This document shows positions 1 to 56,956 of a stretch of DNA of 56,956 nucleotides, piece after piece. Numbering within the stretch: position 1 is the first letter of the stretch; each line of letters opens with the position of its first letter. Where the stretch lies: the IMG/VR virus record IMGVR_UViG_3300022602_001935, positions 1 to 56,956 of that record; one strand, written 5' to 3'. A program made the translations under genes and the position numbers. The DNA is from a virus. The notes under the pieces are model-generated. The model saw nothing but the letters and a program-made list of their open reading frames with translations, was not told the origin of the DNA and searched no databases.

Positions 1-2
1 CA

Positions 3-152
3 TTAGGCATCATCTTAGCATTTGTTTGGTGGGTATGGACTATGAACGTCATCCACAAAGTTATCGAACATCGTGTTGAGGAACAACACCTAATAAAAAG
101 TATCATCGAAGATATTCAAGAATTGAAAAAACTTTTCAAAGAAATCGTTTGA
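3..152 (+). CDS. Partial small membrane protein (5' end outside window)
   Basis: The reading frame is open from the window edge to a TGA at 150-152. The visible 49 residues begin with a hydrophobic, Trp-rich segment (roughly LGIILAFVWWVW) and continue as a charged helix rich in Glu, Lys and Ile that could form a coiled coil. This looks like the end of a small single-pass membrane protein with a cytoplasmic or periplasmic helix. No family is recognised. The -35 hexamer of the next promoter overlaps its stop codon. Confidence 0.5.
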   Translation, partial: LGIILAFVWWVWTMNVIHKVIEHRVEEQHLIKSIIEDIQELKKLFKEIV

Positions 153-177
153 CAGTTAAATACTAATCTGTTATATT
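149..177 (+). promoter_or_regulatory. Sigma70-type promoter before the QueD-like gene
   Basis: TTGACA at 149-154, a 17-bp spacer, then TATATT at 172-177. This is a near-consensus bacterial housekeeping promoter. It leaves an untranslated leader of about 80 nt before the start at 262, and the -35 overlaps the stop of the upstream gene. Confidence 0.75.
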
Positions 178-261
178 AACAGTTAGCGGTCTTCAACGAC
201 TTTCAACCCGCTTTATAAATTCTGCATGTCGTCAAACTTGCTCATACAAAGGAGACTAGAG

Positions 262-768
262 ATGGCAAATTTACAACCTGTACAATACAAGTACACATCA
301 ACCAAAGAGTACGTCGACGCATTTCCATGCGCTTATCGCCAATGGCGTGCTGACAGCCACTGTAATCTAAATCACGGTTATAGTTTTTCAATGAAGTTCT
401 ATTTTGGAACTAATGATTTAGATGTCCGCAATTGGGCGGCTGACTACGGTGGACTAAAAGAACTTAAAAAAATCTTAGAAGATCAATTTGATCACACAAC
501 ACTAGTTGCAGAGGATGATCCAGAATTAGAATTCTACAAAGAAATGGAGCGCCGCAAGTTGGCTAAACTAACTATTCTACCACGTTTAGGTTGTGAAAGT
601 TTGGCAGATATGCTCTACAAGTATATCAACGGTGTTTACATCCCAGACATGTGGGGGCAAGGCGAAGCAGAACGTTTATGGTGCTATCGTGTAGAAGTAC
701 GTGAGACACAGGCTAATATGGCTTTTAGAGAAGGTCATAGAGAATGGAATGAGGATTTATTAAATTGA
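262..768 (+). CDS. QueD-like T-fold protein (6-pyruvoyl/6-carboxy-tetrahydropterin synthase family)
   Basis: 168 aa. The order of motifs follows the PTPS/QueD family: a Cys in a C-x4-H-G segment (C34, H38), then D61-Y-G-G-L-K equivalent to the family D-F-x-x-L-K, D77-H78, a C-E-S-L-A block at 111-115 equivalent to P-T-x-E-N-x-A, and a C-terminal E-T (E148). QueD turns dihydroneopterin triphosphate into carboxytetrahydropterin on the way to preQ0. Two usual zinc histidines look replaced by Tyr (AYR where AHR is usual; HGY where HGH is usual), so activity may differ. The start at 262 is chosen because AAAGGAGA ends 6 nt upstream; a longer in-frame ATG at 226 lacks a ribosome site. It overlaps the cupin gene by 4 nt. 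Confidence 0.7.
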   Translation: MANLQPVQYKYTSTKEYVDAFPCAYRQWRADSHCNLNHGYSFSMKFYFGTNDLDVRNWAADYGGLKELKKILEDQFDHTTLVAEDDPELEFYKEMERRKLAKLTILPRLGCESLADMLYKYINGVYIPDMWGQGEAERLWCYRVEVRETQANMAFREGHREWNEDLLN

Positions 769-1106
769 AGAAATATCATATTCACAATATAGGTGGAGAA
801 GTTATTAAAGACAATGAAACTTATATTCTTAAAGACAATAAAACACTAAAGAATCTTGTATTAAGTTCTACTAACTTACATAGAGGAATGAGTACAAGGG
901 GGCACCGTCATCCCGGACAAGAAGAAGTTTATATTTTTGTATTAGGCCACGGACAAATGATTGTTGGAGAAGAAACTGACGAACCATTTAAAGTTACTGC
1001 CGGAGATATCGTTTTAATCCCCGACGGTGCATTCCATCGTGTTATAAACGATGGCGATACCAATTTACTTTTTAATTGTGTATTTGATGGTAAACGTAAT
1101 CATTAA
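765..1106 (+). CDS. Small cupin-domain protein
   Basis: 113 aa, starting with TTG at 765 that overlaps the preceding TGA. It is a single cupin_2 barrel: motif 1 is seen as H-R-H-x4-E-E-V-Y-x3-G (metal-binding His, His, Glu) and motif 2 as G-D-x3-I-P-x-G-x2-H near residues 83-94. Such small cupins are often sugar-phosphate isomerases or binding proteins; its position before a sugar-nucleotide decarboxylase suggests sugar metabolism, but the substrate cannot be read. The TTGA start/stop overlap implies translational coupling. Confidence 0.75.
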   Translation: MKKYHIHNIGGEVIKDNETYILKDNKTLKNLVLSSTNLHRGMSTRGHRHPGQEEVYIFVLGHGQMIVGEETDEPFKVTAGDIVLIPDGAFHRVINDGDTNLLFNCVFDGKRNH

Positions 1107-1266
1107 ACGCTTCTGGCGTATTTGGGCTAAAGCCCTTGGTGAAAAAACTGGCGATACGGATAAAGAAGCAGACAGAATTGCTTGTATTCGTACCGCCATT
1201 GTGTTATCATATATCGTAACAAACTGCTTTATTGTAGCAGGGGTTATTAGACACTGGAATCAATAA
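1087..1266 (+). CDS. Small conserved membrane protein
   Basis: 59 aa from the ATG at 1087. It has an amphipathic basic N-terminus (V-I-I-K-R-F-W), a polar [12 protein letters not shown] segment and one hydrophobic helix (about residues 34-53). An earlier in-frame ATG at 1051 would add 12 hydrophobic residues but deepen the overlap with the cupin gene, and neither start has a clear ribosome site. Short proteins with this G-E-K-T-G-x-T-x2-E-A-D pattern recur in aquatic T4-like phages (from memory); function unknown. It ends at 1266, overlapping the next ATG by one base. Confidence 0.55.
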
Positions 1267-2201
1267 TGAAAAAAATATTAGTAACCGGCGGTGCTGGTTT
1301 TTTAGGGTCACATCTTTGTGATAGATTAGTCGAGCAAGGACACCATGTTCTGTGCGTTGACAACTATTTTACAGGTAGCAAAAACAATATTGCTCATTTA
1401 CTTGACAAGAAAAACTTTGAAGTTTTACGTCAAGATGTCTGCTTTCCCCTGTATATAGAAGTTGATGAGATTTATAATCTTGCCTGCCCGGCAAGCCCAT
1501 TTTACTATCAATGGGATCCAATTCAAACAATGAAAACTTCTGTGTTAGGAAGTTATAATTTGTTAGGTTTGGCAAAACGTACAGGTGCTAAGATTCTACA
1601 AGCGTCAACCAGCGAAGTGTACGGTGATCCTCAAGTTCATCCACAAACTGAAGACTATTGGGGTAATGTAAACCCAATCGGCATTCGCAGTTGTTACGAT
1701 GAGGGCAAAAGAGCCGCCGAAACTTTGTTTATGGATTACTGGCGTGTTCATAGTGTCAAAGCCAAAATTGTTCGTATCTTCAACACATACGGTCCCAGAA
1801 TGGCAGAAGGAGATGGCCGTGTAGTTTCAAACTTTGTAGTACAAGCACTACAAGGCAAGCCAATTACTGTTTACGGATCAGGCGAGCAGACTCGTTCATT
1901 CTGTTATGTTGACGATCTTGTAGACGGGTTAATCAAGTTTATGGCTGACGATGATGACGAGTTTATTGGTCCGGTCAATATGGGCAATCCCGGGGAGTTT
2001 ACTATGAACGAACTTGCCCAAAAAGTAATCGAGTTAACAGGTAGTCAGAGTATCCTCCTACAACAACCTTTACCAAAAGACGACCCACAACAAAGGCGTC
2101 CAGATATCAGTTTGGCCAAATCAAGACTTGGTTGGGAACCTAGTATTGATTTAACAACAGGTCTACAAAAAACAATTGACTTTTTTCGTAAAACACTGTA
2201 A
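1266..2201 (+). CDS. UDP-glucuronate decarboxylase-like NAD-dependent epimerase/dehydratase
   Basis: 311 aa, the usual length of the UXS (UDP-xylose synthase) branch of extended short-chain dehydrogenases. The NAD-binding loop G-G-A-G-F-L-G-S-H is at about residues 8-16, the Ser/Thr patch S-T-S-E-V-Y-G-D near 116, and the catalytic Y-x3-K (Y-D-E-G-K) near 145. The segment [10 protein letters not shown] and the G[11 protein letters not shown] block are typical of UXS. It would convert UDP-glucuronate to UDP-xylose in the host cytoplasm. A UDP-glucose dehydrogenase-like gene sits at the far end of the window (56050), which would supply its substrate. Confidence 0.88.
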
Positions 2202-2204
2202 AAT
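2176..2204 (+). promoter_or_regulatory. Sigma70-type promoter abutting the start of the AbrB-like gene
   Basis: TTGACT at 2176-2181, 17-bp spacer, TAAAAT at 2199-2204, all inside the end of the decarboxylase gene. The next ATG is at 2211, about where transcription would begin, so the transcript would be leaderless or nearly so. Confidence 0.65.
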
Positions 2205-2210
2205 AGTATT

Positions 2211-2393
2211 ATGACAAAGAAACTCTGGACAATCATACCCGAAGAAGATCCCCAAACAGGCGACCTTGTCATTACCTTTCCGCCAGAAGCACTTGAAGAA
2301 GTAGGCTGGAAAGAAGGCGATATTTTAACATGGACCATGAAAACAAATGGATCAATAATTCTTAGCAAGAAAGAAAACGATGAATCAATTTAA
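2211..2393 (+). CDS. AbrB/SpoVT-like small DNA-binding protein
   Basis: 60 aa. The pattern G-D-L-V-I-T-F-P-P-E-x-L-E-E-x-G-W-K-E-G-D-x-L followed by a short beta strand matches the swapped-hairpin AbrB/MazE fold, in which two such halves dimerise to grip DNA. Free-standing copies occur in many phages and are presumed transcriptional regulators or antitoxin-like proteins; no toxin partner is seen beside it. A sigma70-type promoter ends 6 nt before the start codon, so translation may start on a leaderless message. It overlaps the next small gene by 14 nt. Confidence 0.6.
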   Translation: MTKKLWTIIPEEDPQTGDLVITFPPEALEEVGWKEGDILTWTMKTNGSIILSKKENDESI

Positions 2394-2544
2394 TTACACA
2401 TTTCCAGTTCCTATGCCTCAAGGTGCTTTTCAAGCATGGGCTAATCATTATCAAGCAATGAGAGACGAACTTGTTGAGCAGTGGGTTGAAACTAGCGATT
2501 ACGCAGATGCCCTTTCCGTAATCGAAAAAATTAAAAATCTATGA
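2380..2544 (+). CDS. Small conserved-looking protein upstream of UV endonuclease
   Basis: 54 aa, ATG at 2380 and TGA at 2542-2544. The sequence starts M-N-Q-F-N-Y-T-F-P-V-P-M-P and then is a charged helix with A-W-A-N-H-Y-Q-A-M-R-D-E. It overlaps the preceding gene by 14 nt and the following ATG in the ATGA fashion, so all three are probably translated as one chain. No family is recognised. Evidence for it being real is the tight fit between the two neighbours and the otherwise unexplained gap. Confidence 0.55.
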   Translation: MNQFNYTFPVPMPQGAFQAWANHYQAMRDELVEQWVETSDYADALSVIEKIKNL

Positions 2545-3569
2545 CCAAACGCATAGGCTTTGCCTGTAAGTGGATTGATCGTGCAGATCAAATAGACGGT
2601 ATTAAATCATCAGATGATGCTAAACAATTCAACACTGGTACTACTACAATAAGTTGGCTTAAACGCCAAACTCGTGAAGTAGCCGAACAAAAACTATGGG
2701 ACTTAATGGTTCAAAATATTGAATCTACCCGAAAACTTGTAGAAAGAGTAGGAACACTAGATGACAACTTACGTATGGTTAGGTTATCAAGCGATCTTTT
2801 ACCTGCATACACTGAGCCTAGTTGGAGTTATTTTTGGCGCTTACCTGCCACAATCAATTACCTCGAAACACATTTTTATCAAATTGGTGAACTTGCTCGT
2901 AACAACAACGTTCGTCTCTCTTTTCATCCTGGTCAGTTTACTGTGCTGGCTAGCGATAATCCAGATATTGTCAACAGAAGTATAATGGAGTTTGAGTATC
3001 ATGCTGATATGGCCCGTTGGATGGGATTTGGTAGACAATTCCAGGACTTTAAGATCAATGTACACATTGCCGGACGTAAAGGTCCCCAAGGTATCCGAGA
3101 CGTCCTTCCTCGACTCTCCCCAGAAGCCAGAAACTGCCTTACAATCGAAAACGATGAAATGTCCTGGGGCCTGGACGCCAGCCTTGAACTTGGTCGAGAT
3201 GTCGCCTTGGTTTTGGACATACACCACCACTGGATCAATACAGGGGAGTATATCTCACCACAGGACGATAGATGTCTACGTGTAATTGATAGTTGGCGTG
3301 GTGTTAGACCTGTAATACACTATTCTGTTAGTAGAGAGGATGTTGTAGTAGGGCATGATTTAGTTACTCGCCCCAATTTGCCTGTATTATTAGAATCCGG
3401 CTACAAAAAACAAAAACTGCGGGCCCATAGTAATTTCTATTGGAACACCGCAGTTAATGAGTGGGCACTTGAGTTCACAGATAATTTTGATATTATGTGC
3501 GAATCCAAAGCCAAGAACTTGGCAAGTTTTTTCCTTGCCGAGCAGGCTAAAAAATTAAACCTTCTTTGA
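2541..3569 (+). CDS. uvdE: UV-damage endonuclease (UvdE family)
   Basis: 342 aa. UvdE is a TIM-barrel, metal-dependent enzyme that nicks DNA 5' of pyrimidine dimers and other lesions. Family signatures seen are an early G-x-A-C-K segment, S-F-H-P-G-Q-F-x-V-L near residue 131, H-A-D-M near 150, V-H-I-A-G-R-K-G near 174, L-T-I-E-N-D-E near 199, L-D-I-H-H-H near 225 and H-Y-S-V-S-R near 259, which together supply the His/Glu/Asp metal ligands. It probably repairs phage or host DNA damaged by sunlight. Its 3' end overlaps the convergent minus-strand gene by 15 bp. Confidence 0.9.
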   Translation: MTKRIGFACKWIDRADQIDGIKSSDDAKQFNTGTTTISWLKRQTREVAEQKLWDLMVQNIESTRKLVERVGTLDDNLRMVRLSSDLLPAYTEPSWSYFWRLPATINYLETHFYQIGELARNNNVRLSFHPGQFTVLASDNPDIVNRSIMEFEYHADMARWMGFGRQFQDFKINVHIAGRKGPQGIRDVLPRLSPEARNCLTIENDEMSWGLDASLELGRDVALVLDIHHHWINTGEYISPQDDRCLRVIDSWRGVRPVIHYSVSREDVVVGHDLVTRPNLPVLLESGYKKQKLRAHSNFYWNTAVNEWALEFTDNFDIMCESKAKNLASFFLAEQAKKLNLL

Positions 3570-3902
3570 TTTTGTTCTTGCTTTAGGAGTAGCCTTAGCC
3601 TTTGGTGCTGCCTTTGGCTTGGCTACTTTAGGAGCGGCTACTTTAGGAGTACGTGGCTTGCGTGGCTTCTTGGCAGGCTCTGCAACCTGAACTGGCTCAA
3701 GATCAAGAGCAACTGCTACTGGATCTAAAGTGGTTTTGGCTTCTACCTGTACTTCTTCTTTTGGAGCAAACTTAATGCCGTTGTCAGAAGAAGGTGTTTC
3801 TACTTTATAAGGTGCTTCTGTTGTAGATTTTATTGGCCTTGTGCTTTTAAAAAGCAAATAACCAACAACAAGAATAAAAGCACCACCGATAAATAATTCC
3901 AT
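3555..3902 (-). CDS. Single-pass membrane protein with Lys/Ala/Pro-rich tail
   Basis: 115 aa from the minus-strand ATG at 3902-3900, chosen because AAGGAA lies about 9 nt upstream. An N-terminal hydrophobic helix (about residues 4-20) is followed by an acidic linker and a C-terminal 45 residues of K-P-R-K-P-x-T-P-K-V-A-A-P-K repeats resembling histone H1 or AlgP-type tails. That tail should be unstructured and bind nucleic acid or other polyanions. It is one of only two minus-strand genes here, preceded by an exact TATAAATA, so it is probably a late, possibly virion-linked product. Function unknown. Confidence 0.6.
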   Translation of the reverse strand: MELFIGGAFILVVGYLLFKSTRPIKSTTEAPYKVETPSSDNGIKFAPKEEVQVEAKTTLDPVAVALDLEPVQVAEPAKKPRKPRTPKVAAPKVAKPKAAPKAKATPKARTKSKKV

Positions 3903-3930
3903 GATAGGATTCCTTTCAATTAAGTACGTA

Positions 3931-3938
3931 TATTTATA
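3931..3938 (-). promoter_or_regulatory. Candidate late promoter, TATAAATA
   Basis: On the minus strand this is an exact match to the T4 late-promoter octamer, about 29 nt upstream of the start of the Lys/Ala/Pro-rich membrane protein gene. T4 late promoters need only this element plus gp55/gp33/gp45. Confidence 0.5.
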
Positions 3939-3966
3939 ACACTGGAAATTATAGGTAAATATTTCC

Positions 3967-4527
3967 ATGTATAATTTTATAAAAAGAGTCATTCAAGAAG
4001 GAAAAGGACACGAGCCTTTAAAACAAATTTCTTTAGATTACGATCGAAAAGAATTGGATCCTGCACTCAGTGAAGACGCCCTAGATTATCATTACGGCAA
4101 ATTATACAAAGCCTATGTTGATCGATTTAACAAAGGCGAGGGTGATCCAGACTTTAACGAAGCAGGTGCATTCTTACACAGCATTTACTTTAGTCAGTTT
4201 CAAGAGTACAGTACAGGCAATAAACCGACAGGAACTGCCTTAGAATTCATTGAAAAGCATCAAAAATCTTGGGATAAGTTTAAAGAATCCTTCGAAGAAG
4301 TTGCCATGAAGATACAGGGTAGTGGTTGGGTCTATCTTGCCAAAGACGGCAAAATCAAAACAATTACCAATCACGAAATTAAAAATGATATCATTCTATT
4401 GATAGATTGGTGGGAGCATGCCTGGGCTCTTGATTATCAAGCAGATAAAAAGAAATATCTTGCTAATCAATGGAAGATTGTTAACTGGGAAATCATCAAC
4501 ACAAGACTTCTGCCAATTTCCAAATAA
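3967..4527 (+). CDS. Fe/Mn-family superoxide dismutase
   Basis: 186 aa. All four metal ligands of the Fe/Mn-SOD family can be placed: H42 (with the Y-V eight residues on), H71 (A-G-A-F-L-H), and D147/H151 in D-W-W-E-H-A-W. The C-terminal block with V-N-W is also typical. The enzyme dismutates superoxide in the cytoplasm. Oddities: the usual H-H pair after the first ligand is L-Y here, and the second-sphere Gln of MnSOD (T-A-N-Q) reads as T-N-H136, which could change metal preference or redox tuning. It starts divergently from the minus-strand gene and has no clear ribosome site; GGTAAATA lies just upstream. Confidence 0.85.
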   Translation: MYNFIKRVIQEGKGHEPLKQISLDYDRKELDPALSEDALDYHYGKLYKAYVDRFNKGEGDPDFNEAGAFLHSIYFSQFQEYSTGNKPTGTALEFIEKHQKSWDKFKESFEEVAMKIQGSGWVYLAKDGKIKTITNHEIKNDIILLIDWWEHAWALDYQADKKKYLANQWKIVNWEIINTRLLPISK

Positions 4528-4573
4528 ATACTTGTTAAGCGACATTTGCTAATAACACAGCAGTTTAAGCCTG

Positions 4574-4581
4574 AATAAATA
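4574..4581 (+). promoter_or_regulatory. Candidate late promoter before the large fibre gene
   Basis: AATAAATA, one base off the T4 late octamer, 18 nt before the ATG at 4600. A second AATAAATA is at 4523-4530 overlapping the previous stop. The ten bases ATGGCTACTA occur at both 4581 and 4600, with AGAGGAAA between them serving as ribosome site for the second. Confidence 0.4.
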
Positions 4582-4599
4582 TGGCTACTAGAGGAAATT

Positions 4600-7500
4600 A
4601 TGGCTACTAATCAACAACTGATCAATATCGGAAGTCAACCAAATGACGGAACAGGCGACAGCATTTATACCGCCTTTCAAAAGGTAAATCAAAACTTCAC
4701 CGACATTTATAATCTGTTAGGGTTTGGTTCAGGTTTTAGTTTTTTAAAATTAAAAGAAGCACCTTATAATTACCAAGGATCTATCGGATCTGTAGGTGGA
4801 GCATTCCTTGCTTGGAACAAGTACGGAACAAGATTTGAAAATATTACATTAAGTGCCAGCACCGGTATTAATATTATTTCAACCATTACAGATACAGGTA
4901 GTCATCTTCTTGTTATTTCTAATATTGCAAGTAGTTTAAAATCTGATCTATCACCTACGCTAGCAGGCGATTTAGATGCTCAGGGATCATTTAATCTAAT
5001 CAACATCTATCCGGGTTCTCCACTTGCTGATTATGACGCTACTTCACGTCGTTGGGTATATGATCATTTTGTATCAAGAAGCGGATATGCAATAACTGGA
5101 ACAAACAATGTTTCATCTAGTACAATTAGAGAAAATATAGAACTACTACAATATCCTCCGACTACATCTACTCACATCGTTAATAAACAATATGCTGATA
5201 CTAAGATAGGATTAGCAGGTATAGATACTATTGACGAATTTACAGGTATGGCAAATTCGGTATTCGGTACTATGACCGGTGCGTTATATCTATTTAGAGA
5301 TCCAATTGAAGGCGATCATCCTAGCCAGGCCGCTACAAAAAATTATGTTGATTCATCTAGTTTTATTAGTCCTGTAAATTACTACGTATCATTAGCAGGT
5401 GATGATTCACAATTTAGTACTCCGATACATAAGAGAGGTAGAGGTCCTGCTTACTCTTTTAAAACTATCAATAGAGCCGCACAGGCCGCTGAACAATTTA
5501 TTAATTCAAGTCAAATTATTTTAGGACCTTATAAGAAAACTATTTCTTATAACAATACAATTAATGCGGCTACAATTGGAACTATTGCATCTAGTCCAAT
5601 ACTTGATGCTACATTATTCGGAGTTAGAATAACTTTATTAGGTGTAGGAGCCGAAGGATCTGATCCTTATCAAAATGGAAGCATATTTCCTGGACTATAT
5701 ATTATCGGTGACGAAAGCGAAGCCGTTGCTAAAATAGAAGCAATTACTGTAGACGGTAGCGGTAATGAAATATATGATGTTGTTCCTGTTGATTATGCTA
5801 GTAGTTATAATGTTCCAATTACTCCAGACAGCACAAATACAGTAACCACATTTACTTTCATGCCCAGCAGTCTTAATGAAGTACAAGACTTTTGGATTGG
5901 TTATAAATTTACTGTGTCAAACGGTAGCGGTAGTGTTTTAAGTTACGGATATATTACTGCTATTAGCGAAGTAGTTGATGCATCTCAAAATATTATAAAC
6001 TCAATTACTGTTGATTTTAGCCAAGGTGTTAAACTTACTAGCACAGCACAAATTGACGGAGATAAATGGCATGTGTTTGCCGCAGATTTCCAAACAAACG
6101 AACAATTACAATTTGGTCAATTAGAACAGCGCAATCAATGTTGTATCTTCTTAGAGTCAGGTGATCACGAAGATCAATACCCGATTAGAATAGCAGATAA
6201 TGTATCTGTTCGAGGTGACGAATTTAGACGAAGTGTTGTTCGTCCTGGTGTTGTTCAGGGAACACGCAAAGCCAGTTTATCATCAAGTAAATGGGCCAAC
6301 ACATATTTCTACAGAGATACACAAGTAGATGGCATCATTACAACTCAGATTAATACTGCAACTAATTATGCTCCTGCAGGCGGGTTTATTATTGTTGATT
6401 CGTTAACTAATGACCCTGTGACTGGCGGAATAACAGTTATAATGGGGGACGCAGTTGGTAATCCTTTAACTGTATCAAGTAGTTTAATAGGTAAAGTGTT
6501 TGTAATGGGCGGAGGTGCAATCGGGCAGGGTGTTATTTCATCTGTCAATGCTAATTCGTTCACTGTTATTATTGCACAGAATTCTAATTTTAATCAACAG
6601 ATTGAAAATTATACTGTCGGAACACCTGTTGCCCCTGGTAATTGGTTTGTTTATCAACCAATTAATTATGGTTATCATTATCTGCGCGATGCTTCTCGTC
6701 CTATCAATCTGTTAACTACTGTAACCAATTGGGGTGGATTGAACAATGCCGCACAGTTAATAGCAGATAACAAAGCATTTATTCAAGATCAAACAGTTGG
6801 GTGGATTCACAACACTTATCCAACTTTTGGTTATAATTCTTCAACATGTCATAGGGATGTTGGGTACATTATTGATGCACTTGTTCACGATATGGAGAAT
6901 GGTGGTAATAATTGGACCATCAATGCCGGCGACCAATACAACAATGTAACTTCTGTTAAGACAACAGAGTTGACTCAGACAGTAGCATCAGTAAATTATA
7001 TCAATTCGTTAAGCCAATTAATTATTCAAAATATTACTGCTACCAGTTACACAACTGCATCTCAGCAGGTGTTTGATTTAGGCCTAGTAGCAGAGACAAC
7101 TGCTCCTGCTGTACTTCAAGATTTAACACAAGCCTGTGCTAGAATTATTAATAATGATCCAGCATTTAATCCTTCTTTGTATAACGATCAGTTAGATGTA
7201 TTTTTAATGAATGACTCTACAATGTTACGTTATATGAGCGGTCAAGGTCACGGCGGCTTCATGAAGGTACTAGATCCATTTGGTCAGATTAAGGCTAAGT
7301 CACCATATACACAAACTGCTTCTTCATTCAGCAAGAGTTATAACAGACATGTATTCAGTGGCGGTATATACGTAGACGGATTTGCAGGTAACTTACCTGT
7401 TACACCAGCCAGTGTGACCAATGATACAAATGGTTATCCTGTAAAGATTAATATCACTGCCCATGGCGGTTTAGGTAGACCTGCAATATCAACAAGTACA

Positions 7501-10500
7501 ACAATGTTGTATGCAAGACCAGAAACACCTTGTTTCTTTGTGCAGAACGGAGTAACTTACGAAGTTGACTTTATCAGTAATTTCAGTCCAATGAACGGTA
7601 CTGGTACATTAAATTTAAATCCTCGTAGAGCAGGAGGTATTGCTTCTGTATTAGGAATTACAGCAACTGGATTTAAAACTGGTGGGACTTTAACTATTCC
7701 GGTTAGATTTAGTAGTCCTACTCAAGCAGGTGGATTAAATTCTACAGGTACTGCTACTTTAAACAGCAGTGGTCAAGTTACAGCAATTAATATAGGATTC
7801 CCAGGTAGTGGGTATGTTAACGGATCGTTTAGTGCAACAAATCCAAATTGTCCTAGTGTGATAATTGGTGGTGCTAGACTAAGTTGGACATTTGGTTTAA
7901 CTGGAAATGTTATCAGTTATACCATCATCGACGGCGGCGCTGGATATGCTGTCGGAACTCAAATCAATTTCCCACAACAGGGTAATGGCGTGGCTGCCGC
8001 AGCCACTGTTAGTTCAGTAGATACTAACGGTGCTATTACTGGAATTACTATTAATTCTGGTGGTAGCGGATATCGAACAGACCCTGCTGTTACATTCGGT
8101 GCTAGCCTTGCTTATACAGTTACAGTTAACCCCGGTTTAATTACAACCACAAACTATCCGTTACCAAGTAGTCTAACTCTAGTCACTGCGGGTAATCGTA
8201 GTATGCTGGCCAATGACTATACTCAGATTAATGATTTAGGTTATGGTATATTTGTAACCAATGGCGGTTTCATGGAAAACGTTTCCATGTTTACTTACTA
8301 TTGCCATAGTTCGTATTATGCCCTAAATGGTGCCCAGGTTAGAACTATCACAGGATCTACTGCTTATGGTCAATACGGTATCATATCTGAAGGTAGCGAT
8401 CCTAACGAAGTTCCTATTGCAGTTAGAAACAAATATGCAACGACTCAAATTGGTACTGTTCAATCCTACGGTACATATACAAACTTTACCAATGCGGCAA
8501 ACATATATGTTAACGGTTTAAGTTATCCACCATTAGCACAAAGCCAACTAGAAATTAACCATAGTGGACTATGGAAAACATATAATATAAAGAGTGCATT
8601 GCAGGATACTGCAAATCCCGGAATATATAATTTAAGTATCGACGACGGATCCGGTAATGGGCTATATACATCTGTTTCTCAAAATACAAAAGTAATCATT
8701 CGTCAATACTATGATCAGGTATTGATGGATGTAAATGCATCAACTTTAAGTCGTCCAAGTACAGTTCTTTCATATAACGAAGATCCAACTTATGTGTACA
8801 GAATTTTAAGTTATACCGACTTAGGTGGTGATAGTGCGTTGGCAGAAAGTGATACACCTTATGATTATATTTTGTTGTCACCATATGTGCAGAACGGATT
8901 ATATAGACAAGGCCTAGGACAGATATCATTTACAAATACAGGATCAGGATATACTCATGGATCTTATGTAACTGCTGTTATTCCTGCTCCGCCATATGCT
9001 TCACAAACTGCAAGTGTAACTTCTGCTACTACAATTTCGTTAGTGTCTATAGGATCTGCAACAGGTCCAATTCATATAGGTGCTAGAGTTACATTAACAA
9101 GCGGCGGTGGGGATCCTGGCGGACAACCTACTTATGTTGCTTGGGTTAATTCATCAACAACACTAGTACGTTTGACCAATAGTGTTACATTATCAAACGG
9201 CACTTCATTAACATTTACCAATGTTCAAGCCGCAGGCTACGGTGTTGCTGATAATAATGGCCATATTTCACAGTTAGTGTTAACTGAACCAGGAGTCGGG
9301 TATGATACAACTTCTCCAATATCAATTACATTTGCTAGCGGTACAGCAGCCGCAACTGCGTATGTGACAGGTATTTCTGGCAGTAAAACAATTAAAGTAG
9401 CAGAATTATCATCGCTTAACCAGTCAAGGATTTCTGCTGGTACTGTTTATACATTTGGATATAATGGCGACATTTATCAGATTACAGGTTATACTAAACA
9501 AAGCCTTACAGGTAATGCGTGGGCAGAAGTTGCTGTTCAACGTTATAGCGATTCAGCCGGATTAACCGCAGAGGTTCCAAACAATACACTAAAAGCAGGT
9601 ATTGTTGGTAACCAAGTCGGCGGCATTACTGTAAGAATATCCACAATCCGTGCTACATCACATGACATGATTGATGTAGGTACTGGAGGATACGCAGACA
9701 GTAAAATTCCAAATGACTTATATGGACCACCATTGAATCCGCCAGATGCATCAAAAGAAGTTATCGAAATCGGAAAAGGTCGTGCGTACTATGTAACAAC
9801 TGACCAAGACGGTAATTTTAAAGTCGGTAACTATTTTGCTGTTGATCAAGGCCGCGGTACTGTAAGTATTAGTGCTCCGATCAGTTTAACTAACGTTGAT
9901 GGTATTAGTTTCAAACGCGGTCAAACACTAGTCCAGGTATTCAGTGTTGACGGTACAATGGGACAACAGTCAAACAATGTTGTTCCAACTGAGGCCGCAA
10001 TTGTAACTTATGTTGATAGTCGTTTAGGATTAAACAAAAACAATACACAAGCAGGTATCACGCCAATAGGATCTGGTTATTTAGATCTAGGCGGTGTGCG
10101 ATCAATGGCAGCAGACTTAAATGTTAATAACTATCATGTTAAAAATGTTGCAAGCCCTGTTGTTAGTGGCGATGCGGCTAATAAATCATATACAGATACT
10201 AAATTAAGTCGTCAAGGTATTTACGATTCATTAGGTGCATCGGCAGGTACATTAACTGGTCCAATTAAAACAAACGAAGTTGAACCAAATACAGATAACA
10301 TATATTGGTTAGGTACCGCATCAGTTAGATACAGCGAAATACATGCTGTTGGAATTTTTGCAGACACCATTGCCAATAGTTCAATAACTAAAACAGGAAC
10401 AAGTGGTACTGGAGATATTGGACAATTTGATAATACGTTTGGTACTGTGTGGGCAACTACATTTGCAGGTACATCAAATCAAGCCAAGTACGCTGACTTG

Positions 10501-10863
10501 GCAGAAAAATATATGCCAGATCGTGAGTACGAACCAGGTACTGTATTAGTGTTTGGCGGCGAACACGAAGTTACTATTGCTAACTCATATATGGATACAA
10601 GAATAGCAGGTGTTGTTTCTACAAATCCTGCGTATATGATGAACTCAGAACAAGACGGCGGAGTATATGTTGCACTACAAGGTCGTGTTCCATGTAAGGT
10701 AACAGGTAAAATACGAAAAGGTGATATGTTAGTTGCCGCAGGTGGATTAGGTGTAGCAACAGCCAGTGACAATCCTAAGATGGGATCTGTTATAGGTAAG
10801 GCTTTGGAAAACTATGACAGCCATGATATAGGTATCATAGAAGTTGTAGTAGGGAGAATCTAA
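4600..10863 (+). CDS. Very large tail-fibre / virion structural protein
   Basis: 2087 aa. The first 40 residues carry a motif shared with the next gene (I-G-x-Q-P-N-D-G-T-G-D-x-I-x-T-A-F-x-K-V-N). Then come fibre-type linkers (A-A-T-K-N-Y-V-D-S), a segment around residues 500-540 (E-S-G-D-H-x3-Y-P-I-R-I-A-D-N-V-S-V-R-G-D) like pectate-lyase-type beta-helix fibres of aquatic phages, long Ser/Thr/Gly-rich beta repeats, and a C-terminal domain (A-D-L-A-E-K-Y-x-P-D-x-E-Y-E-P-G-T-V-L-V-F-G-G) found at the ends of many T4-like fibre proteins. It probably forms a trimeric distal fibre that contacts the host surface. Ribosome site AGAGGAAA precedes the ATG. Confidence 0.8.
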   Translation: MATNQQLINIGSQPNDGTGDSIYTAFQKVNQNFTDIYNLLGFGSGFSFLKLKEAPYNYQGSIGSVGGAFLAWNKYGTRFENITLSASTGINIISTITDTGSHLLVISNIASSLKSDLSPTLAGDLDAQGSFNLINIYPGSPLADYDATSRRWVYDHFVSRSGYAITGTNNVSSSTIRENIELLQYPPTTSTHIVNKQYADTKIGLAGIDTIDEFTGMANSVFGTMTGALYLFRDPIEGDHPSQAATKNYVDSSSFISPVNYYVSLAGDDSQFSTPIHKRGRGPAYSFKTINRAAQAAEQFINSSQIILGPYKKTISYNNTINAATIGTIASSPILDATLFGVRITLLGVGAEGSDPYQNGSIFPGLYIIGDESEAVAKIEAITVDGSGNEIYDVVPVDYASSYNVPITPDSTNTVTTFTFMPSSLNEVQDFWIGYKFTVSNGSGSVLSYGYITAISEVVDASQNIINSITVDFSQGVKLTSTAQIDGDKWHVFAADFQTNEQLQFGQLEQRNQCCIFLESGDHEDQYPIRIADNVSVRGDEFRRSVVRPGVVQGTRKASLSSSKWANTYFYRDTQVDGIITTQINTATNYAPAGGFIIVDSLTNDPVTGGITVIMGDAVGNPLTVSSSLIGKVFVMGGGAIGQGVISSVNANSFTVIIAQNSNFNQQIENYTVGTPVAPGNWFVYQPINYGYHYLRDASRPINLLTTVTNWGGLNNAAQLIADNKAFIQDQTVGWIHNTYPTFGYNSSTCHRDVGYIIDALVHDMENGGNNWTINAGDQYNNVTSVKTTELTQTVASVNYINSLSQLIIQNITATSYTTASQQVFDLGLVAETTAPAVLQDLTQACARIINNDPAFNPSLYNDQLDVFLMNDSTMLRYMSGQGHGGFMKVLDPFGQIKAKSPYTQTASSFSKSYNRHVFSGGIYVDGFAGNLPVTPASVTNDTNGYPVKINITAHGGLGRPAISTSTTMLYARPETPCFFVQNGVTYEVDFISNFSPMNGTGTLNLNPRRAGGIASVLGITATGFKTGGTLTIPVRFSSPTQAGGLNSTGTATLNSSGQVTAINIGFPGSGYVNGSFSATNPNCPSVIIGGARLSWTFGLTGNVISYTIIDGGAGYAVGTQINFPQQGNGVAAAATVSSVDTNGAITGITINSGGSGYRTDPAVTFGASLAYTVTVNPGLITTTNYPLPSSLTLVTAGNRSMLANDYTQINDLGYGIFVTNGGFMENVSMFTYYCHSSYYALNGAQVRTITGSTAYGQYGIISEGSDPNEVPIAVRNKYATTQIGTVQSYGTYTNFTNAANIYVNGLSYPPLAQSQLEINHSGLWKTYNIKSALQDTANPGIYNLSIDDGSGNGLYTSVSQNTKVIIRQYYDQVLMDVNASTLSRPSTVLSYNEDPTYVYRILSYTDLGGDSALAESDTPYDYILLSPYVQNGLYRQGLGQISFTNTGSGYTHGSYVTAVIPAPPYASQTASVTSATTISLVSIGSATGPIHIGARVTLTSGGGDPGGQPTYVAWVNSSTTLVRLTNSVTLSNGTSLTFTNVQAAGYGVADNNGHISQLVLTEPGVGYDTTSPISITFASGTAAATAYVTGISGSKTIKVAELSSLNQSRISAGTVYTFGYNGDIYQITGYTKQSLTGNAWAEVAVQRYSDSAGLTAEVPNNTLKAGIVGNQVGGITVRISTIRATSHDMIDVGTGGYADSKIPNDLYGPPLNPPDASKEVIEIGKGRAYYVTTDQDGNFKVGNYFAVDQGRGTVSISAPISLTNVDGISFKRGQTLVQVFSVDGTMGQQSNNVVPTEAAIVTYVDSRLGLNKNNTQAGITPIGSGYLDLGGVRSMAADLNVNNYHVKNVASPVVSGDAANKSYTDTKLSRQGIYDSLGASAGTLTGPIKTNEVEPNTDNIYWLGTASVRYSEIHAVGIFADTIANSSITKTGTSGTGDIGQFDNTFGTVWATTFAGTSNQAKYADLAEKYMPDREYEPGTVLVFGGEHEVTIANSYMDTRIAGVVSTNPAYMMNSEQDGGVYVALQGRVPCKVTGKIRKGDMLVAAGGLGVATASDNPKMGSVIGKALENYDSHDIGIIEVVVGRI

Positions 10864-11486
10864 TGGCATTAGTTTATATCAACACAGGTTCATCGTCAAA
10901 CAAAGGAGATGGAGATACACTTCGAACAGCCTTTACTAAAATTAACGGAATGTTTGGAGAATTATATTCTTCTTTAGTTCCTCAAGTGGCTTCTCTTAAT
11001 ACAGCAGGTATTGTTAAACCAGGAATTGGTTTGGCAATAGGAATTGACGGTACATTAAATGTAACGGGTGAAGCATCTACATCAACATTGACTATATTAG
11101 ATAATCAAGGTGATCCTCGAGTTGACATTGTTTCGTTTGCCGGTACGGCAACTATAGCCAGCGATACAATAACTCCAACACCTTTGTTTACTTTCGACAA
11201 AACAAAATATCAAAATGCTAGTATAGATATTTTTGCTACAGATATTACAGCAGGCACTGAAGTTATGGGGAGTGGCTACACCGTATCATGGTATGGAGAA
11301 AGTGCTGTTGTTATAGGTCCCGGATTGATCAGTATGACAAATACAGGGTATACTGATAACGCTTCTTGGGATATAACTGATGCTACTGTTACAGCAACAT
11401 CTGTAACTTTATCAGCGTATAACATTACAACTTCAACGAGCCATACAATTGATTGGAAAGCCAAAGTAAGTTTATTTAGGATCTAA
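10863..11486 (+). CDS. Small fibre-associated structural protein
   Basis: 207 aa, overlapping the end of the large fibre by one base. Its N-terminus (T-G-S-S-x-N-K-G-D-G-D-T-L-R-T-A-F-T-K-I-N) repeats the N-terminal motif of the 2087-aa protein, so both probably attach to the same baseplate or connector partner. The rest is Thr/Ser/Ala/Gly-rich beta sequence with D-I-T-A-G-T-E-V, like a fibre tip or collar. Ordered between two fibre genes without spacing, it is likely co-translated and co-assembled with them. Confidence 0.65.
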   Translation: MALVYINTGSSSNKGDGDTLRTAFTKINGMFGELYSSLVPQVASLNTAGIVKPGIGLAIGIDGTLNVTGEASTSTLTILDNQGDPRVDIVSFAGTATIASDTITPTPLFTFDKTKYQNASIDIFATDITAGTEVMGSGYTVSWYGESAVVIGPGLISMTNTGYTDNASWDITDATVTATSVTLSAYNITTSTSHTIDWKAKVSLFRI

Positions 11487-11488
11487 AT

Positions 11489-14089
11489 ATGTCGGCTCCA
11501 AAATGGGTAACATATCAAAGTTTTTTAGGAACAATTACACAGCGCACACCTGTTAATATTCCTATTACCGCTACGGGCTCAGATACTAGATTTAGTTTAA
11601 TTGCTGGCAACTTTCCTCCTGGACTTCAAATAGATGTAACAACAACTGCTACATCGGCAACTACTACCGCATTTATATTTGGATTCGGGGAGGCTATTCC
11701 AACCAACACACCTAACAAGTTTGTAATCCGTGCCTCAAACAATGATGGTATAACAGACAAGACTTTTGAAATAGATGTTACAGGTGCTTTACCTCCACTT
11801 TGGTTTACTCCAGAAGGATACTTGCCTGTCGGAAGTAGTGGTGAATATTTTACCATCAACAATCAAATTGTTGACTATCAATTGATTGCTGAGCCTAATA
11901 CACTATTAGATAATATGAAAATGCGTTATTATATCCAAGACGGTGATGGAACATTACCACGGGGATTATCATTAACAGAAGACGGACGTATTGTTGGAAC
12001 AGTAAATGAATTAACAAAACAAGAATATGATTTTAATCAAACTTATGGTTATGACGGATTAAGGTATGACGGTTTTGGGTTTGACATCAACTCTCTTGTA
12101 AATGGTGTTGTTACTAAACCAAAATTCATGCCGGTAATTAACGAATTCTATGTTACAGCATCAGACGGATTTAATACAACAAAGCGTCTGTTTATGATAC
12201 ACATTGTTGATGCCAATAGTTTAAGAGGTGATACAACATATATTTCAGCAGATTCAGGATATTTTTTAAGTAATGACAGTTATCTATTCACACCCGATTG
12301 GCTCAATCCTGCTAATCTAGGCATTAGACGTGCGGCCGATTATCAAATTATTCCAATTAGTTTATATGATCCTACTCCAGATTTAGGGCCAGTTACTTGG
12401 GATTGGGCATCTATTACAGTTAATCCAGAAATACAATGTCGTGCTAGTTCAAGCATAGATCCAAACACCTATCTACAGACTTCTAATCTAGCAGGTCAAA
12501 ATATACTTACAATAAAAAATGTAAGCAGTTTACCTCAACTTGGGCAACAATTTAGATTTGATAGTTATATTCCGGGTACTAAATCTATAACATATAAAAT
12601 AATATCAGTAACAGGAAACACAGATTTATGCCAACTAGGGTTTGAACAATTAGGTACTAGCGATGTTACCTTGGCAGACGATATTCCAGATAATGCACTT
12701 TTTTACATCGGTAGTCCAAGTGTTCATCCTATTGGATTTAATTTAGATCCTAGTACAGGTAACTTATACGGACAAATACCTTACATTCCTGCATACAGTA
12801 CTTCATATAAGTTTACTATTAGAATGACCAGAACTAATAATACATACGGTGATGTTAGTAAACAAGACCGTGTGTTTAGTTTAACACTACAAGGAAGTGT
12901 TAATACAGATTTAGAATGGGTATCAACTTCAACTGTCGGAGTTATCAAAACAGGTTACCAAAGTGAATTATTTGTAAAAGCACAACATGCCAACGATACA
13001 GGTATGAAAATGTTTTACACATTACTTCCAACCAATCCCGATGGAACAGAAAGCAAACTACCTACAGGACTGATATTTAGGTCAGACGGAACAATTACAG
13101 GTAAAATTCCTTATCAAAATTCAATTACTACATTAGATGCCGCAAGTGCTAATTTTAATGAAGGCAATTTAGATTTTACAATTGACGGCGGTACAAGTAC
13201 TGTTGATAGAGATTACAAAATTACTATTCAAGCAACTGATGTACACGGATTAAATTCTATCACAACAACTACAACAATTGTTATAGGAGATAATAGTTTA
13301 ACTCCATTTAGCACTTTATATGTAAAGCCGTTTATGTATAGAGATAAGCGTAAAACTTATAGAAATTTTATCAATGATAGCAGTATTTTTAATTCTTCTC
13401 TGTTGTACAGACCAGAAGATCCTGCCTTTGGAATTCAATCTGAAATTAAATTAATCATTGAGCACGGATTAGAAACACTAAACCTAGCAGAATATGTTTT
13501 AGGTTTCCAACAATATTTTTATAACAAACGATTCTTTTTTGGTGATGTAAAAACATTACCCGCAAATGATGAATTTGGAAACTATGTCTATGATTTAGTT
13601 TATATAGATATTGTTGACAGCCAAATGATTGCAAATAATCGTAGTCCTGATACAATGCAGTTCTATATAAATCAAAATATTGCATCATATCAAATTGCAA
13701 GTATAGACAATTGGCAAACAGCATTAGAATCTATTCCTATTATGGGACGCACTATTATGGTAGATGAATACCTGCGTCCTAGATTCATGCGTACTTTACA
13801 AAAATCAACTGGCGCTCCTTTGGGATTTATTAAAGCAGTGCCGCTATGTTATGCTATTCCCGGAAAAGGATCTACTGTTGTTGAATTAGTCAACCTTAGT
13901 GGATTTGATTTTAAATTGTTAGACTTTGAAGTAGACCGTCTCATTATCACAAATACCATAGATTCTGCTGTCGATAAATACCTCAAGTTCCCAATTACAG
14001 ATGTAGACAACACTCGTCCAATCGATGTTATCGCTGGACCAGATGGTATTATTCTACAGACAGAAGACGGACAGGATCTATTTACATAA
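11489..14089 (+). CDS. Structural protein with putative Ig-like (He_PIG-type) domains
   Basis: 866 aa. Several copies of the pattern x-L-P-x-G-L-x-L-x2-D-G-x-I-x-G-T (near residues 155-170 and 526-540) mark cadherin/Ig-like beta-sandwich domains of the He_PIG type, each ending with x-F-x-I-x-A-T-D or similar. The C-terminal third loses the repeat pattern and has mixed alpha/beta content with R-P-R-F-M-R-T. Such proteins build baseplate-attached fibres or decorations in aquatic T4-like phages. The gene starts 2 nt after the previous stop, and its last base is shared with the next ATG. Confidence 0.65.
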
Positions 14090-16188
14090 TGAGTACCATA
14101 AGCAATTTACCTCCATATACGGCATCAAGCACAGCAACTTTGTTAGTACCGGTCGCCGATATATCTGTACAACCTGCTAAAACATATTCAGTTACATTTG
14201 CTGACATGGCAAGTTATGTTGCTAACTCTGTGTTATCCGGAGGTACAGGTGCAACTGGTCCTGTTGGTTATACAGGATCAACTGGTCCTGTTGGTGCTAC
14301 AGGTGCTACAGGACCGATCGGATTAACAGGTAGTGGAGGAACTGGTGCTACAGGTGCTACTGGTGCAACTGGCCCACAAGGTGCTACAGGTGAACAAGGT
14401 ATTCCTGGTACTGCCGCGGCACAAGGCGGAACTGGAGCAACTGGTGCTACAGGACAACAAGGTGCTACAGGAAGTGGTGCTACAGGGGCTAGTGGTGCTA
14501 CAGGGGCTACTGGTTTCCAAGGATTTCAAGGAACAACCGGTGCTACTGGTCCACAAGGTCCACAAGGTATAAGTAACGTTCCCGGTGCTACCGGTGCTAC
14601 CGGTCCACAAGGTGCTACAGGTTTGCCAGGTACAGCAACAAATTTTGGTGGCACAGGTGCTACTGGTGCTACAGGTGCTACAGGACCTTTAGGCTCAACA
14701 GGTGCAACTGGATTCGGACTGCCGGGGTCTACTGGTGCAACTGGAGGGCCCGGCGCTACTGGCGCAGGTGCAACTGGTGCAACTGGTGCTACCGGCATAC
14801 AAGGTAATCAAGGAAATGCTGGTGCTACCGGTGCTACAGGTGCTGGTGCAACTGGAGCACAAGGTATTCAGGGACCTGTAGGTAATCAAGGGTCAACAGG
14901 TAACCAAGGAAGTACAGGTGCAACTGGGCCACAAGGACCACAAGGAGTTAGTAATGTTCCGGGTGCAACTGGTTCTACCGGCTTAACTGGTGCTACCGGT
15001 GCTGGAGCCACAGGTGCAACAGGTATAGGCAGTACTGGTGCAACAGGATCTACCGGTGCTACTGGACCACAAGGACAACAAGGCAATCCTGGTGCAACTG
15101 GTGCTACTGGTAGTCAAGGTGCTACAGGCCCTACAGGTAGTGGTGCTACTGGTGCTACAGGTGCTGACGGTGCTACAGGTGCTACCGGTGCTACTGGTCC
15201 ACAAGGTGCTACTGGACCATTGGGTGCTACCGGACCGTTAGGACCAATCGGTGCTACAGGTTCGGGAGGAACAGGTGCTACAGGTGCTGACGGTGCTACA
15301 GGTGCTACCGGAATAGTCGGACCTGCCGGTGCTACAGGTGCTACTGGTCCACAGGGTATTTCAGGTGTTGCCGCTATGCAGGGCGGAACTGGTGCTACTG
15401 GGTTAACTGGTTCTACAGGACCAATTGGTGCTACAGGTGCGTTAGGTGTATCCGGTGGATATATATTCTATCAAACTATACCAGCAAGTGTTTGGTATAT
15501 TCCACACAACCTAGGATATCAATATGTTCAAGTTGAACCTGTTGATGATAGCAATAATAGTTTTGTTGGTCGATATGATTATCCTATCATCAACTTTGTA
15601 GATAGTGATAATCTAACTTTAACATTTACTAGAGATGTTGGCGGATACGCAAACGTAAGTTCAGGAGGCGGACAACAAGGACCGCAAGGAGCAACAGGTG
15701 CTACAGGAAACGATGGTAGCACTGGTGCTACTGGATTAACTGGTCCAAGAGGAGCAACTGGAATAGACGGTGCTACAGGATCAACTGGTCCTCAAGGTGC
15801 TACTGGTGTTGGAGTTGGTCCAATTTCGCAATCAGGCTATGATGTACAATACCCAAACATAACATTAGATAATATTCGTGTTGCTATTGATAATGCAGGA
15901 AATCCTACAGTAGCGGCAGTTAGTGGATCTATATCAGCATCATTCTCGGGACAATTTACCCAATGGAACGGTTCTAATTTTACAGTTAATTTAATTGGTA
16001 GTACCGCAACAAGTTTTACATCTTTGTTTGGTGTAGGAATTGGAGCAACATTTGGTTATCCAGGAGAAACTGTTGTTATAAATTTAAATGATGATACAGA
16101 TCAGCATCTTTATGAGGTTCTATGGGCCGCAGGTAATAGCGGGCCTGCTACAGGGTACGGGTTCATACAAATACAACGATTAGTATAA
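14089..16188 (+). CDS. Collagen-like fibre protein 1
   Basis: 699 aa. The N-terminal 50 residues are an anchor shared with the next protein (M-S-x-I-x-N-L-x-P and a Y-V-x-N-S). From about residue 54 to 450 and again from 525 to 576 runs Gly-X-Y repeat dominated by G-A-T and G-P-Q, predicted to form a collagen triple helix. A compact domain near 460-525 (W-Y-I-P-H-N-L-G-Y) interrupts it, and a globular beta-rich C-terminus probably registers the trimer. Collagen-like phage fibres reach host surface sugars or proteins. Several antisense frames open across the repeats are artefacts of the repeat composition. Confidence 0.85.
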
Positions 16189-16208
16189 TTAATGGAATAA
16201 GAAATTAA

Positions 16209-19200
16209 ATGAGCGCAATAACAAACTTAACACCGCTAAACACCGTAACAGGTGGTATGCTCTTACCTATTGTTGATACTACAGTAGAACCTTATACCAC
16301 TAAACAGGTTAACATTGATAAAATAGGTCATTATGTTAATAACTCTTTATTGAGTACAATCATTCCTCCTGCTACAACAAGTACGCTTGGTGGTGTAATT
16401 GTCGGTCATGGATTAACTGTTACTACTAGTGGGGTATTAGTAGCAGTTAGTCAAGTTGTTACTACAACATGGGCAACATTGGCGCATGTTAACGATGATC
16501 AAGGTCCTTTACAGGTAAACATAGGAAAAGCCGCAGGAGTAACAGGACAAGGGACATATTCTATAGCAATTGGTGTAGGTGCAGGTAACATTAATCAAGG
16601 TATTACACAAGGTGCTCCTTATGGTAATGCAATTGCTATTGGAACTTTAGCCGGTGAAATTAACCAAGGTAATTCATCTGTTGCCATAGGTAATAATGCC
16701 GGAACAAATAATCAAGCAGTTGATTCTATTGCTATTGGATGTTTTGCAGGTAATACTGGCCAAAATACAATGTCTGTATCAATTGGTGTTAGTGCAGGAC
16801 AGTTTAATCAAGGGCGAGGAGCAATAGCATTAGGTAACAATGCTGGGCAAGGAGGGCAGGGTGCTAACTCAATTGCTATCGGCGCAAATGCTGGTGTTAC
16901 AGGTCAAGCCGCTAATTCTATTATATTAAATGCCACAGGAATTGTTCTTAACAATACATCAACATCAGGCCTATATGTAGCACCTATCAGATCAGTTGCA
17001 AGTGGTAATTTGATTTTATATTATAATTCAATTACTAACGAAGTAAGTTATGGAATAATTGATACGTCATTAATAGGTGCTACTGGTGCGGCTGGTGTAG
17101 ACGGAACAAATGGTGCCACAGGTGCTACTGGACTGTATATTACAACAGGTACCATTGTTAACGGTACAGACTTAGAACTAGTATTCAATAATGGTAATGT
17201 AGCAAATGTCGGGCGTGTTATTGGTCCGATTGGTCCACAAGGTGACCCAGGTACAACAGGTGCTACTGGTCTTACTGGAGGACCTGGCTCAACAGGTGCA
17301 ACTGGACCTCAAGGACCATCCGGTGTAGCAACTTATCAAGGCGGCACTGGTCCTGCTGGTGCTACCGGAGCAACTGGACCAAAAGGTGATCCAGGAGGAC
17401 CTATAGGAAGTACAGGTGCTACTGGTCCACAAGGTATACCAGGACGTGGGTACCAAGGTGCCAAAGGAGACATGGGAACAACAGGTGCAACTGGTGCTAC
17501 TGGAGCAACAGGACTACAAGGTGGTACTGGTTCTACCGGATATCAGGGATCTACAGGTGCTACAGGATATCAGGGATCTACAGGTGCTACTGGACAGGCA
17601 GGTACAAATGGTAGTACAGGTCCAATTGGATTAACTGGTGCTACTGGGTATCCCGGTAGTACAGGTGCTACAGGGCAGGCAGGTATAGATGGTAGTACAG
17701 GTCCAATTGGATTGACCGGTGCTACAGGTAATAATGGAGCGACTGGTGCTACTGGATATCAGGGAACAACAGGTGCTACTGGACCACAAGGTATAAATTT
17801 AACCCTGATAGGAAGCACAGATACTGTTACAACTTCTACCGTAGGATACGGTTCTGCTGGTCAAGGTTGGTACAGCACTATAACAAATCATGTTTATTTT
17901 TGGAACACACTAACTCAATCGTGGAATGACATTGGTGCTATCATGGGGCCACAAGGCGGACCTGGATCTCAAGGTGCTACAGGTAATGACGGCGGCACTG
18001 GTGCTACAGGTTATCAGGGATCTACAGGTGCTACTGGATATCAAGGAACGACAGGTGCTACAGGTAATGACGGAGCAACTGGTGCTACAGGTTATCAGGG
18101 ATCTACAGGTGCTACTGGATATCAAGGAACGACAGGTGCTACAGGTAATGACGGAGCAATTGGATCAACTGGTCTAACAGGTGCGACAGGTGTAGTCGGT
18201 CCGAGAGGTGCTACAGGTAGTGGATCAACAGGTGCTACTGGATTAGGTGCTACTGGTGCTACTGGTGCGCCAGGACCGATTGGTGCTACTGGTAGTGCAG
18301 GTCCACAAGGTACTCCGGGAACAAATGGATCGGCAGGTCCACAAGGTGATTTAGGTGCTACTGGTGCTACTGGTCCGCAAGGTGATCCTGGAGGTGCTAC
18401 TGGTAATGATGGTGCTACAGGTGCTACAGGTTTAACAGGTTCTCCCGGAATTAATGGTGCCACTGGTGCCACTGGTCCTGCGGGATCAGGTGCAACAGGT
18501 GCAACAGGTGTTTGGGGTAGTTCGGGAGCAACAGGTGCTACAGGACAAACAGGTGCTACAGGAGCACAAGGGTTATCCGGTGTCAAAGGAACTACAGGAG
18601 CACAAGGGTCAACCGGTGCTACTGGACAAACAGGCGCCACCGGTGTAAGTAATGTTCCTGGCGCAACAGGTGCAACTGGACCGGCAGGGGCCACTGGCTT
18701 GCCAGGTGCATTTGCCGCAATGGGATCAACAGGTGCAACTGGTGTTCCGGGTGCTACTGGTCAAACAGGACCTGCTGGTGCTACAGGTGCTGGTGCAACT
18801 GGAGCAAGTGGTTATATAGGTCGAGATGGTGCAACAGGAGCGACTGGTGCAGGTGCAACAGGTGCAACTGGATTTGGTGCTACTGGTGCTACTGGTGCTA
18901 CCGGTCCACAAGGTGCTACCGGTAGTGGATCAACAGGTGCTACAGGAATAGGTGCTAGCGGTGCAACAGGTGCCACTGGACCACAAGGTGCTACTGGTAG
19001 TGGATCAACAGGTGCAACTGGTCCTATCGGTTCACAAGGTAGTACAGGTGCTACTGGACAACAGGGAGCAACTGGTGCAGGTGCTACAGGCGCACAAGGT
19101 CCTATAGGATTTACAGGTGCGTCAGGATCAATCGGATTTACAGGAGGAACTGGTGCTACTGGTGCAGGTGCTACGGGTGCTACGGGTGCCCAAGGTGCTA

Positions 19201-19736
19201 CTGGACCACAAGGAGCAACTGGTATAGGATTAGTAGGAGCATCTGGGTCAACGGGTGCTACCGGACCAAGCGGGTCAACAGGAGCGACAGGACCTCAGGG
19301 GCCTGCTGGTACTGCCGCGGCACAAGGCGGAACCGGAGCAACTGGTCCTGCTGGCGCAACTGGACCACAGGGTGCAACAGGTAGTGGTGCAACAGGCGCC
19401 ACTGGTGCTCAAGGTGCAACAGGATCTACAGGTACTGTTACTATTGTAGGAAATACATATACTGTACAAACATTAGTAGTAAACACACTAACTGTAGGAA
19501 CACTAGGTTTAGGTTCAATTGTTTCAGGAAACGATCTAGCACTTAAAGCCGCAGGACAAATTACAACCAATGCACCATTTGTTTTAAACACAGCAACAAC
19601 AAGTACTCTGGCAACTATTGCAGGTATTACACAACGTGGTGCTATGGTATTTGCATTAGATGCTGTAGGTGTTGCTCAACCTGTTTATTATGATGGCACA
19701 TATTGGTGGACGATGAATAGAACAAGGATCTATTAA
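16209..19736 (+). CDS. Collagen-like fibre protein 2 with YadA-type head repeats
   Basis: 1175 aa. After an N-terminal anchor like that of the preceding gene, residues about 103-240 hold eight copies of a 15-19 residue S-I-A-I-G-x2-A-G-x2-N-Q-G repeat, the left-handed beta-roll of trimeric autotransporter adhesin heads (YadA family). From about residue 290 the chain is mostly Gly-X-Y, with an insert near 530-575 (T-D-T-V-T-T-S-T) and a globular C-terminus ending [10 protein letters not shown]. Combining a bacterial-adhesin roll with collagen in one phage protein is striking. It presumably trimerises as a host-binding fibre. It ends at the next ATG. Confidence 0.85.
16515..16925 (+). repeat. 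DNA coding YadA-type head repeats
   Basis: About eight diverged in-frame units of 45-57 bp, each coding x-I-A-I-G-x2-A-G-x2-x-Q-x. The nucleotide copies differ much more than the protein, showing old, selected repeats rather than a recent expansion. Confidence 0.7.
17982..18143 (+). repeat. 81-bp tandem repeat inside the collagen tract
   Basis: Two full copies (17982-18062, 18063-18143) and the start of a third. Each codes 27 residues, nine Gly-X-Y triplets beginning G-N-D-G. The copies differ at only a few bases, so this is a recent in-frame duplication that changes the rod length. Confidence 0.75.
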
Positions 19737-21310
19737 TGCGTAAGTATTTTGTAGTTGCTAGTCATCCTGATCATAAACAAAATCTACATGACGAGTTAGT
19801 AGCACCAACAGGAAGTGCTACTGTTCCCTATAGGTCAGTTGATATTATCGATCCAATGCCCGGTAGCGAATACAATGGTACTTTTTACCTAACAGATCAA
19901 GAAGCACAAACTCTTAAAGAAGATCCAAGGGTTAGAGATGTGTGCCTTAGTGCAGAAGAACAAGGATTGATAAAAACTGTAACAAAAATTCGTCCAGGAC
20001 TATTTGACAAGGCAGTTACTGCAACAACTTCATCACACAACTGGGGATTAATTAGATGCATTAATACTAATAGTGATGTATCTTTTAATCAAGGTTACGG
20101 CAGTACTACTACAAATTACACTTATAATTTAGACGGTACAGGCGTAGATATTATTTTTATTGATACAGGAATTGAACCTGGTCATCCAGAATTTGCTGTT
20201 AACCCAGACGGTACAGGCGGATCAAGAGTAGTTAATATTGACTGGACTCAATTTGGTTATATTACCTCAGCGCCAACTGGCGGATTTATGGGAGATTGGG
20301 ACGGGCATGGTTCTAATGTTGCCAGTATTGCCGCAGGTAACACACAAGGTTGGGCACCCGGAGCGGCTATCTATAGTTTTAGATGTATCGGAAGTGATAA
20401 CGGAAGCGTTACTAGTATCTATAGTGGGGCTACATTGGGAGCAGTTGATAACTTACAAGCATGGCAAACTATTAGAGCATTTCATTTATCTAAATCTGTT
20501 ACATCAACAGGATATCGCAGACCTACAATAGTTTCATGTAGTTATGGATATCTTCAAGCATACACAAGATTAACTAATATCAACTATAGAGGAACAAATC
20601 ATCCTGTTACAACTACAACTGTTGCCTATGGTACTATTGGGGTTCCGGAAGGTGGTGCAGGATATTGTAATCAATTTTACTCTCCCGAAGATGCAGATAT
20701 ACAAAGTTGTATAAATGCCGGAGTTATAGTTGTCGGTGCTGCCGGGAATTATAGTCATAAAATAGATGTACCAGGTGGATTAGACTACAATAACTATTGG
20801 ACAGAATATACAGGGTTTAATTATTACTACCATAGAGGTGGAACTCCTGGATCTACACCCGGAGTAATATGCGTGGGATGTATAGGAGCATATACAGTAG
20901 ATACAGCAGGTACAGGAGAAGAACACAAACGACAATTTAGTGAAACTGGACCAAGAGTTAATATTTGGTCGCCTGGGGATTATATTATGGGTGCGTATGC
21001 TAATAAAGTATATGCTGGATCTGCTGTAGTTGATTACAGAGCATCGGGTTATTATCTAAATAAAATATCAGGTACCAGTCAAGCAACTCCTCAAGTAGCG
21101 GGAGTATTGGCATTAGTCTGTGAAGTTAGACCTTGGTTTACAGCCACAAATGCTCTTAACTTTATACAGGCTACTGCTTCTACATGGAATCCAAATCAAA
21201 ATTATTATTCAGCGGCTAGTGATTATAGCAATTTAGGATTATTACAAGGTGCTCCTTCTAAAGTATTATACAATCCTTTTAATTCTGCGACACCCCTAAA
21301 GATCGACTAA
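19736..21310 (+). CDS. Subtilisin-like serine protease (S8 family)
   Basis: 524 aa. The catalytic triad is complete: D143 in F-I-D-T-G-I, H191 in D-G-H-G-S-N-V-A, S448 in S-G-T-S-Q-A-T-P, with the oxyanion Asn N338 in G-A-A-G-N. Residues 1-95 form a prodomain-like region with no Sec signal. The gene lies among fibre genes and shares its first base with the last of the collagen fibre gene, so the protease is probably a virion component that matures the fibres or digests host surface protein. It is longer than a minimal subtilase (about 275 aa), with inserted loops around 275-330 and 345-375. Confidence 0.88.
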   Translation: MRKYFVVASHPDHKQNLHDELVAPTGSATVPYRSVDIIDPMPGSEYNGTFYLTDQEAQTLKEDPRVRDVCLSAEEQGLIKTVTKIRPGLFDKAVTATTSSHNWGLIRCINTNSDVSFNQGYGSTTTNYTYNLDGTGVDIIFIDTGIEPGHPEFAVNPDGTGGSRVVNIDWTQFGYITSAPTGGFMGDWDGHGSNVASIAAGNTQGWAPGAAIYSFRCIGSDNGSVTSIYSGATLGAVDNLQAWQTIRAFHLSKSVTSTGYRRPTIVSCSYGYLQAYTRLTNINYRGTNHPVTTTTVAYGTIGVPEGGAGYCNQFYSPEDADIQSCINAGVIVVGAAGNYSHKIDVPGGLDYNNYWTEYTGFNYYYHRGGTPGSTPGVICVGCIGAYTVDTAGTGEEHKRQFSETGPRVNIWSPGDYIMGAYANKVYAGSAVVDYRASGYYLNKISGTSQATPQVAGVLALVCEVRPWFTATNALNFIQATASTWNPNQNYYSAASDYSNLGLLQGAPSKVLYNPFNSATPLKID

Positions 21311-21316
21311 TAAATA
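21309..21316 (+). promoter_or_regulatory. Candidate late promoter before fibre gene
   Basis: AATAAATA (preceded by T), 5 nt before the ATG at 21321 and overlapping the protease stop. The downstream leader would be almost absent. Confidence 0.35.
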
Positions 21317-21320
21317 CCAT

Positions 21321-24044
21321 ATGCCTATTATTGCAAACAGTTATACCAATTTAATTAATGAGTTCTTTCCTATTGCTGGACGAGATAACGATCCGCAGGT
21401 GTTTCGAGATAATTTTAATGATATTAAAAATGCCTTAACAGATATTGCTAATAGTGTTACATGGATTACTTCAAATATCAATCCTGTTATCCATACAAAC
21501 TATCAACTACAAGGAGCCAATGGGTCTCCTAAAGGAACTACATTAAGTTTAAATTCGGCTTCTATTAGTGCTCATGGCGGAATTGTAAATATCAATGGTG
21601 CAGGTAGCCTAACAGCCGACGGACATCTTATAGGAGGGTTATATTTCGGTGGTCTTCCTCCAACAAGTACAATGGGCAGTCCAAATGATCAACAAGGTGA
21701 AATGGCACTTGGACCTAACGGTATCAATATAGCAACCGGCAACTATAGCACCCAATCTGCCATGTGGTCAAAATTAAACACAGGCATAGAAGAAAATACA
21801 CTGGTAGTTGGCAAGGCTTCACAAATCTATAGCCCTATAGCACCTACACCTAATGTTATATGCGATTTAAATTCTGGAACACGATTTTTTCTTAACAATC
21901 CAGGAACCGATATAGCACTTAATTTTATTAATCTGCCGCCTACCCCGTGCCAAGTTGAAGCGTTCGTTACAGTTCGCGTAGGACCAGGTAGAACAGATAC
22001 TGTGGCACAGATATTTGTCGAAGGTGGTGCTCCTCAAGTCATTATTGAACATACACAAGATTATACAGGAAGACAAAAGACTCCAAGAAATACTTCTGAT
22101 CCTGATTCTCCTTATTATAATTCATTTGATCCTAACGATAATCAAGTAACATGGTATTGGTCTCCTATAAATGTGTCCGATACTCGTGCTACTGCTAATA
22201 ATGGATATGGATATAAACGTTGGATTACAATTTTAGCAATGGCTAAAAATGATATTACAATCCTGTCAACAGACGGAATTTTTGAAGGGCAAAGAAAAAC
22301 ATTTACTCCTGCAACACCAACGGTACAGCCGCCGCCACCAACACCTCCAACACCGACACCGCCAAGTATATACCCAACAATAACAGTTACACCAGTTACT
22401 AATGGACAAGTAATTACAAATTATGCCGGTACAGCAACTGTATTGCCTAGTGATCCTGTCGGATTTAATATTCAAACTACAAACGCAGATACAGTAACTT
22501 ATAGATTAGATTCAGAAACTATACACACATTAACTGTAGGAAGCAACGTTCCTGAATCTGCAATGGCAAGTTATTTTGCTTATGTTGATAATACTGTTCC
22601 AACAACTAATGCAAATTGGAATATTGGGTGGACAGCAACAGCAATTACCAATGTACAAAATTATCTACATAGTAAACTAGGATTACACTCATTTACATTT
22701 GTAGCATCTAATAGTACAGGTACAGCATCTCAATCAATACCATTTATACTAGGTGATATAGGCAACCATACACCTCCAAGGATTAACAGTTTTAATATCA
22801 GTGCTAACACTATATCTTCAAATGATACAACTCCGATAACCGTAAGTTGGGACATTGATTTCTTAGATTTAGGTGTAACAAATACCGGTGATAGTTATAT
22901 AAAGATAGACACATATAACGCATCTTCTTCACTTGTTTCAGATATAGTATTTGATGTCTACCCTAACGGTGGAAGTAATCCTAACTTTTATTCTAGTTCA
23001 ACACTGGTTAATAGTGGAGGAATTGATTATACAGTCAAATATGAAATCCTTCCGGGATCTGTTACAGCAGAAGTTCCAGCAACATGGACGCCAGGGGGTT
23101 TGAAAAGAACCGGATCATTATCTTATTTTGTAAACCCTGGCTCAAAAGCAAATGCGCCTGCAGGGCCACAATGGTATCCTGTAAGCCGCGGTGAATGGAA
23201 TAGTTTTCAACAGCAGTATGCTGTATGGACTAATTCAAATCAAACAAGTCCAATAGGCACATCAGTAACTAGTGTTAGATATTTTAATATAACAACTCCA
23301 GGTACATATACATTATCTGCAACGTGCGACGATTTGCTTGAGATCTATATCGATAACTCTACATCACCACTTCTGTCAATTCGTGATGATTTTAGTACCA
23401 ATGATTCTCCCCATACTATATCAGGAGTGTTAACTGCCGGACAACATAAATTAACAATGATTGCTACCAATACAGGTGGTCCAGGTGGGTTCGGTATTAC
23501 AATTACAGATCCTAGTAATACTGTTATTTGGGATACACGAAGTAACCTAACTCCAGTACAGCCTACTCCATCTCAACCTGCTCCAGGTAATTACACATTA
23601 ACATTAGTGGCCAAAAACATATATGGAACTACAAGTAGTAGTGTTTCTTATACTTACAACTCGATCCAAACATCTACGCCAGCAATTGTTAATGAAGAAA
23701 TTATACCAAGCTCAGGAATCGACACATCACTGGCATACTATCCGTTTCCTAATACAGTTATTGTAGGATCTCCATTTAATGTTAATATAATGAACGGTCA
23801 ACCAAATACTCAAATGACTTGGCAAATATACGAAGGCGGAACAACTCCTGTTCCGTCTAGTTTTGTTGGTGATACCGGCGGTAGTGTAACACTAGACGGA
23901 ACAGGTAGTGGATCGATTATCGGAATGGTTCTTTTCTCTCAAGGTACTGATTACCAACTTAGATGTATGTTTGAAGGTAGTGGAAACACTAGAGTACTTG
24001 ACATATCTGCGGTATCGGAATGGACCTCGTATGATGCTGGTTGA
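21321..24044 (+). CDS. Fibre protein with proline hinge and PA14-like region
   Basis: 907 aa. The N-terminal ~260 residues are homologous to the next gene's product (P-I-A-G-x-D-N-D-x-Q-x-F-R-D-N-F-x-x-I-K), including a shared block near 190-220 ending P-C-Q-V-E-A-F-V-T-V-R. A Pro/Thr hinge follows near residue 335-350. Further on, a segment at about 650-730 (F-N-I-T-T-P-G-T-Y-T-L-S-A-T-C-D-D, then an H-K-L-T-M-I-A) resembles PA14/GLEYA-type sugar-binding sandwiches, and Ig-like strands surround it. Likely a host-recognition fibre. Confidence 0.65.
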   Translation: MPIIANSYTNLINEFFPIAGRDNDPQVFRDNFNDIKNALTDIANSVTWITSNINPVIHTNYQLQGANGSPKGTTLSLNSASISAHGGIVNINGAGSLTADGHLIGGLYFGGLPPTSTMGSPNDQQGEMALGPNGINIATGNYSTQSAMWSKLNTGIEENTLVVGKASQIYSPIAPTPNVICDLNSGTRFFLNNPGTDIALNFINLPPTPCQVEAFVTVRVGPGRTDTVAQIFVEGGAPQVIIEHTQDYTGRQKTPRNTSDPDSPYYNSFDPNDNQVTWYWSPINVSDTRATANNGYGYKRWITILAMAKNDITILSTDGIFEGQRKTFTPATPTVQPPPPTPPTPTPPSIYPTITVTPVTNGQVITNYAGTATVLPSDPVGFNIQTTNADTVTYRLDSETIHTLTVGSNVPESAMASYFAYVDNTVPTTNANWNIGWTATAITNVQNYLHSKLGLHSFTFVASNSTGTASQSIPFILGDIGNHTPPRINSFNISANTISSNDTTPITVSWDIDFLDLGVTNTGDSYIKIDTYNASSSLVSDIVFDVYPNGGSNPNFYSSSTLVNSGGIDYTVKYEILPGSVTAEVPATWTPGGLKRTGSLSYFVNPGSKANAPAGPQWYPVSRGEWNSFQQQYAVWTNSNQTSPIGTSVTSVRYFNITTPGTYTLSATCDDLLEIYIDNSTSPLLSIRDDFSTNDSPHTISGVLTAGQHKLTMIATNTGGPGGFGITITDPSNTVIWDTRSNLTPVQPTPSQPAPGNYTLTLVAKNIYGTTSSSVSYTYNSIQTSTPAIVNEEIIPSSGIDTSLAYYPFPNTVIVGSPFNVNIMNGQPNTQMTWQIYEGGTTPVPSSFVGDTGGSVTLDGTGSGSIIGMVLFSQGTDYQLRCMFEGSGNTRVLDISAVSEWTSYDAG

Positions 24045-24077
24045 ACATACGATTAAATAATAAACACGAGATAATAA

Positions 24078-25217
24078 ATGAGCAACATTACAAATTACAG
24101 TAACAATATTAACGTACTTTATCCTATAGCAGGTCAGGATAATGACTCACAGGGATTCAGAGACAACTTTAGCAATATTAAGTTAGCCCTTACTACTGCG
24201 TCTAATGAAATAGATACATTAGCATTAGAATTAAACCCCAGGGTAGAAAGAACTGTAATTTTACAAAATGCAACAGGAACTATATCGGGTTCGTCCCTAT
24301 CATTGGGCGGGGCTACGATTAGTTTAAGTTCTAGTACAAATAAAAACGGCAAACCTATTTTAAACATAGGAGGTGCTAGCGGTGTTTCTTTAACAGACGG
24401 GACAACTGTACAGGTAACAATTACTAATCCACATGCAGGATCTACATGGCCATATACTAATTCGTTCAGTGTTGATCAACCACAGTTAGTTAAATTAGGA
24501 TCAACATTTAAATTCTATGATGCAGAAACTGACATGTACACCGTAATCGGTGTTAATTCAACTACTGTTACAACCAACATAGAGTTTGATCCTGTATTAT
24601 TAAGCAGCCATGGTATTACTTCAGGAACAACAATAACATTAAACAATGGAAAATTGTTAGGTTCTCCTTCTTTATTAACAAGTCCACCTAACCCACCGTT
24701 AGGTGGTCCAGGCGACAAACCTGGAGATATGTATATTACAACTGGATCTGTTGAAATATGCACAGGTACACCTAACGGTACTGATCCAGTATGGGTAAAA
24801 TTAAATACCAACATCGAAACTAATACATTAGTAAAAGTATTCCCAAGTACAGTTATTAATGACAGTACTCCAAATCTTGTATGCGATTTAAGCGCTGGTA
24901 CTAGATTCTTCGTTGATGATCCTGGAACTGATTTATATGTTAAATTTATTAACCTACCGCCAAGACCATGTCAAGTAGAAGCATTTGTTACTGTTAGATT
25001 TAATGGTACTACTTCTTCTATTAGACAAATAGCAGTTGATCCAGATACAGCAGGTAGAACTGTCAATTACCTAGTGAGTAACACACTTACCGATACAACT
25101 CACAATGTAGAATTAACACCTGTGTATACACCTAGGTATGGCATGAAAAATTGGATTACCTTAATGGCAACAACTACAACCAATGTAGATGTATTCAATA
25201 TTGAATTACCATTCTAA
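24078..25217 (+). CDS. Structural protein, paralogue of the 907-aa fibre N-terminus
   Basis: 379 aa. It is collinear with the first ~280 residues of the preceding fibre: the same P-I-A-G-Q-D-N-D-S-Q-G-F-R-D-N-F start, an L-N-P-x-V block, and L-P-P-R-P-C-Q-V-E-A-F-V-T-V-R near the end. An extra insert near 110-190 is unique to it. The two genes look like a duplication in which one copy gained a long receptor-binding extension. It probably occupies the same attachment site on the tail. A one-base overlap joins it to the next gene. Confidence 0.65.
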   Translation: MSNITNYSNNINVLYPIAGQDNDSQGFRDNFSNIKLALTTASNEIDTLALELNPRVERTVILQNATGTISGSSLSLGGATISLSSSTNKNGKPILNIGGASGVSLTDGTTVQVTITNPHAGSTWPYTNSFSVDQPQLVKLGSTFKFYDAETDMYTVIGVNSTTVTTNIEFDPVLLSSHGITSGTTITLNNGKLLGSPSLLTSPPNPPLGGPGDKPGDMYITTGSVEICTGTPNGTDPVWVKLNTNIETNTLVKVFPSTVINDSTPNLVCDLSAGTRFFVDDPGTDLYVKFINLPPRPCQVEAFVTVRFNGTTSSIRQIAVDPDTAGRTVNYLVSNTLTDTTHNVELTPVYTPRYGMKNWITLMATTTTNVDVFNIELPF

Positions 25218-25459
25218 TGTTTAATCCACTTCTTGAAGATCTCACGCAATTAAAGGATTCTGAACTAGAATCCAGAATAACTGATCTATCCACAAAATAT
25301 AGACAAGCGGCTCGTTTTAGTAGCGGAGCAGTTGTAGAGCAGTTAGCAGTAGTATACGAATCATATAAAACAGAGCAGAGCCGTAGACAACAAGAAGCAC
25401 TCAAACGAGCATTCTCAACATCCAATAAGAGCCTCGAAGGCTTGATTAAAAAAGCCTAG
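25217..25459 (+). CDS. Small helical conserved phage protein
   Basis: 80 aa, predicted almost entirely helical (L-L-E-D-L-T-Q-L-K-D-S-E-L-E-S-R-I then a Y-R-Q-A-A-R segment and R-R-Q-Q-E-A). Similar short proteins follow fibre or neck genes in aquatic T4-like phages, from memory; no function is assigned. The end of this gene carries the -35 element for the next one. Confidence 0.6.
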   Translation: MFNPLLEDLTQLKDSELESRITDLSTKYRQAARFSSGAVVEQLAVVYESYKTEQSRRQQEALKRAFSTSNKSLEGLIKKA

Positions 25460-25470
25460 TATGTTATAAT
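25442..25470 (+). promoter_or_regulatory. Sigma70-type promoter abutting the DnaE-like gene
   Basis: TTGATT at 25442-25447, 17-bp spacer, TATAAT at 25465-25470. The ATG at 25476 starts 5 nt after the -10 box, so the message would be leaderless. Confidence 0.65.
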
Positions 25471-25475
25471 AGTTC

Positions 25476-25997
25476 ATGCGAACTGACAAATACGGACAGA
25501 TAATTCTAGATAAAGATGAAATATTTGCTGGATTATATTCTGGTAAAATTTCAAGCCTAACAGATCTGTTGATTGAAGACCCAGAATTGGTTAAAGAATT
25601 TAATCAATCATTACGCTCAAATTACGATCAGATTCCTCAAATAAAAGAATATATCGATCCTGAGATTACCATAGAAGATTTTGATTCTAAAAATCAACAA
25701 CAATGGTACATGCCTAAAGAATATAATGAATTTGATATAGAAACCTGGATTACAGAACAATGCGATACAGATATAAAGATAGAACGGGTACAGGCAGAGT
25801 TGAAACTTTTTCGTCAACATAATATGATCGACTTACTCAAGTATATTAAATACTTAGTAGACACAATGCGTGAACACAAAATTGTGTGGGGTGTAGGACG
25901 GGGTAGTAGTGTAGCAAGTTACGTACTATTTCTGATCGGTGTTCATAAAATTGACAGTATAAAATACGAACTCAATATAGAAGAGTTTTTAAGATAA
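25476..25997 (+). CDS. DnaE-like fragment (DNA polymerase III alpha NTPase region without catalytic Asp)
   Basis: 173 aa. The C-terminus (V-G-R-G-S-S-V-A-S-Y-V, then K-I-D-S-I-K-Y-E-L-N-I-E-E-F-L-R) is a clear match to the conserved G-R-G-S-G-A-G-S-L-V-A-Y ... D-P-L-x-F-x-L-L-F-E-R-F-L-N block of bacterial replicative polymerase DnaE/PolC. The protein stops just before the P-D-F-D-x-D-F catalytic motif, so it cannot polymerise DNA. It may bind nucleotides or act as a decoy or partner of a replication protein. It is an intact short gene with its own promoter, not an obvious decayed copy. Confidence 0.65.
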   Translation: MRTDKYGQIILDKDEIFAGLYSGKISSLTDLLIEDPELVKEFNQSLRSNYDQIPQIKEYIDPEITIEDFDSKNQQQWYMPKEYNEFDIETWITEQCDTDIKIERVQAELKLFRQHNMIDLLKYIKYLVDTMREHKIVWGVGRGSSVASYVLFLIGVHKIDSIKYELNIEEFLR

Positions 25998-26007
25998 GGA
26001 AAATAAA

Positions 26008-26289
26008 ATGGTAAGAAGCATGTTAGGTAAAGAAATTGATATGGACAAACTATTAGAAAAAAATCAAATGATGCCTTCAGTAGGTAACGTCCGCATGAAC
26101 GCCCGAGGCGATGAATTAGGTCCAGGTGGAAAGATTGTTAAAAAACGAGAAGACCAAGTAGCGGCCTATTACGAAAATAATCCAATGGCCAGACCAGTTG
26201 CTAAAACTGCGCCTGTTGCTGATACTCCTCCTCCAAAGGTTGTAGAAACAAAATCTGAAAAGAAGAAAGGCGATAGCAATGGCAGTTAA
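26008..26289 (+). CDS. Conserved small hydrophilic protein of unknown function
   Basis: 93 aa, preceded by the ribosome site AAGGAAA. It is highly charged and probably flexible, with a Pro/Ala/Lys-rich last third (T-A-P-V-A-D-T-P-P-P-K-V-V-E). No family is recognised. It overlaps the co-chaperonin gene by 11 nt, which suggests coupled translation. Confidence 0.6.
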   Translation: MVRSMLGKEIDMDKLLEKNQMMPSVGNVRMNARGDELGPGGKIVKKREDQVAAYYENNPMARPVAKTAPVADTPPPKVVETKSEKKKGDSNGS

Positions 26290-26614
26290 AGGTAAAATTA
26301 TGCCCCTCGGGGATAAGGTAATGGTCACCGGAATGGAATTTGGTATGACCAAAACATCCTCAGGTTTATTCATCCCATCTACTGATGGAAAGACTACAGG
26401 CATTCACCCACGTTGGGGCAAGGTCTATGCAATCGGACCAGACCAGACAGATGTAGAAGTAGGACAGTGGATTCTTATCGAGCACGGTCGGTGGACTCGT
26501 GCTATTAAAGTAGTAGAAGAAGATGGCAGAGAGATTAAAATTCAAATGATCGATAACGATGCTATCATGGTCATTTCGGACGAACAGCCAGCAACTGGCG
26601 ATATTATTGCTTGA
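26279..26614 (+). CDS. GroES-like co-chaperonin
   Basis: 111 aa, the size of gp31/GroES proteins. The N-terminal I-M-P-L-G-D-K-V-M-V matches the GroES opening strand (I-x-P-L-x-D-R-V), the mobile loop is seen as T-K-T-S-S-G-L-F-I-P, and G-K-V-Y-A-I-G-P follows. T4 gp31 caps host GroEL to enlarge the cage for the major capsid protein; this gene probably does the same with host GroEL. The stop overlaps the -35 box of the next promoter. Confidence 0.82.
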   Translation: MAVKGKIMPLGDKVMVTGMEFGMTKTSSGLFIPSTDGKTTGIHPRWGKVYAIGPDQTDVEVGQWILIEHGRWTRAIKVVEEDGREIKIQMIDNDAIMVISDEQPATGDIIA

Positions 26615-26639
26615 CATAAGAGCCTGTACACCGTATAAT
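26611..26639 (+). promoter_or_regulatory. Sigma70-type promoter abutting the next gene
   Basis: TTGACA at 26611-26616, 17-bp spacer, TATAAT at 26634-26639: a perfect consensus pair. The ATG at 26645 begins 5 nt downstream of the -10, with no ribosome site, implying a leaderless message. Confidence 0.75.
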
Positions 26640-26644
26640 GGTGT

Positions 26645-26887
26645 ATGGGCTACAAATATACTTACAACATCACAGACGCAATCATCCAAGTCAATAAGGC
26701 TCAGAGAGAATGTTGCGATCCAAGGCTTGACGGTTATGTCGCCTTTGGTATAAAACAAGACTTATATCAACTAAAATTTATTTTAGAAGACGCACTTCGG
26801 CGATGTCCCACATTTGCCGGAGAAGCAGAATGGCTTAGGGAACAAGAAAAAGAAAAAGTCATAAGGATACTTAAAGATGAAATGTAA
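26645..26887 (+). CDS. Conserved small phage protein, leaderless start
   Basis: 80 aa. It has a pattern (N-K-A-Q-R-E-C-x-D-P-R-x-D-G-Y then F-G-I-K-Q-D-L-Y-x-L-K and C-P-T-F) that I remember from short proteins of aquatic T4-like phages; the function is unknown. It is preceded by a consensus promoter too close to leave a leader. Its last 11 nt overlap the next small gene. Confidence 0.6.
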   Translation: MGYKYTYNITDAIIQVNKAQRECCDPRLDGYVAFGIKQDLYQLKFILEDALRRCPTFAGEAEWLREQEKEKVIRILKDEM

Positions 26888-27026
26888 TATTTGTCGGCAA
26901 GAGTATAGTCCTACGTGCGATTGGAGGCAAGGTCGTTGCCCCGGTCATCCATCTTTATGGTCAAGATTTAAGGAATGGTTAAATGAAAGAAAAAATAAAA
27001 GAAATAGCATTACAAGCGGGCGGTAG
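26877..27026 (+). CDS. Tiny putative zinc-binding protein
   Basis: 49 aa, ATG at 26877 with AAGGA about 10 nt upstream, TAG at 27024-27026. It starts M-K-C-N-I-C-R-Q-E-Y and then has C14 and C21-P-G-H24: a C-x2-C ... C-x6-C-x2-H set that could bind one zinc ion, followed by a basic tail. It fills the otherwise empty gap and overlaps genes on both sides (11 and 44 nt). No family is recognised. Confidence 0.5.
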   Translation: MKCNICRQEYSPTCDWRQGRCPGHPSLWSRFKEWLNERKNKRNSITSGR

Positions 27027-27243
27027 TCATTACCCGGAGGTAGGAGGAGACATCCTTGAACTATTTGCTGACCTGTTGGTCAAAGATGTGTTGCGTGAAA
27101 TTGAGGAATGTAATATTAGACACGGATGTGTAACCACATATGATTATAGTGTAGCAGAAGGCACAAAAGAAAGAATTGTTAAACACATCAAAGATTCATA
27201 TGATATCAAATACAAATTTTTGGAGAGAGTCGATGATCTTTAA
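26983..27243 (+). CDS. Conserved small phage protein
   Basis: 86 aa with ribosome site AAGGAA about 8 nt upstream. Its start I-A-L-Q-A-G-G-S-H-Y-P-E-V and the segment F-A-D-L-L-V-K-D-V occur in small proteins of many phages (from memory), with no known function. Predicted helical, acidic. It overlaps the nucleotidyltransferase gene by 11 nt. Confidence 0.6.
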   Translation: MKEKIKEIALQAGGSHYPEVGGDILELFADLLVKDVLREIEECNIRHGCVTTYDYSVAEGTKERIVKHIKDSYDIKYKFLERVDDL

Positions 27244-27706
27244 TAAAATTAAATCAATCAAAGCCAAAGGCATGAAAGTAGGAATTGTTTTTTCTACTTT
27301 TGATCTGCTTCATGCAGGGCATATTGCTATGTTGGCAGAAGTTAAAAATCATTGTGATTACCTAATTGCTGGATTACAAACTGATCCAACGATTGATCGA
27401 CCTGATACCAAGAATAAACCTATTCAAAGTATTGTTGAACGTCAAATCTGTTTGAGTGCTACTCGTTATGTGGACGAAATTGTAGTTTATCAAACTGAAA
27501 AAGATCTTGAAGACATCTTGCTAACACTACCTATTGATGTTAGAATTTTAGGTGTAGAGTATGAAGGCAAAGAATTTACTGGTAGAGATATTTGTTTTGA
27601 GCGAGGAATTGCAATTGTTTTTAACAGTAGAGATCATTCCTTTAGTTCAAGTAGCCTACGCAAACGTGTAGTACAAGCAGAGGTACAAAAAGGATTAACA
27701 CAATGA
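27233..27706 (+). CDS. Cytidylyltransferase-like nucleotidyltransferase (TagD/RfaE-C type)
   Basis: 157 aa from the ATG at 27233, chosen for the GGAGAG ribosome site 5 nt upstream. It is a single HxGH-superfamily Rossmann domain: H27-A-G-H30 binds the triphosphate, G-L-Q-T-D-P-T follows, and S-S-S-L-R-K-R near the end is the I-S-S-T-x-x-R equivalent. Closest in layout to glycerol-3-phosphate cytidylyltransferase and ADP-heptose synthase C-domains, which activate a sugar or alcohol phosphate with CTP or ATP. It may feed surface or nucleotide sugar chemistry together with the window's other sugar genes. The substrate is unknown. Confidence 0.75.
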   Translation: MIFNKIKSIKAKGMKVGIVFSTFDLLHAGHIAMLAEVKNHCDYLIAGLQTDPTIDRPDTKNKPIQSIVERQICLSATRYVDEIVVYQTEKDLEDILLTLPIDVRILGVEYEGKEFTGRDICFERGIAIVFNSRDHSFSSSSLRKRVVQAEVQKGLTQ

Positions 27707-28038
27707 GCAGACATGGTATAATGGTAGGAGCAAGACTATCAACAGTAAAACGAGCAAGGCCTATGAAATTAACTTTAAAACAACGTATCCGTAATTGGTT
27801 AAACAATGATGACGACTCTATTGAAGCGATTTCATCCGATGATGAAACAAATGTTCATTTAACCAGAGAGACGTCCTTGAGGTTTGAAGTACATCAAGCA
27901 CAAGGTGGTCGGGTTGTACAAACTCGCAGATATGACGAGCGTAAAGATCGTAATATTGAAAACTTATATATTATTACACCAGATCAAGACTTTGGTAGAG
28001 AAATTGACAAAATTATCACAATGGAAGCATTACGATGA
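27703..28038 (+). CDS. Conserved hypothetical protein before the clamp loader
   Basis: 111 aa, overlapping its neighbours by 4 nt on each side (ATGA type). The first 25 residues are basic; later R-F-E-V-H-x-A-x-G-G-R-V-V-Q-T-R-R-Y-D and N-L-Y-I-I-T-P-D look like a small beta domain. I recall similar proteins next to clamp-loader genes in aquatic T4-like phages, but no role is known. Confidence 0.6.
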   Translation: MSRHGIMVGARLSTVKRARPMKLTLKQRIRNWLNNDDDSIEAISSDDETNVHLTRETSLRFEVHQAQGGRVVQTRRYDERKDRNIENLYIITPDQDFGREIDKIITMEALR

Positions 28039-28958
28039 AAGAACTATGGGTAGAAAAATATCGTCCTAAGACCACAGACGAATATGTGTTTAGAGATGAA
28101 GCACAACGCAGACAGATTAAAGGCTGGATTGCTGATGGTTCAATTCCGCACTTGTTGTTAAGTGGTAGCCCAGGCATCGGTAAAACTACCCTTGCTAAGG
28201 TTCTGCTCAACGAACTTGAAATTCCAGAGTTTGATATTTTAGAAATCAACGCATCACGTGAACGTGGTATTGATGAAGTTAAGAAACGTATCACTAACTT
28301 TATCAGCATGATTCCGTTTGGCCCGTTTAAGTGTGTGTTATTAGACGAAGCAGATCGACTAACGCCGGAAGCACAGGACGCACTTAAAGGTGTGATGGAA
28401 GAATTTTCCAGTACCAGCAGATTTATATTAACCTGTAATACACCTAATCGTATTGTACCAGCACTACACAGTCGTTGCCAACAGATGCACTTTGCGTCTA
28501 TTGACCAAACTGAATTTACTGCTCGTGCCGCAACTATTCTTGTTGAAGAAAATGTAGAGTTTGATTTAGACACACTGGATTTGTATGTGCGTAGTGTATA
28601 TCCAGATTTGCGTAAGTGTATTAATCTGCTACAACAAAACAACGTTGGTAGTAAGTTAATCAATCCTAAAGCAGAAGACAGCGGTGTCAGCGACTATAAG
28701 ATTAAAATGGTTGAATTGTTTAAGGCAAGAAAATATCGCGAAGCACGTAAATTGTTATGTGCCAAAGCCACAGCAGATGAAATGGGCGAGATCCTTCGTT
28801 GGTGTTATGACAACATCGAATTGTTTGGCGAGGACGAGGATACTATGGATCAGGCTGTGATTGTTATTAAACAAGGTTTGTGTGATCATGTAATCTGTGC
28901 TGATCCAGAAATCAATTTAAGTGCTGTGCTTATTAAATTAGCGAGGTTAAATCAATGA
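28035..28958 (+). CDS. 44: Clamp-loader ATPase subunit (T4 gp44-like)
   Basis: 307 aa (T4 gp44 is 319). An AAA+ ATPase that, with gp62, loads the sliding clamp on DNA. Seen: W-V-E-K-Y-R-P near residue 4, Walker A G-S-P-G-I-G-K-T-T near 44, Walker B L-L-D-E-A-D near 102, sensor 1 T-C-N near 134 and the S-R-C arginine-finger motif near 148. The C-terminal third is the helical collar domain. It overlaps the genes before and after by 4 nt. No gp62 is found beside it, unlike T4. Confidence 0.92.
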   Translation: MKELWVEKYRPKTTDEYVFRDEAQRRQIKGWIADGSIPHLLLSGSPGIGKTTLAKVLLNELEIPEFDILEINASRERGIDEVKKRITNFISMIPFGPFKCVLLDEADRLTPEAQDALKGVMEEFSSTSRFILTCNTPNRIVPALHSRCQQMHFASIDQTEFTARAATILVEENVEFDLDTLDLYVRSVYPDLRKCINLLQQNNVGSKLINPKAEDSGVSDYKIKMVELFKARKYREARKLLCAKATADEMGEILRWCYDNIELFGEDEDTMDQAVIVIKQGLCDHVICADPEINLSAVLIKLARLNQ

Positions 28959-29305
28959 CACAAGAACAAATTTTATATGCCGTAGGTATATGGTTAGTAT
29001 TAATGATTATCTGTTATACACATACCGGTTGGCGCAATATGCGAGACTGTTATATGATGTGGTTCACAAAAGAATATTGGACTGCTTATAACACAGTTGA
29101 ATTTGTAAGTTGGTGGGCCAAGGCCATTATCATTGTTCCAGGCTTGGTATTTGGTATTCAAATTTGGGAACTGTATTATCTTACTCTATTAACAAGTGTA
29201 ACACTAATATGGGCCAGCAGGAAAAAAGCACTACCAACACTTGTAGGATTTAATACCATGTGGGCTTGGCTAAGTCTTATGGTCTTGTGCCAACACTGGT
29301 TCTAA
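28955..29305 (+). CDS. Multi-pass membrane protein
   Basis: 116 aa, rich in Trp (about ten) and with three or four hydrophobic helices (about residues 7-22, 49-64, 68-84, 95-111). It overlaps the clamp-loader stop by 4 nt and ends just before a terminator, so it is the last gene of that operon. No family is recognised. A holin-like role is possible from size and topology but it lies far from the lysis genes. Confidence 0.55.
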   Translation: MTQEQILYAVGIWLVLMIICYTHTGWRNMRDCYMMWFTKEYWTAYNTVEFVSWWAKAIIIVPGLVFGIQIWELYYLTLLTSVTLIWASRKKALPTLVGFNTMWAWLSLMVLCQHWF

Positions 29306-29308
29306 ACA

Positions 29309-29350
29309 AAAACCGCATAGTCGATTGCAGGTCGTTTACTATGCGGTTTT
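29309..29350. terminator. Bidirectional intrinsic terminator
   Basis: A perfect 13-bp inverted repeat (29309-29321 with 29338-29350), GC-rich core CCGCATAG, 16-nt loop, A-run on the left and T-run on the right. It lies between convergent genes, so it can end transcription from both sides. Confidence 0.85.
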
Positions 29351-29377
29351 CCCTTGAGTGTTCGTTTAGTTTATAAC

Positions 29378-30127
29378 TTATTCGATAGAATCTTCCTTAT
29401 AGATTTTAAGTATTTCTTTTACCACAGGGTGACGTTCTACGTCTTTTGCCTCAAACCTTGCCATCGCAATCATACGATACTCACCTCCTTGGCCGTATAA
29501 TTCGCAAAATTGTAGCAAGCCGTTCTCTGTAGGACGGTCCGCTTGATTTAAATCTCCTGTGACTACCATGCGGGAGTTTTCTCCCAATCGAGTTAATAAC
29601 ATTTTCATCTGTGACGGTGTGGCGTTTTGCATTTCGTCTGCTATTACAAACGCATTTTTAAAAGTTCGTCCACGCATATATGCAAGTGGGCTAATTTCAA
29701 TTATGCCATCCTCAAGCATTTCTTGAATTTCTTTTGGATGATAATACTCTTCGAAAACATCAAATATCGGTCGTGTCCACGGTTCCATCTTTTGATTTAG
29801 AGTACCGGGTAAGAATCCATGTTCTTCATCCACACTGACCGCTGGCCTTGTGACTATAATTTTAGAAATTTCTCCCTCTTTGTATAGTTTAATAGCCATT
29901 TGTACAGCCAACATTGTTTTACCTGTTCCCGCAGGACCAATGGCAAATACAATGAATTTTTTAGGATTTTTTAAGAATTCTACGTAGTGCTCTTGAGATA
30001 GATTACGTGGAACAACAACGACTTGTTGTTTTCTGCGCAGATAATGCTTGATTTGAATCAAATTTTGGTCCTGTTGTTCAGGACGAGTATTTGTAAATAC
30101 TCTTTCTTTACGTTTTGCTCTGGACAA
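29378..30127 (-). CDS. phoH: PhoH-like P-loop ATPase
   Basis: 249 aa from TTG at 30127, favoured because AGGAGG lies 5 nt upstream; an in-frame ATG at 30154 without a ribosome site would add nine residues. Walker A is seen as G-P-A-G-T-G-K-T and Walker B as V-I-A-D-E-M-Q-N, followed by the PhoH signature T-G-D-L-N-Q-A-D. PhoH proteins are RNA-helicase-like ATPases (often beside RNases) and are a frequent auxiliary gene of aquatic phages, though the link to phosphate is uncertain. It is transcribed opposite to its neighbours from its own promoter. Confidence 0.88.
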   Translation of the reverse strand: MSRAKRKERVFTNTRPEQQDQNLIQIKHYLRRKQQVVVVPRNLSQEHYVEFLKNPKKFIVFAIGPAGTGKTMLAVQMAIKLYKEGEISKIIVTRPAVSVDEEHGFLPGTLNQKMEPWTRPIFDVFEEYYHPKEIQEMLEDGIIEISPLAYMRGRTFKNAFVIADEMQNATPSQMKMLLTRLGENSRMVVTGDLNQADRPTENGLLQFCELYGQGGEYRMIAMARFEAKDVERHPVVKEILKIYKEDSIE

Positions 30128-30179
30128 TATTGCCTCCTTTTGAGCGACCTGCATAGATATTTACTTTGATTCTTTAAAA

Positions 30180-30208
30180 ACTATATCAAATAGGCTTTTT
30201 TGGATCAA
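30180..30208 (-). promoter_or_regulatory. Sigma70-type promoter for phoH
   Basis: On the minus strand: TTGATC at 30208-30203, 17-bp spacer, TATAGT at 30185-30180. It sits about 50 nt upstream of the TTG start of phoH. Confidence 0.6.
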
Positions 30209-30216
30209 CATAAATA
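30209..30216 (+). promoter_or_regulatory. Candidate late promoter before the 30.2-kb operon
   Basis: CATAAATA, one base off the T4 late octamer, 21 nt before the ATG at 30238. It starts immediately past the -35 of the divergent phoH promoter. Confidence 0.45.
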
Positions 30217-30237
30217 GTACTACTTAAGAGATTCCTT

Positions 30238-30810
30238 ATGCACGATATTGTTGATGTTATAAAAAATATTCAGACTTTGTCCGCTAACGACAGTTCTTTC
30301 AATATCTTGAAAGACTTTGAACGTGTGTTAGACGAACTTGATCTGTATGTTTTCAAGAATTGGGAAGATGGCGAACTACTTGCTGGACCACAAGTAGAGC
30401 GTTATGCCGTTACCTGTAAATTCTTATGGCCCAGAGAAGACATGCCAGATCCCGATGGCGCAAAACGATTATTAGACTACGGCTGTAAAGTAACATATCA
30501 AAAAGAAAATATGTTAGTTCCACGCAAGGTCCGTAGCCCAGGCGACTTCCGCCCAGGTACAAAGAAAGGTAAAATAGATGCTCATCCTATTTGGGTTGTA
30601 AGTATTACTATACCTAAAAAATTAATGCAGGATATATTCCAAGGCTTTGTTGATCGTGAGAATAGAGAAATTGCAGACCATATGCACACTGAGCAGATCA
30701 ATCAACAGATGAATCAGGCCAATGCCGCACAAGAAACAGCCGGAGGGGCAATGGAGCCCGAACCAGCACCAACTCCAGGAGCAACTGATGTACCGCCGCC
30801 GACTGCTTGA
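30238..30810 (+). CDS. Conserved phage protein, probable virion or assembly component
   Basis: 190 aa. The opening (I-V-D-V-I-K-N-I-Q-T-L then F-x-I-L-K-D-F-E-R-V-L-D-E-L-D) is well structured; the last 35 residues are Gln/Asn- then Pro/Ala/Thr-rich and disordered. I recall relatives in aquatic T4-like phages without function. It begins the operon running through the lysis genes, behind a late-type promoter, which points to a late product. It overlaps the next gene by 23 nt. Confidence 0.55.
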   Translation: MHDIVDVIKNIQTLSANDSSFNILKDFERVLDELDLYVFKNWEDGELLAGPQVERYAVTCKFLWPREDMPDPDGAKRLLDYGCKVTYQKENMLVPRKVRSPGDFRPGTKKGKIDAHPIWVVSITIPKKLMQDIFQGFVDRENREIADHMHTEQINQQMNQANAAQETAGGAMEPEPAPTPGATDVPPPTA

Positions 30811-31537
30811 AGGCCTTAGAGCCAAAGACCTAAAAGGGTTCGTTGAAAATACTTTTACTGTTGATCAGTATACCAGTAAGATGGGCGAGGATCGAGATGT
30901 AGTTGTTATTGGATTTAAAGTCAATGACAAAGCCCCTGCTCTTGACCTAATGGAGTTTATTGAAAAAGGTTATAAATTTGTTCTTGATGCTGACATGAGT
31001 TCAGGTGAAGAACGTGACGGACACTATCAGGTGTTTGTTGAAATGGAACGTACTCGACATGTTCCTATCTATCTCAAAGATTTATTAAACGGTATCAGTC
31101 AATTAACTGACAACTATGATTGGCGTTTCCGTTATCACAAAGAAATGAAGAGTCATGAATTTACAGAACAGACAATTGTAGAGCATGTACCTTTAGATCA
31201 AACAAGTTACAAAATGAAAATGATGGAATCTAGAACTGAAGCAGTTCGTAGATTCTTTAATCAAACTGCATTTGACAGTATTCAATTAGACGAAGATAAT
31301 ACTATTACAATCAGTAAACCTTATTCAGGTTCAGTTACACTACAACTATTAGCATTTGGAAATTATTCAGAAGTTAAAGACAGTATTCAAGGTGGACTTC
31401 AATTAGACGAAACAAGTCAAAGTCAGGTTACATTCCTTGAAAAGTATTTGGGCAATTACGAACTACATAAAATTGCAGATAAATTTTTAATTAGGAACGG
31501 TAACAAAGCAATGATCTTTGCGAAGGAACGTTGGTAA
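30788..31537 (+). CDS. Conserved phage protein, probable virion or assembly component
   Basis: 249 aa from ATG at 30788, chosen for AGGAG 6 nt upstream. Alpha/beta protein with E-G-L-R-A-K-D-L-K-G-F-V at the start, D-L-M-E-F-I-E-K-G-Y near 55, and a mid-region M-K-M-M-E-S-R-T-E-A-V-R-R-F-F. A pair with the preceding gene is conserved in my memory of related phages, but no activity is known. It overlaps both neighbours, sharing its last base with the ATG of the spanin-like gene. Confidence 0.55.
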   Translation: MYRRRLLEGLRAKDLKGFVENTFTVDQYTSKMGEDRDVVVIGFKVNDKAPALDLMEFIEKGYKFVLDADMSSGEERDGHYQVFVEMERTRHVPIYLKDLLNGISQLTDNYDWRFRYHKEMKSHEFTEQTIVEHVPLDQTSYKMKMMESRTEAVRRFFNQTAFDSIQLDEDNTITISKPYSGSVTLQLLAFGNYSEVKDSIQGGLQLDETSQSQVTFLEKYLGNYELHKIADKFLIRNGNKAMIFAKERW

Positions 31538-32004
31538 TGTGGTTCTTGAGTTTTATCCCAGATAGCATTTTATTAATGGCTATCTATTCAGTTATAGCCG
31601 CCGGAGCAGGACTATATCTGTTAGGAATGTTTTTAAAATTCTTTCCATCACTAAGTCTTTATAGAGAACCAATTAGAATTTTAGCAACCCTACTAATAAT
31701 TGCCGGAGTTTATTTTTACGGTAGTTACGATACAGAAATGAAATGGCGTGCCAGAGTTGCTGAAGTACAGGCCAAAGTAGAAGAATACAAAAAAGAAAGT
31801 GACGATGCTAATACAAAATTAGCCGCCAAAAGTAAAGAAAAACAAAAAGTGCGTGTCGAATATTACGCACAAGTTAAAGAACGTATTGTAGAAAAAGCAG
31901 TACAGATAGATGCCAAGTGCGAATTAGATCCCGAAGTTGCTAAACTACACAATCAAGCGGCAGGCAATCCAGCAGGTAAAGTAACTGTAGGAGAAGTCAA
32001 ATGA
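31537..32004 (+). CDS. Inner-membrane spanin-like protein (Rz analogue)
   Basis: 155 aa from ATG at 31537, with AAGGAA 8 nt upstream. Two hydrophobic helices (about residues 10-31 and 44-62) are followed by about 60 residues of Lys/Glu/Ala-rich coiled coil and a C-terminal tail with a single Cys. i-Spanins normally have one N-terminal helix and a periplasmic coiled coil; the second helix is unusual. The call rests mainly on its 4-nt overlap with a small lipoprotein gene and on the endolysin downstream. Confidence 0.55.
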   Translation: MWFLSFIPDSILLMAIYSVIAAGAGLYLLGMFLKFFPSLSLYREPIRILATLLIIAGVYFYGSYDTEMKWRARVAEVQAKVEEYKKESDDANTKLAAKSKEKQKVRVEYYAQVKERIVEKAVQIDAKCELDPEVAKLHNQAAGNPAGKVTVGEVK

Positions 32005-32270
32005 TAAGATATTCAATCATTGCCGCAGTATTGTTGCTAACTGCGTGTGCAACTCCTGTTCCAGTTATTCCGCCCTGGCCTAATACTCCAGATGATCTAA
32101 AAATTACTTGCCCTGATTTGAAAACAGTAGATGAAACTACTACAAAATTAAGTGATATAGTTGGCACAGTCACAGCCAATTATCAACAATACTATGACTG
32201 TAAGGGTAAAGTAGACGACTGGATTGAATGGTACAACACACAAAAATCTTTACAAAGTAAAATAAAATGA
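32001..32270 (+). CDS. Outer-membrane lipoprotein, o-spanin-like (Rz1 analogue)
   Basis: 89 aa. Signal peptide with a lipobox L-L-T-A-C16, then a Pro-rich stretch (T-P-V-P-V-I-P-P-W-P) as in Rz1 proteins, then a helix with two Cys. The mature lipoprotein would anchor in the outer membrane and pair with the i-spanin to fuse the membranes at the last step of lysis. Overlaps of 4 nt with the genes on both sides support a coupled cassette. Confidence 0.65.
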   Translation: MIRYSIIAAVLLLTACATPVPVIPPWPNTPDDLKITCPDLKTVDETTTKLSDIVGTVTANYQQYYDCKGKVDDWIEWYNTQKSLQSKIK

Positions 32271-32674
32271 AAAAACTACTATTAGTATTGGTATTGTCCT
32301 TAGCAGGTTGTTCAACTGTAGAAACACTTAAAGAAACGTTCTTTATGAAGTACGATCCTAATGAGTACGCACAGATTACATCGATTAGAACCAATGCTCA
32401 ACTGGCAACAACATCTTGTGATAAGCCAGATGATGCCAAAGTTAATGCACAAGGGCTGTCAAAGCAAACTGCTCTGTTTAAAAATCAAACAGAATTCTTA
32501 CCATACAACACAAAAGTTATTGCTTCTGCGGGAGAACTGGACGCAATGGCACAAGGTTTATTAACACAGTATCAAAAAGGACCAGTAAGTCCTGTATTTT
32601 GTAAAATTAAGTTTGATTCAATAGCCAAGTCGGCTGAGATAATTCAGAAAACCGTAGGAGCAAAACCAAGATGA
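32267..32674 (+). CDS. Second small lipoprotein in the lysis cassette
   Basis: 135 aa with a classical lipobox L-S-L-A-G-C15. The mature part is hydrophilic, with two further Cys (T-S-C-D-K and V-F-C-K-I) and a helical region. It might be an accessory spanin, a superinfection-exclusion or cell-surface protein, or take over the o-spanin role from the preceding lipoprotein. No family is recognised. It overlaps the next gene by 4 nt. Confidence 0.6.
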   Translation: MKKLLLVLVLSLAGCSTVETLKETFFMKYDPNEYAQITSIRTNAQLATTSCDKPDDAKVNAQGLSKQTALFKNQTEFLPYNTKVIASAGELDAMAQGLLTQYQKGPVSPVFCKIKFDSIAKSAEIIQKTVGAKPR

Positions 32675-32934
32675 GCCAAGAACAAATACAATACAATCAA
32701 AGCCTGTTGGCCAGTATCAGCAGTCAAAACCCAGATGTAATGTCTGCGGCCGCAACTGTTAATCAATATACAGAAATGTGTAAAGCAGGACAGATTACAC
32801 CAGCGGAATATGCTGAACTAATCAAAGACATACAACGTCAAATCAACATACAGGCAAACATGGCAGAACTTGAAGCCATGGAAAAATTAAATACAGCCAT
32901 CAACGGTTTGATTACTGTTGCTGGAATGGCATAA
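32671..32934 (+). CDS. Small conserved protein between lipoprotein and endolysin
   Basis: 87 aa, helical and Gln/Ala-rich (I-Q-Y-N-Q-S-L-L-A-S-I-S, then E-L-I-K-D-I-Q-R-Q-I-N-I-Q). The last 15 residues are mildly hydrophobic (L-N-T-A-I-N-G-L-I-T-V-A-G-M-A). No clear transmembrane helix, so a holin call is not supported. Related small proteins are, from memory, found in aquatic T4-like phages. Confidence 0.55.
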   Translation: MSQEQIQYNQSLLASISSQNPDVMSAAATVNQYTEMCKAGQITPAEYAELIKDIQRQINIQANMAELEAMEKLNTAINGLITVAGMA

Positions 32935-32944
32935 AGGAGACACC

Positions 32945-33568
32945 ATGGCAGATTTTATTTTATCAAGAGATCAATTAGCACAGATTATACCAAAAAATCC
33001 TTATATCGATCATTGGTATAATGCACTATCGCAAGCATTGCCTGATTATGATATCAACACAACACCACGTGTTGCGGCTTTCTTAGCACAATGCGGGCAC
33101 GAATCAGGCGACTTTATATTCTTACAAGAGAATTTAAACTATAAAGCAGAAAGTCTGATGCGTGTATGGCCTAAATACTTTCCTGATATAGAGGTTGCTA
33201 ATCAGTATGCTCATAACCCCGAAAAGATTGCTAACAGAGCCTATGCAGGGCGTATGGGTAACGGTCCAGAAGAGTCAGGTGATGGTTGGGCACACTGCGG
33301 TCGTGGCTTAATTCAACTAACTGGTCGTGCTAACTATCAAGCGTTTGCTGACAGCATAGAAACTCCAATTCAAGATATCCCACACTACTTGGCTACATTT
33401 GAAGGAGCAGTTCAATCAGCATGTTGGTTCTGGGAATCAAACAATCTAAATGCTGTAGCCGATGCTGGTGATATGGTTAAAATGACTAAAATCATCAATG
33501 GCGGAACATTAGGATTAGACGATCGTGTAGCCCGCTTTAACAAAATTACAAACATTTTGAGAGCCTAA
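32945..33568 (+). CDS. Endolysin, glycoside hydrolase family 19 (chitinase-type lysozyme)
   Basis: 207 aa from ATG at 32945, with AAGGAGA just upstream. GH19 signatures: A-A-F-L-A-Q-C-G-H-E-S-G with E53 as the catalytic acid, N-R-A-Y-A-G-R-M-G-N-G near 98, and W-A-H-C-G-R-G-L-I-Q-L-T-G-R-A-N-Y near 115-131. It cleaves peptidoglycan between amino sugars. There is no signal peptide, so a holin is needed, and none is clearly present next to it. It ends the lysis cassette. Confidence 0.9.
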   Translation: MADFILSRDQLAQIIPKNPYIDHWYNALSQALPDYDINTTPRVAAFLAQCGHESGDFIFLQENLNYKAESLMRVWPKYFPDIEVANQYAHNPEKIANRAYAGRMGNGPEESGDGWAHCGRGLIQLTGRANYQAFADSIETPIQDIPHYLATFEGAVQSACWFWESNNLNAVADAGDMVKMTKIINGGTLGLDDRVARFNKITNILRA

Positions 33569-33594
33569 ATAAAGTACCAACTTTAGTTTATTAT

Positions 33595-33636
33595 AAACCG
33601 CTTTAAATATTAAGTTGTAATATTATGGAGCGGTTT
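33595..33636 (+). terminator. Probable intrinsic terminator after the endolysin
   Basis: AAACCGCT at 33595-33602 pairs with AGCGGTTT at 33629-33636, enclosing a smaller AATATT/AATATT stem, and a T-run follows. The hairpin ends 4 nt before the next ATG (33641), so it could also control that start. Confidence 0.5.
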
Positions 33637-33640
33637 TCTG

Positions 33641-34414
33641 ATGGATCCACTAACCCTCTTTGCGTTAGCAAATGGCGCTGTTCAAGCAGTTAAAAAAGGG
33701 TGTCAACTTTATAAGGACATCAAAGGCGCTGCCGGTGAAGTAAAATCGGTCCTTAAAGACCTTGACGAACAATTTGCCAACAACCATAAAGACAAACCGG
33801 CTACAGTTGCGCAACGTAATGCTTACATAGAAGAAAAAAATCGTGTAATCGAATTAAACAAAAAACAAGGCGAAACAGCCGGTATCTATCAAGAGTTGGC
33901 CAACTACCTTGGTGACTTCTTTGACAACATGAACAAGTGTATGGCGGTCATCGAAGAAGAAGAACGTAAAAATCGTGAAGAAATCTACGAAGGTGAAGAC
34001 AGTTTAGGTCGCCGTGCTCTACAACTTGTTATAATGAAAAAACAGTTAGAGCAAATGGCTATAGAACTCCGTGAAATGATGATTTACGATTCGCCTCCAG
34101 AACTTGGTGCTCTATGGACAGATGTTAGCGAAATGATGAAAACAATGGGAGAACAACAAAAAGTTCTGCTATTAAAAAAAATGCGAGCAGATGAGGTAGT
34201 TGCTAAAAGACGTGCGGCTATTCGTAAGAAACTTAGAGATGAAGCAATATGGGGTGTAATCTTACTATTTGGAATATTTGTCTTATCAAGTATGTTTTTA
34301 TGGGTGGCATACGATCGACAACAAAAATATCCACAGTATGGTAATGGATTATTTCCCAAAACTGAAAAACAACGTAGAGCGGAAGCCGAACCGCAAATTT
34401 ACATCGGCAGATAA
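33641..34414 (+). CDS. Coiled-coil protein with one C-terminal transmembrane helix
   Basis: 257 aa. Residues 25-200 are highly charged, with long heptad-like helices (E-E-E-E-R-K-N-R-E-E, L-V-I-M-K-K-Q-L-E-Q-M); a hydrophobic helix lies at about 206-226 (W-G-V-I-L-L-F-G-I-F-V-L). The topology resembles membrane-tethered phage proteins of unknown role, seen in aquatic T4-like phages. No ribosome site is evident and a hairpin sits right before the start. Confidence 0.55.
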   Translation: MDPLTLFALANGAVQAVKKGCQLYKDIKGAAGEVKSVLKDLDEQFANNHKDKPATVAQRNAYIEEKNRVIELNKKQGETAGIYQELANYLGDFFDNMNKCMAVIEEEERKNREEIYEGEDSLGRRALQLVIMKKQLEQMAIELREMMIYDSPPELGALWTDVSEMMKTMGEQQKVLLLKKMRADEVVAKRRAAIRKKLRDEAIWGVILLFGIFVLSSMFLWVAYDRQQKYPQYGNGLFPKTEKQRRAEAEPQIYIGR

Positions 34415-34417
34415 ATA
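34410..34417 (+). promoter_or_regulatory. Candidate late promoter
   Basis: GATAAATA, one base off the T4 late octamer, overlapping the previous stop and 28 nt before the ATG at 34446. Confidence 0.4.
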
Positions 34418-34445
34418 AAACTATACATAACACTGGAGCGAGTAA

Positions 34446-34742
34446 ATGTCACCACACAACGACATAAGATTAGTAAAATATCTATTTCTACTTATGCTAT
34501 TTCCTTTGGCTTTAGCAATGTGTAGTGGGGATAGATTCCGTTACCCTTGCCAAGATCCAAGTAATTGGGACAAGGATATGTGTAAATTTCCTGTATGTGA
34601 TGTGACAAGAACTTGTCCAGAGCACATATTTAAAGGTCAAAGAGACCCAAGATTAGGACCACCAAAAGATGACCCAACTAAAACAGATATTAAGCCGTTG
34701 GCTTCCGTCGTACCGTCACAAGGAGCAAACTGTGGAAAATAA
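34446..34742 (+). CDS. Small exported or membrane-anchored Cys-rich protein
   Basis: 98 aa. A hydrophobic segment at about residues 11-25 followed by A-M-C26 could be a signal anchor or a weak lipobox (Met before Cys is atypical). The rest has five more Cys (C35, then D-M-C, V-C, T-C, C near the end), suggesting disulphides in the periplasm. No family is recognised. The gene overlaps the following GTG start by 11 nt. Confidence 0.55.
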   Translation: MSPHNDIRLVKYLFLLMLFPLALAMCSGDRFRYPCQDPSNWDKDMCKFPVCDVTRTCPEHIFKGQRDPRLGPPKDDPTKTDIKPLASVVPSQGANCGK

Positions 34743-35394
34743 TAACAATCAACCACACCAACATATTTTTTACACAGAAGAGCAGTTAATGGCTCGTCTG
34801 AAATTCTTTATCGGTATCTGTTTATCATTGACATTGTTTGGTATTGTTTTTGTTGTGCTGTATTCATTAATTTTTGTAACACAACCATTGAATGCCATTA
34901 GCCCAATTGATCAAAAGTTTTTTGAACTTATTGTTCCTATTGCTACATTCTTAACAGGTACACTATCCGGTATCATGTTAGCAGGTAATGATAAGGACTC
35001 TCAGGCGGCAGCATTGAAGGCCGCAAACTCAGGGTGGGATCGTCCACCAACACCAATAAGTCCATCACCTGGAGGATTAAGTAATGGCGGATTCAGTTCA
35101 ACGACATCAGCAACAGGATTTGGCGGCGGGGCATCAGCATTTGGCGCACCTGCGGCAGGAGGATTCGGAGCACAAGCCAGTGGTTTTGGCTCAACACAAC
35201 CCGCAGGAGGCTTTGGCTCAAGTCCAAGCACTGGAGCGGCAGCGTTTGGGGGTAGCGGAGGCGGCTTTGGAAGCACACCTGCACCAGTTAGCACACCAGC
35301 GTTTACAGCACCAACAGAAACATTAACAGTAGAAGTAGTAACTGGATACGGTGGAAAGCCAGCACCAGTTCAACCACAACAACCAGCAATATAA
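34732..35394 (+). CDS. Two-helix membrane protein with FG-repeat tail
   Basis: 220 aa from GTG at 34732, with AAGGAGC upstream. Two hydrophobic helices (about residues 24-47 and 66-84) are followed, from residue 100 on, by a disordered Gly/Ser/Ala/Thr/Pro tail with seven Phe-Gly dipeptides (G-F-G or A-F-G) in about 55 residues. The tail composition is like FG-nucleoporin permeability domains. Its role is unknown; such tails can phase-separate or bind hydrophobic partners. A longer upstream ATG frame inside the previous gene lacks a ribosome site. Confidence 0.6.
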   Translation: MENNNNQPHQHIFYTEEQLMARLKFFIGICLSLTLFGIVFVVLYSLIFVTQPLNAISPIDQKFFELIVPIATFLTGTLSGIMLAGNDKDSQAAALKAANSGWDRPPTPISPSPGGLSNGGFSSTTSATGFGGGASAFGAPAAGGFGAQASGFGSTQPAGGFGSSPSTGAAAFGGSGGGFGSTPAPVSTPAFTAPTETLTVEVVTGYGGKPAPVQPQQPAI

Positions 35395-35403
35395 GGACAT
35401 AAC

Positions 35404-35607
35404 ATGAAAAAAATATTATTAGCATTATCACTTTTAGCATTTTTAGGCACAGCATTTGCCGAAGCAGAAGTTAAAGAAGTTTGCCACGATAAAGTAGACA
35501 AAGCGGGTAAACCTGTAAATGACAAAGAGGGTAAACCAGTTCAAGAATGTAAAAAAATCAAAGTACATAAGAAACTTGAAGGTACAGACGTTCCAGTTAA
35601 AAAATAA
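35404..35607 (+). CDS. Small periplasmic protein
   Basis: 67 aa with a clear Sec signal peptide: M-K-K then hydrophobic L-L-A-L-S-L-L-A-F-L and a cut after A-F-A. The mature 48 residues are Lys-rich with two Cys (V-C-H-D-K and E-C-K-K) that could form one disulphide. No family is recognised. It is the last gene before the dnaJ promoter. Confidence 0.6.
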   Translation: MKKILLALSLLAFLGTAFAEAEVKEVCHDKVDKAGKPVNDKEGKPVQECKKIKVHKKLEGTDVPVKK

Positions 35608-35613
35608 TCGGAC

Positions 35614-35642
35614 TTGACTTAGCCACAAAGGTATAGTATAAT
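35614..35642 (+). promoter_or_regulatory. Sigma70-type promoter for dnaJ-def-clpA
   Basis: TTGACT at 35614-35619, 17-bp spacer, TATAAT at 35637-35642; the start at 35667 is 25 nt downstream of the -10. The -10 box lies inside the inverted repeat listed separately. Confidence 0.75.
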
Positions 35643-35656
35643 TTTACTATACCTTT
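35627..35656 (+). promoter_or_regulatory. Perfect 12-bp inverted repeat over the dnaJ promoter
   Basis: AAAGGTATAGTA at 35627-35638 pairs exactly with 35645-35656, 6-nt loop, followed by TTTCTT. It covers the -10 and start region. It may be an operator for a dimeric repressor, or a weak terminator of the upstream operon. Confidence 0.5.
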
Positions 35657-35666
35657 TCTTATTAAC

Positions 35667-36497
35667 ATGTCAGATCACTATCAAACGTTAGGTGTTGGCA
35701 AAAATGCCAGTCCAGATGAAATTAAACGAGCATATCGCAAGTTAGCGAGCCAGCATCACCCCGACAAAGGTGGCGATACTCAAAAGTTTCAAGAAATTCA
35801 AGCCGCCTACGAAACACTTAGTGATCCTGCTAAACGATCCGAATACGATAATCCACAACCTCAGTTTGGCGGAGTGAACTTCGGGGGCGGCGGTATGCCT
35901 CCAGGCTTTGAAGATATATTTGGACAGATGTTTGGTAATAGTAATCCATTCTTTGGACAAGGATTTAGACAGCCGCAACATAGAAACAGTAATGTTCAGA
36001 TGCAGATGAATATTACATTAGAAGAAGCGTATCACGGTAAAGAAATAATCACAGATATACAATTACCCAGCGGACTTAAAACTGTAGAAATTAAAGTTCC
36101 TGCAGGCATTAGCACAGGACAAACACTTAGAGTTAGTGGTGCTGGAGAAAATATACATAGAGGAATGCCTCCCGGAGATCTACTAATTCAAATTAGCATA
36201 ATGAACCATCATAGATATTCTCGACAGGGCGACGATTTATACTCAGACATTCATTTAAGTGTTTGGGAAGCAATGGTCGGTACTGAACGAGATTTTATTT
36301 GTATCGATGGAACACAATTAAAAGTTGCAATACCACCAGGCATACAATTCGGTCAGGCAATTAGACTTGTAGGACGAGGCATGCCGCTATTACATCAAAC
36401 ACATTTTAAAGGGAATCAATTTCTTAAAGTGAATATAGAAATTCCAAGAAGTCTTACAGATCAACAAAAAGATCTTGTTCGCCAATTTATAAATTAA
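35667..36497 (+). CDS. dnaJ: DnaJ/CbpA-type J-domain co-chaperone
   Basis: 276 aa. J-domain at residues 1-65 with the H-P-D motif (H-H-P-D-K-G-G), a Gly/Phe-rich linker at 66-105, and the two beta-barrel C-terminal domains. The Cys-rich zinc finger of full DnaJ is missing, so it belongs to the CbpA-like class. It would stimulate host DnaK. The two genes after it are also protein-maturation genes (deformylase and ClpA), 11 and 0 nt apart, so they form one operon. Confidence 0.88.
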   Translation: MSDHYQTLGVGKNASPDEIKRAYRKLASQHHPDKGGDTQKFQEIQAAYETLSDPAKRSEYDNPQPQFGGVNFGGGGMPPGFEDIFGQMFGNSNPFFGQGFRQPQHRNSNVQMQMNITLEEAYHGKEIITDIQLPSGLKTVEIKVPAGISTGQTLRVSGAGENIHRGMPPGDLLIQISIMNHHRYSRQGDDLYSDIHLSVWEAMVGTERDFICIDGTQLKVAIPPGIQFGQAIRLVGRGMPLLHQTHFKGNQFLKVNIEIPRSLTDQQKDLVRQFIN

Positions 36498-36508
36498 ATA
36501 TTACAACC

Positions 36509-37012
36509 ATGCTAAAACTTGTAACATTTCCCAATACTATTCTTGCAGAACGCATGCCGGATTTTGATTTTGAAAATCCTGTGATGGATCCAAAAGAATT
36601 AGAAAAACAAATGATCGAATTTATGTTTGCCAATAATGGATTAGGTCTTGCCGCTAATCAAATCGGCATTCGTGCCCGTGTGTTTACCATGGGGCACAGT
36701 CAAGACCCAGACTCGGCACAGGCATTCTTTAACCCAATCATTGAAAACATTTCAGAAGAACTGTATGATGTGGAAGAAGGATGTTTGAGTTTCCCCGGAA
36801 TTTTTGTTAAAATAAAACGTCCCAGAAAGATTCAAGTCACTTATCAAACTTCATCAGGAGAAACTAAAACTGAAATATTAGAAGACTACAATGCCAAATG
36901 CTTCTTACACGAGTATGATCATTTAGAAGGCATTACATATAAAGACAGAACCAGCGCACTTAAATGGGCAATGGCAATTAAAAAATCAAAACCAAAGAGG
37001 AAGTTTAAGTAA
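36509..37012 (+). CDS. def: Peptide deformylase
   Basis: 167 aa, typical length. All three family motifs are present: G-L-A-A-N-Q-I-G near residue 46, E-G-C-L-S near 92, and H-E-Y-D-H near 134, giving the Cys and two His metal ligands and the catalytic Glu. It removes the formyl group from new proteins; phage-coded copies are common in aquatic phages and may favour turnover of short-lived host proteins. Directly joined to the clpA gene. Confidence 0.93.
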   Translation: MLKLVTFPNTILAERMPDFDFENPVMDPKELEKQMIEFMFANNGLGLAANQIGIRARVFTMGHSQDPDSAQAFFNPIIENISEELYDVEEGCLSFPGIFVKIKRPRKIQVTYQTSSGETKTEILEDYNAKCFLHEYDHLEGITYKDRTSALKWAMAIKKSKPKRKFK

Positions 37013-39286
37013 ATGTTAGAACCAAATAGCGATCTCGAAGCCATGTTTGAACGTGCGGTTAGTGTAGCAACTAAACAACAGCACGAGTATATTACATTAG
37101 AGCATTTTTTATACAGCATGGTATTGGACCAAAAGTTTAGCGAATTGCTAAAAAACTTTGGTGCTGAAGTAGATCAATTAAAAAAGAACCTTGAAAAGTT
37201 CATTGAAGTTGATTTGGTTGATATCAAGACTAACAATCCTAATCAAAAGCCTAAGAAAACAAACACAGTCGAGCGTATGTTGAATCGTGCGTTTACACAA
37301 GTATTGTTCAGCGGTCGTTCTACAATTGAGCCAATTGACTGCTTTATCAGTTTGTTCTCAGAAAAGAAAAGTTTTGCTAACTTCTTCATGCGCAAGGCCA
37401 AGATTGACAAAGACAAGTTTATTGAATATGTAAACAATGAAGTAGTTCAAGAAGGACAAGAAGTCGGTGATGCCAGCAACAATCAACTTGAGCGTATGTT
37501 GGTTCAGTACTGCGCTAACTTGAATAACAAAGTAAAACAGAAAAAAGTAGATCCTGTTATTGGACGTGAAAAAGAAATTGAGGATATGCAACTGATCCTT
37601 GCTCGTCGTCAAAAGGCTAATGTAATGCTGATCGGTGATCCTGGCGTCGGGAAGACTGCCATAGCCGAAGGTTTAGCCAAGAAGATTGTAGAAGGTAATG
37701 TTCCTAAGTTTATTCAAGATCATACTGTCTATAGTTTAGATATCAGTGCTATGTTAGCAGGCTCTAAGTACCGCGGTGACTTTGAAGAGCGTCTAAAGAT
37801 GGTATTGGCCGCACTTGAGAAAAAAGGCAAGTGTATTCTATTCATCGATGAAGCACACATGATGAGCGGTGCTGGTGCTGTCAGCGGCGGTAGTAATGAC
37901 ATGGCTAATATGTTGAAGCCAGCATTGGGCAAAGGTGTACTAAAAGTTATTGCTTCAACTACATGGGAAGAATTCCGTAAACACTTTGAAAAGGATCGTG
38001 CTCTAATGCGCCGTTTCCAACGTGTCACAGTAGATGAGCCTTCAGAAGCATTGGCTATCAAGATTATCAAAGGTCTTAAAAAGTATTACGAAAAACATCA
38101 CGGTGTTAAGATTACTAATCAAGCAGTTATTGATTCAGTTAAGTATTCTATCAAATATTTGGCAGATAAGAAGTTGCCAGATAAGGCAATTGACTTAATT
38201 GACTGTGCCTGTGCTCGTTTTAAGATCAAAGATGTAGAAGGTGGTATTGTTGATCACGAAGAAATTGTATTCGAAGTAAGCAAGGCTGCTGGATTGCCAG
38301 TAGAGCGTATTGCGGCAAAAGAAGACAAGAATCTCAAAGACCTTGACAAGAACATGCGTGGTAAAGTATTTGGACAAGAGTCAGCAATTGAAATTTTGTT
38401 AGACAAGATCTATATTGCTCAAGCAGGACTAAAATCTCTTAATCGTCCTGTAGGTAATTTCTTGTTTGTTGGGCCAACTGGTGTCGGCAAGACTGAAACT
38501 GCTAAAGTATTGGCATCGAGTCTCGGAGTACAACTTGTACGTTTTGACATGAGTGAGTTCCAAGAACAACATTCTGTGGCTAAATTCATCGGTGCTCCTC
38601 CCGGATATGTTGGCTTTGAAGACAATGCAGGGCAACTTATTACCAAACTACAAGAGCATCCAAATGCTGTAATACTGTTTGACGAGATTGAAAAGGCACA
38701 TCCAAGCGTAGCAAATGTCCTGTTAGGTCTAATGGATAACGGATTCGTAACAGGATCGAATGGTAAAGTAGCAGATGGACGCAACGCAATCATCATCATG
38801 ACTTCAAATCTCGGAGCCGCTGATGCTGAAAAGAACGCTGTTGGCTTTGGTAGTTTAGAACGTGGCGATGAAAGCAACGATGCTATCAACAGTTTCTTCA
38901 AACCAGAATTCCGCAATCGTTTAGATGGCATTATCAAGTTTGGCAAGTTAGATCATAACACAATGGCCAAAATTGTCAAGAAGTTTATTGACGAATTGAA
39001 TGGTTTGTTGAAAGACAAACATGTTGCTATCAAACTTACAGCAGATGCCGCAGAACTATTGATTAAGAAAGGATTCAATCGTAAAATGGGTGCTCGCCCG
39101 TTAGCACGTACAATTGATGAAATGATTAAGAAACCTTTGAGTAAGGAAATTTTATTTGGTAATCTTACCAACGGTGGAATTGTAGAAGTAGGTTGCGATA
39201 AAGACAAAATTGTGTTAAACTATGTAGAAGTTCTACCTGTTGTAGAAACTGTACAAGAAAACACAGATGAAGTACCTTCTAACTGA
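37013..39286 (+). CDS. clpA: ClpA/ClpC-type double AAA+ unfoldase
   Basis: 757 aa, ClpA length; no ClpB middle coiled coil. An N-terminal Clp repeat domain is followed by AAA-1 (Walker A G-D-P-G-V-G-K-T near 208, Walker B L-F-I-D-E-A-H) and AAA-2 (Walker A G-P-T-G-V-G-K-T near 487, Walker B L-F-D-E-I-E-K-A-H). Between Walker B-2 and F-K-P-E-F-R-N-R-L-D lies A-V-G-F-G-S, in the place of the ClpP-docking I-G-L/V-G-F loop. So it probably docks to host ClpP and redirects proteolysis; no phage ClpP is in the window. Confidence 0.9.
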   Translation: MLEPNSDLEAMFERAVSVATKQQHEYITLEHFLYSMVLDQKFSELLKNFGAEVDQLKKNLEKFIEVDLVDIKTNNPNQKPKKTNTVERMLNRAFTQVLFSGRSTIEPIDCFISLFSEKKSFANFFMRKAKIDKDKFIEYVNNEVVQEGQEVGDASNNQLERMLVQYCANLNNKVKQKKVDPVIGREKEIEDMQLILARRQKANVMLIGDPGVGKTAIAEGLAKKIVEGNVPKFIQDHTVYSLDISAMLAGSKYRGDFEERLKMVLAALEKKGKCILFIDEAHMMSGAGAVSGGSNDMANMLKPALGKGVLKVIASTTWEEFRKHFEKDRALMRRFQRVTVDEPSEALAIKIIKGLKKYYEKHHGVKITNQAVIDSVKYSIKYLADKKLPDKAIDLIDCACARFKIKDVEGGIVDHEEIVFEVSKAAGLPVERIAAKEDKNLKDLDKNMRGKVFGQESAIEILLDKIYIAQAGLKSLNRPVGNFLFVGPTGVGKTETAKVLASSLGVQLVRFDMSEFQEQHSVAKFIGAPPGYVGFEDNAGQLITKLQEHPNAVILFDEIEKAHPSVANVLLGLMDNGFVTGSNGKVADGRNAIIIMTSNLGAADAEKNAVGFGSLERGDESNDAINSFFKPEFRNRLDGIIKFGKLDHNTMAKIVKKFIDELNGLLKDKHVAIKLTADAAELLIKKGFNRKMGARPLARTIDEMIKKPLSKEILFGNLTNGGIVEVGCDKDKIVLNYVEVLPVVETVQENTDEVPSN

Positions 39287-39968
39287 AAAACTATTCTATA
39301 ACAAATACCCTTATAAGGTAGAGTGTAATGTGCCCCATGCCACATGTCTTGGACATGAAAGGTATGGGTTCACTTACACCTTATTGAATAAACGCAGAGC
39401 AGGAGATAAACTCTCAATGGCCACATTCCCCGGCCAGGCTCTACGAGCGGTAAGTAATGTTAGATTTAGGAAGTTTGCTGAAGCAGTTGAACGATACATT
39501 CTTCAACACAACGATCTCAACATCAAAATTCGCACCGAAAACAATATTATCAGTTTTTTCTGCGCAGATGAAACTGTTATTGATGATTTAGTAAAACGTG
39601 TTCCTGAGTTTATTGATGTTGTATATAAACCCAAAGACACAGAAGCCTTAGAATACCTGCTGAAAAACAATAGGAAGGTATTGGTTAAATCATTGCCTTA
39701 CGGAAAGTATCGTTATAAGATCACCCTACGTGAAAGTATGTCTTCAGATGATAGGGATAAGTTTTATACGTGGGTGAATAAATTCACCAGCGATGGGTTG
39801 AAGTATCATATCAGTCCAAGCACTCATAGATTTTTAAGTAATCAGTCTTGGTACGTTCAAAATCCGTTCTTCTACGCAGAAACACAAGGCGATGCTTCAA
39901 TGGCTACTCTGTTTTTAGGCACTAACATCAAAAACATCTATGAATATGTAGCAACTGAAACAGCATAA
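39267..39968 (+). CDS. Conserved hypothetical protein after clpA
   Basis: 233 aa, overlapping the clpA end by 20 nt. It is a basic alpha/beta protein with Y-K-V-E-C-N-V near the start, F-R-K-F-A-E-A-V-E-R-Y near 69 and a Y-R-Y-K-I-T-L-R-E near 149. No family is recognised. The overlap makes it likely to be expressed with the dnaJ-def-clpA operon. Confidence 0.5.
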   Translation: MKYLLTEKLFYNKYPYKVECNVPHATCLGHERYGFTYTLLNKRRAGDKLSMATFPGQALRAVSNVRFRKFAEAVERYILQHNDLNIKIRTENNIISFFCADETVIDDLVKRVPEFIDVVYKPKDTEALEYLLKNNRKVLVKSLPYGKYRYKITLRESMSSDDRDKFYTWVNKFTSDGLKYHISPSTHRFLSNQSWYVQNPFFYAETQGDASMATLFLGTNIKNIYEYVATETA

Positions 39969-39971
39969 ATA
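39964..39971 (+). promoter_or_regulatory. Candidate late promoter before small structural gene
   Basis: CATAAATA, one base off the T4 late octamer, 20 nt before the ATG at 39992. Confidence 0.4.
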
Positions 39972-39991
39972 TAGGTTTAAGAACCTATATT
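39968..39991 (+). promoter_or_regulatory. 10-bp hairpin ending at a start codon
   Basis: AATATAGGTT (39968-39977) pairs perfectly with 39982-39991, with a TAAG loop; the ATG begins at 39992. In RNA the stem would occupy the ribosome site region. No Shine-Dalgarno sequence is present. Confidence 0.45.
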
Positions 39992-40447
39992 ATGTCCGCA
40001 CTCAGTAAAGCATACAAATTCATTGTAAGTACAGGATTACTAACTACCGCTACCAGTGCGGCCGCAAGTTATCCAGTATATCCTATTGGAGTATCAGGTC
40101 CGCAGACCTTTGTTAGTTTCCAAGAAAAAGGTCCAGGGTACTACGGTACAACAACTGGACAGCAGACAATTGCTCTAACTAACACTCCTAATTTTTTAGG
40201 CTCTGTACTAATACAAGGTACACTGAGTTTAGATCCAGCAGAGTCAGATTGGTTTGATTTAGATGGTGGCTTATTCAGTTATAATGAAGCAAGCCCTGGA
40301 TACAACGCAGGATCTGGCTTAGGTTATAGCATGAACGGTAATGGACTTAGAACTGATTCGTTAGTAGCAACAGGTTTATTTGCTTATACACGAGCAATTG
40401 TGACTGCTACCCAAGGTACAGTTATGTTCATCAACTTTAATTACTAA
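39992..40447 (+). CDS. Small probable virion structural protein
   Basis: 151 aa. A short helical N-terminus with an A-A-rich segment precedes a beta-rich body (Q-T-F-V-S-F-Q-E-K-G-P-G-Y-Y-G-T-T-T-G, L-I-Q-G-T-L-S-L-D-P). The pattern resembles short fibre or decoration modules seen in phage tails. A late-type promoter and hairpin precede it. No family can be named. Confidence 0.5.
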   Translation: MSALSKAYKFIVSTGLLTTATSAAASYPVYPIGVSGPQTFVSFQEKGPGYYGTTTGQQTIALTNTPNFLGSVLIQGTLSLDPAESDWFDLDGGLFSYNEASPGYNAGSGLGYSMNGNGLRTDSLVATGLFAYTRAIVTATQGTVMFINFNY

Positions 40448-40494
40448 CAAAATCCTGCTAAATACTCTAACTGGAGTCAAACTGAGGCACAACT

Positions 40495-40869
40495 ATGCTA
40501 TTAAACGAATTTTTTGGTTCTTATGACGCCGCTGGCGCTAAGAAGGAAGATGAAAAACATAAAAAGAAATATGAAGAAGCCGAGTTGGCTGACGCGATTT
40601 ATGAATTCATTCTTCACAACGACAAACTCCACAAAGAGCAGTTTATTCCTATTGCTCAGAAAATACACCGCAACCCCACAAAAGAACACGATAACGAAAT
40701 TTGGATGCCACTGGTGACCAAAGGCTGTATGGAATTCTACCATCACAACAAGATGATGGATGATCCACTGAAGATGTTTCACAAAAAATTCCGCAGTGAT
40801 CTTTGCGAACTATTTGCCACGGAGTGTAATAAAGACATTCTCAAAGGCGAATTCGAGTTAGGAGATTAA
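40495..40869 (+). CDS. Putative capsid-targeted small protein
   Basis: 124 aa, all-helical and charged (H-K-K-K-Y-E-E-A, H-H-N-K-M-M-D-D). Its N-terminus M-L-L-N-E-F-F resembles the next gene's (M-F-L-N-E-L-F) and the T4 Alt N-terminus (M-E-L-I-T-E-L-F), a capsid-targeting sequence. No clear L/I/V-x-E cut site follows, so processing is less certain for this one. It opens a cassette of proteins with such starts. Function unknown. Confidence 0.5.
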   Translation: MLLNEFFGSYDAAGAKKEDEKHKKKYEEAELADAIYEFILHNDKLHKEQFIPIAQKIHRNPTKEHDNEIWMPLVTKGCMEFYHHNKMMDDPLKMFHKKFRSDLCELFATECNKDILKGEFELGD

Positions 40870-40870
40870 T

Positions 40871-41857
40871 GTGTTTCTAAATGAACTATTCAACAACACA
40901 AAAACTCCTCTAAATGAAGGTGGTAATGTATTTGCAGGTAAGACTACTGCTATCAAGCGTGAAGATATCCCTTCAACTCTAAATGCTTACTTTGCTGAAC
41001 TGAAAAGTATGTTCCCAAAGAAGGCCGCAATCTTTAACGAAAAGAATTTTATGCCACTTGGCTCTGTAGGTAAGAAAGCAGTCAGTGGAGATATTGACTT
41101 AGGTGTTAGTGCTACAGACATCCTTGATAAAACAATGAGTGATGCGAGCATTGCGGCTTGGGGAGTTGATCCTAAAGCAGTAGCCGCAGAGTTTGAAGCA
41201 TTAAAGAAACGTGCTCGCACAAGTACTCCAGAACAACTAAGAATGAAAGCATTCTTAAAACATCTAACACTATACATCAATAGCCATGCTCCAAGCCTAT
41301 ACTGTGATGAAAAGAAAGTCACAGACGGCAACATCTTTGGATTGTTTCCACAAATAGACGCACAAGGACAACATGTAGGTAGCGGTGTTCAGATTGATTG
41401 GATGATCGGTGATCTAAATTGGTTAAAGTTCAGTTATTACTCCGCGGCTTACCCAGAAGGCAGTAATGTTAAAGGACTTCACAGAACACAATTGATGTTA
41501 AGTGCTTTCCAGGTAGCAGGTCTAAGTTTTAATCACGTTGGCGGTGTTAAAGACAAAGAGACTGGAGAAGTTATTGCTCGCGATCCAGACCAAGCATTAG
41601 GTGTGTTAGGTCAAAGACTAGGATTTAAGATCACACAAGCAGATGCAGAAGACTATTATAAACTTCACAAACTATTCCAAACAAAGATGAGTCCAGAGAA
41701 TTACAACTCGCTAATCAACATTTACTTTAAGATCTTGGACAGCACTCGTGCTGACATTCCAGATGATCTACAAGGCGAATGGCGTAAGCGTCAGGGCAGT
41801 CTTGGACTAACAGGTAAGTTCCTACCTGACAATTCAGCATTAAAGGCGAGACAATAA
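40871..41857 (+). CDS. Nucleotidyltransferase-like protein with capsid-targeting-like N-terminus
   Basis: 328 aa, GTG start at 40871 with GGAG 6 nt upstream. The N-terminus M-F-L-N-E-L-F ... L-N-E16/G is like T4 internal-protein targeting peptides. G-S-V-G-K-K-A-V-S-G-D-I-D-L near residues 59-72 is the polymerase-beta-type nucleotidyltransferase signature (GS ... D-x-D); Q-I-D-W-M near 174 could give the third carboxylate. It may transfer a nucleotide to RNA or protein after injection. It shares its last base with the next ATG, whose product begins with a related domain. Confidence 0.6.
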   Translation: MFLNELFNNTKTPLNEGGNVFAGKTTAIKREDIPSTLNAYFAELKSMFPKKAAIFNEKNFMPLGSVGKKAVSGDIDLGVSATDILDKTMSDASIAAWGVDPKAVAAEFEALKKRARTSTPEQLRMKAFLKHLTLYINSHAPSLYCDEKKVTDGNIFGLFPQIDAQGQHVGSGVQIDWMIGDLNWLKFSYYSAAYPEGSNVKGLHRTQLMLSAFQVAGLSFNHVGGVKDKETGEVIARDPDQALGVLGQRLGFKITQADAEDYYKLHKLFQTKMSPENYNSLINIYFKILDSTRADIPDDLQGEWRKRQGSLGLTGKFLPDNSALKARQ

Positions 41858-44646
41858 TGAGTGGCGTAGCAGGTGCCGATCGTGTAAAAAGTCGTCAAGA
41901 CTTTCAACAGTTCTTAAAATCTTACAAAGGTCTGATCAGTCAGTTCCCTGGATTTGTAAGTTTAAATCCCAGCGGTAGTTATAACAGCAATCTTGAGAAG
42001 AATGACTTTGGTGATATAGATCTTATTGTTCATATCCAAAGCGATCAAGACAAAGCCACAGTTAAAAAACAACTACAGGCATTCTTTATGAAACAGCCTG
42101 AAACAGTTATTGTTCCTTTTAGTTCTGCCAAACACGCGGGCAAGCGTAGTTACAACGCAGGTGAATTGGTCAGTGTTCGTTATCACGATGATCACTTAGG
42201 TTATTCAGCACAGATTGACAACATTGTGGCATTAGATCAAAAGGAAGCAGGATTCAAACAGCAGTTCTTAGATTGGCCCGCTGAAAAGCAAGGCCTAATA
42301 TTAGGTTTAATTAAAATTGCCGCAATTGAAACTGATCCAAGAATTCTGTTTAAGAAATTAGGCATACCTGATCCAGGCCCTCTTGAAGAAGGTCAGGAAT
42401 ATGAATTCAATCTTAGTTCAGTAGAACTTCAGTTAAGAAGAATTACCTACAAGCCAGGTACTTACGAACAATTGGGCAGAGAAGTCCTTTGGAATAGTAG
42501 AGACTTTGAAGACATACAAAAGTTATTGTATCAATATAACTTAAACGCAGACTTTGACCAACTATTAGCACAGGCCAAACAGGTAATAAAGAATCCACGT
42601 AGTAATGCAAGGATGCAGGGTGTGTTCTCAAGTATGATCACAGTCAAGAGCGGAGAAGTAGGTACAGCCAAAGGTGCTGGCAAAGAAGCCGCATTGGCCA
42701 AGATACAGAATACATTTAGAGAATCACGTAGCCTGCTACATGCTCTAACAGAATCTGTAAATCCAGGAACTATTGTATTTGCGTTTGGAAGACTACAGCC
42801 TCCTACAATTGGACACGAAATACTTGTCAATACAGTTAAGCAGGTAGCAAAACAAAATGGTTGTCCTTACATTATCTATATCAGCAAAACAGTTGGCAAG
42901 AGTCCGGCAGATAAATTAAAAAATCCTCTCACTGTAGATCAAAAGATGATGTACTTAGGAAAGATGTTCCCAGGTACACACTTTGCTCCGGCTACTGATC
43001 AAGTTCGTACTCCTATTGAAGCCGCTAAATTCCTAAATCAAAAGTATCAAAATCTTATTCTTGTAGCAGGCGGTAGTCGTGCTGAAGAATTTGATAAACT
43101 GTTAAATGACTACAATGGTAGAGACTATAATTTTGATAGCATTCGTGTTGTTAAGATCGATAGAGATCCCGATGCCGATGATGCTTCGGGTATGAGCGGA
43201 ACTAAAATGCGTCATGCGGCCATGGCTGATGACTTTGAAGCATTTAGATCAGGACTGCCAGGAGCATTAGATGATGCTACAGCACAACAACTTATGCAGG
43301 ATGTGAAAGCCGGTATGACTCCAACACCTAAAATTAAAAAAACAAAAGAAGCAATGTTGCCCACAAGTGCGTTTGCTGGATCTAAGAAAAACAAATTAGG
43401 ACCAGCAGGACAGTGGAAGAACACAGGACCAAGTAAGAATCGTCCAGCAAGAGCAGGCGACTTAGTAGGTGGTGCCGCCGAAAGTATTGAGTTAGATGAA
43501 TCTAACGATATTAAAGGTACATTAAGAACAATTGCCAACGATATTGGCGAACCTGTCACTAATGTATATGAAACACTCAAGCATATGGCCAAACGTTTTT
43601 ATGATAGTCACGGAGACCTGAAAGGGTTCGGCATGGTGGCAGGCGGAGTAGGCGGGCGCTGGTTCCAAACATTTTATTTCAACAGACTACAGAATGAATT
43701 GTTTGACCTAAGTAAACAGAATACAAAAATTACAGTACCTTTACAACAGTTTTTACGAGGTGTAGAAGTCAAAGGCAAAATTGAAAATGCCAAAGGTTTT
43801 AGTGCTATTAGTAAAGAACTTCCAGATATACTTGCTGATATAGGTACTAAAATAGGATATGCTCCTTTGGCTAACAATGCTCGCCGTTGGATTCACCATA
43901 GAGAAGAATACGAACAGTACCTAAGTGATTTAGAATTAAGTGATTATGAAGATGACGATGATTTAGATTCTGTACCCAAAACTCCTAAAGATCCAGAGAT
44001 GGGCAAACAGCGTAGTCAAGCAGAAGATATTGTCAATGATGTTTTAAGAAAACTACCGAGTAGAATTGCTGGCGATATTCGCAATGCTATTGCTCGTGCA
44101 CCAAACAAACTACAGGCCTTACAACAAGAACTACAAAAACGTGGTGTTAAGGTTCCTATGGAAAACATGGCTGGTGTAGGAGATATGGATAATCCAGAAT
44201 TTAATGCTGTGTATGAAGCCAAAGCCACAAAGACAAGACTTGATCCAAGTTGCTGGAAAGGCTATCATAAAGCAGGTACCAAAGTCAAAGGTGGTACAAG
44301 AGTCAATAACTGTGTGCCCAATGAAGCCGCTAATCCTGCGCAACAGGCCGCTATTGCTATTGCTAAAAAGAAAAAGCGAGGCACAACAGAAGCAGACGAT
44401 ATAGAACATGGATACCCTATGATGGCTACAGAACACAAGAAGGGTGTTAAGGCTGTTAAATATACTAAGAAACCTAAAGGTATTGAACCACCGAAACCCA
44501 GAAATTTTGTTGCTAAGAACGCAGTAATGGGCGGTGCTGGTGCTCATAAGAATAAGAAAAAAGAAGCAAAGCATAAACATGTAGAGATCGGTGAGGCTTG
44601 GGAACGAGAAATGGCTCGTGCTATTAGACTTTTGGAAAATAAATAG
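41857..44646 (+). CDS. Large fusion: pol-beta-type nucleotidyltransferase plus HxGH nucleotidyltransferase
   Basis: 929 aa. Domain 1: G40-S41 ... G-D53-I-D55-L, a pol-beta-type nucleotidyltransferase like the preceding protein. Domain 2, about 305-460: F-G-R-L-Q-P-P-T-I-G-H and S-G-T-K-M-R, the motifs of NMN-adenylyltransferase or cytidylyltransferase. Then a helical region, and a basic tail with C-W-K-G-Y-H-K-A-G-T-K and N-N-C-V-P, a motif I recall from many phage proteins. Sites fitting the prohead-protease rule fall at the borders: A-L-T-E299/S before domain 2 and E-L-D-E548/S after it. Likely a packaged polyprotein; the substrates are unknown. Confidence 0.65.
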   Translation: MSGVAGADRVKSRQDFQQFLKSYKGLISQFPGFVSLNPSGSYNSNLEKNDFGDIDLIVHIQSDQDKATVKKQLQAFFMKQPETVIVPFSSAKHAGKRSYNAGELVSVRYHDDHLGYSAQIDNIVALDQKEAGFKQQFLDWPAEKQGLILGLIKIAAIETDPRILFKKLGIPDPGPLEEGQEYEFNLSSVELQLRRITYKPGTYEQLGREVLWNSRDFEDIQKLLYQYNLNADFDQLLAQAKQVIKNPRSNARMQGVFSSMITVKSGEVGTAKGAGKEAALAKIQNTFRESRSLLHALTESVNPGTIVFAFGRLQPPTIGHEILVNTVKQVAKQNGCPYIIYISKTVGKSPADKLKNPLTVDQKMMYLGKMFPGTHFAPATDQVRTPIEAAKFLNQKYQNLILVAGGSRAEEFDKLLNDYNGRDYNFDSIRVVKIDRDPDADDASGMSGTKMRHAAMADDFEAFRSGLPGALDDATAQQLMQDVKAGMTPTPKIKKTKEAMLPTSAFAGSKKNKLGPAGQWKNTGPSKNRPARAGDLVGGAAESIELDESNDIKGTLRTIANDIGEPVTNVYETLKHMAKRFYDSHGDLKGFGMVAGGVGGRWFQTFYFNRLQNELFDLSKQNTKITVPLQQFLRGVEVKGKIENAKGFSAISKELPDILADIGTKIGYAPLANNARRWIHHREEYEQYLSDLELSDYEDDDDLDSVPKTPKDPEMGKQRSQAEDIVNDVLRKLPSRIAGDIRNAIARAPNKLQALQQELQKRGVKVPMENMAGVGDMDNPEFNAVYEAKATKTRLDPSCWKGYHKAGTKVKGGTRVNNCVPNEAANPAQQAAIAIAKKKKRGTTEADDIEHGYPMMATEHKKGVKAVKYTKKPKGIEPPKPRNFVAKNAVMGGAGAHKNKKKEAKHKHVEIGEAWEREMARAIRLLENK
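44638..44645 (+). promoter_or_regulatory. Candidate late promoter before module gene
   Basis: AATAAATA overlapping the previous stop, 5 nt before the ATG at 44651. No ribosome site is seen downstream of it. Confidence 0.35.
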
Positions 44647-44650
44647 TATT

Positions 44651-46474
44651 ATGAAAATAGATCAATTATTCGAATCAGGTGACGATTTAGCATCTCAGTT
44701 TGCTCAGATGGCTAAAGATAAAGGCATGAATGTTAGAGTTCGTGGAACCCCAGATCAAGAACGACAACGTACACAAGATATGTTGGCGCAACGTCGTTCT
44801 GATCAAGAAAAACAAAGTCAATTAGCAGGTGAAAAAGATTTTGCTAATCTTGACCAACTTGAAGCCGAATATGCAAAAATGAAAGACGAATATCAATCAT
44901 TAGGCGGATCTAATTGGCAGTATGCTGATCGCGAACAGAATCTATCAGCCAGCGAACGCAAGGCCCGCAGTATGGAAGACGGACTAAGAGCACTATGGTC
45001 GAGAATTCAACGTGCTAAGAAGTATAGTGGCGGTGTGGCGGAAGCACATGATCCTAAATTTACAGGATTCATGAATAAAGCATTAGGCACACGCCAAGAT
45101 GCAAAACCGCAGTCATACGATCCAAATACCACAATGACTTTTGATAATATGCCAGGCTACAAACATGCGTTTAAGTTTGGTATGAATATTATTAAAAAGA
45201 TGGACCCAGATACTAAGGAACACTTTGCAAATGCAAGTGACAATACATTGTTAAGTTACATGATCGATATTGCCGAGAAAAAAGGTTTTATTCCAAAGTA
45301 TTTTGTAGAAGAAGATTTAGACGAAGTTACCCAATGGTTTGATGAACAATTTCACGATCCTGAAATGGAAGGTTGGAGTTGGGCTGATTTATTAAGAGAT
45401 ATGATTGGTCAGGAACCTAATGCCGCAAATAGAGCGGCAGCTCAATCACATAAACAAATGATGGCTAAATCACAAGCGGCTAAAGATAAACCTGAATCAA
45501 TAGATCCAACTAAATTAAAAGTAGTAGATCGTACAGATACTGGAAAATCAGAGATATGGTATCCGCACGGTGACTTTTTTGGTACATCATCTTGGGCCGT
45601 AGTACAAGACGGATTCAAAGATAAAGCTCATGCTGAACATGCCCTAAAACAACTTAAGACTAATCCTAATATTGTCAACATCATAAAAAAGGCTATTGCA
45701 GATGAAGGTTTGGCGGAGGGCGATGACCGAACCGTTGCCAATATCAAAAACTACGAGAGAGAATTGGCCAAATATAAAAAATTCAATGCCAATGGAGCAC
45801 ATGATGTCAAAATTAAAAATCTTGAAAAAATCATAGCCCACTTGAAATCAAAACAAGGTGTGGCGGAAGGCGATGCTCTTGCTGATTTTTTAGCAAAGGG
45901 CGGAAAAATTCATCAATTACCTTACAAAAAACCACGCAAGGCTGATAAAACAGATTATGGTAGCAAACATATTGGCGGATCTGGTGACAAAATGAAAAGT
46001 AGTCGAACTGGAAAAGCCGCCAAGACACAAGGCACTAAAGTAGTTGGCGTAGGAGAATCTGCTCCTAAGGGATGGGAAGGTACAGTTAAAGCAATGAAGA
46101 AGCATAAAGAAATTGATAATCCTTACGCTTTAACTAACTGGATGAAAAACAAAGGCTACAAGAGCCACAAAAAAGAAAGCATGGAAAATCATCCTGACGA
46201 GAAAGAAGATAAAGCACTTATTCGTCAGATGGTTAAAAAACAAGCATTGAAACGCGAAAACATGATGGCAAAAGAACAGCATGAAGATCATGAAATATCA
46301 ATGGCCACAAGCGAATTGAAAAATGTTTATATCAATGCTAAAAAATTGTTTGATATTATTAAAAAACGCAGTGAACAAGAAGGGTTAGATGCTTGGCAAC
46401 AGAGCAAAATTACCAAAGCCTCGGATTACTTAAATAGTGTATTAACGGCTATTAGAGGCGAACCACGTAGATAA
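44651..46474 (+). CDS. Modular putative internal virion protein 1
   Basis: 607 aa from ATG at 44651 (an upstream in-frame ATG at 44591 lies inside the previous gene). Starts M-K-I-D-Q-L-F-E8/S. Candidate prohead-protease cuts follow at V-A-E131/A, L-A-E356/G, V-A-E406/G and V-G-E469/S, dividing it into helical, charged modules. The 357-406 module is 50 aa and recurs exactly in the gene at 46847. The C-terminal part (W-E-G-T-V-K-A-M-K-K-H ... N-W-M-K-N-K-G) is a pattern I recall from other phage proteins. No enzyme domain is recognised. Confidence 0.6.
   Translation: MKIDQLFESGDDLASQFAQMAKDKGMNVRVRGTPDQERQRTQDMLAQRRSDQEKQSQLAGEKDFANLDQLEAEYAKMKDEYQSLGGSNWQYADREQNLSASERKARSMEDGLRALWSRIQRAKKYSGGVAEAHDPKFTGFMNKALGTRQDAKPQSYDPNTTMTFDNMPGYKHAFKFGMNIIKKMDPDTKEHFANASDNTLLSYMIDIAEKKGFIPKYFVEEDLDEVTQWFDEQFHDPEMEGWSWADLLRDMIGQEPNAANRAAAQSHKQMMAKSQAAKDKPESIDPTKLKVVDRTDTGKSEIWYPHGDFFGTSSWAVVQDGFKDKAHAEHALKQLKTNPNIVNIIKKAIADEGLAEGDDRTVANIKNYERELAKYKKFNANGAHDVKIKNLEKIIAHLKSKQGVAEGDALADFLAKGGKIHQLPYKKPRKADKTDYGSKHIGGSGDKMKSSRTGKAAKTQGTKVVGVGESAPKGWEGTVKAMKKHKEIDNPYALTNWMKNKGYKSHKKESMENHPDEKEDKALIRQMVKKQALKRENMMAKEQHEDHEISMATSELKNVYINAKKLFDIIKKRSEQEGLDAWQQSKITKASDYLNSVLTAIRGEPRR
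45711..45871 (+). repeat. 161-bp direct repeat, copy 1
   Basis: Identical, base for base as read by eye, to 47019-47179. It is in frame in both genes and codes one 50-aa module plus the flanking V-A-E-G junctions. Confidence 0.9.
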
Positions 46475-46475
46475 T

Positions 46476-46850
46476 ATGAGAGCAAAAGAATTCATAGTCG
46501 AAACTAAACCAGAAGGCAAGATGCACCCACATCATGTTAATGTTCAGCAGGGTGTATCGAGGTCACGCGATGTAGGTGGGTATGATCGTGTGTATCATAT
46601 GAATCGACTAATGATGGCTATGGGTATGGCTGACGGTAAAAGTGAAAAACCTGTAGAGATGGATTCTGCATCATGGACAGAAAAATACAATACACATCAT
46701 CCATATACAGAAGAAGAACACAACATGATCAAGTCTGCGTTGAACACAATTCCCACAGACAGTAAAGAAATTACTCCTTGGTCAAAGAGTATTGAACCAG
46801 ATGATACTCATAAAGTAAGCCCTGTAGCAAATTGGATGAAGAAGAAATGA
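46476..46850 (+). CDS. Putative internal virion protein with MRAKEFIVE start
   Basis: 124 aa. The N-terminus M-R-A-K-E-F-I-V-E9/T closely resembles the T4 internal proteins II and III (M-K-T-Y-Q-E-F-I-A-E/A), whose first ten residues target them into the prohead and are cut off by gp21. The body (R-D-V-G-G-Y-D-R-V-Y-H-M-N-R, M-A-D-G-K-S, Y-N-T-H-H-P-Y-T-E-E-E, D-D-T-H-K-V-S-P-V) is a family I recognise as widespread in phages but without a known function. It overlaps the next start in ATGA fashion. Confidence 0.65.
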   Translation: MRAKEFIVETKPEGKMHPHHVNVQQGVSRSRDVGGYDRVYHMNRLMMAMGMADGKSEKPVEMDSASWTEKYNTHHPYTEEEHNMIKSALNTIPTDSKEITPWSKSIEPDDTHKVSPVANWMKKK

Positions 46851-47785
46851 GAATAAATGATCTACTTGTTGAAACCAAACGCAAAAGTTCTGCTGTAAAA
46901 CTACAAAGTGCTTGGGAAAAGCAACAGGCTAAATCTACTGCCAGTCGCAAGCGTGGCGAAGAATACATGGCCAAGATCAAACAAGATGTTGCTGACAAAT
47001 CAAAGAAAGAGCAAGGTGTGGCGGAGGGCGATGACCGAACCGTTGCCAATATCAAAAACTACGAGAGAGAATTGGCCAAATATAAAAAATTCAATGCCAA
47101 TGGAGCACATGATGTCAAAATTAAAAATCTTGAAAAAATCATAGCCCACTTGAAATCAAAACAAGGTGTGGCGGAAGGCTTGAGTGATACACAAAAGAAG
47201 ATTGAAGATACTATACTCAAACTTGAACAACGATTGAAGTTTGCTAAAACACCAGAACAATGGGATAACATAAAAAATCGCATTGAACGATTACAAGCAG
47301 GGTTGAAGCGTAGTAAGCAAGGTGTGGCGGAAGATTGGCAAAAGGTCAATAGACATGACAAGACCGACGGCCTAAGCAAAAAGGCTGTTAGTGCTTATCG
47401 TAGAGAACATCCTGGTTCAAAATTAAAAACTGCTGTCACAACCAAACCTTCAAAATTAAAGAAAGGTTCTAAGTCTGCTAAACGTAGGGCAAGTTTTTGT
47501 GCTCGTATGAGTGGAATGAAAAAACACCGCACTGGTGCTAAAACAAAACGTGATCCAGATAGCAATATTAATAAAGCACTTCGCCGTTGGCATTGTGAAA
47601 GCATAGAAGAGATGCAGGAACTAATTATGATTGGAGAACAATATATCTCCAAATTAAAAGAAGATGGATCAGCAGGCGGAACAAGTTCCGGGTCTATCGC
47701 CAGTGTATCAATGCCCTTAGGCGGCAAAAAGAAAAAGAAAGGTGGCGGAGTAAATTTACTCGGCGGACCTGTATTCAAACGCTAA
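46847..47785 (+). CDS. Modular putative internal virion protein 2
   Basis: 312 aa from ATG at 46847, overlapping the previous stop. Starts M-R-I-N-D-L-L-V-E9/T. Sites V-A-E60/G, V-A-E110/G and V-A-E162/D delimit a 50-aa and a 52-aa helical module; the first is identical to one in the gene at 44651. The C-terminal half is very basic: S-K-K-A-V-S-A-Y-R-R-E-H-P-G-S-K-L, then S-A-K-R-R-A-S-F-C-A-R-M and R-D-P-D-S-N-I-N-K-A-L-R-R-W-H-C, a likely nucleic-acid-binding region found, from memory, in many phage proteins. It ends in Gly/Lys-rich sequence. Confidence 0.62.
   Translation: MRINDLLVETKRKSSAVKLQSAWEKQQAKSTASRKRGEEYMAKIKQDVADKSKKEQGVAEGDDRTVANIKNYERELAKYKKFNANGAHDVKIKNLEKIIAHLKSKQGVAEGLSDTQKKIEDTILKLEQRLKFAKTPEQWDNIKNRIERLQAGLKRSKQGVAEDWQKVNRHDKTDGLSKKAVSAYRREHPGSKLKTAVTTKPSKLKKGSKSAKRRASFCARMSGMKKHRTGAKTKRDPDSNINKALRRWHCESIEEMQELIMIGEQYISKLKEDGSAGGTSSGSIASVSMPLGGKKKKKGGGVNLLGGPVFKR
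47019..47179 (+). repeat. 161-bp direct repeat, copy 2
   Basis: Second copy of the segment at 45711-45871, offset by 1308 bp, with no mismatch found by eye. The flanking bases differ immediately outside. Confidence 0.9.
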
Positions 47786-47798
47786 TTTGTCCAGAGAC

Positions 47799-47827
47799 TT
47801 GACTTCCGCAGTTAAGCAACGTATAAT
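47799..47827 (+). promoter_or_regulatory. Sigma70-type promoter before the DsbA-like gene
   Basis: TTGACT at 47799-47804, 17-bp spacer, TATAAT at 47822-47827. The ATG at 47848 follows after a short leader with the ribosome site AGGAG. Confidence 0.75.
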
Positions 47828-47847
47828 TAAACGCATAGGAGAATTAT

Positions 47848-48117
47848 ATGAGCAAAGTTTTCGGCACCCCTGAACAAACAAAAATCAAACAAATTATTTC
47901 CGAGGGCATGACCGTAATGCAGGAAATCCAAGATCTTACAGAAGGTCTTAATGAAACAATCAAAGCAGTAGCAGAAGAACTCGAAGTCAAACCAAGTGTT
48001 ATTCGTAAAGCAATTCGTATTGCACAAAAAGATCAATGGGATCAAGTATTCCGCGAGTTTGATGATCTTGAAACCATTGTTGATATCAGTGGCCATGCCA
48101 ATCGTAGGGAAGGCTAA
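47848..48117 (+). CDS. DsbA-like small dsDNA-binding protein
   Basis: 89 aa, the size of T4 DsbA (late-promoter dsDNA-binding protein). It shows the same arrangement of an N-terminal helix, a central K-x-V-A-E-E-L-E-V-K-P-S-V-I-R-K-A-I-R-I-A, a K-D-Q-W and an acidic end. T4 DsbA binds upstream of late promoters. It has its own strong promoter and shares a base with the following gene. The match is by pattern, not by strong identity, so another helix-turn-helix protein is possible. Confidence 0.5.
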   Translation: MSKVFGTPEQTKIKQIISEGMTVMQEIQDLTEGLNETIKAVAEELEVKPSVIRKAIRIAQKDQWDQVFREFDDLETIVDISGHANRREG

Positions 48118-48413
48118 TGAATGACCTACTCTACGGAATCTTCCGCTGGATCAGAGAAGATTACAGAAGTCATCCATTACGTTTTTGTCTTGAGATCATT
48201 GCTTGGGCTATATCTATTGGCTGTTCTATCACAATGGCCCTCACCGTGCCTAATCCTCCCCTTCTCATCTTGTACCCAATCTGGATTACAGGTTGTGTTA
48301 TCTATGCTGGGTGTGCTTATAGTCGGCGTTCCTTTGGTATGCTGGCTAATTATGGACTTCTTGTCTCCATCGACTCAGTCGGACTTGTGAGAATGATGCT
48401 GGGCCTACAATAA
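48117..48413 (+). CDS. Small membrane protein before DNA polymerase
   Basis: 98 aa. Two or three hydrophobic helices (about residues 24-42, 46-66, 73-90). Another open frame of similar length overlaps it; this one is preferred because it starts at the previous gene's stop (TAATG) and has normal amino-acid composition. No family is recognised. Confidence 0.5.
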   Translation: MNDLLYGIFRWIREDYRSHPLRFCLEIIAWAISIGCSITMALTVPNPPLLILYPIWITGCVIYAGCAYSRRSFGMLANYGLLVSIDSVGLVRMMLGLQ

Positions 48414-48429
48414 ATATTATCGAGAAAGG

Positions 48430-48453
48430 TTTGATCAGCCACAAATGATCAAA
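48430..48453 (+). promoter_or_regulatory. Upstream hairpin of the polymerase leader
   Basis: TTTGATCA (48430-48437) pairs with TGATCAAA (48446-48453); 8-nt loop GCCACAAA. It is the first of two similar hairpins before the polymerase gene. Confidence 0.6.
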
Positions 48454-48460
48454 TTGGTAT

Positions 48461-48480
48461 TTGTCTGCCGCAAAAGACAA
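48461..48480 (+). promoter_or_regulatory. Putative gp43 translational operator hairpin
   Basis: TTGTCT (48461-48466) pairs with AGACAA (48475-48480); 8-nt loop GCCGCAAA; GGAG at 48481-48484 follows directly and the ATG is at 48492. T4 DNA polymerase represses its own translation by binding a hairpin with an 8-nt loop at this same place, next to the ribosome site. Confidence 0.65.
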
Positions 48481-48491
48481 GGAGAAAAAAT

Positions 48492-51161
48492 ATGAGTTAT
48501 GTCGATGCCATTTGGGATCGCGAGAAGGACATTGTCCACGTCGTTGAAAGAGATCCTAAAAAAGGTAGAGTATATACGGACTATCCAGCCCGCTATGTAT
48601 TTTACTATCCAGATGCTAAAGGTAAGTATCGTTCAATTTTTAATGAACCACTTAACCGAGTCACAGCAAAAAATTACAAAGAATTTGTAAAAGAACAAAA
48701 AACATTTTCCAGTACTCGATTGTACGAAAATGATATTAATCCTATCTTCCGTTGTTTAGAAGAAAACTATCTTGGCAAAGATGCTCCAAAACTAAATGTA
48801 GCATTTTTCGATATTGAGGTGGATTTTGATCCAGAGCGCGGCTACGCATCACCTGATGATCCGTTTATGCCAATTACTGCGATTGCGGTTCACCTACAAT
48901 GGATGGACACAATGGTCTGCCTTGCTCTTCCTCCTAAAACACTAACAATGGAGCAGGCTAAAGAACAGGTTAAAGAATTTCCTAACACGCATCTGTTTGA
49001 TAACGAAGGCGATCTGTTAGAAACATTCTTACAACTTATTCAAGATGCAGATGTACTAAGTGGTTGGAATTCAGAAGGCTTTGATATTCCTTATACAGTT
49101 AATCGTGTTATCAAAGTTCTCAGCAAAGAAGACACAAGACGTTTTTGTTTGTTTGACAAGTTTCCTAAGAAACGTGAATACGAAAAATATGGCAAAACAG
49201 CAGAAACTTATGACCTAATTGGTCGCGTACATATGGACAGTTTAGAATTGTATCGCAAGTATACATATGAAGAACGACACAGTTATAGGCTTGATGCTAT
49301 TGCTGAACATGAATTAGGTGAAAAGAAAACACAATACGAAGGCACACTTGATCAACTGTACAACAATGACTTTAAAAAGTTTATCGAATATAACAGACAA
49401 GACTGTGCGCTACTTGACAAATTAGATAAGAAATTAAAATTTATCGATCTTGCTAATACAGTGGCTCATGAGAATACTGTGCTATTGGCAACCACAATGG
49501 GTGCAGTGGCTGTAACTGAACAGGCGATTATCAATGAAGCACATCATAGAGGTATGATTGTACCAAGTCGTCCTAAGCGTGATGAAGATATTAGTAATCA
49601 GGCCGCAGGTGCGTATGTTGCGTATCCTAAAAAAGGCTTACATGACTATATAGGTTCAATGGATATTAACTCACTGTATCCTTCTGTGATTCGCGCACTT
49701 AACATGGGCCCAGAAACTATTATTGGTCAATTGCGACAAGATTATACCAAAGCAGAAATTGAAGCCAAGATTGCCAAAGGAGATTCGTTTGCCGCGGCAT
49801 GGGAGGGAAAGTTTGGTAGTAATGAATACGAACTTGTAATGAGCAAAGATCGTGCTAAAGAAATTATCATCGATTGGGAGTCTGGCAGTACAGATATTCT
49901 ATCAGGCGCACAGATTTATGAATTGATATTTGAAAGTAATCAACCATGGATGCTGAGTGCTAATGGTACAATTTTTACACACGAAGTAGAAGGCGTGATT
50001 CCCGGACTACTAAAACGTTGGTATGCTGAACGTAAAGAGATGCAGGCCAAACTTAAAGAATCAATTAAGGCGGAGAACAAAATTGAAGAAGAATACTGGG
50101 ACAAACGACAACTTGTCAAAAAAATTAATCTTAATAGCCTTTATGGTGCTATTCTCAACGTTGGGTGCCGTTTTTTTGATAATCGTATCGGGCAGTCTAC
50201 CACCCTTACAGGCCGAGGAATTGCTAAACATATGGCCGCTAAAATTAACGAAGTAATTACAGGGGAATATAATCATATAGGCAAATCAATTATCTATGGT
50301 GATACAGACTCTGCATACTTCTCGGCATATAGCACACTAAGGCGTGAAATTGAAAAGAAAGAAATCCCTTGGGACAAAGACAATGTTATTACCTTGTATG
50401 ATACAATTGCCTCGGAAGTAAATTCAACATTTCCACAATATATGTTAGAAGCACACCACTGTCCCAAGAGTCGTGGCGAAGTGATTAAAGCAGGTCGTGA
50501 GATTGTGGCTATCAAGGGTCTGTTCATTACTAAGAAACGTTATGCTGTATTGTATTATGACAAAGAAGGCAAGCGTCAAGACGTAGATGGTAAACCTGGT
50601 AAGATCAAGGCCATGGGCTTAGATTTGAAACGATCTGATACTCCAGAATTTATGCAGAAGTTCTTAGAAGAAGTTCTTACTAAAGTTCTAAATGGCAGTC
50701 AAGAAGCAGAGATTCTCGATATGATATCAGAATTTAGAACTGAATTCAAGGCTCGCCCTGGTTGGGAAAAAGGTAGCCCTAAACGTGCTAACAACATCAC
50801 TGACTATCAGGATAAAGAAAAGAAATCAGGCAAAGCAAACATGCCCGGCCATGTACGTGCGTCTATTAATTGGAATACACTAAAACGCATGAATGGCGAC
50901 AAATACAGTCAGCAGATTGTTGATGGCATGAAAGTTATTGTCTGTAAGGTAAAAGATAATCCACTAGGATTTACAAGTGTTGCTTATCCTGTAGATGAAC
51001 TTAGACTACCTAAATGGTTTCAGGATCTGCCATTTAATCATGCAGAGATGGAAGCAACCATCATCAACAACAAATTAGAAAATCTAATCGGCGTTCTGGA
51101 GTGGGACTTAGAATCCACTACGCAGAACAATACATTCAACCAATTGTTCAGTTTTGAATAA
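48492..51161 (+). CDS. 43: Family B DNA polymerase (T4 gp43-like)
   Basis: 889 aa (T4 gp43 is 898). The 3'-5' exonuclease is intact: Exo I F-F-D107-I-E109, Exo II G-W-N-S-E-G-F-D-I-P-Y, Exo III Y-N-R-Q-D-C. Polymerase motif A is D-I-N-S-L-Y-P-S, motif B K-K-I-N-L-N-S-L-Y-G, motif C Y-G-D-T-D-S near residue 604, then K-K-R-Y. The last residues (F-N-Q-L-F-S-F) form a C-terminal clamp-binding tail like that of T4. It replicates the phage genome with the downstream sliding clamp. Two leader hairpins suggest autoregulation. Confidence 0.96.
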   Translation: MSYVDAIWDREKDIVHVVERDPKKGRVYTDYPARYVFYYPDAKGKYRSIFNEPLNRVTAKNYKEFVKEQKTFSSTRLYENDINPIFRCLEENYLGKDAPKLNVAFFDIEVDFDPERGYASPDDPFMPITAIAVHLQWMDTMVCLALPPKTLTMEQAKEQVKEFPNTHLFDNEGDLLETFLQLIQDADVLSGWNSEGFDIPYTVNRVIKVLSKEDTRRFCLFDKFPKKREYEKYGKTAETYDLIGRVHMDSLELYRKYTYEERHSYRLDAIAEHELGEKKTQYEGTLDQLYNNDFKKFIEYNRQDCALLDKLDKKLKFIDLANTVAHENTVLLATTMGAVAVTEQAIINEAHHRGMIVPSRPKRDEDISNQAAGAYVAYPKKGLHDYIGSMDINSLYPSVIRALNMGPETIIGQLRQDYTKAEIEAKIAKGDSFAAAWEGKFGSNEYELVMSKDRAKEIIIDWESGSTDILSGAQIYELIFESNQPWMLSANGTIFTHEVEGVIPGLLKRWYAERKEMQAKLKESIKAENKIEEEYWDKRQLVKKINLNSLYGAILNVGCRFFDNRIGQSTTLTGRGIAKHMAAKINEVITGEYNHIGKSIIYGDTDSAYFSAYSTLRREIEKKEIPWDKDNVITLYDTIASEVNSTFPQYMLEAHHCPKSRGEVIKAGREIVAIKGLFITKKRYAVLYYDKEGKRQDVDGKPGKIKAMGLDLKRSDTPEFMQKFLEEVLTKVLNGSQEAEILDMISEFRTEFKARPGWEKGSPKRANNITDYQDKEKKSGKANMPGHVRASINWNTLKRMNGDKYSQQIVDGMKVIVCKVKDNPLGFTSVAYPVDELRLPKWFQDLPFNHAEMEATIINNKLENLIGVLEWDLESTTQNNTFNQLFSFE

Positions 51162-51168
51162 AATTTAT

Positions 51169-51197
51169 TTGACTCTGACCAAAATTCTAAATATACT
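51169..51197 (+). promoter_or_regulatory. Sigma70-type promoter for the sliding clamp
   Basis: TTGACT at 51169-51174, 17-bp spacer, TATACT at 51192-51197; the clamp ATG at 51215 has AAAGGAAA as ribosome site. The clamp can thus be made apart from the polymerase. Confidence 0.65.
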
Positions 51198-51214
51198 TAA
51201 CAAAAGGAAATTAT

Positions 51215-51949
51215 ATGCAAGACCTACTCAAAGATATCGTAAGCCATACTCACAACTTAGGCTTTTTAAATGTCGTTAAAATTACCGGCGATGAAGAATC
51301 TACTAAAATTGATTCTATGGCAGATGACCGTACTGTTATCATGTACGCAAAGACCGCTAATCCATATCCCGATATGATTGGCACATTTGGCATGCCACAA
51401 CTCAACAAATTAAAATATTTGTTAGATGGTGCTGAATACAAGGAAGGTGCTACCATTGAGATTGTTCAAGAAGATCGCAATGGTGAAACTATTCCAACAG
51501 GTATTCACTTTGAAAACAAAGACGGCGACTTCAAGAATGATTATCGGTTTATGAATGTTGCTCAGATCAATGAGAAATTAAAAACTGTTAAATTCAACGG
51601 TGTTAAGTGGGACGTAACTATTCAACCTTCACTACAGGCTGTACAGCGTTTTGCTTTCCAAGCAGGTGCTAATAGTGAGCATACTTCGTTTACTGCTAAA
51701 ACAGATGGCGATAAATTAAAATTTACATTTGGCGATCAAGCAAGTCACGCAGGAGAGTTTATTTTTGCCACAGGTGTAACAGGCAAACTAAGCAAAGCAT
51801 GGGCTTGGCCAGTTGCTCCAGTATTGAGTATTTTGAAAATTGCCGACGTTGGTAATGCTACAATGAGTCTAAGTGATAACGGTGCTCTCCGTATTACTAT
51901 TGACAGCGGGTTGGTCCAATACGAGTATATTATTCCAGCAGGTGCTTGA
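51215..51949 (+). CDS. 45: Sliding clamp (T4 gp45-like)
   Basis: 244 aa (T4 gp45 is 228). It follows the polymerase, shows the clamp pattern of alternating strands, including D-R-T-V-I-M-Y-A-K-T, G-T-F-G-M-P-Q-L-N-K-L-K-Y-L-L and the C-terminal L-S-I-L-K-I ... L-S-D-N-G-A-L-R-I-T-I ... Y-E-Y-I-I-P. It forms a trimeric ring, tethers the polymerase and, in T4, also activates late transcription. It overlaps the next start by one base. Confidence 0.9.
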   Translation: MQDLLKDIVSHTHNLGFLNVVKITGDEESTKIDSMADDRTVIMYAKTANPYPDMIGTFGMPQLNKLKYLLDGAEYKEGATIEIVQEDRNGETIPTGIHFENKDGDFKNDYRFMNVAQINEKLKTVKFNGVKWDVTIQPSLQAVQRFAFQAGANSEHTSFTAKTDGDKLKFTFGDQASHAGEFIFATGVTGKLSKAWAWPVAPVLSILKIADVGNATMSLSDNGALRITIDSGLVQYEYIIPAGA

Positions 51950-52317
51950 TGTTAAAAGGCATTTTACAGAGTAGTCAGTATATAACCGTAACCAACGGAA
52001 CTGCTATGACACCGTACATCCCTTCCGGGGGTCAAGGTGTTGGGATGCTTAGATACAACACTATGGCCAATTGCATAGAAGTATATGATGGTGCAACTTG
52101 GAAAGAACTGGCTAATACCCTGGCCAGTGTTGATCTATCTTATGAAGTACAAGAAACTATAAGGTGGGCAAAGGCTAAAATGACAGAAGAAGCCAATCTT
52201 AAAAAATTAGCCGACGATCATCCTGCTGTAAAAATTGCCTTGGACAATTTAGAACGTGCCAAACAACAATTAGATGCTACAATAATATTAAGTAAAGAAC
52301 ATGAACCAACCAGTTAA
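51949..52317 (+). CDS. Small protein with fibre-type N-terminal domain
   Basis: 122 aa from ATG at 51949 (a TTG at 51946 is also in frame). Residues 10-55 (Y-I-T-V-T-N-G ... G-M-L-R-Y-N-T ... E-V-Y-D-G-A-T-W) have the pattern of short beta modules at phage fibre ends; the rest is a charged helix. It is odd to see this between replication and nucleoside genes. Function unknown. It overlaps the transglycosylase gene by 17 nt. Confidence 0.5.
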   Translation: MLKGILQSSQYITVTNGTAMTPYIPSGGQGVGMLRYNTMANCIEVYDGATWKELANTLASVDLSYEVQETIRWAKAKMTEEANLKKLADDHPAVKIALDNLERAKQQLDATIILSKEHEPTS

Positions 52318-53836
52318 CCTAACCCCTCTACAGAAAGATTACGCTGTATATCTTCCTGCTATCTCCTCATTTTATTCTACGTATGTTGCTAAACAACGAT
52401 TAGAAGAATTTGTTCCTACAGATCGTATTCCTAAAGGTTTTGATCGCGGCGTTGAAGGAATGAACTTTCTTAACCCCGAACAAGGCTATTTTTACTACAA
52501 ATATGCTCTGTATTCAGCAGGTCATGCACAGTTAGATTTGAATAAAAGCCTAACACAAGAATCAATGATTCAACAACGTGATCGCGGTAATACTATGATC
52601 CTTGGTGATTCAGGTGGATACCAGATTGGTAAAGGTGTTCTTAAATTTGATTGGTTAGATTTTGAAGGCGCAAGTGCTAACAAAACTCGTCAAAGTATTC
52701 TTGAATGGTTAGAACTAACTGCTGATTGGTCAATGACACTTGACGTTCCTACTTGGGCGTGTGATCATATTCATAGTCCTAAAACAGGATTGAAAACATT
52801 TGAAGACTGTTTAGATAAAACAAGATTTAATAATGAATATTTCCTAAAGAATCGTTTAGGACAAACTAAATGGCTTAACGTGCTACAAGGTTCAGATTGG
52901 GAGACTGCTGAAAAGTGGTACAATGGTGTTAAAGAATTTAGCGATCCTGCTGTATGGGAAGATAAAGCCTGCGAAGGTTGGGCCTTCGGTGGTGCTAATA
53001 TGTGTAAAATGGATATTACTCTTAAACGTCTAATGACGATGAGAGAAGAAGGAATGCTTACCGGTAAGAATTGGATTCACTTCTTGGGTACTGCACAGTT
53101 AGATTGGTCATGCTATCTAACTCTAATTCAAAGGCAAATCAGGAAACACATCAATGAAGAACTTACCATATCTTTTGACTGCGCATCACCGTTCATCGCA
53201 ACAGCGCACGGACTTGTCTACACCAACGCACAACACAATCCAAAAAGGTGGAGCGTTATTATGGACAAAGCCCCAGATAACAAAGCCCTTGCAGAATCAG
53301 ATATTCCCTTCCCCTTTGAAAGCGAATTCGGACGCAGAATGACAATGGGAGATATTTGTTACTATGCTCCGGGCGACCTAAATAAAATAGGCAAAGAAGG
53401 TAAAACTTCGTGGGATAGTTACAGTTATGCTCTTATGATGGGTCATAATGTCTACTGTCATATCGTTGCTGTACAACGTGCTCAACAATTAATGGATATT
53501 GAAACTACTAAACATAAACTCAATTGGAGATTGTCCGGCATTGAAGGTAAGAAAGAAAAAGAATACAGTGATTGGGTTCCACGCAGAATCTTATACTTTG
53601 CTAATTTTATTGAAGAACTGTTTAACACAAAAACAAAAGCAGAAGCGTTCCAAATGATTGAAGACGGACTGTCATTCTTGCGTAGTTTAGAAGGTGCTCG
53701 ACTACAAGGCGGTCCTGCTCAAAATACATTTGGTACTTTGTTTACTGTTGAAGACGGTTTAAATCAAAATGAAATTGATTTTAGTAATCCAGATGACGAT
53801 AAAGTAAGAGAATTAGAAGAAGGCATTAGAGAATGA
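52301..53836 (+). CDS. tRNA-guanine-transglycosylase-family enzyme (DpdA-like candidate)
   Basis: 511 aa. The TGT barrel motifs appear in order and at TGT-like spacing: D103-S-G-G-Y-Q (family D-S-G-G-F-Q), L-D148-V-P, L-Q196-G, G230-G231 and F-D293-C-A-S-P, matching the known substrate and nucleophile positions of bacterial TGT (D102, D156, Q203, G230, D280). The C-x-C-x2-C zinc site is not seen and a 200-residue C-terminal region is added. Phage and island DpdA enzymes are TGT relatives that put preQ0-type bases into DNA, so DNA modification is the leading guess; tRNA modification is the alternative. Two co-operonic genes follow, one T-fold-like. Confidence 0.75.
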   Translation: MNQPVNLTPLQKDYAVYLPAISSFYSTYVAKQRLEEFVPTDRIPKGFDRGVEGMNFLNPEQGYFYYKYALYSAGHAQLDLNKSLTQESMIQQRDRGNTMILGDSGGYQIGKGVLKFDWLDFEGASANKTRQSILEWLELTADWSMTLDVPTWACDHIHSPKTGLKTFEDCLDKTRFNNEYFLKNRLGQTKWLNVLQGSDWETAEKWYNGVKEFSDPAVWEDKACEGWAFGGANMCKMDITLKRLMTMREEGMLTGKNWIHFLGTAQLDWSCYLTLIQRQIRKHINEELTISFDCASPFIATAHGLVYTNAQHNPKRWSVIMDKAPDNKALAESDIPFPFESEFGRRMTMGDICYYAPGDLNKIGKEGKTSWDSYSYALMMGHNVYCHIVAVQRAQQLMDIETTKHKLNWRLSGIEGKKEKEYSDWVPRRILYFANFIEELFNTKTKAEAFQMIEDGLSFLRSLEGARLQGGPAQNTFGTLFTVEDGLNQNEIDFSNPDDDKVRELEEGIRE

Positions 53837-54369
53837 AAAGAGAATACGAAGACGGTCAAATTGAAGAAGATGTAGTATTCTTCTCAGGTATCGAAGTAGA
53901 ACATACACCTGCTTATGGAATGGAAACCTTATTCGTAGTAGGTGTTCAAAATCCACAAGAAGTATTAGCAATGGCCAAGGCTGAAAATGTCAAACACATA
54001 TATTTTGGTGCTAATCAAAGTTTTCGAACAGGCGGAGTTAACGACTCAGTTACTTGGAGGCTTTGGGAAAGTATGATTAAGCCTTGTTTGGACAAAGGCT
54101 ACTGGTGTACATTAGATTTTGATGTAAAAGAAACAGAAGGTGTTCTTGAAAGTTTCCTGGTTGAGAATAGAAAGTTTATTCCGCAGATTTCGGTTAAATT
54201 GCCCTATTTACAACAGTTGGGATATAATGCTACACTAAAGATAGACGACAAAGATTTTGCCGCTACTAACCCCGGCGTGTGGTGTCATAGACTACACGAC
54301 CTTTTATCAACCGACAAGTTTACTGACTGGGATCAGTATACAGGAGATGAGATTTTAGATGATAATTAA
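53833..54369 (+). CDS. Unknown protein coupled to the TGT-like gene
   Basis: 178 aa, starting at the stop of the TGT-like gene (ATGA overlap) and overlapping the next by 11 nt, so all three are translated together. It is an alpha/beta protein: F-F-S-G-I-E-V-E-H-T-P near 16, L-F-V-V-G-V, H-I-Y-F-G-A-N-Q, then W-C-T-L-D-F-D-V-K and F-I-P-Q-I-S-V-K-L-P, resembling the end of a barrel. QueE would fit the place, but no C-x3-C-x2-C cluster is present, so I do not call it. Likely a partner in base modification. Confidence 0.5.
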   Translation: MKREYEDGQIEEDVVFFSGIEVEHTPAYGMETLFVVGVQNPQEVLAMAKAENVKHIYFGANQSFRTGGVNDSVTWRLWESMIKPCLDKGYWCTLDFDVKETEGVLESFLVENRKFIPQISVKLPYLQQLGYNATLKIDDKDFAATNPGVWCHRLHDLLSTDKFTDWDQYTGDEILDDN

Positions 54370-54748
54370 ACAAGACATCCGTCCAAATAAAATGATTTGG
54401 ACTACTTTTCAGAAAGAAGGTATTCACTGCTATCCAGCGGCGGCTACTGATCCAGCATTAGCAACAGGTGATGAATATGATGTATCATTTCTTGGTACTC
54501 CTCATCGACATATTTTCCATTTCCGTGTGTGGATTAGTGTGGTTCATAACGATCGAGATATTGAGTTTATTCAATTCAAACGCTGGTTGGAAAACCTTTA
54601 CAAAGATAGTATACTTAAATTAGATTATAAGAGTTGCGAGATGATGTCAGACGAACTGTATGACACTATCTCACAAAAGTATCCAGGTCGTGAGATTTGG
54701 ATTGAGGTCTCCGAAGACGGAGAAAATGGTTCATTCATCAAATATTAA
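54359..54748 (+). CDS. T-fold protein resembling QueD/PTPS
   Basis: 129 aa. G-I-H23-C24-Y resembles the first zinc His of PTPS/QueD; P-H49-R-H51-I-F-H54 resembles the H-G-H pair; I-E-F-x2-F-K-R-W-L-E-N-L-Y fits the D-F-x2-L-K helix; L-K-L-D-Y-K-S-C fits L-D-H-x2-L; a final I-E-V-S-E-D-G-E-N-G is like the terminal Glu block. It lies in one operon with the TGT-like gene, which fits 7-deazaguanine chemistry. It differs from the other T-fold protein of the window (262-768). Assignment is by pattern only. Confidence 0.55.
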   Translation: MIIKQDIRPNKMIWTTFQKEGIHCYPAAATDPALATGDEYDVSFLGTPHRHIFHFRVWISVVHNDRDIEFIQFKRWLENLYKDSILKLDYKSCEMMSDELYDTISQKYPGREIWIEVSEDGENGSFIKY

Positions 54749-54758
54749 GGAAATTAAG

Positions 54759-54980
54759 ATGTCGCTTCCAGGCTATGTTACAAAAACTCTACGTATGAAA
54801 CCCGAAGTTGAAAAGATCTTCGATGATCTCGATGCATGGTTAGATCATTGTAGGTTTAACATGCTCCCTTTTAATCCCAGTGATTTGTATAGATCACAGG
54901 AATACAGATACTTTTCTCGTAAGCAAAACGGAGGAGAGTTTAAACCTCGTTATGAAAACAAGTACAAAAAGTATAGATAA
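54759..54980 (+). CDS. Small basic protein
   Basis: 73 aa from ATG at 54759, with AAGGAAA 5 nt upstream. Begins M-S-L-P-G-Y-V-T-K-T-L-R-M-K-P-E-V and ends in a basic Y-E-N-K-Y-K-K-Y-R. It has L-P-F-N-P-S-D-L-Y-R near the middle. No family is recognised. It shares its last base with the glycosyltransferase start. Confidence 0.5.
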   Translation: MSLPGYVTKTLRMKPEVEKIFDDLDAWLDHCRFNMLPFNPSDLYRSQEYRYFSRKQNGGEFKPRYENKYKKYR

Positions 54981-56053
54981 TGGCAAAGGTCTTTTTAGTT
55001 GATTTAGAAGCAGTTGAAACCAGGTACACGGGTCAGTGGAAGACTCATGTGCCTGCTCTACTACAAAAGGCAGGACACAATGTTCAAATTATTGCTGGCC
55101 CTGAGGATATTCCTTCAGCCACTACTCCTGGTGCTTTCCTTAATTTTGGTGGTACCAATATCTATAAGTCTAGTCAAGTGGAACAAATGGGGCGTTTATT
55201 TTGCTCCGGATCAGTACGGGCTGGCGATCACTTCATCTTTACTGATGCTTGGCATCCTGGCATCATAAACTTAAAGTACATGAGTAAACTATTGGGTATT
55301 CCAGTAATTACACATGGGCTATGGCATGCCGGTAGTTATGATCCTCAAGACTTTTTAGGAAGACTGGTTGGAGATACTCCATGGGTTAGACATGCAGAGA
55401 AAAGTTTTTATCACGCATTTGATCACAACTACTTTGCTACAGAATTTCACACTGAGATGTTCTGTAAAAATTTGTTAGAATATGTAAACTCCGATGTTGT
55501 TCGGCAATTTGCTCCAACTAAAATTGTACGCACTGGTTGGCCTATGGAGTATATGGATGGAACATTGACTGCATATAAGAACATGCCCAAACGTGATCTT
55601 ATTGTTTTTCCACATCGTATTGCTCCTGAGAAACAGGTTGAGATTTTTAGAGATCTAAAAAATCACTTACCACAATATGAATTTGTTATCTGTCAGGATC
55701 AACAACTAACCAAGAACGAATATCACAATTTATTAGGCGAGGCTAAATTAGTGTTTAGTTGTTCTTTACAGGAGACATTAGGTATAGGCTGTTACGAAGG
55801 TGCTCTTGTAGATGCTATTCCTATGGTACCAGATCGACTGTCATATAGCGAAATGTATTATGACATTTTTAAATATGATAGTAAATGGACAGAAAGTTGG
55901 GAATCGTATAATATATACCGTCCTGATTTATGTCGTGCTATTATGAGCCATATGGACTACTACAATACACGTTTACCTAAATTAAAAGAACAAGCAGAAA
56001 GTTTAACAGACAATTTCTTTTCTGCCCGTGAACTATTGGAGAATATTAATTGA
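54980..56053 (+). CDS. GT-B-fold glycosyltransferase
   Basis: 357 aa. The C-terminal half has the GT4-type layout: I-V-F-P-H-R-I-A-P-E-K-Q near residue 210 (phosphate-binding strand), then F-S-C-S-L-Q-E-T-L-G-I-G-C-Y-E-G-A near 258-274, the nucleotide-sugar E-x7-E pattern of GT4 enzymes. The N-terminal half is a Rossmann-like acceptor domain with many His. It transfers a sugar to an unknown acceptor: phage DNA, host lipopolysaccharide or a virion protein. A UDP-glucose dehydrogenase-like gene follows in TTGA overlap, pointing to UDP-sugars as donor. Confidence 0.75.
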   Translation: MAKVFLVDLEAVETRYTGQWKTHVPALLQKAGHNVQIIAGPEDIPSATTPGAFLNFGGTNIYKSSQVEQMGRLFCSGSVRAGDHFIFTDAWHPGIINLKYMSKLLGIPVITHGLWHAGSYDPQDFLGRLVGDTPWVRHAEKSFYHAFDHNYFATEFHTEMFCKNLLEYVNSDVVRQFAPTKIVRTGWPMEYMDGTLTAYKNMPKRDLIVFPHRIAPEKQVEIFRDLKNHLPQYEFVICQDQQLTKNEYHNLLGEAKLVFSCSLQETLGIGCYEGALVDAIPMVPDRLSYSEMYYDIFKYDSKWTESWESYNIYRPDLCRAIMSHMDYYNTRLPKLKEQAESLTDNFFSARELLENIN

Positions 56054-56850
56054 AAGTCGGAATTATTGGATTAGGATTTGTAGGTAATGCTATCAGAATG
56101 GCATTTAATGTCTATAGTGGTATTACACCACTTGTATTAATTGATCCTGCTAAAGGATATAATAGTTCATATGAAGATCTAGTTAAATGTACGGCGGTAT
56201 TTGTATGTGTTCCAAGCCCACAAGGCGATGACGGTAGTTGTGATACCTCTATCTTAGAAGATGTATTAGCCAAACTACGTGCAGTTAATTTTAATGGTAC
56301 TATTATTAGTAAATGTACCGCTCCACCTGATGCCTACGCTCGTCTAAACAATGAATATCTTAATCTAGTACATTCTCCAGAATTTCTGACTGCGGCGAAT
56401 GCCGTAAGAGATTATGCAGGAGGCACATTTGCGTTTATTGGCGGTCGTGAATTTGATCATATAAACACAGCAGAAAAAGTTATTAGATTATCTCAGTGTA
56501 GTCTTGAGTCTGTATACTATTGCTCTATTGGTGAAGCCGCATTGGCAAAATATGCTATCAACTCATTCTTAGCAACTAAGGTTGTATTCATGAATGAACT
56601 ATATAATGTTGCCAAAAAGTCTAGTTTAGACTACGGCAAGATTTCCGCCATGATTAAAGCAGATTCTCGTATTGGCTCAAGCCATTTACAAGTACCAGGT
56701 CCAGATGGTGCATTTGGATTTGGTGGTGCTTGTTTCCCTAAAGACACTTCCGCATTATTAAAGTATGCTGAGATCCTCGGTCTAAATATGAATGTTGTTG
56801 ATGCCGCGGTAAAGAAAAATACTTTACTACGCTTGACAGAACCTAAATAA
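56050..56850 (+). CDS. UDP-glucose/GDP-mannose dehydrogenase-like protein, short form
   Basis: 266 aa, TTG start at 56050 overlapping the previous TGA. NAD-binding G-L-G-F-V-G-N-A near residue 7, V-C-V-P-S-P-Q, a conserved H-S-P-E-F-L (about 112), K-Y-A-I-N-S-F near 171 and the catalytic Cys in F-G-G-A-C-F-P-K-D-T near 226. Full enzymes are about 390-450 aa; here the C-terminal UDP-binding domain is missing, so function or partner need may differ. With the decarboxylase at 1266 it would make UDP-glucuronate and then UDP-xylose. Confidence 0.78.
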   Translation: MKVGIIGLGFVGNAIRMAFNVYSGITPLVLIDPAKGYNSSYEDLVKCTAVFVCVPSPQGDDGSCDTSILEDVLAKLRAVNFNGTIISKCTAPPDAYARLNNEYLNLVHSPEFLTAANAVRDYAGGTFAFIGGREFDHINTAEKVIRLSQCSLESVYYCSIGEAALAKYAINSFLATKVVFMNELYNVAKKSSLDYGKISAMIKADSRIGSSHLQVPGPDGAFGFGGACFPKDTSALLKYAEILGLNMNVVDAAVKKNTLLRLTEPK

Positions 56851-56861
56851 TCCTGTATTAT
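56833..56861 (+). promoter_or_regulatory. Sigma70-type promoter near the right end
   Basis: TTGACA at 56833-56838, 17-bp spacer, TATTAT at 56856-56861, with the -35 inside the end of the dehydrogenase gene. An ATG follows at 56868, near the expected transcription start. Confidence 0.6.
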
Positions 56862-56867
56862 AAACAA

Positions 56868-56900
56868 ATGGCAATCCCCTGCCCTAACATCGGAGAATAA
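56868..56900 (+). CDS. Possible 10-residue leader peptide
   Basis: ATG at 56868 to TAA at 56898-56900 codes M-A-I-P-C-P-N-I-G-E. It begins just where transcription from the promoter at 56833-56861 should start, and ends 1 nt before the next TTG start, whose ribosome site lies inside it. It may be a leaderless uORF or simply chance. Confidence 0.25.
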   Translation: MAIPCPNIGE

Positions 56901-56901
56901 C

Positions 56902-56956
56902 TTGAAGAAGAAAAAAGAAACTGCGTTAGACGCAATGGCCGGAGACGGCGGCTACG
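56902..56956 (+). CDS. Partial CDS at the right edge
   Basis: TTG at 56902 preceded by CGGAGAA 5 nt upstream; the frame stays open to the window end (18 codons). The visible start is Lys-rich (M-K-K-K-K-E-T-A-L-D-A-M-A-G-D-G-G-Y). No family can be named from so little. Confidence 0.5.
   Translation, partial: MKKKKETALDAMAGDGGY

Follow-up and report, generated by a model that had tools for sequence, protein, structure and literature searches.

The window analysed here, a stretch of 56,956 nucleotides of viral DNA, contains a gene for a family B DNA polymerase (48492-51161) whose start codon is the ATG at 48492. A pair of hairpins is located between this gene and the upstream open reading frame (ORF) at 48117-48413 (Table 1). 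An initial annotation had described two perfect stems of 8 and 6 bp, both with 8-nt loops, the second adjoining a GGAG ribosome site. Our analysis confirmed this arrangement at 48430-48453 and 48461-48480, with GGAG directly following the second stem. The extent originally assigned, 48430-48491, does hold the hairpins, but the element starts at the GGT of 48428-48430, and a second GGT at 48456-48458 had been missed.

Table 1. Features of the polymerase leader and their coordinates in the window
Feature	Position	Strand	Sequence	Remarks
T4-late-promoter-like octamer	48409..48416	+	AATAAATA	Overlaps stop of upstream ORF
Whole tandem element, both predicted pseudoknots	48428-48480	+		
Hairpin 1	48430-48453	+	Stem TTTGATCA 48430-48437, loop GCCACAAA 48438-48445, stem TGATCAAA 48446-48453	8 bp, no mismatch
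Predicted pseudoknot 1, whole	48428..48451	+	GGU / U / UGAUCA / GCC / ACAAA / UGAUCA	
Unit 1, S1 5' strand	48428..48430	+	GGU	Partner: loop GCC 48438-48440; GGY/AGY swap data
Unit 1, S2 5' strand	48432..48437	+	UGAUCA	Covarying stem; partner: 48446-48451
Unit 1, S1 3' strand	48438..48440	+	GCC	GGY/AGY swap data
Unit 1, L3	48441..48445	+	ACAAA	Consensus AUAAA; both middle As invariant, 172 distinct units
Unit 1, S2 3' strand	48446..48451	+	UGAUCA	Stem covariation
Hairpin 2	48461-48480	+	Stem TTGTCT 48461-48466, loop GCCGCAAA 48467-48474, stem AGACAA 48475-48480	6 bp, no mismatch
Predicted pseudoknot 2, whole	48456..48480	+	GGU / AU / UUGUCU / GCC / GCAAA / AGACAA	
Unit 2, S1 5' strand	48456..48458	+	GGU	Partner: GCC 48467-48469; no mismatched combination, 311 leaders
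Unit 2, S2 5' strand	48461..48466	+	UUGUCU	Stem covariation
Unit 2, S1 3' strand	48467..48469	+	GCC	GGY/AGY swap data
Unit 2, L3	48470..48474	+	GCAAA	Consensus NNAAR; both middle As invariant, 142 distinct units
Unit 2, S2 3' strand	48475..48480	+	AGACAA	Adjoins Shine-Dalgarno; stem-to-SD gap, 198 leaders
Shine-Dalgarno (SD) of polymerase gene	48481..48484	+	GGAG	Directly 3' of hairpin 2
Family B DNA polymerase (gp43-like), 889 aa	48492..51161	+		Pfam DNA_pol_B 1.2e-38, DNA_pol_B_exo1; phrog_262 3.7e-197

Other features of the window were also observed. Octamers with a TAAATA core, resembling T4 late promoters, occur at 4523, 4574, 21309, 24052, 30209, 34410, 39964, 44638, and 48409, and most of them shortly precede a start codon. 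The neighbouring ORFs at 44591-46474 and 46832-47785 have a duplicated segment in common (GDDRTVANIKNYERELAKYKKFNANGAHDVKIKNLEKIIAHLKSKQGVAEG). A 511-aa ORF at 52301-53836 shows TGT/DpdA-like motifs by eye (DSGGYQ and GWAFGGANM) and had no Pfam, PHROG, or PDB sequence match; it possibly encodes a 7-deazaguanine DNA modification enzyme.

Stem covariation in related leaders

By itself, the window leader has a fold that is just mildly unusual compared with shuffled sequence: its energy of -15.9 kcal/mol (z = -1.85) was equalled by 10 of 200 shuffles. Since a single sequence barely outperforms its shuffles, the case for a structure rests on comparative evidence from relatives. A polymerase scan of viral contigs yielded 80 loci with 74-86% polymerase identity, and all 80 carry two hairpins at the equivalent site; more scans brought the collection to 392 distinct leaders.

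In an analysis of 26 leaders, paired stem cells amounted to 92.3%, compared with 67.3% in shuffles, and double changes were present at nine of the ten stem pairs. The covariation score was 0.783, against 0.313 for shuffled leaders and at most 0.15 when the partner was slid; none of 500 shuffles matched it, and shifting the partner by one column destroyed the pairing. RNAalifold recovered both hairpins unaided. When only the loop was used to place the units, the four innermost stem pairs were 81–97% Watson-Crick (172 and 142 distinct units for units 1 and 2). Compensatory stem changes around a constant loop core, RCC-NN-AA, were found in 311 of the 392 distinct leaders, all from related uncultured phages. 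On the polymerase tree, the stem type changed with pairing preserved at least 48 times in unit 1 and at least 80 times in unit 2. G.U wobbles outnumbered A.C combinations by 13:1 in distinct stems, which indicates that the folding molecule is RNA of the plus strand.

These comparisons show that both hairpins are real and far from chance, although they make up just the readily visible half of a more extensive structure. The pattern of differing stems and conserved loops noted in the initial annotation holds among the relatives, in which the stems covary and the loops are conserved.

Predicted pseudoknots at the ribosome site

A GGY triplet is located directly 5' of each stem and is complementary to the RCC of the loop. 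In unit 1, every GCC loop was accompanied by GGY (155/155) and every GCU loop by AGY (5/5); a smaller set of unit 2 gave the same result (194/194 and 2/2, respectively). The larger set of unit 2, comprising 311 leaders, contained 265 GGY:NCC and 46 AGY:NCU combinations and no mixed ones. Repeat scoring of unit 2 without a preference for matched pairs found a G available for 264 of 264 C-type loops and an A for 46 of 46 U-type loops. The match between loop C or U and upstream G or A was exceptionless in approximately 160 units for unit 1 and in 311 leaders for unit 2, and the loop type switched independently on the polymerase tree at least four times in each unit. This exceptionless co-change implies that the loop RCC pairs with the upstream GGY, as in an H-type pseudoknot.

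Each unit is thus predicted to be a small H-type pseudoknot with the plan GGY - L1 - variable stem - RCC - NNAAR - complementary stem. S1 consists of 3 bp, L1 of 1–4 nt, and L3 of 5–6 nt with two invariant As; S2 has mostly 4–7 bp, and 3 bp in clade B, a sister clade described below. The A-rich loop is positioned where it could cross the S1 groove. A description as plain twin hairpins was rejected as incomplete, since the conserved upstream GGY covaries with the loop. Loop conservation, which had first been read as a sign of protein binding, is partly due to this pairing and is therefore no evidence of protein recognition on its own.

In 193 of 198 leaders, 0–3 nt separate the stem of unit 2 from the SD. 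The unit 2 of clade B has a compact form, and the NGG of its 3' stem strand is itself the start of the GGAG; this SD-containing stem is CCG:CGG in 46 cases, CCA:TGG in 10, and mismatched in 1. Upstream of the element, TAARTA, which resembles T4 late promoters, was found in 250 of 311 leaders, compared with 41 of 311 shuffled ones, and is clustered 65–90 nt before the start codon, which suggests that the element heads a late transcript. If the octamer at 48409..48416 serves as a promoter, the transcript would start a few nucleotides before pseudoknot 1.

An extra ORF is present between the element and the polymerase gene in L190 (reverse strand, 53 aa), L210 (62-63 aa), L575 (20 aa), L590, L591, L594, and L607 (short ORFs in all of these) and in L129 and L529. 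The element stays at the head of such leaders; that of L210 was identified by reading. With an ORF in between, the first controlled cistron is not the polymerase gene, unless translation is coupled. Some of the short ORFs are Cys-rich and in places they overlap the polymerase start codon; they are possibly leader peptides translationally coupled to the polymerase. In L129, approximately 650 nt upstream of the polymerase gene, a 218-aa ORF, sulfotransferase-like by eye, separates a clade-B-type element from that gene, and the stem of the element overlaps the ribosome site of this ORF.

Distribution and gene specificity

The polymerase tree, with 183 rows, recovers the clade that includes the window as monophyletic (support 100), and all or nearly all members of this clade have the element. 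Some members of the sister clades B, around L420, and C, around L371, also have it, and approximately 10 changes between presence and absence are placed on the tree. Leader and element are both missing from many clade C phages, in which the polymerase gene begins where the preceding gene ends. The position held by unit 1 in the window clade is occupied in clades B and C by a different covarying hairpin, CG-stem-loop-stem-ANG, seen in L505-L584 and L585-L664 approximately 40–75 nt before the polymerase gene with conserved flanks (GAGTCG...CATG). Separately, approximately 900 nt (1006-1930) interrupt the polymerase gene of L120 after residue 114, perhaps as an intron or homing element.

Across 2.9 million viral contigs, two exact-pattern scans found at least 277 matches in the fetched loci, a count in which overlapping loci from one contig are included repeatedly. 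Among the matches listed, all 277 are upstream of this family B polymerase: tblastn found the polymerase downstream in 275, and the other two lie at the end of a contig, with the N-terminus of the polymerase readable there. With a covariance model, the window and seven large main-clade records each gave one strong copy, before the polymerase gene; no second copy was found in these sequences, the next-best match having an E value of 0.36 or worse. In the clade B record G010, the best match (E 0.2) was its own polymerase leader. Three relatives of 229–327 kb, scanned whole, have the pseudoknots only before the polymerase gene, with other matches at chance level. A genome-wide regulon was rejected, as no copies above chance were found elsewhere in the window or in the whole relatives scanned.

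Among cultured PolB relatives, whose polymerase identity is at most 51%, the element was not found in the polymerase leaders of Phosso, Atu_ph07, SCTP-2, 121Q, RaK2, GAP32, Vibrio 2.275.O, PA5oct, XacN1, or Munch; some cultured jumbo relatives have a terminator-like or G+C-rich hairpin in this leader instead. Its absence from these cultured relatives and from many clade C leaders indicates that the polymerase does not need the element.

Candidate mechanism and comparison with known operators

Comparison of the relatives establishes the fold, through covariation in both helices, together with the contact with the ribosome site and, among the matches listed, the confinement to the polymerase gene. 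From these features, the polymerase mRNA is very probably under translational control, and the leader element probably limits the amount of polymerase made. The operator proposed in the initial annotation accordingly survives as a conserved cis-acting RNA at the ribosome-binding site, exclusive to PolB among the matches listed, but formed by predicted pseudoknots and not by hairpins. Because the fold explains much of the sequence conservation, conservation points to no particular ligand. In T4 and RB69, gp43 represses translation of its own mRNA via a leader hairpin that overlaps the ribosome-binding site (PMC3014915), and its binding to this leader and to DNA is mutually exclusive (PMC3014915, PMC535899). 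The polymerase is therefore the leading ligand candidate.

We infer the following mechanism of repression. The polymerase mRNA would start with tandem H-type pseudoknots acting as a translational operator, of which unit 2 adjoins the SD, so that the folded and occupied element would exclude the 30S subunit. The ligand is most likely the DNA polymerase itself, whose RNA binding would compete with primer-template DNA, and surplus free polymerase would thereby repress its own synthesis. The two units probably provide cooperative or higher-affinity binding. By analogy with T4, we lean towards this full mechanism, in which polymerase bound to its own leader at a tandem pseudoknot operator represses its own synthesis. 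Whether these leaders constitute a new RNA family for polymerase self-repression, with a doubled, SD-contacting pseudoknot and a unit 1 exchangeable in sister clades, we regard as evenly balanced.

Another phage protein, such as a gp32-like SSB, a RegA-like repressor, or the product of 47848-48117, might bind the tandem pseudoknots and repress the polymerase. The last is a small DNA-binding-type protein (phrog_639/12534) encoded two genes upstream, and gp32 binds the one proven phage pseudoknot operator, whose UAAA repeats are reminiscent of the AUAAA loop (PMC535899). This explanation is unlikely, since an autoregulated SSB would require a copy beside the SSB gene, and many copies would be required for a global repressor, whereas the whole relatives have a single strong copy before the polymerase gene.

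Slightly less likely is a ligand-free structure that sets translation by occluding the SD, by standby, or by sensing temperature, or that keeps a late transcript from being degraded at its 5' end. The wide variation of stem stability and sequence, with the pseudoknot geometry preserved, argues against such a role; moreover, a simple stabiliser needs no two pseudoknots, and confinement to the polymerase gene is unexpected because other window genes have similar promoter octamers. On the other hand, the fold accounts for all strongly conserved bases, clades B and C have an unrelated hairpin in place of unit 1, and the element is just 3' of the late-promoter-like octamer, where the transcript presumably begins.

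A small H-type pseudoknot that has an A-rich loop and sequesters the SD is a common design among riboswitches, and a tandem layout would suit a riboswitch in which each pseudoknot binds a nucleotide-type metabolite, tying polymerase synthesis to precursor supply. We consider this improbable: no family of Rfam 15 matched 48300-48600 above its gathering score or at E up to 10; in the matches listed and the whole relatives scanned, the strong copy precedes the polymerase gene only, never metabolic or transport genes; and the sole invariant unpaired bases are As, likely stacking on S1. Although inverted repeats near replication genes can serve as origins, a DNA-level role of the paired repeats as a replication or transcription site is strongly disfavoured and hardly credible, given the 13:1 excess of G.U over A.C, the strict spacing to the SD and start codon, and a crossed-pairing covariation that is meaningless in duplex DNA.

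Autogenous leader-RNA control of phage replication proteins is a classic system, but it is based on few T4 relatives, and among such leader controls a pseudoknot was previously known for gene 32 only. Our study describes a polymerase-specific pseudoknot element across hundreds of uncultured phages, in which natural variation fixes the fold by covariation alone. The stem swaps, AGY:GCU swaps, SD-in-stem versions, losses, and inserted ORFs form a variant panel suited to studying the ways in which a DNA polymerase could recognise the mRNA that encodes it, and a 2010 review reported no structure of a gp43-RNA complex (PMC3014915).

The tandem pseudoknots share features with three known systems. 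STAXI motifs (RF01728) are tandem pseudoknots near SSB, topoisomerase, and other DNA-handling genes (PMC2864571), and the present element is likewise repeated in tandem near such a gene. However, STAXI is enterobacterial and usually has three repeats and UUCG tetraloops; it was rejected as an identification, as its model matched neither the window nor the 327 kb relative G001 at E up to 10. In the literature searched, mostly without subscription papers, we found no tandem phage pseudoknots and no polymerase leader pseudoknot.

Like the gene 43 operators of T4, RB69, and RB49, the element is a leader RNA directly 5' of a phage family B polymerase gene, at the ribosome-binding site. The likeness of its 8-nt loops to T4, drawn in the initial annotation, is weak, since the T4 and RB69 operators carry UAAC and give no evidence of a pseudoknot; the RB49 operator loop has UAAA (PMC3014915), which recurs in the commonest loop here, AUAAA. 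Those operators are one hairpin with a UAAC or UAAA loop approximately 40 nt upstream, in contrast to the two covarying pseudoknots here with crossed GGY:RCC pairing and compensatory changes. Polymerase binding is proven for T4 and RB69; here it is putative and proposed from sequence.

The gene 32 protein, gp32, uses a leader pseudoknot (PMC535899), considered in the 2010 review possibly the sole viral pseudoknot in translational autoregulation (PMC3014915). As in the gene 32 leaders of T4, T2, and RB69, an H-type pseudoknot is predicted here before a phage replication gene, with covariation of both S1 and S2. The gene 32 pseudoknot is single, lies 67 nt upstream, and has on its 3' side an unstructured AU-rich tract that gp32 coats, whereas the present element is tandem and at the SD; and whereas the former precedes an SSB gene with a downstream UUAAA-repeat tract, all 277 matches listed here precede PolB. 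By the features compared, the element would work like the gene 43 and gene 32 operators and belongs to neither; it appears to be a new RNA element of a familiar kind, the translational operator of phage replication genes, in a form without a described precedent at gene 43.
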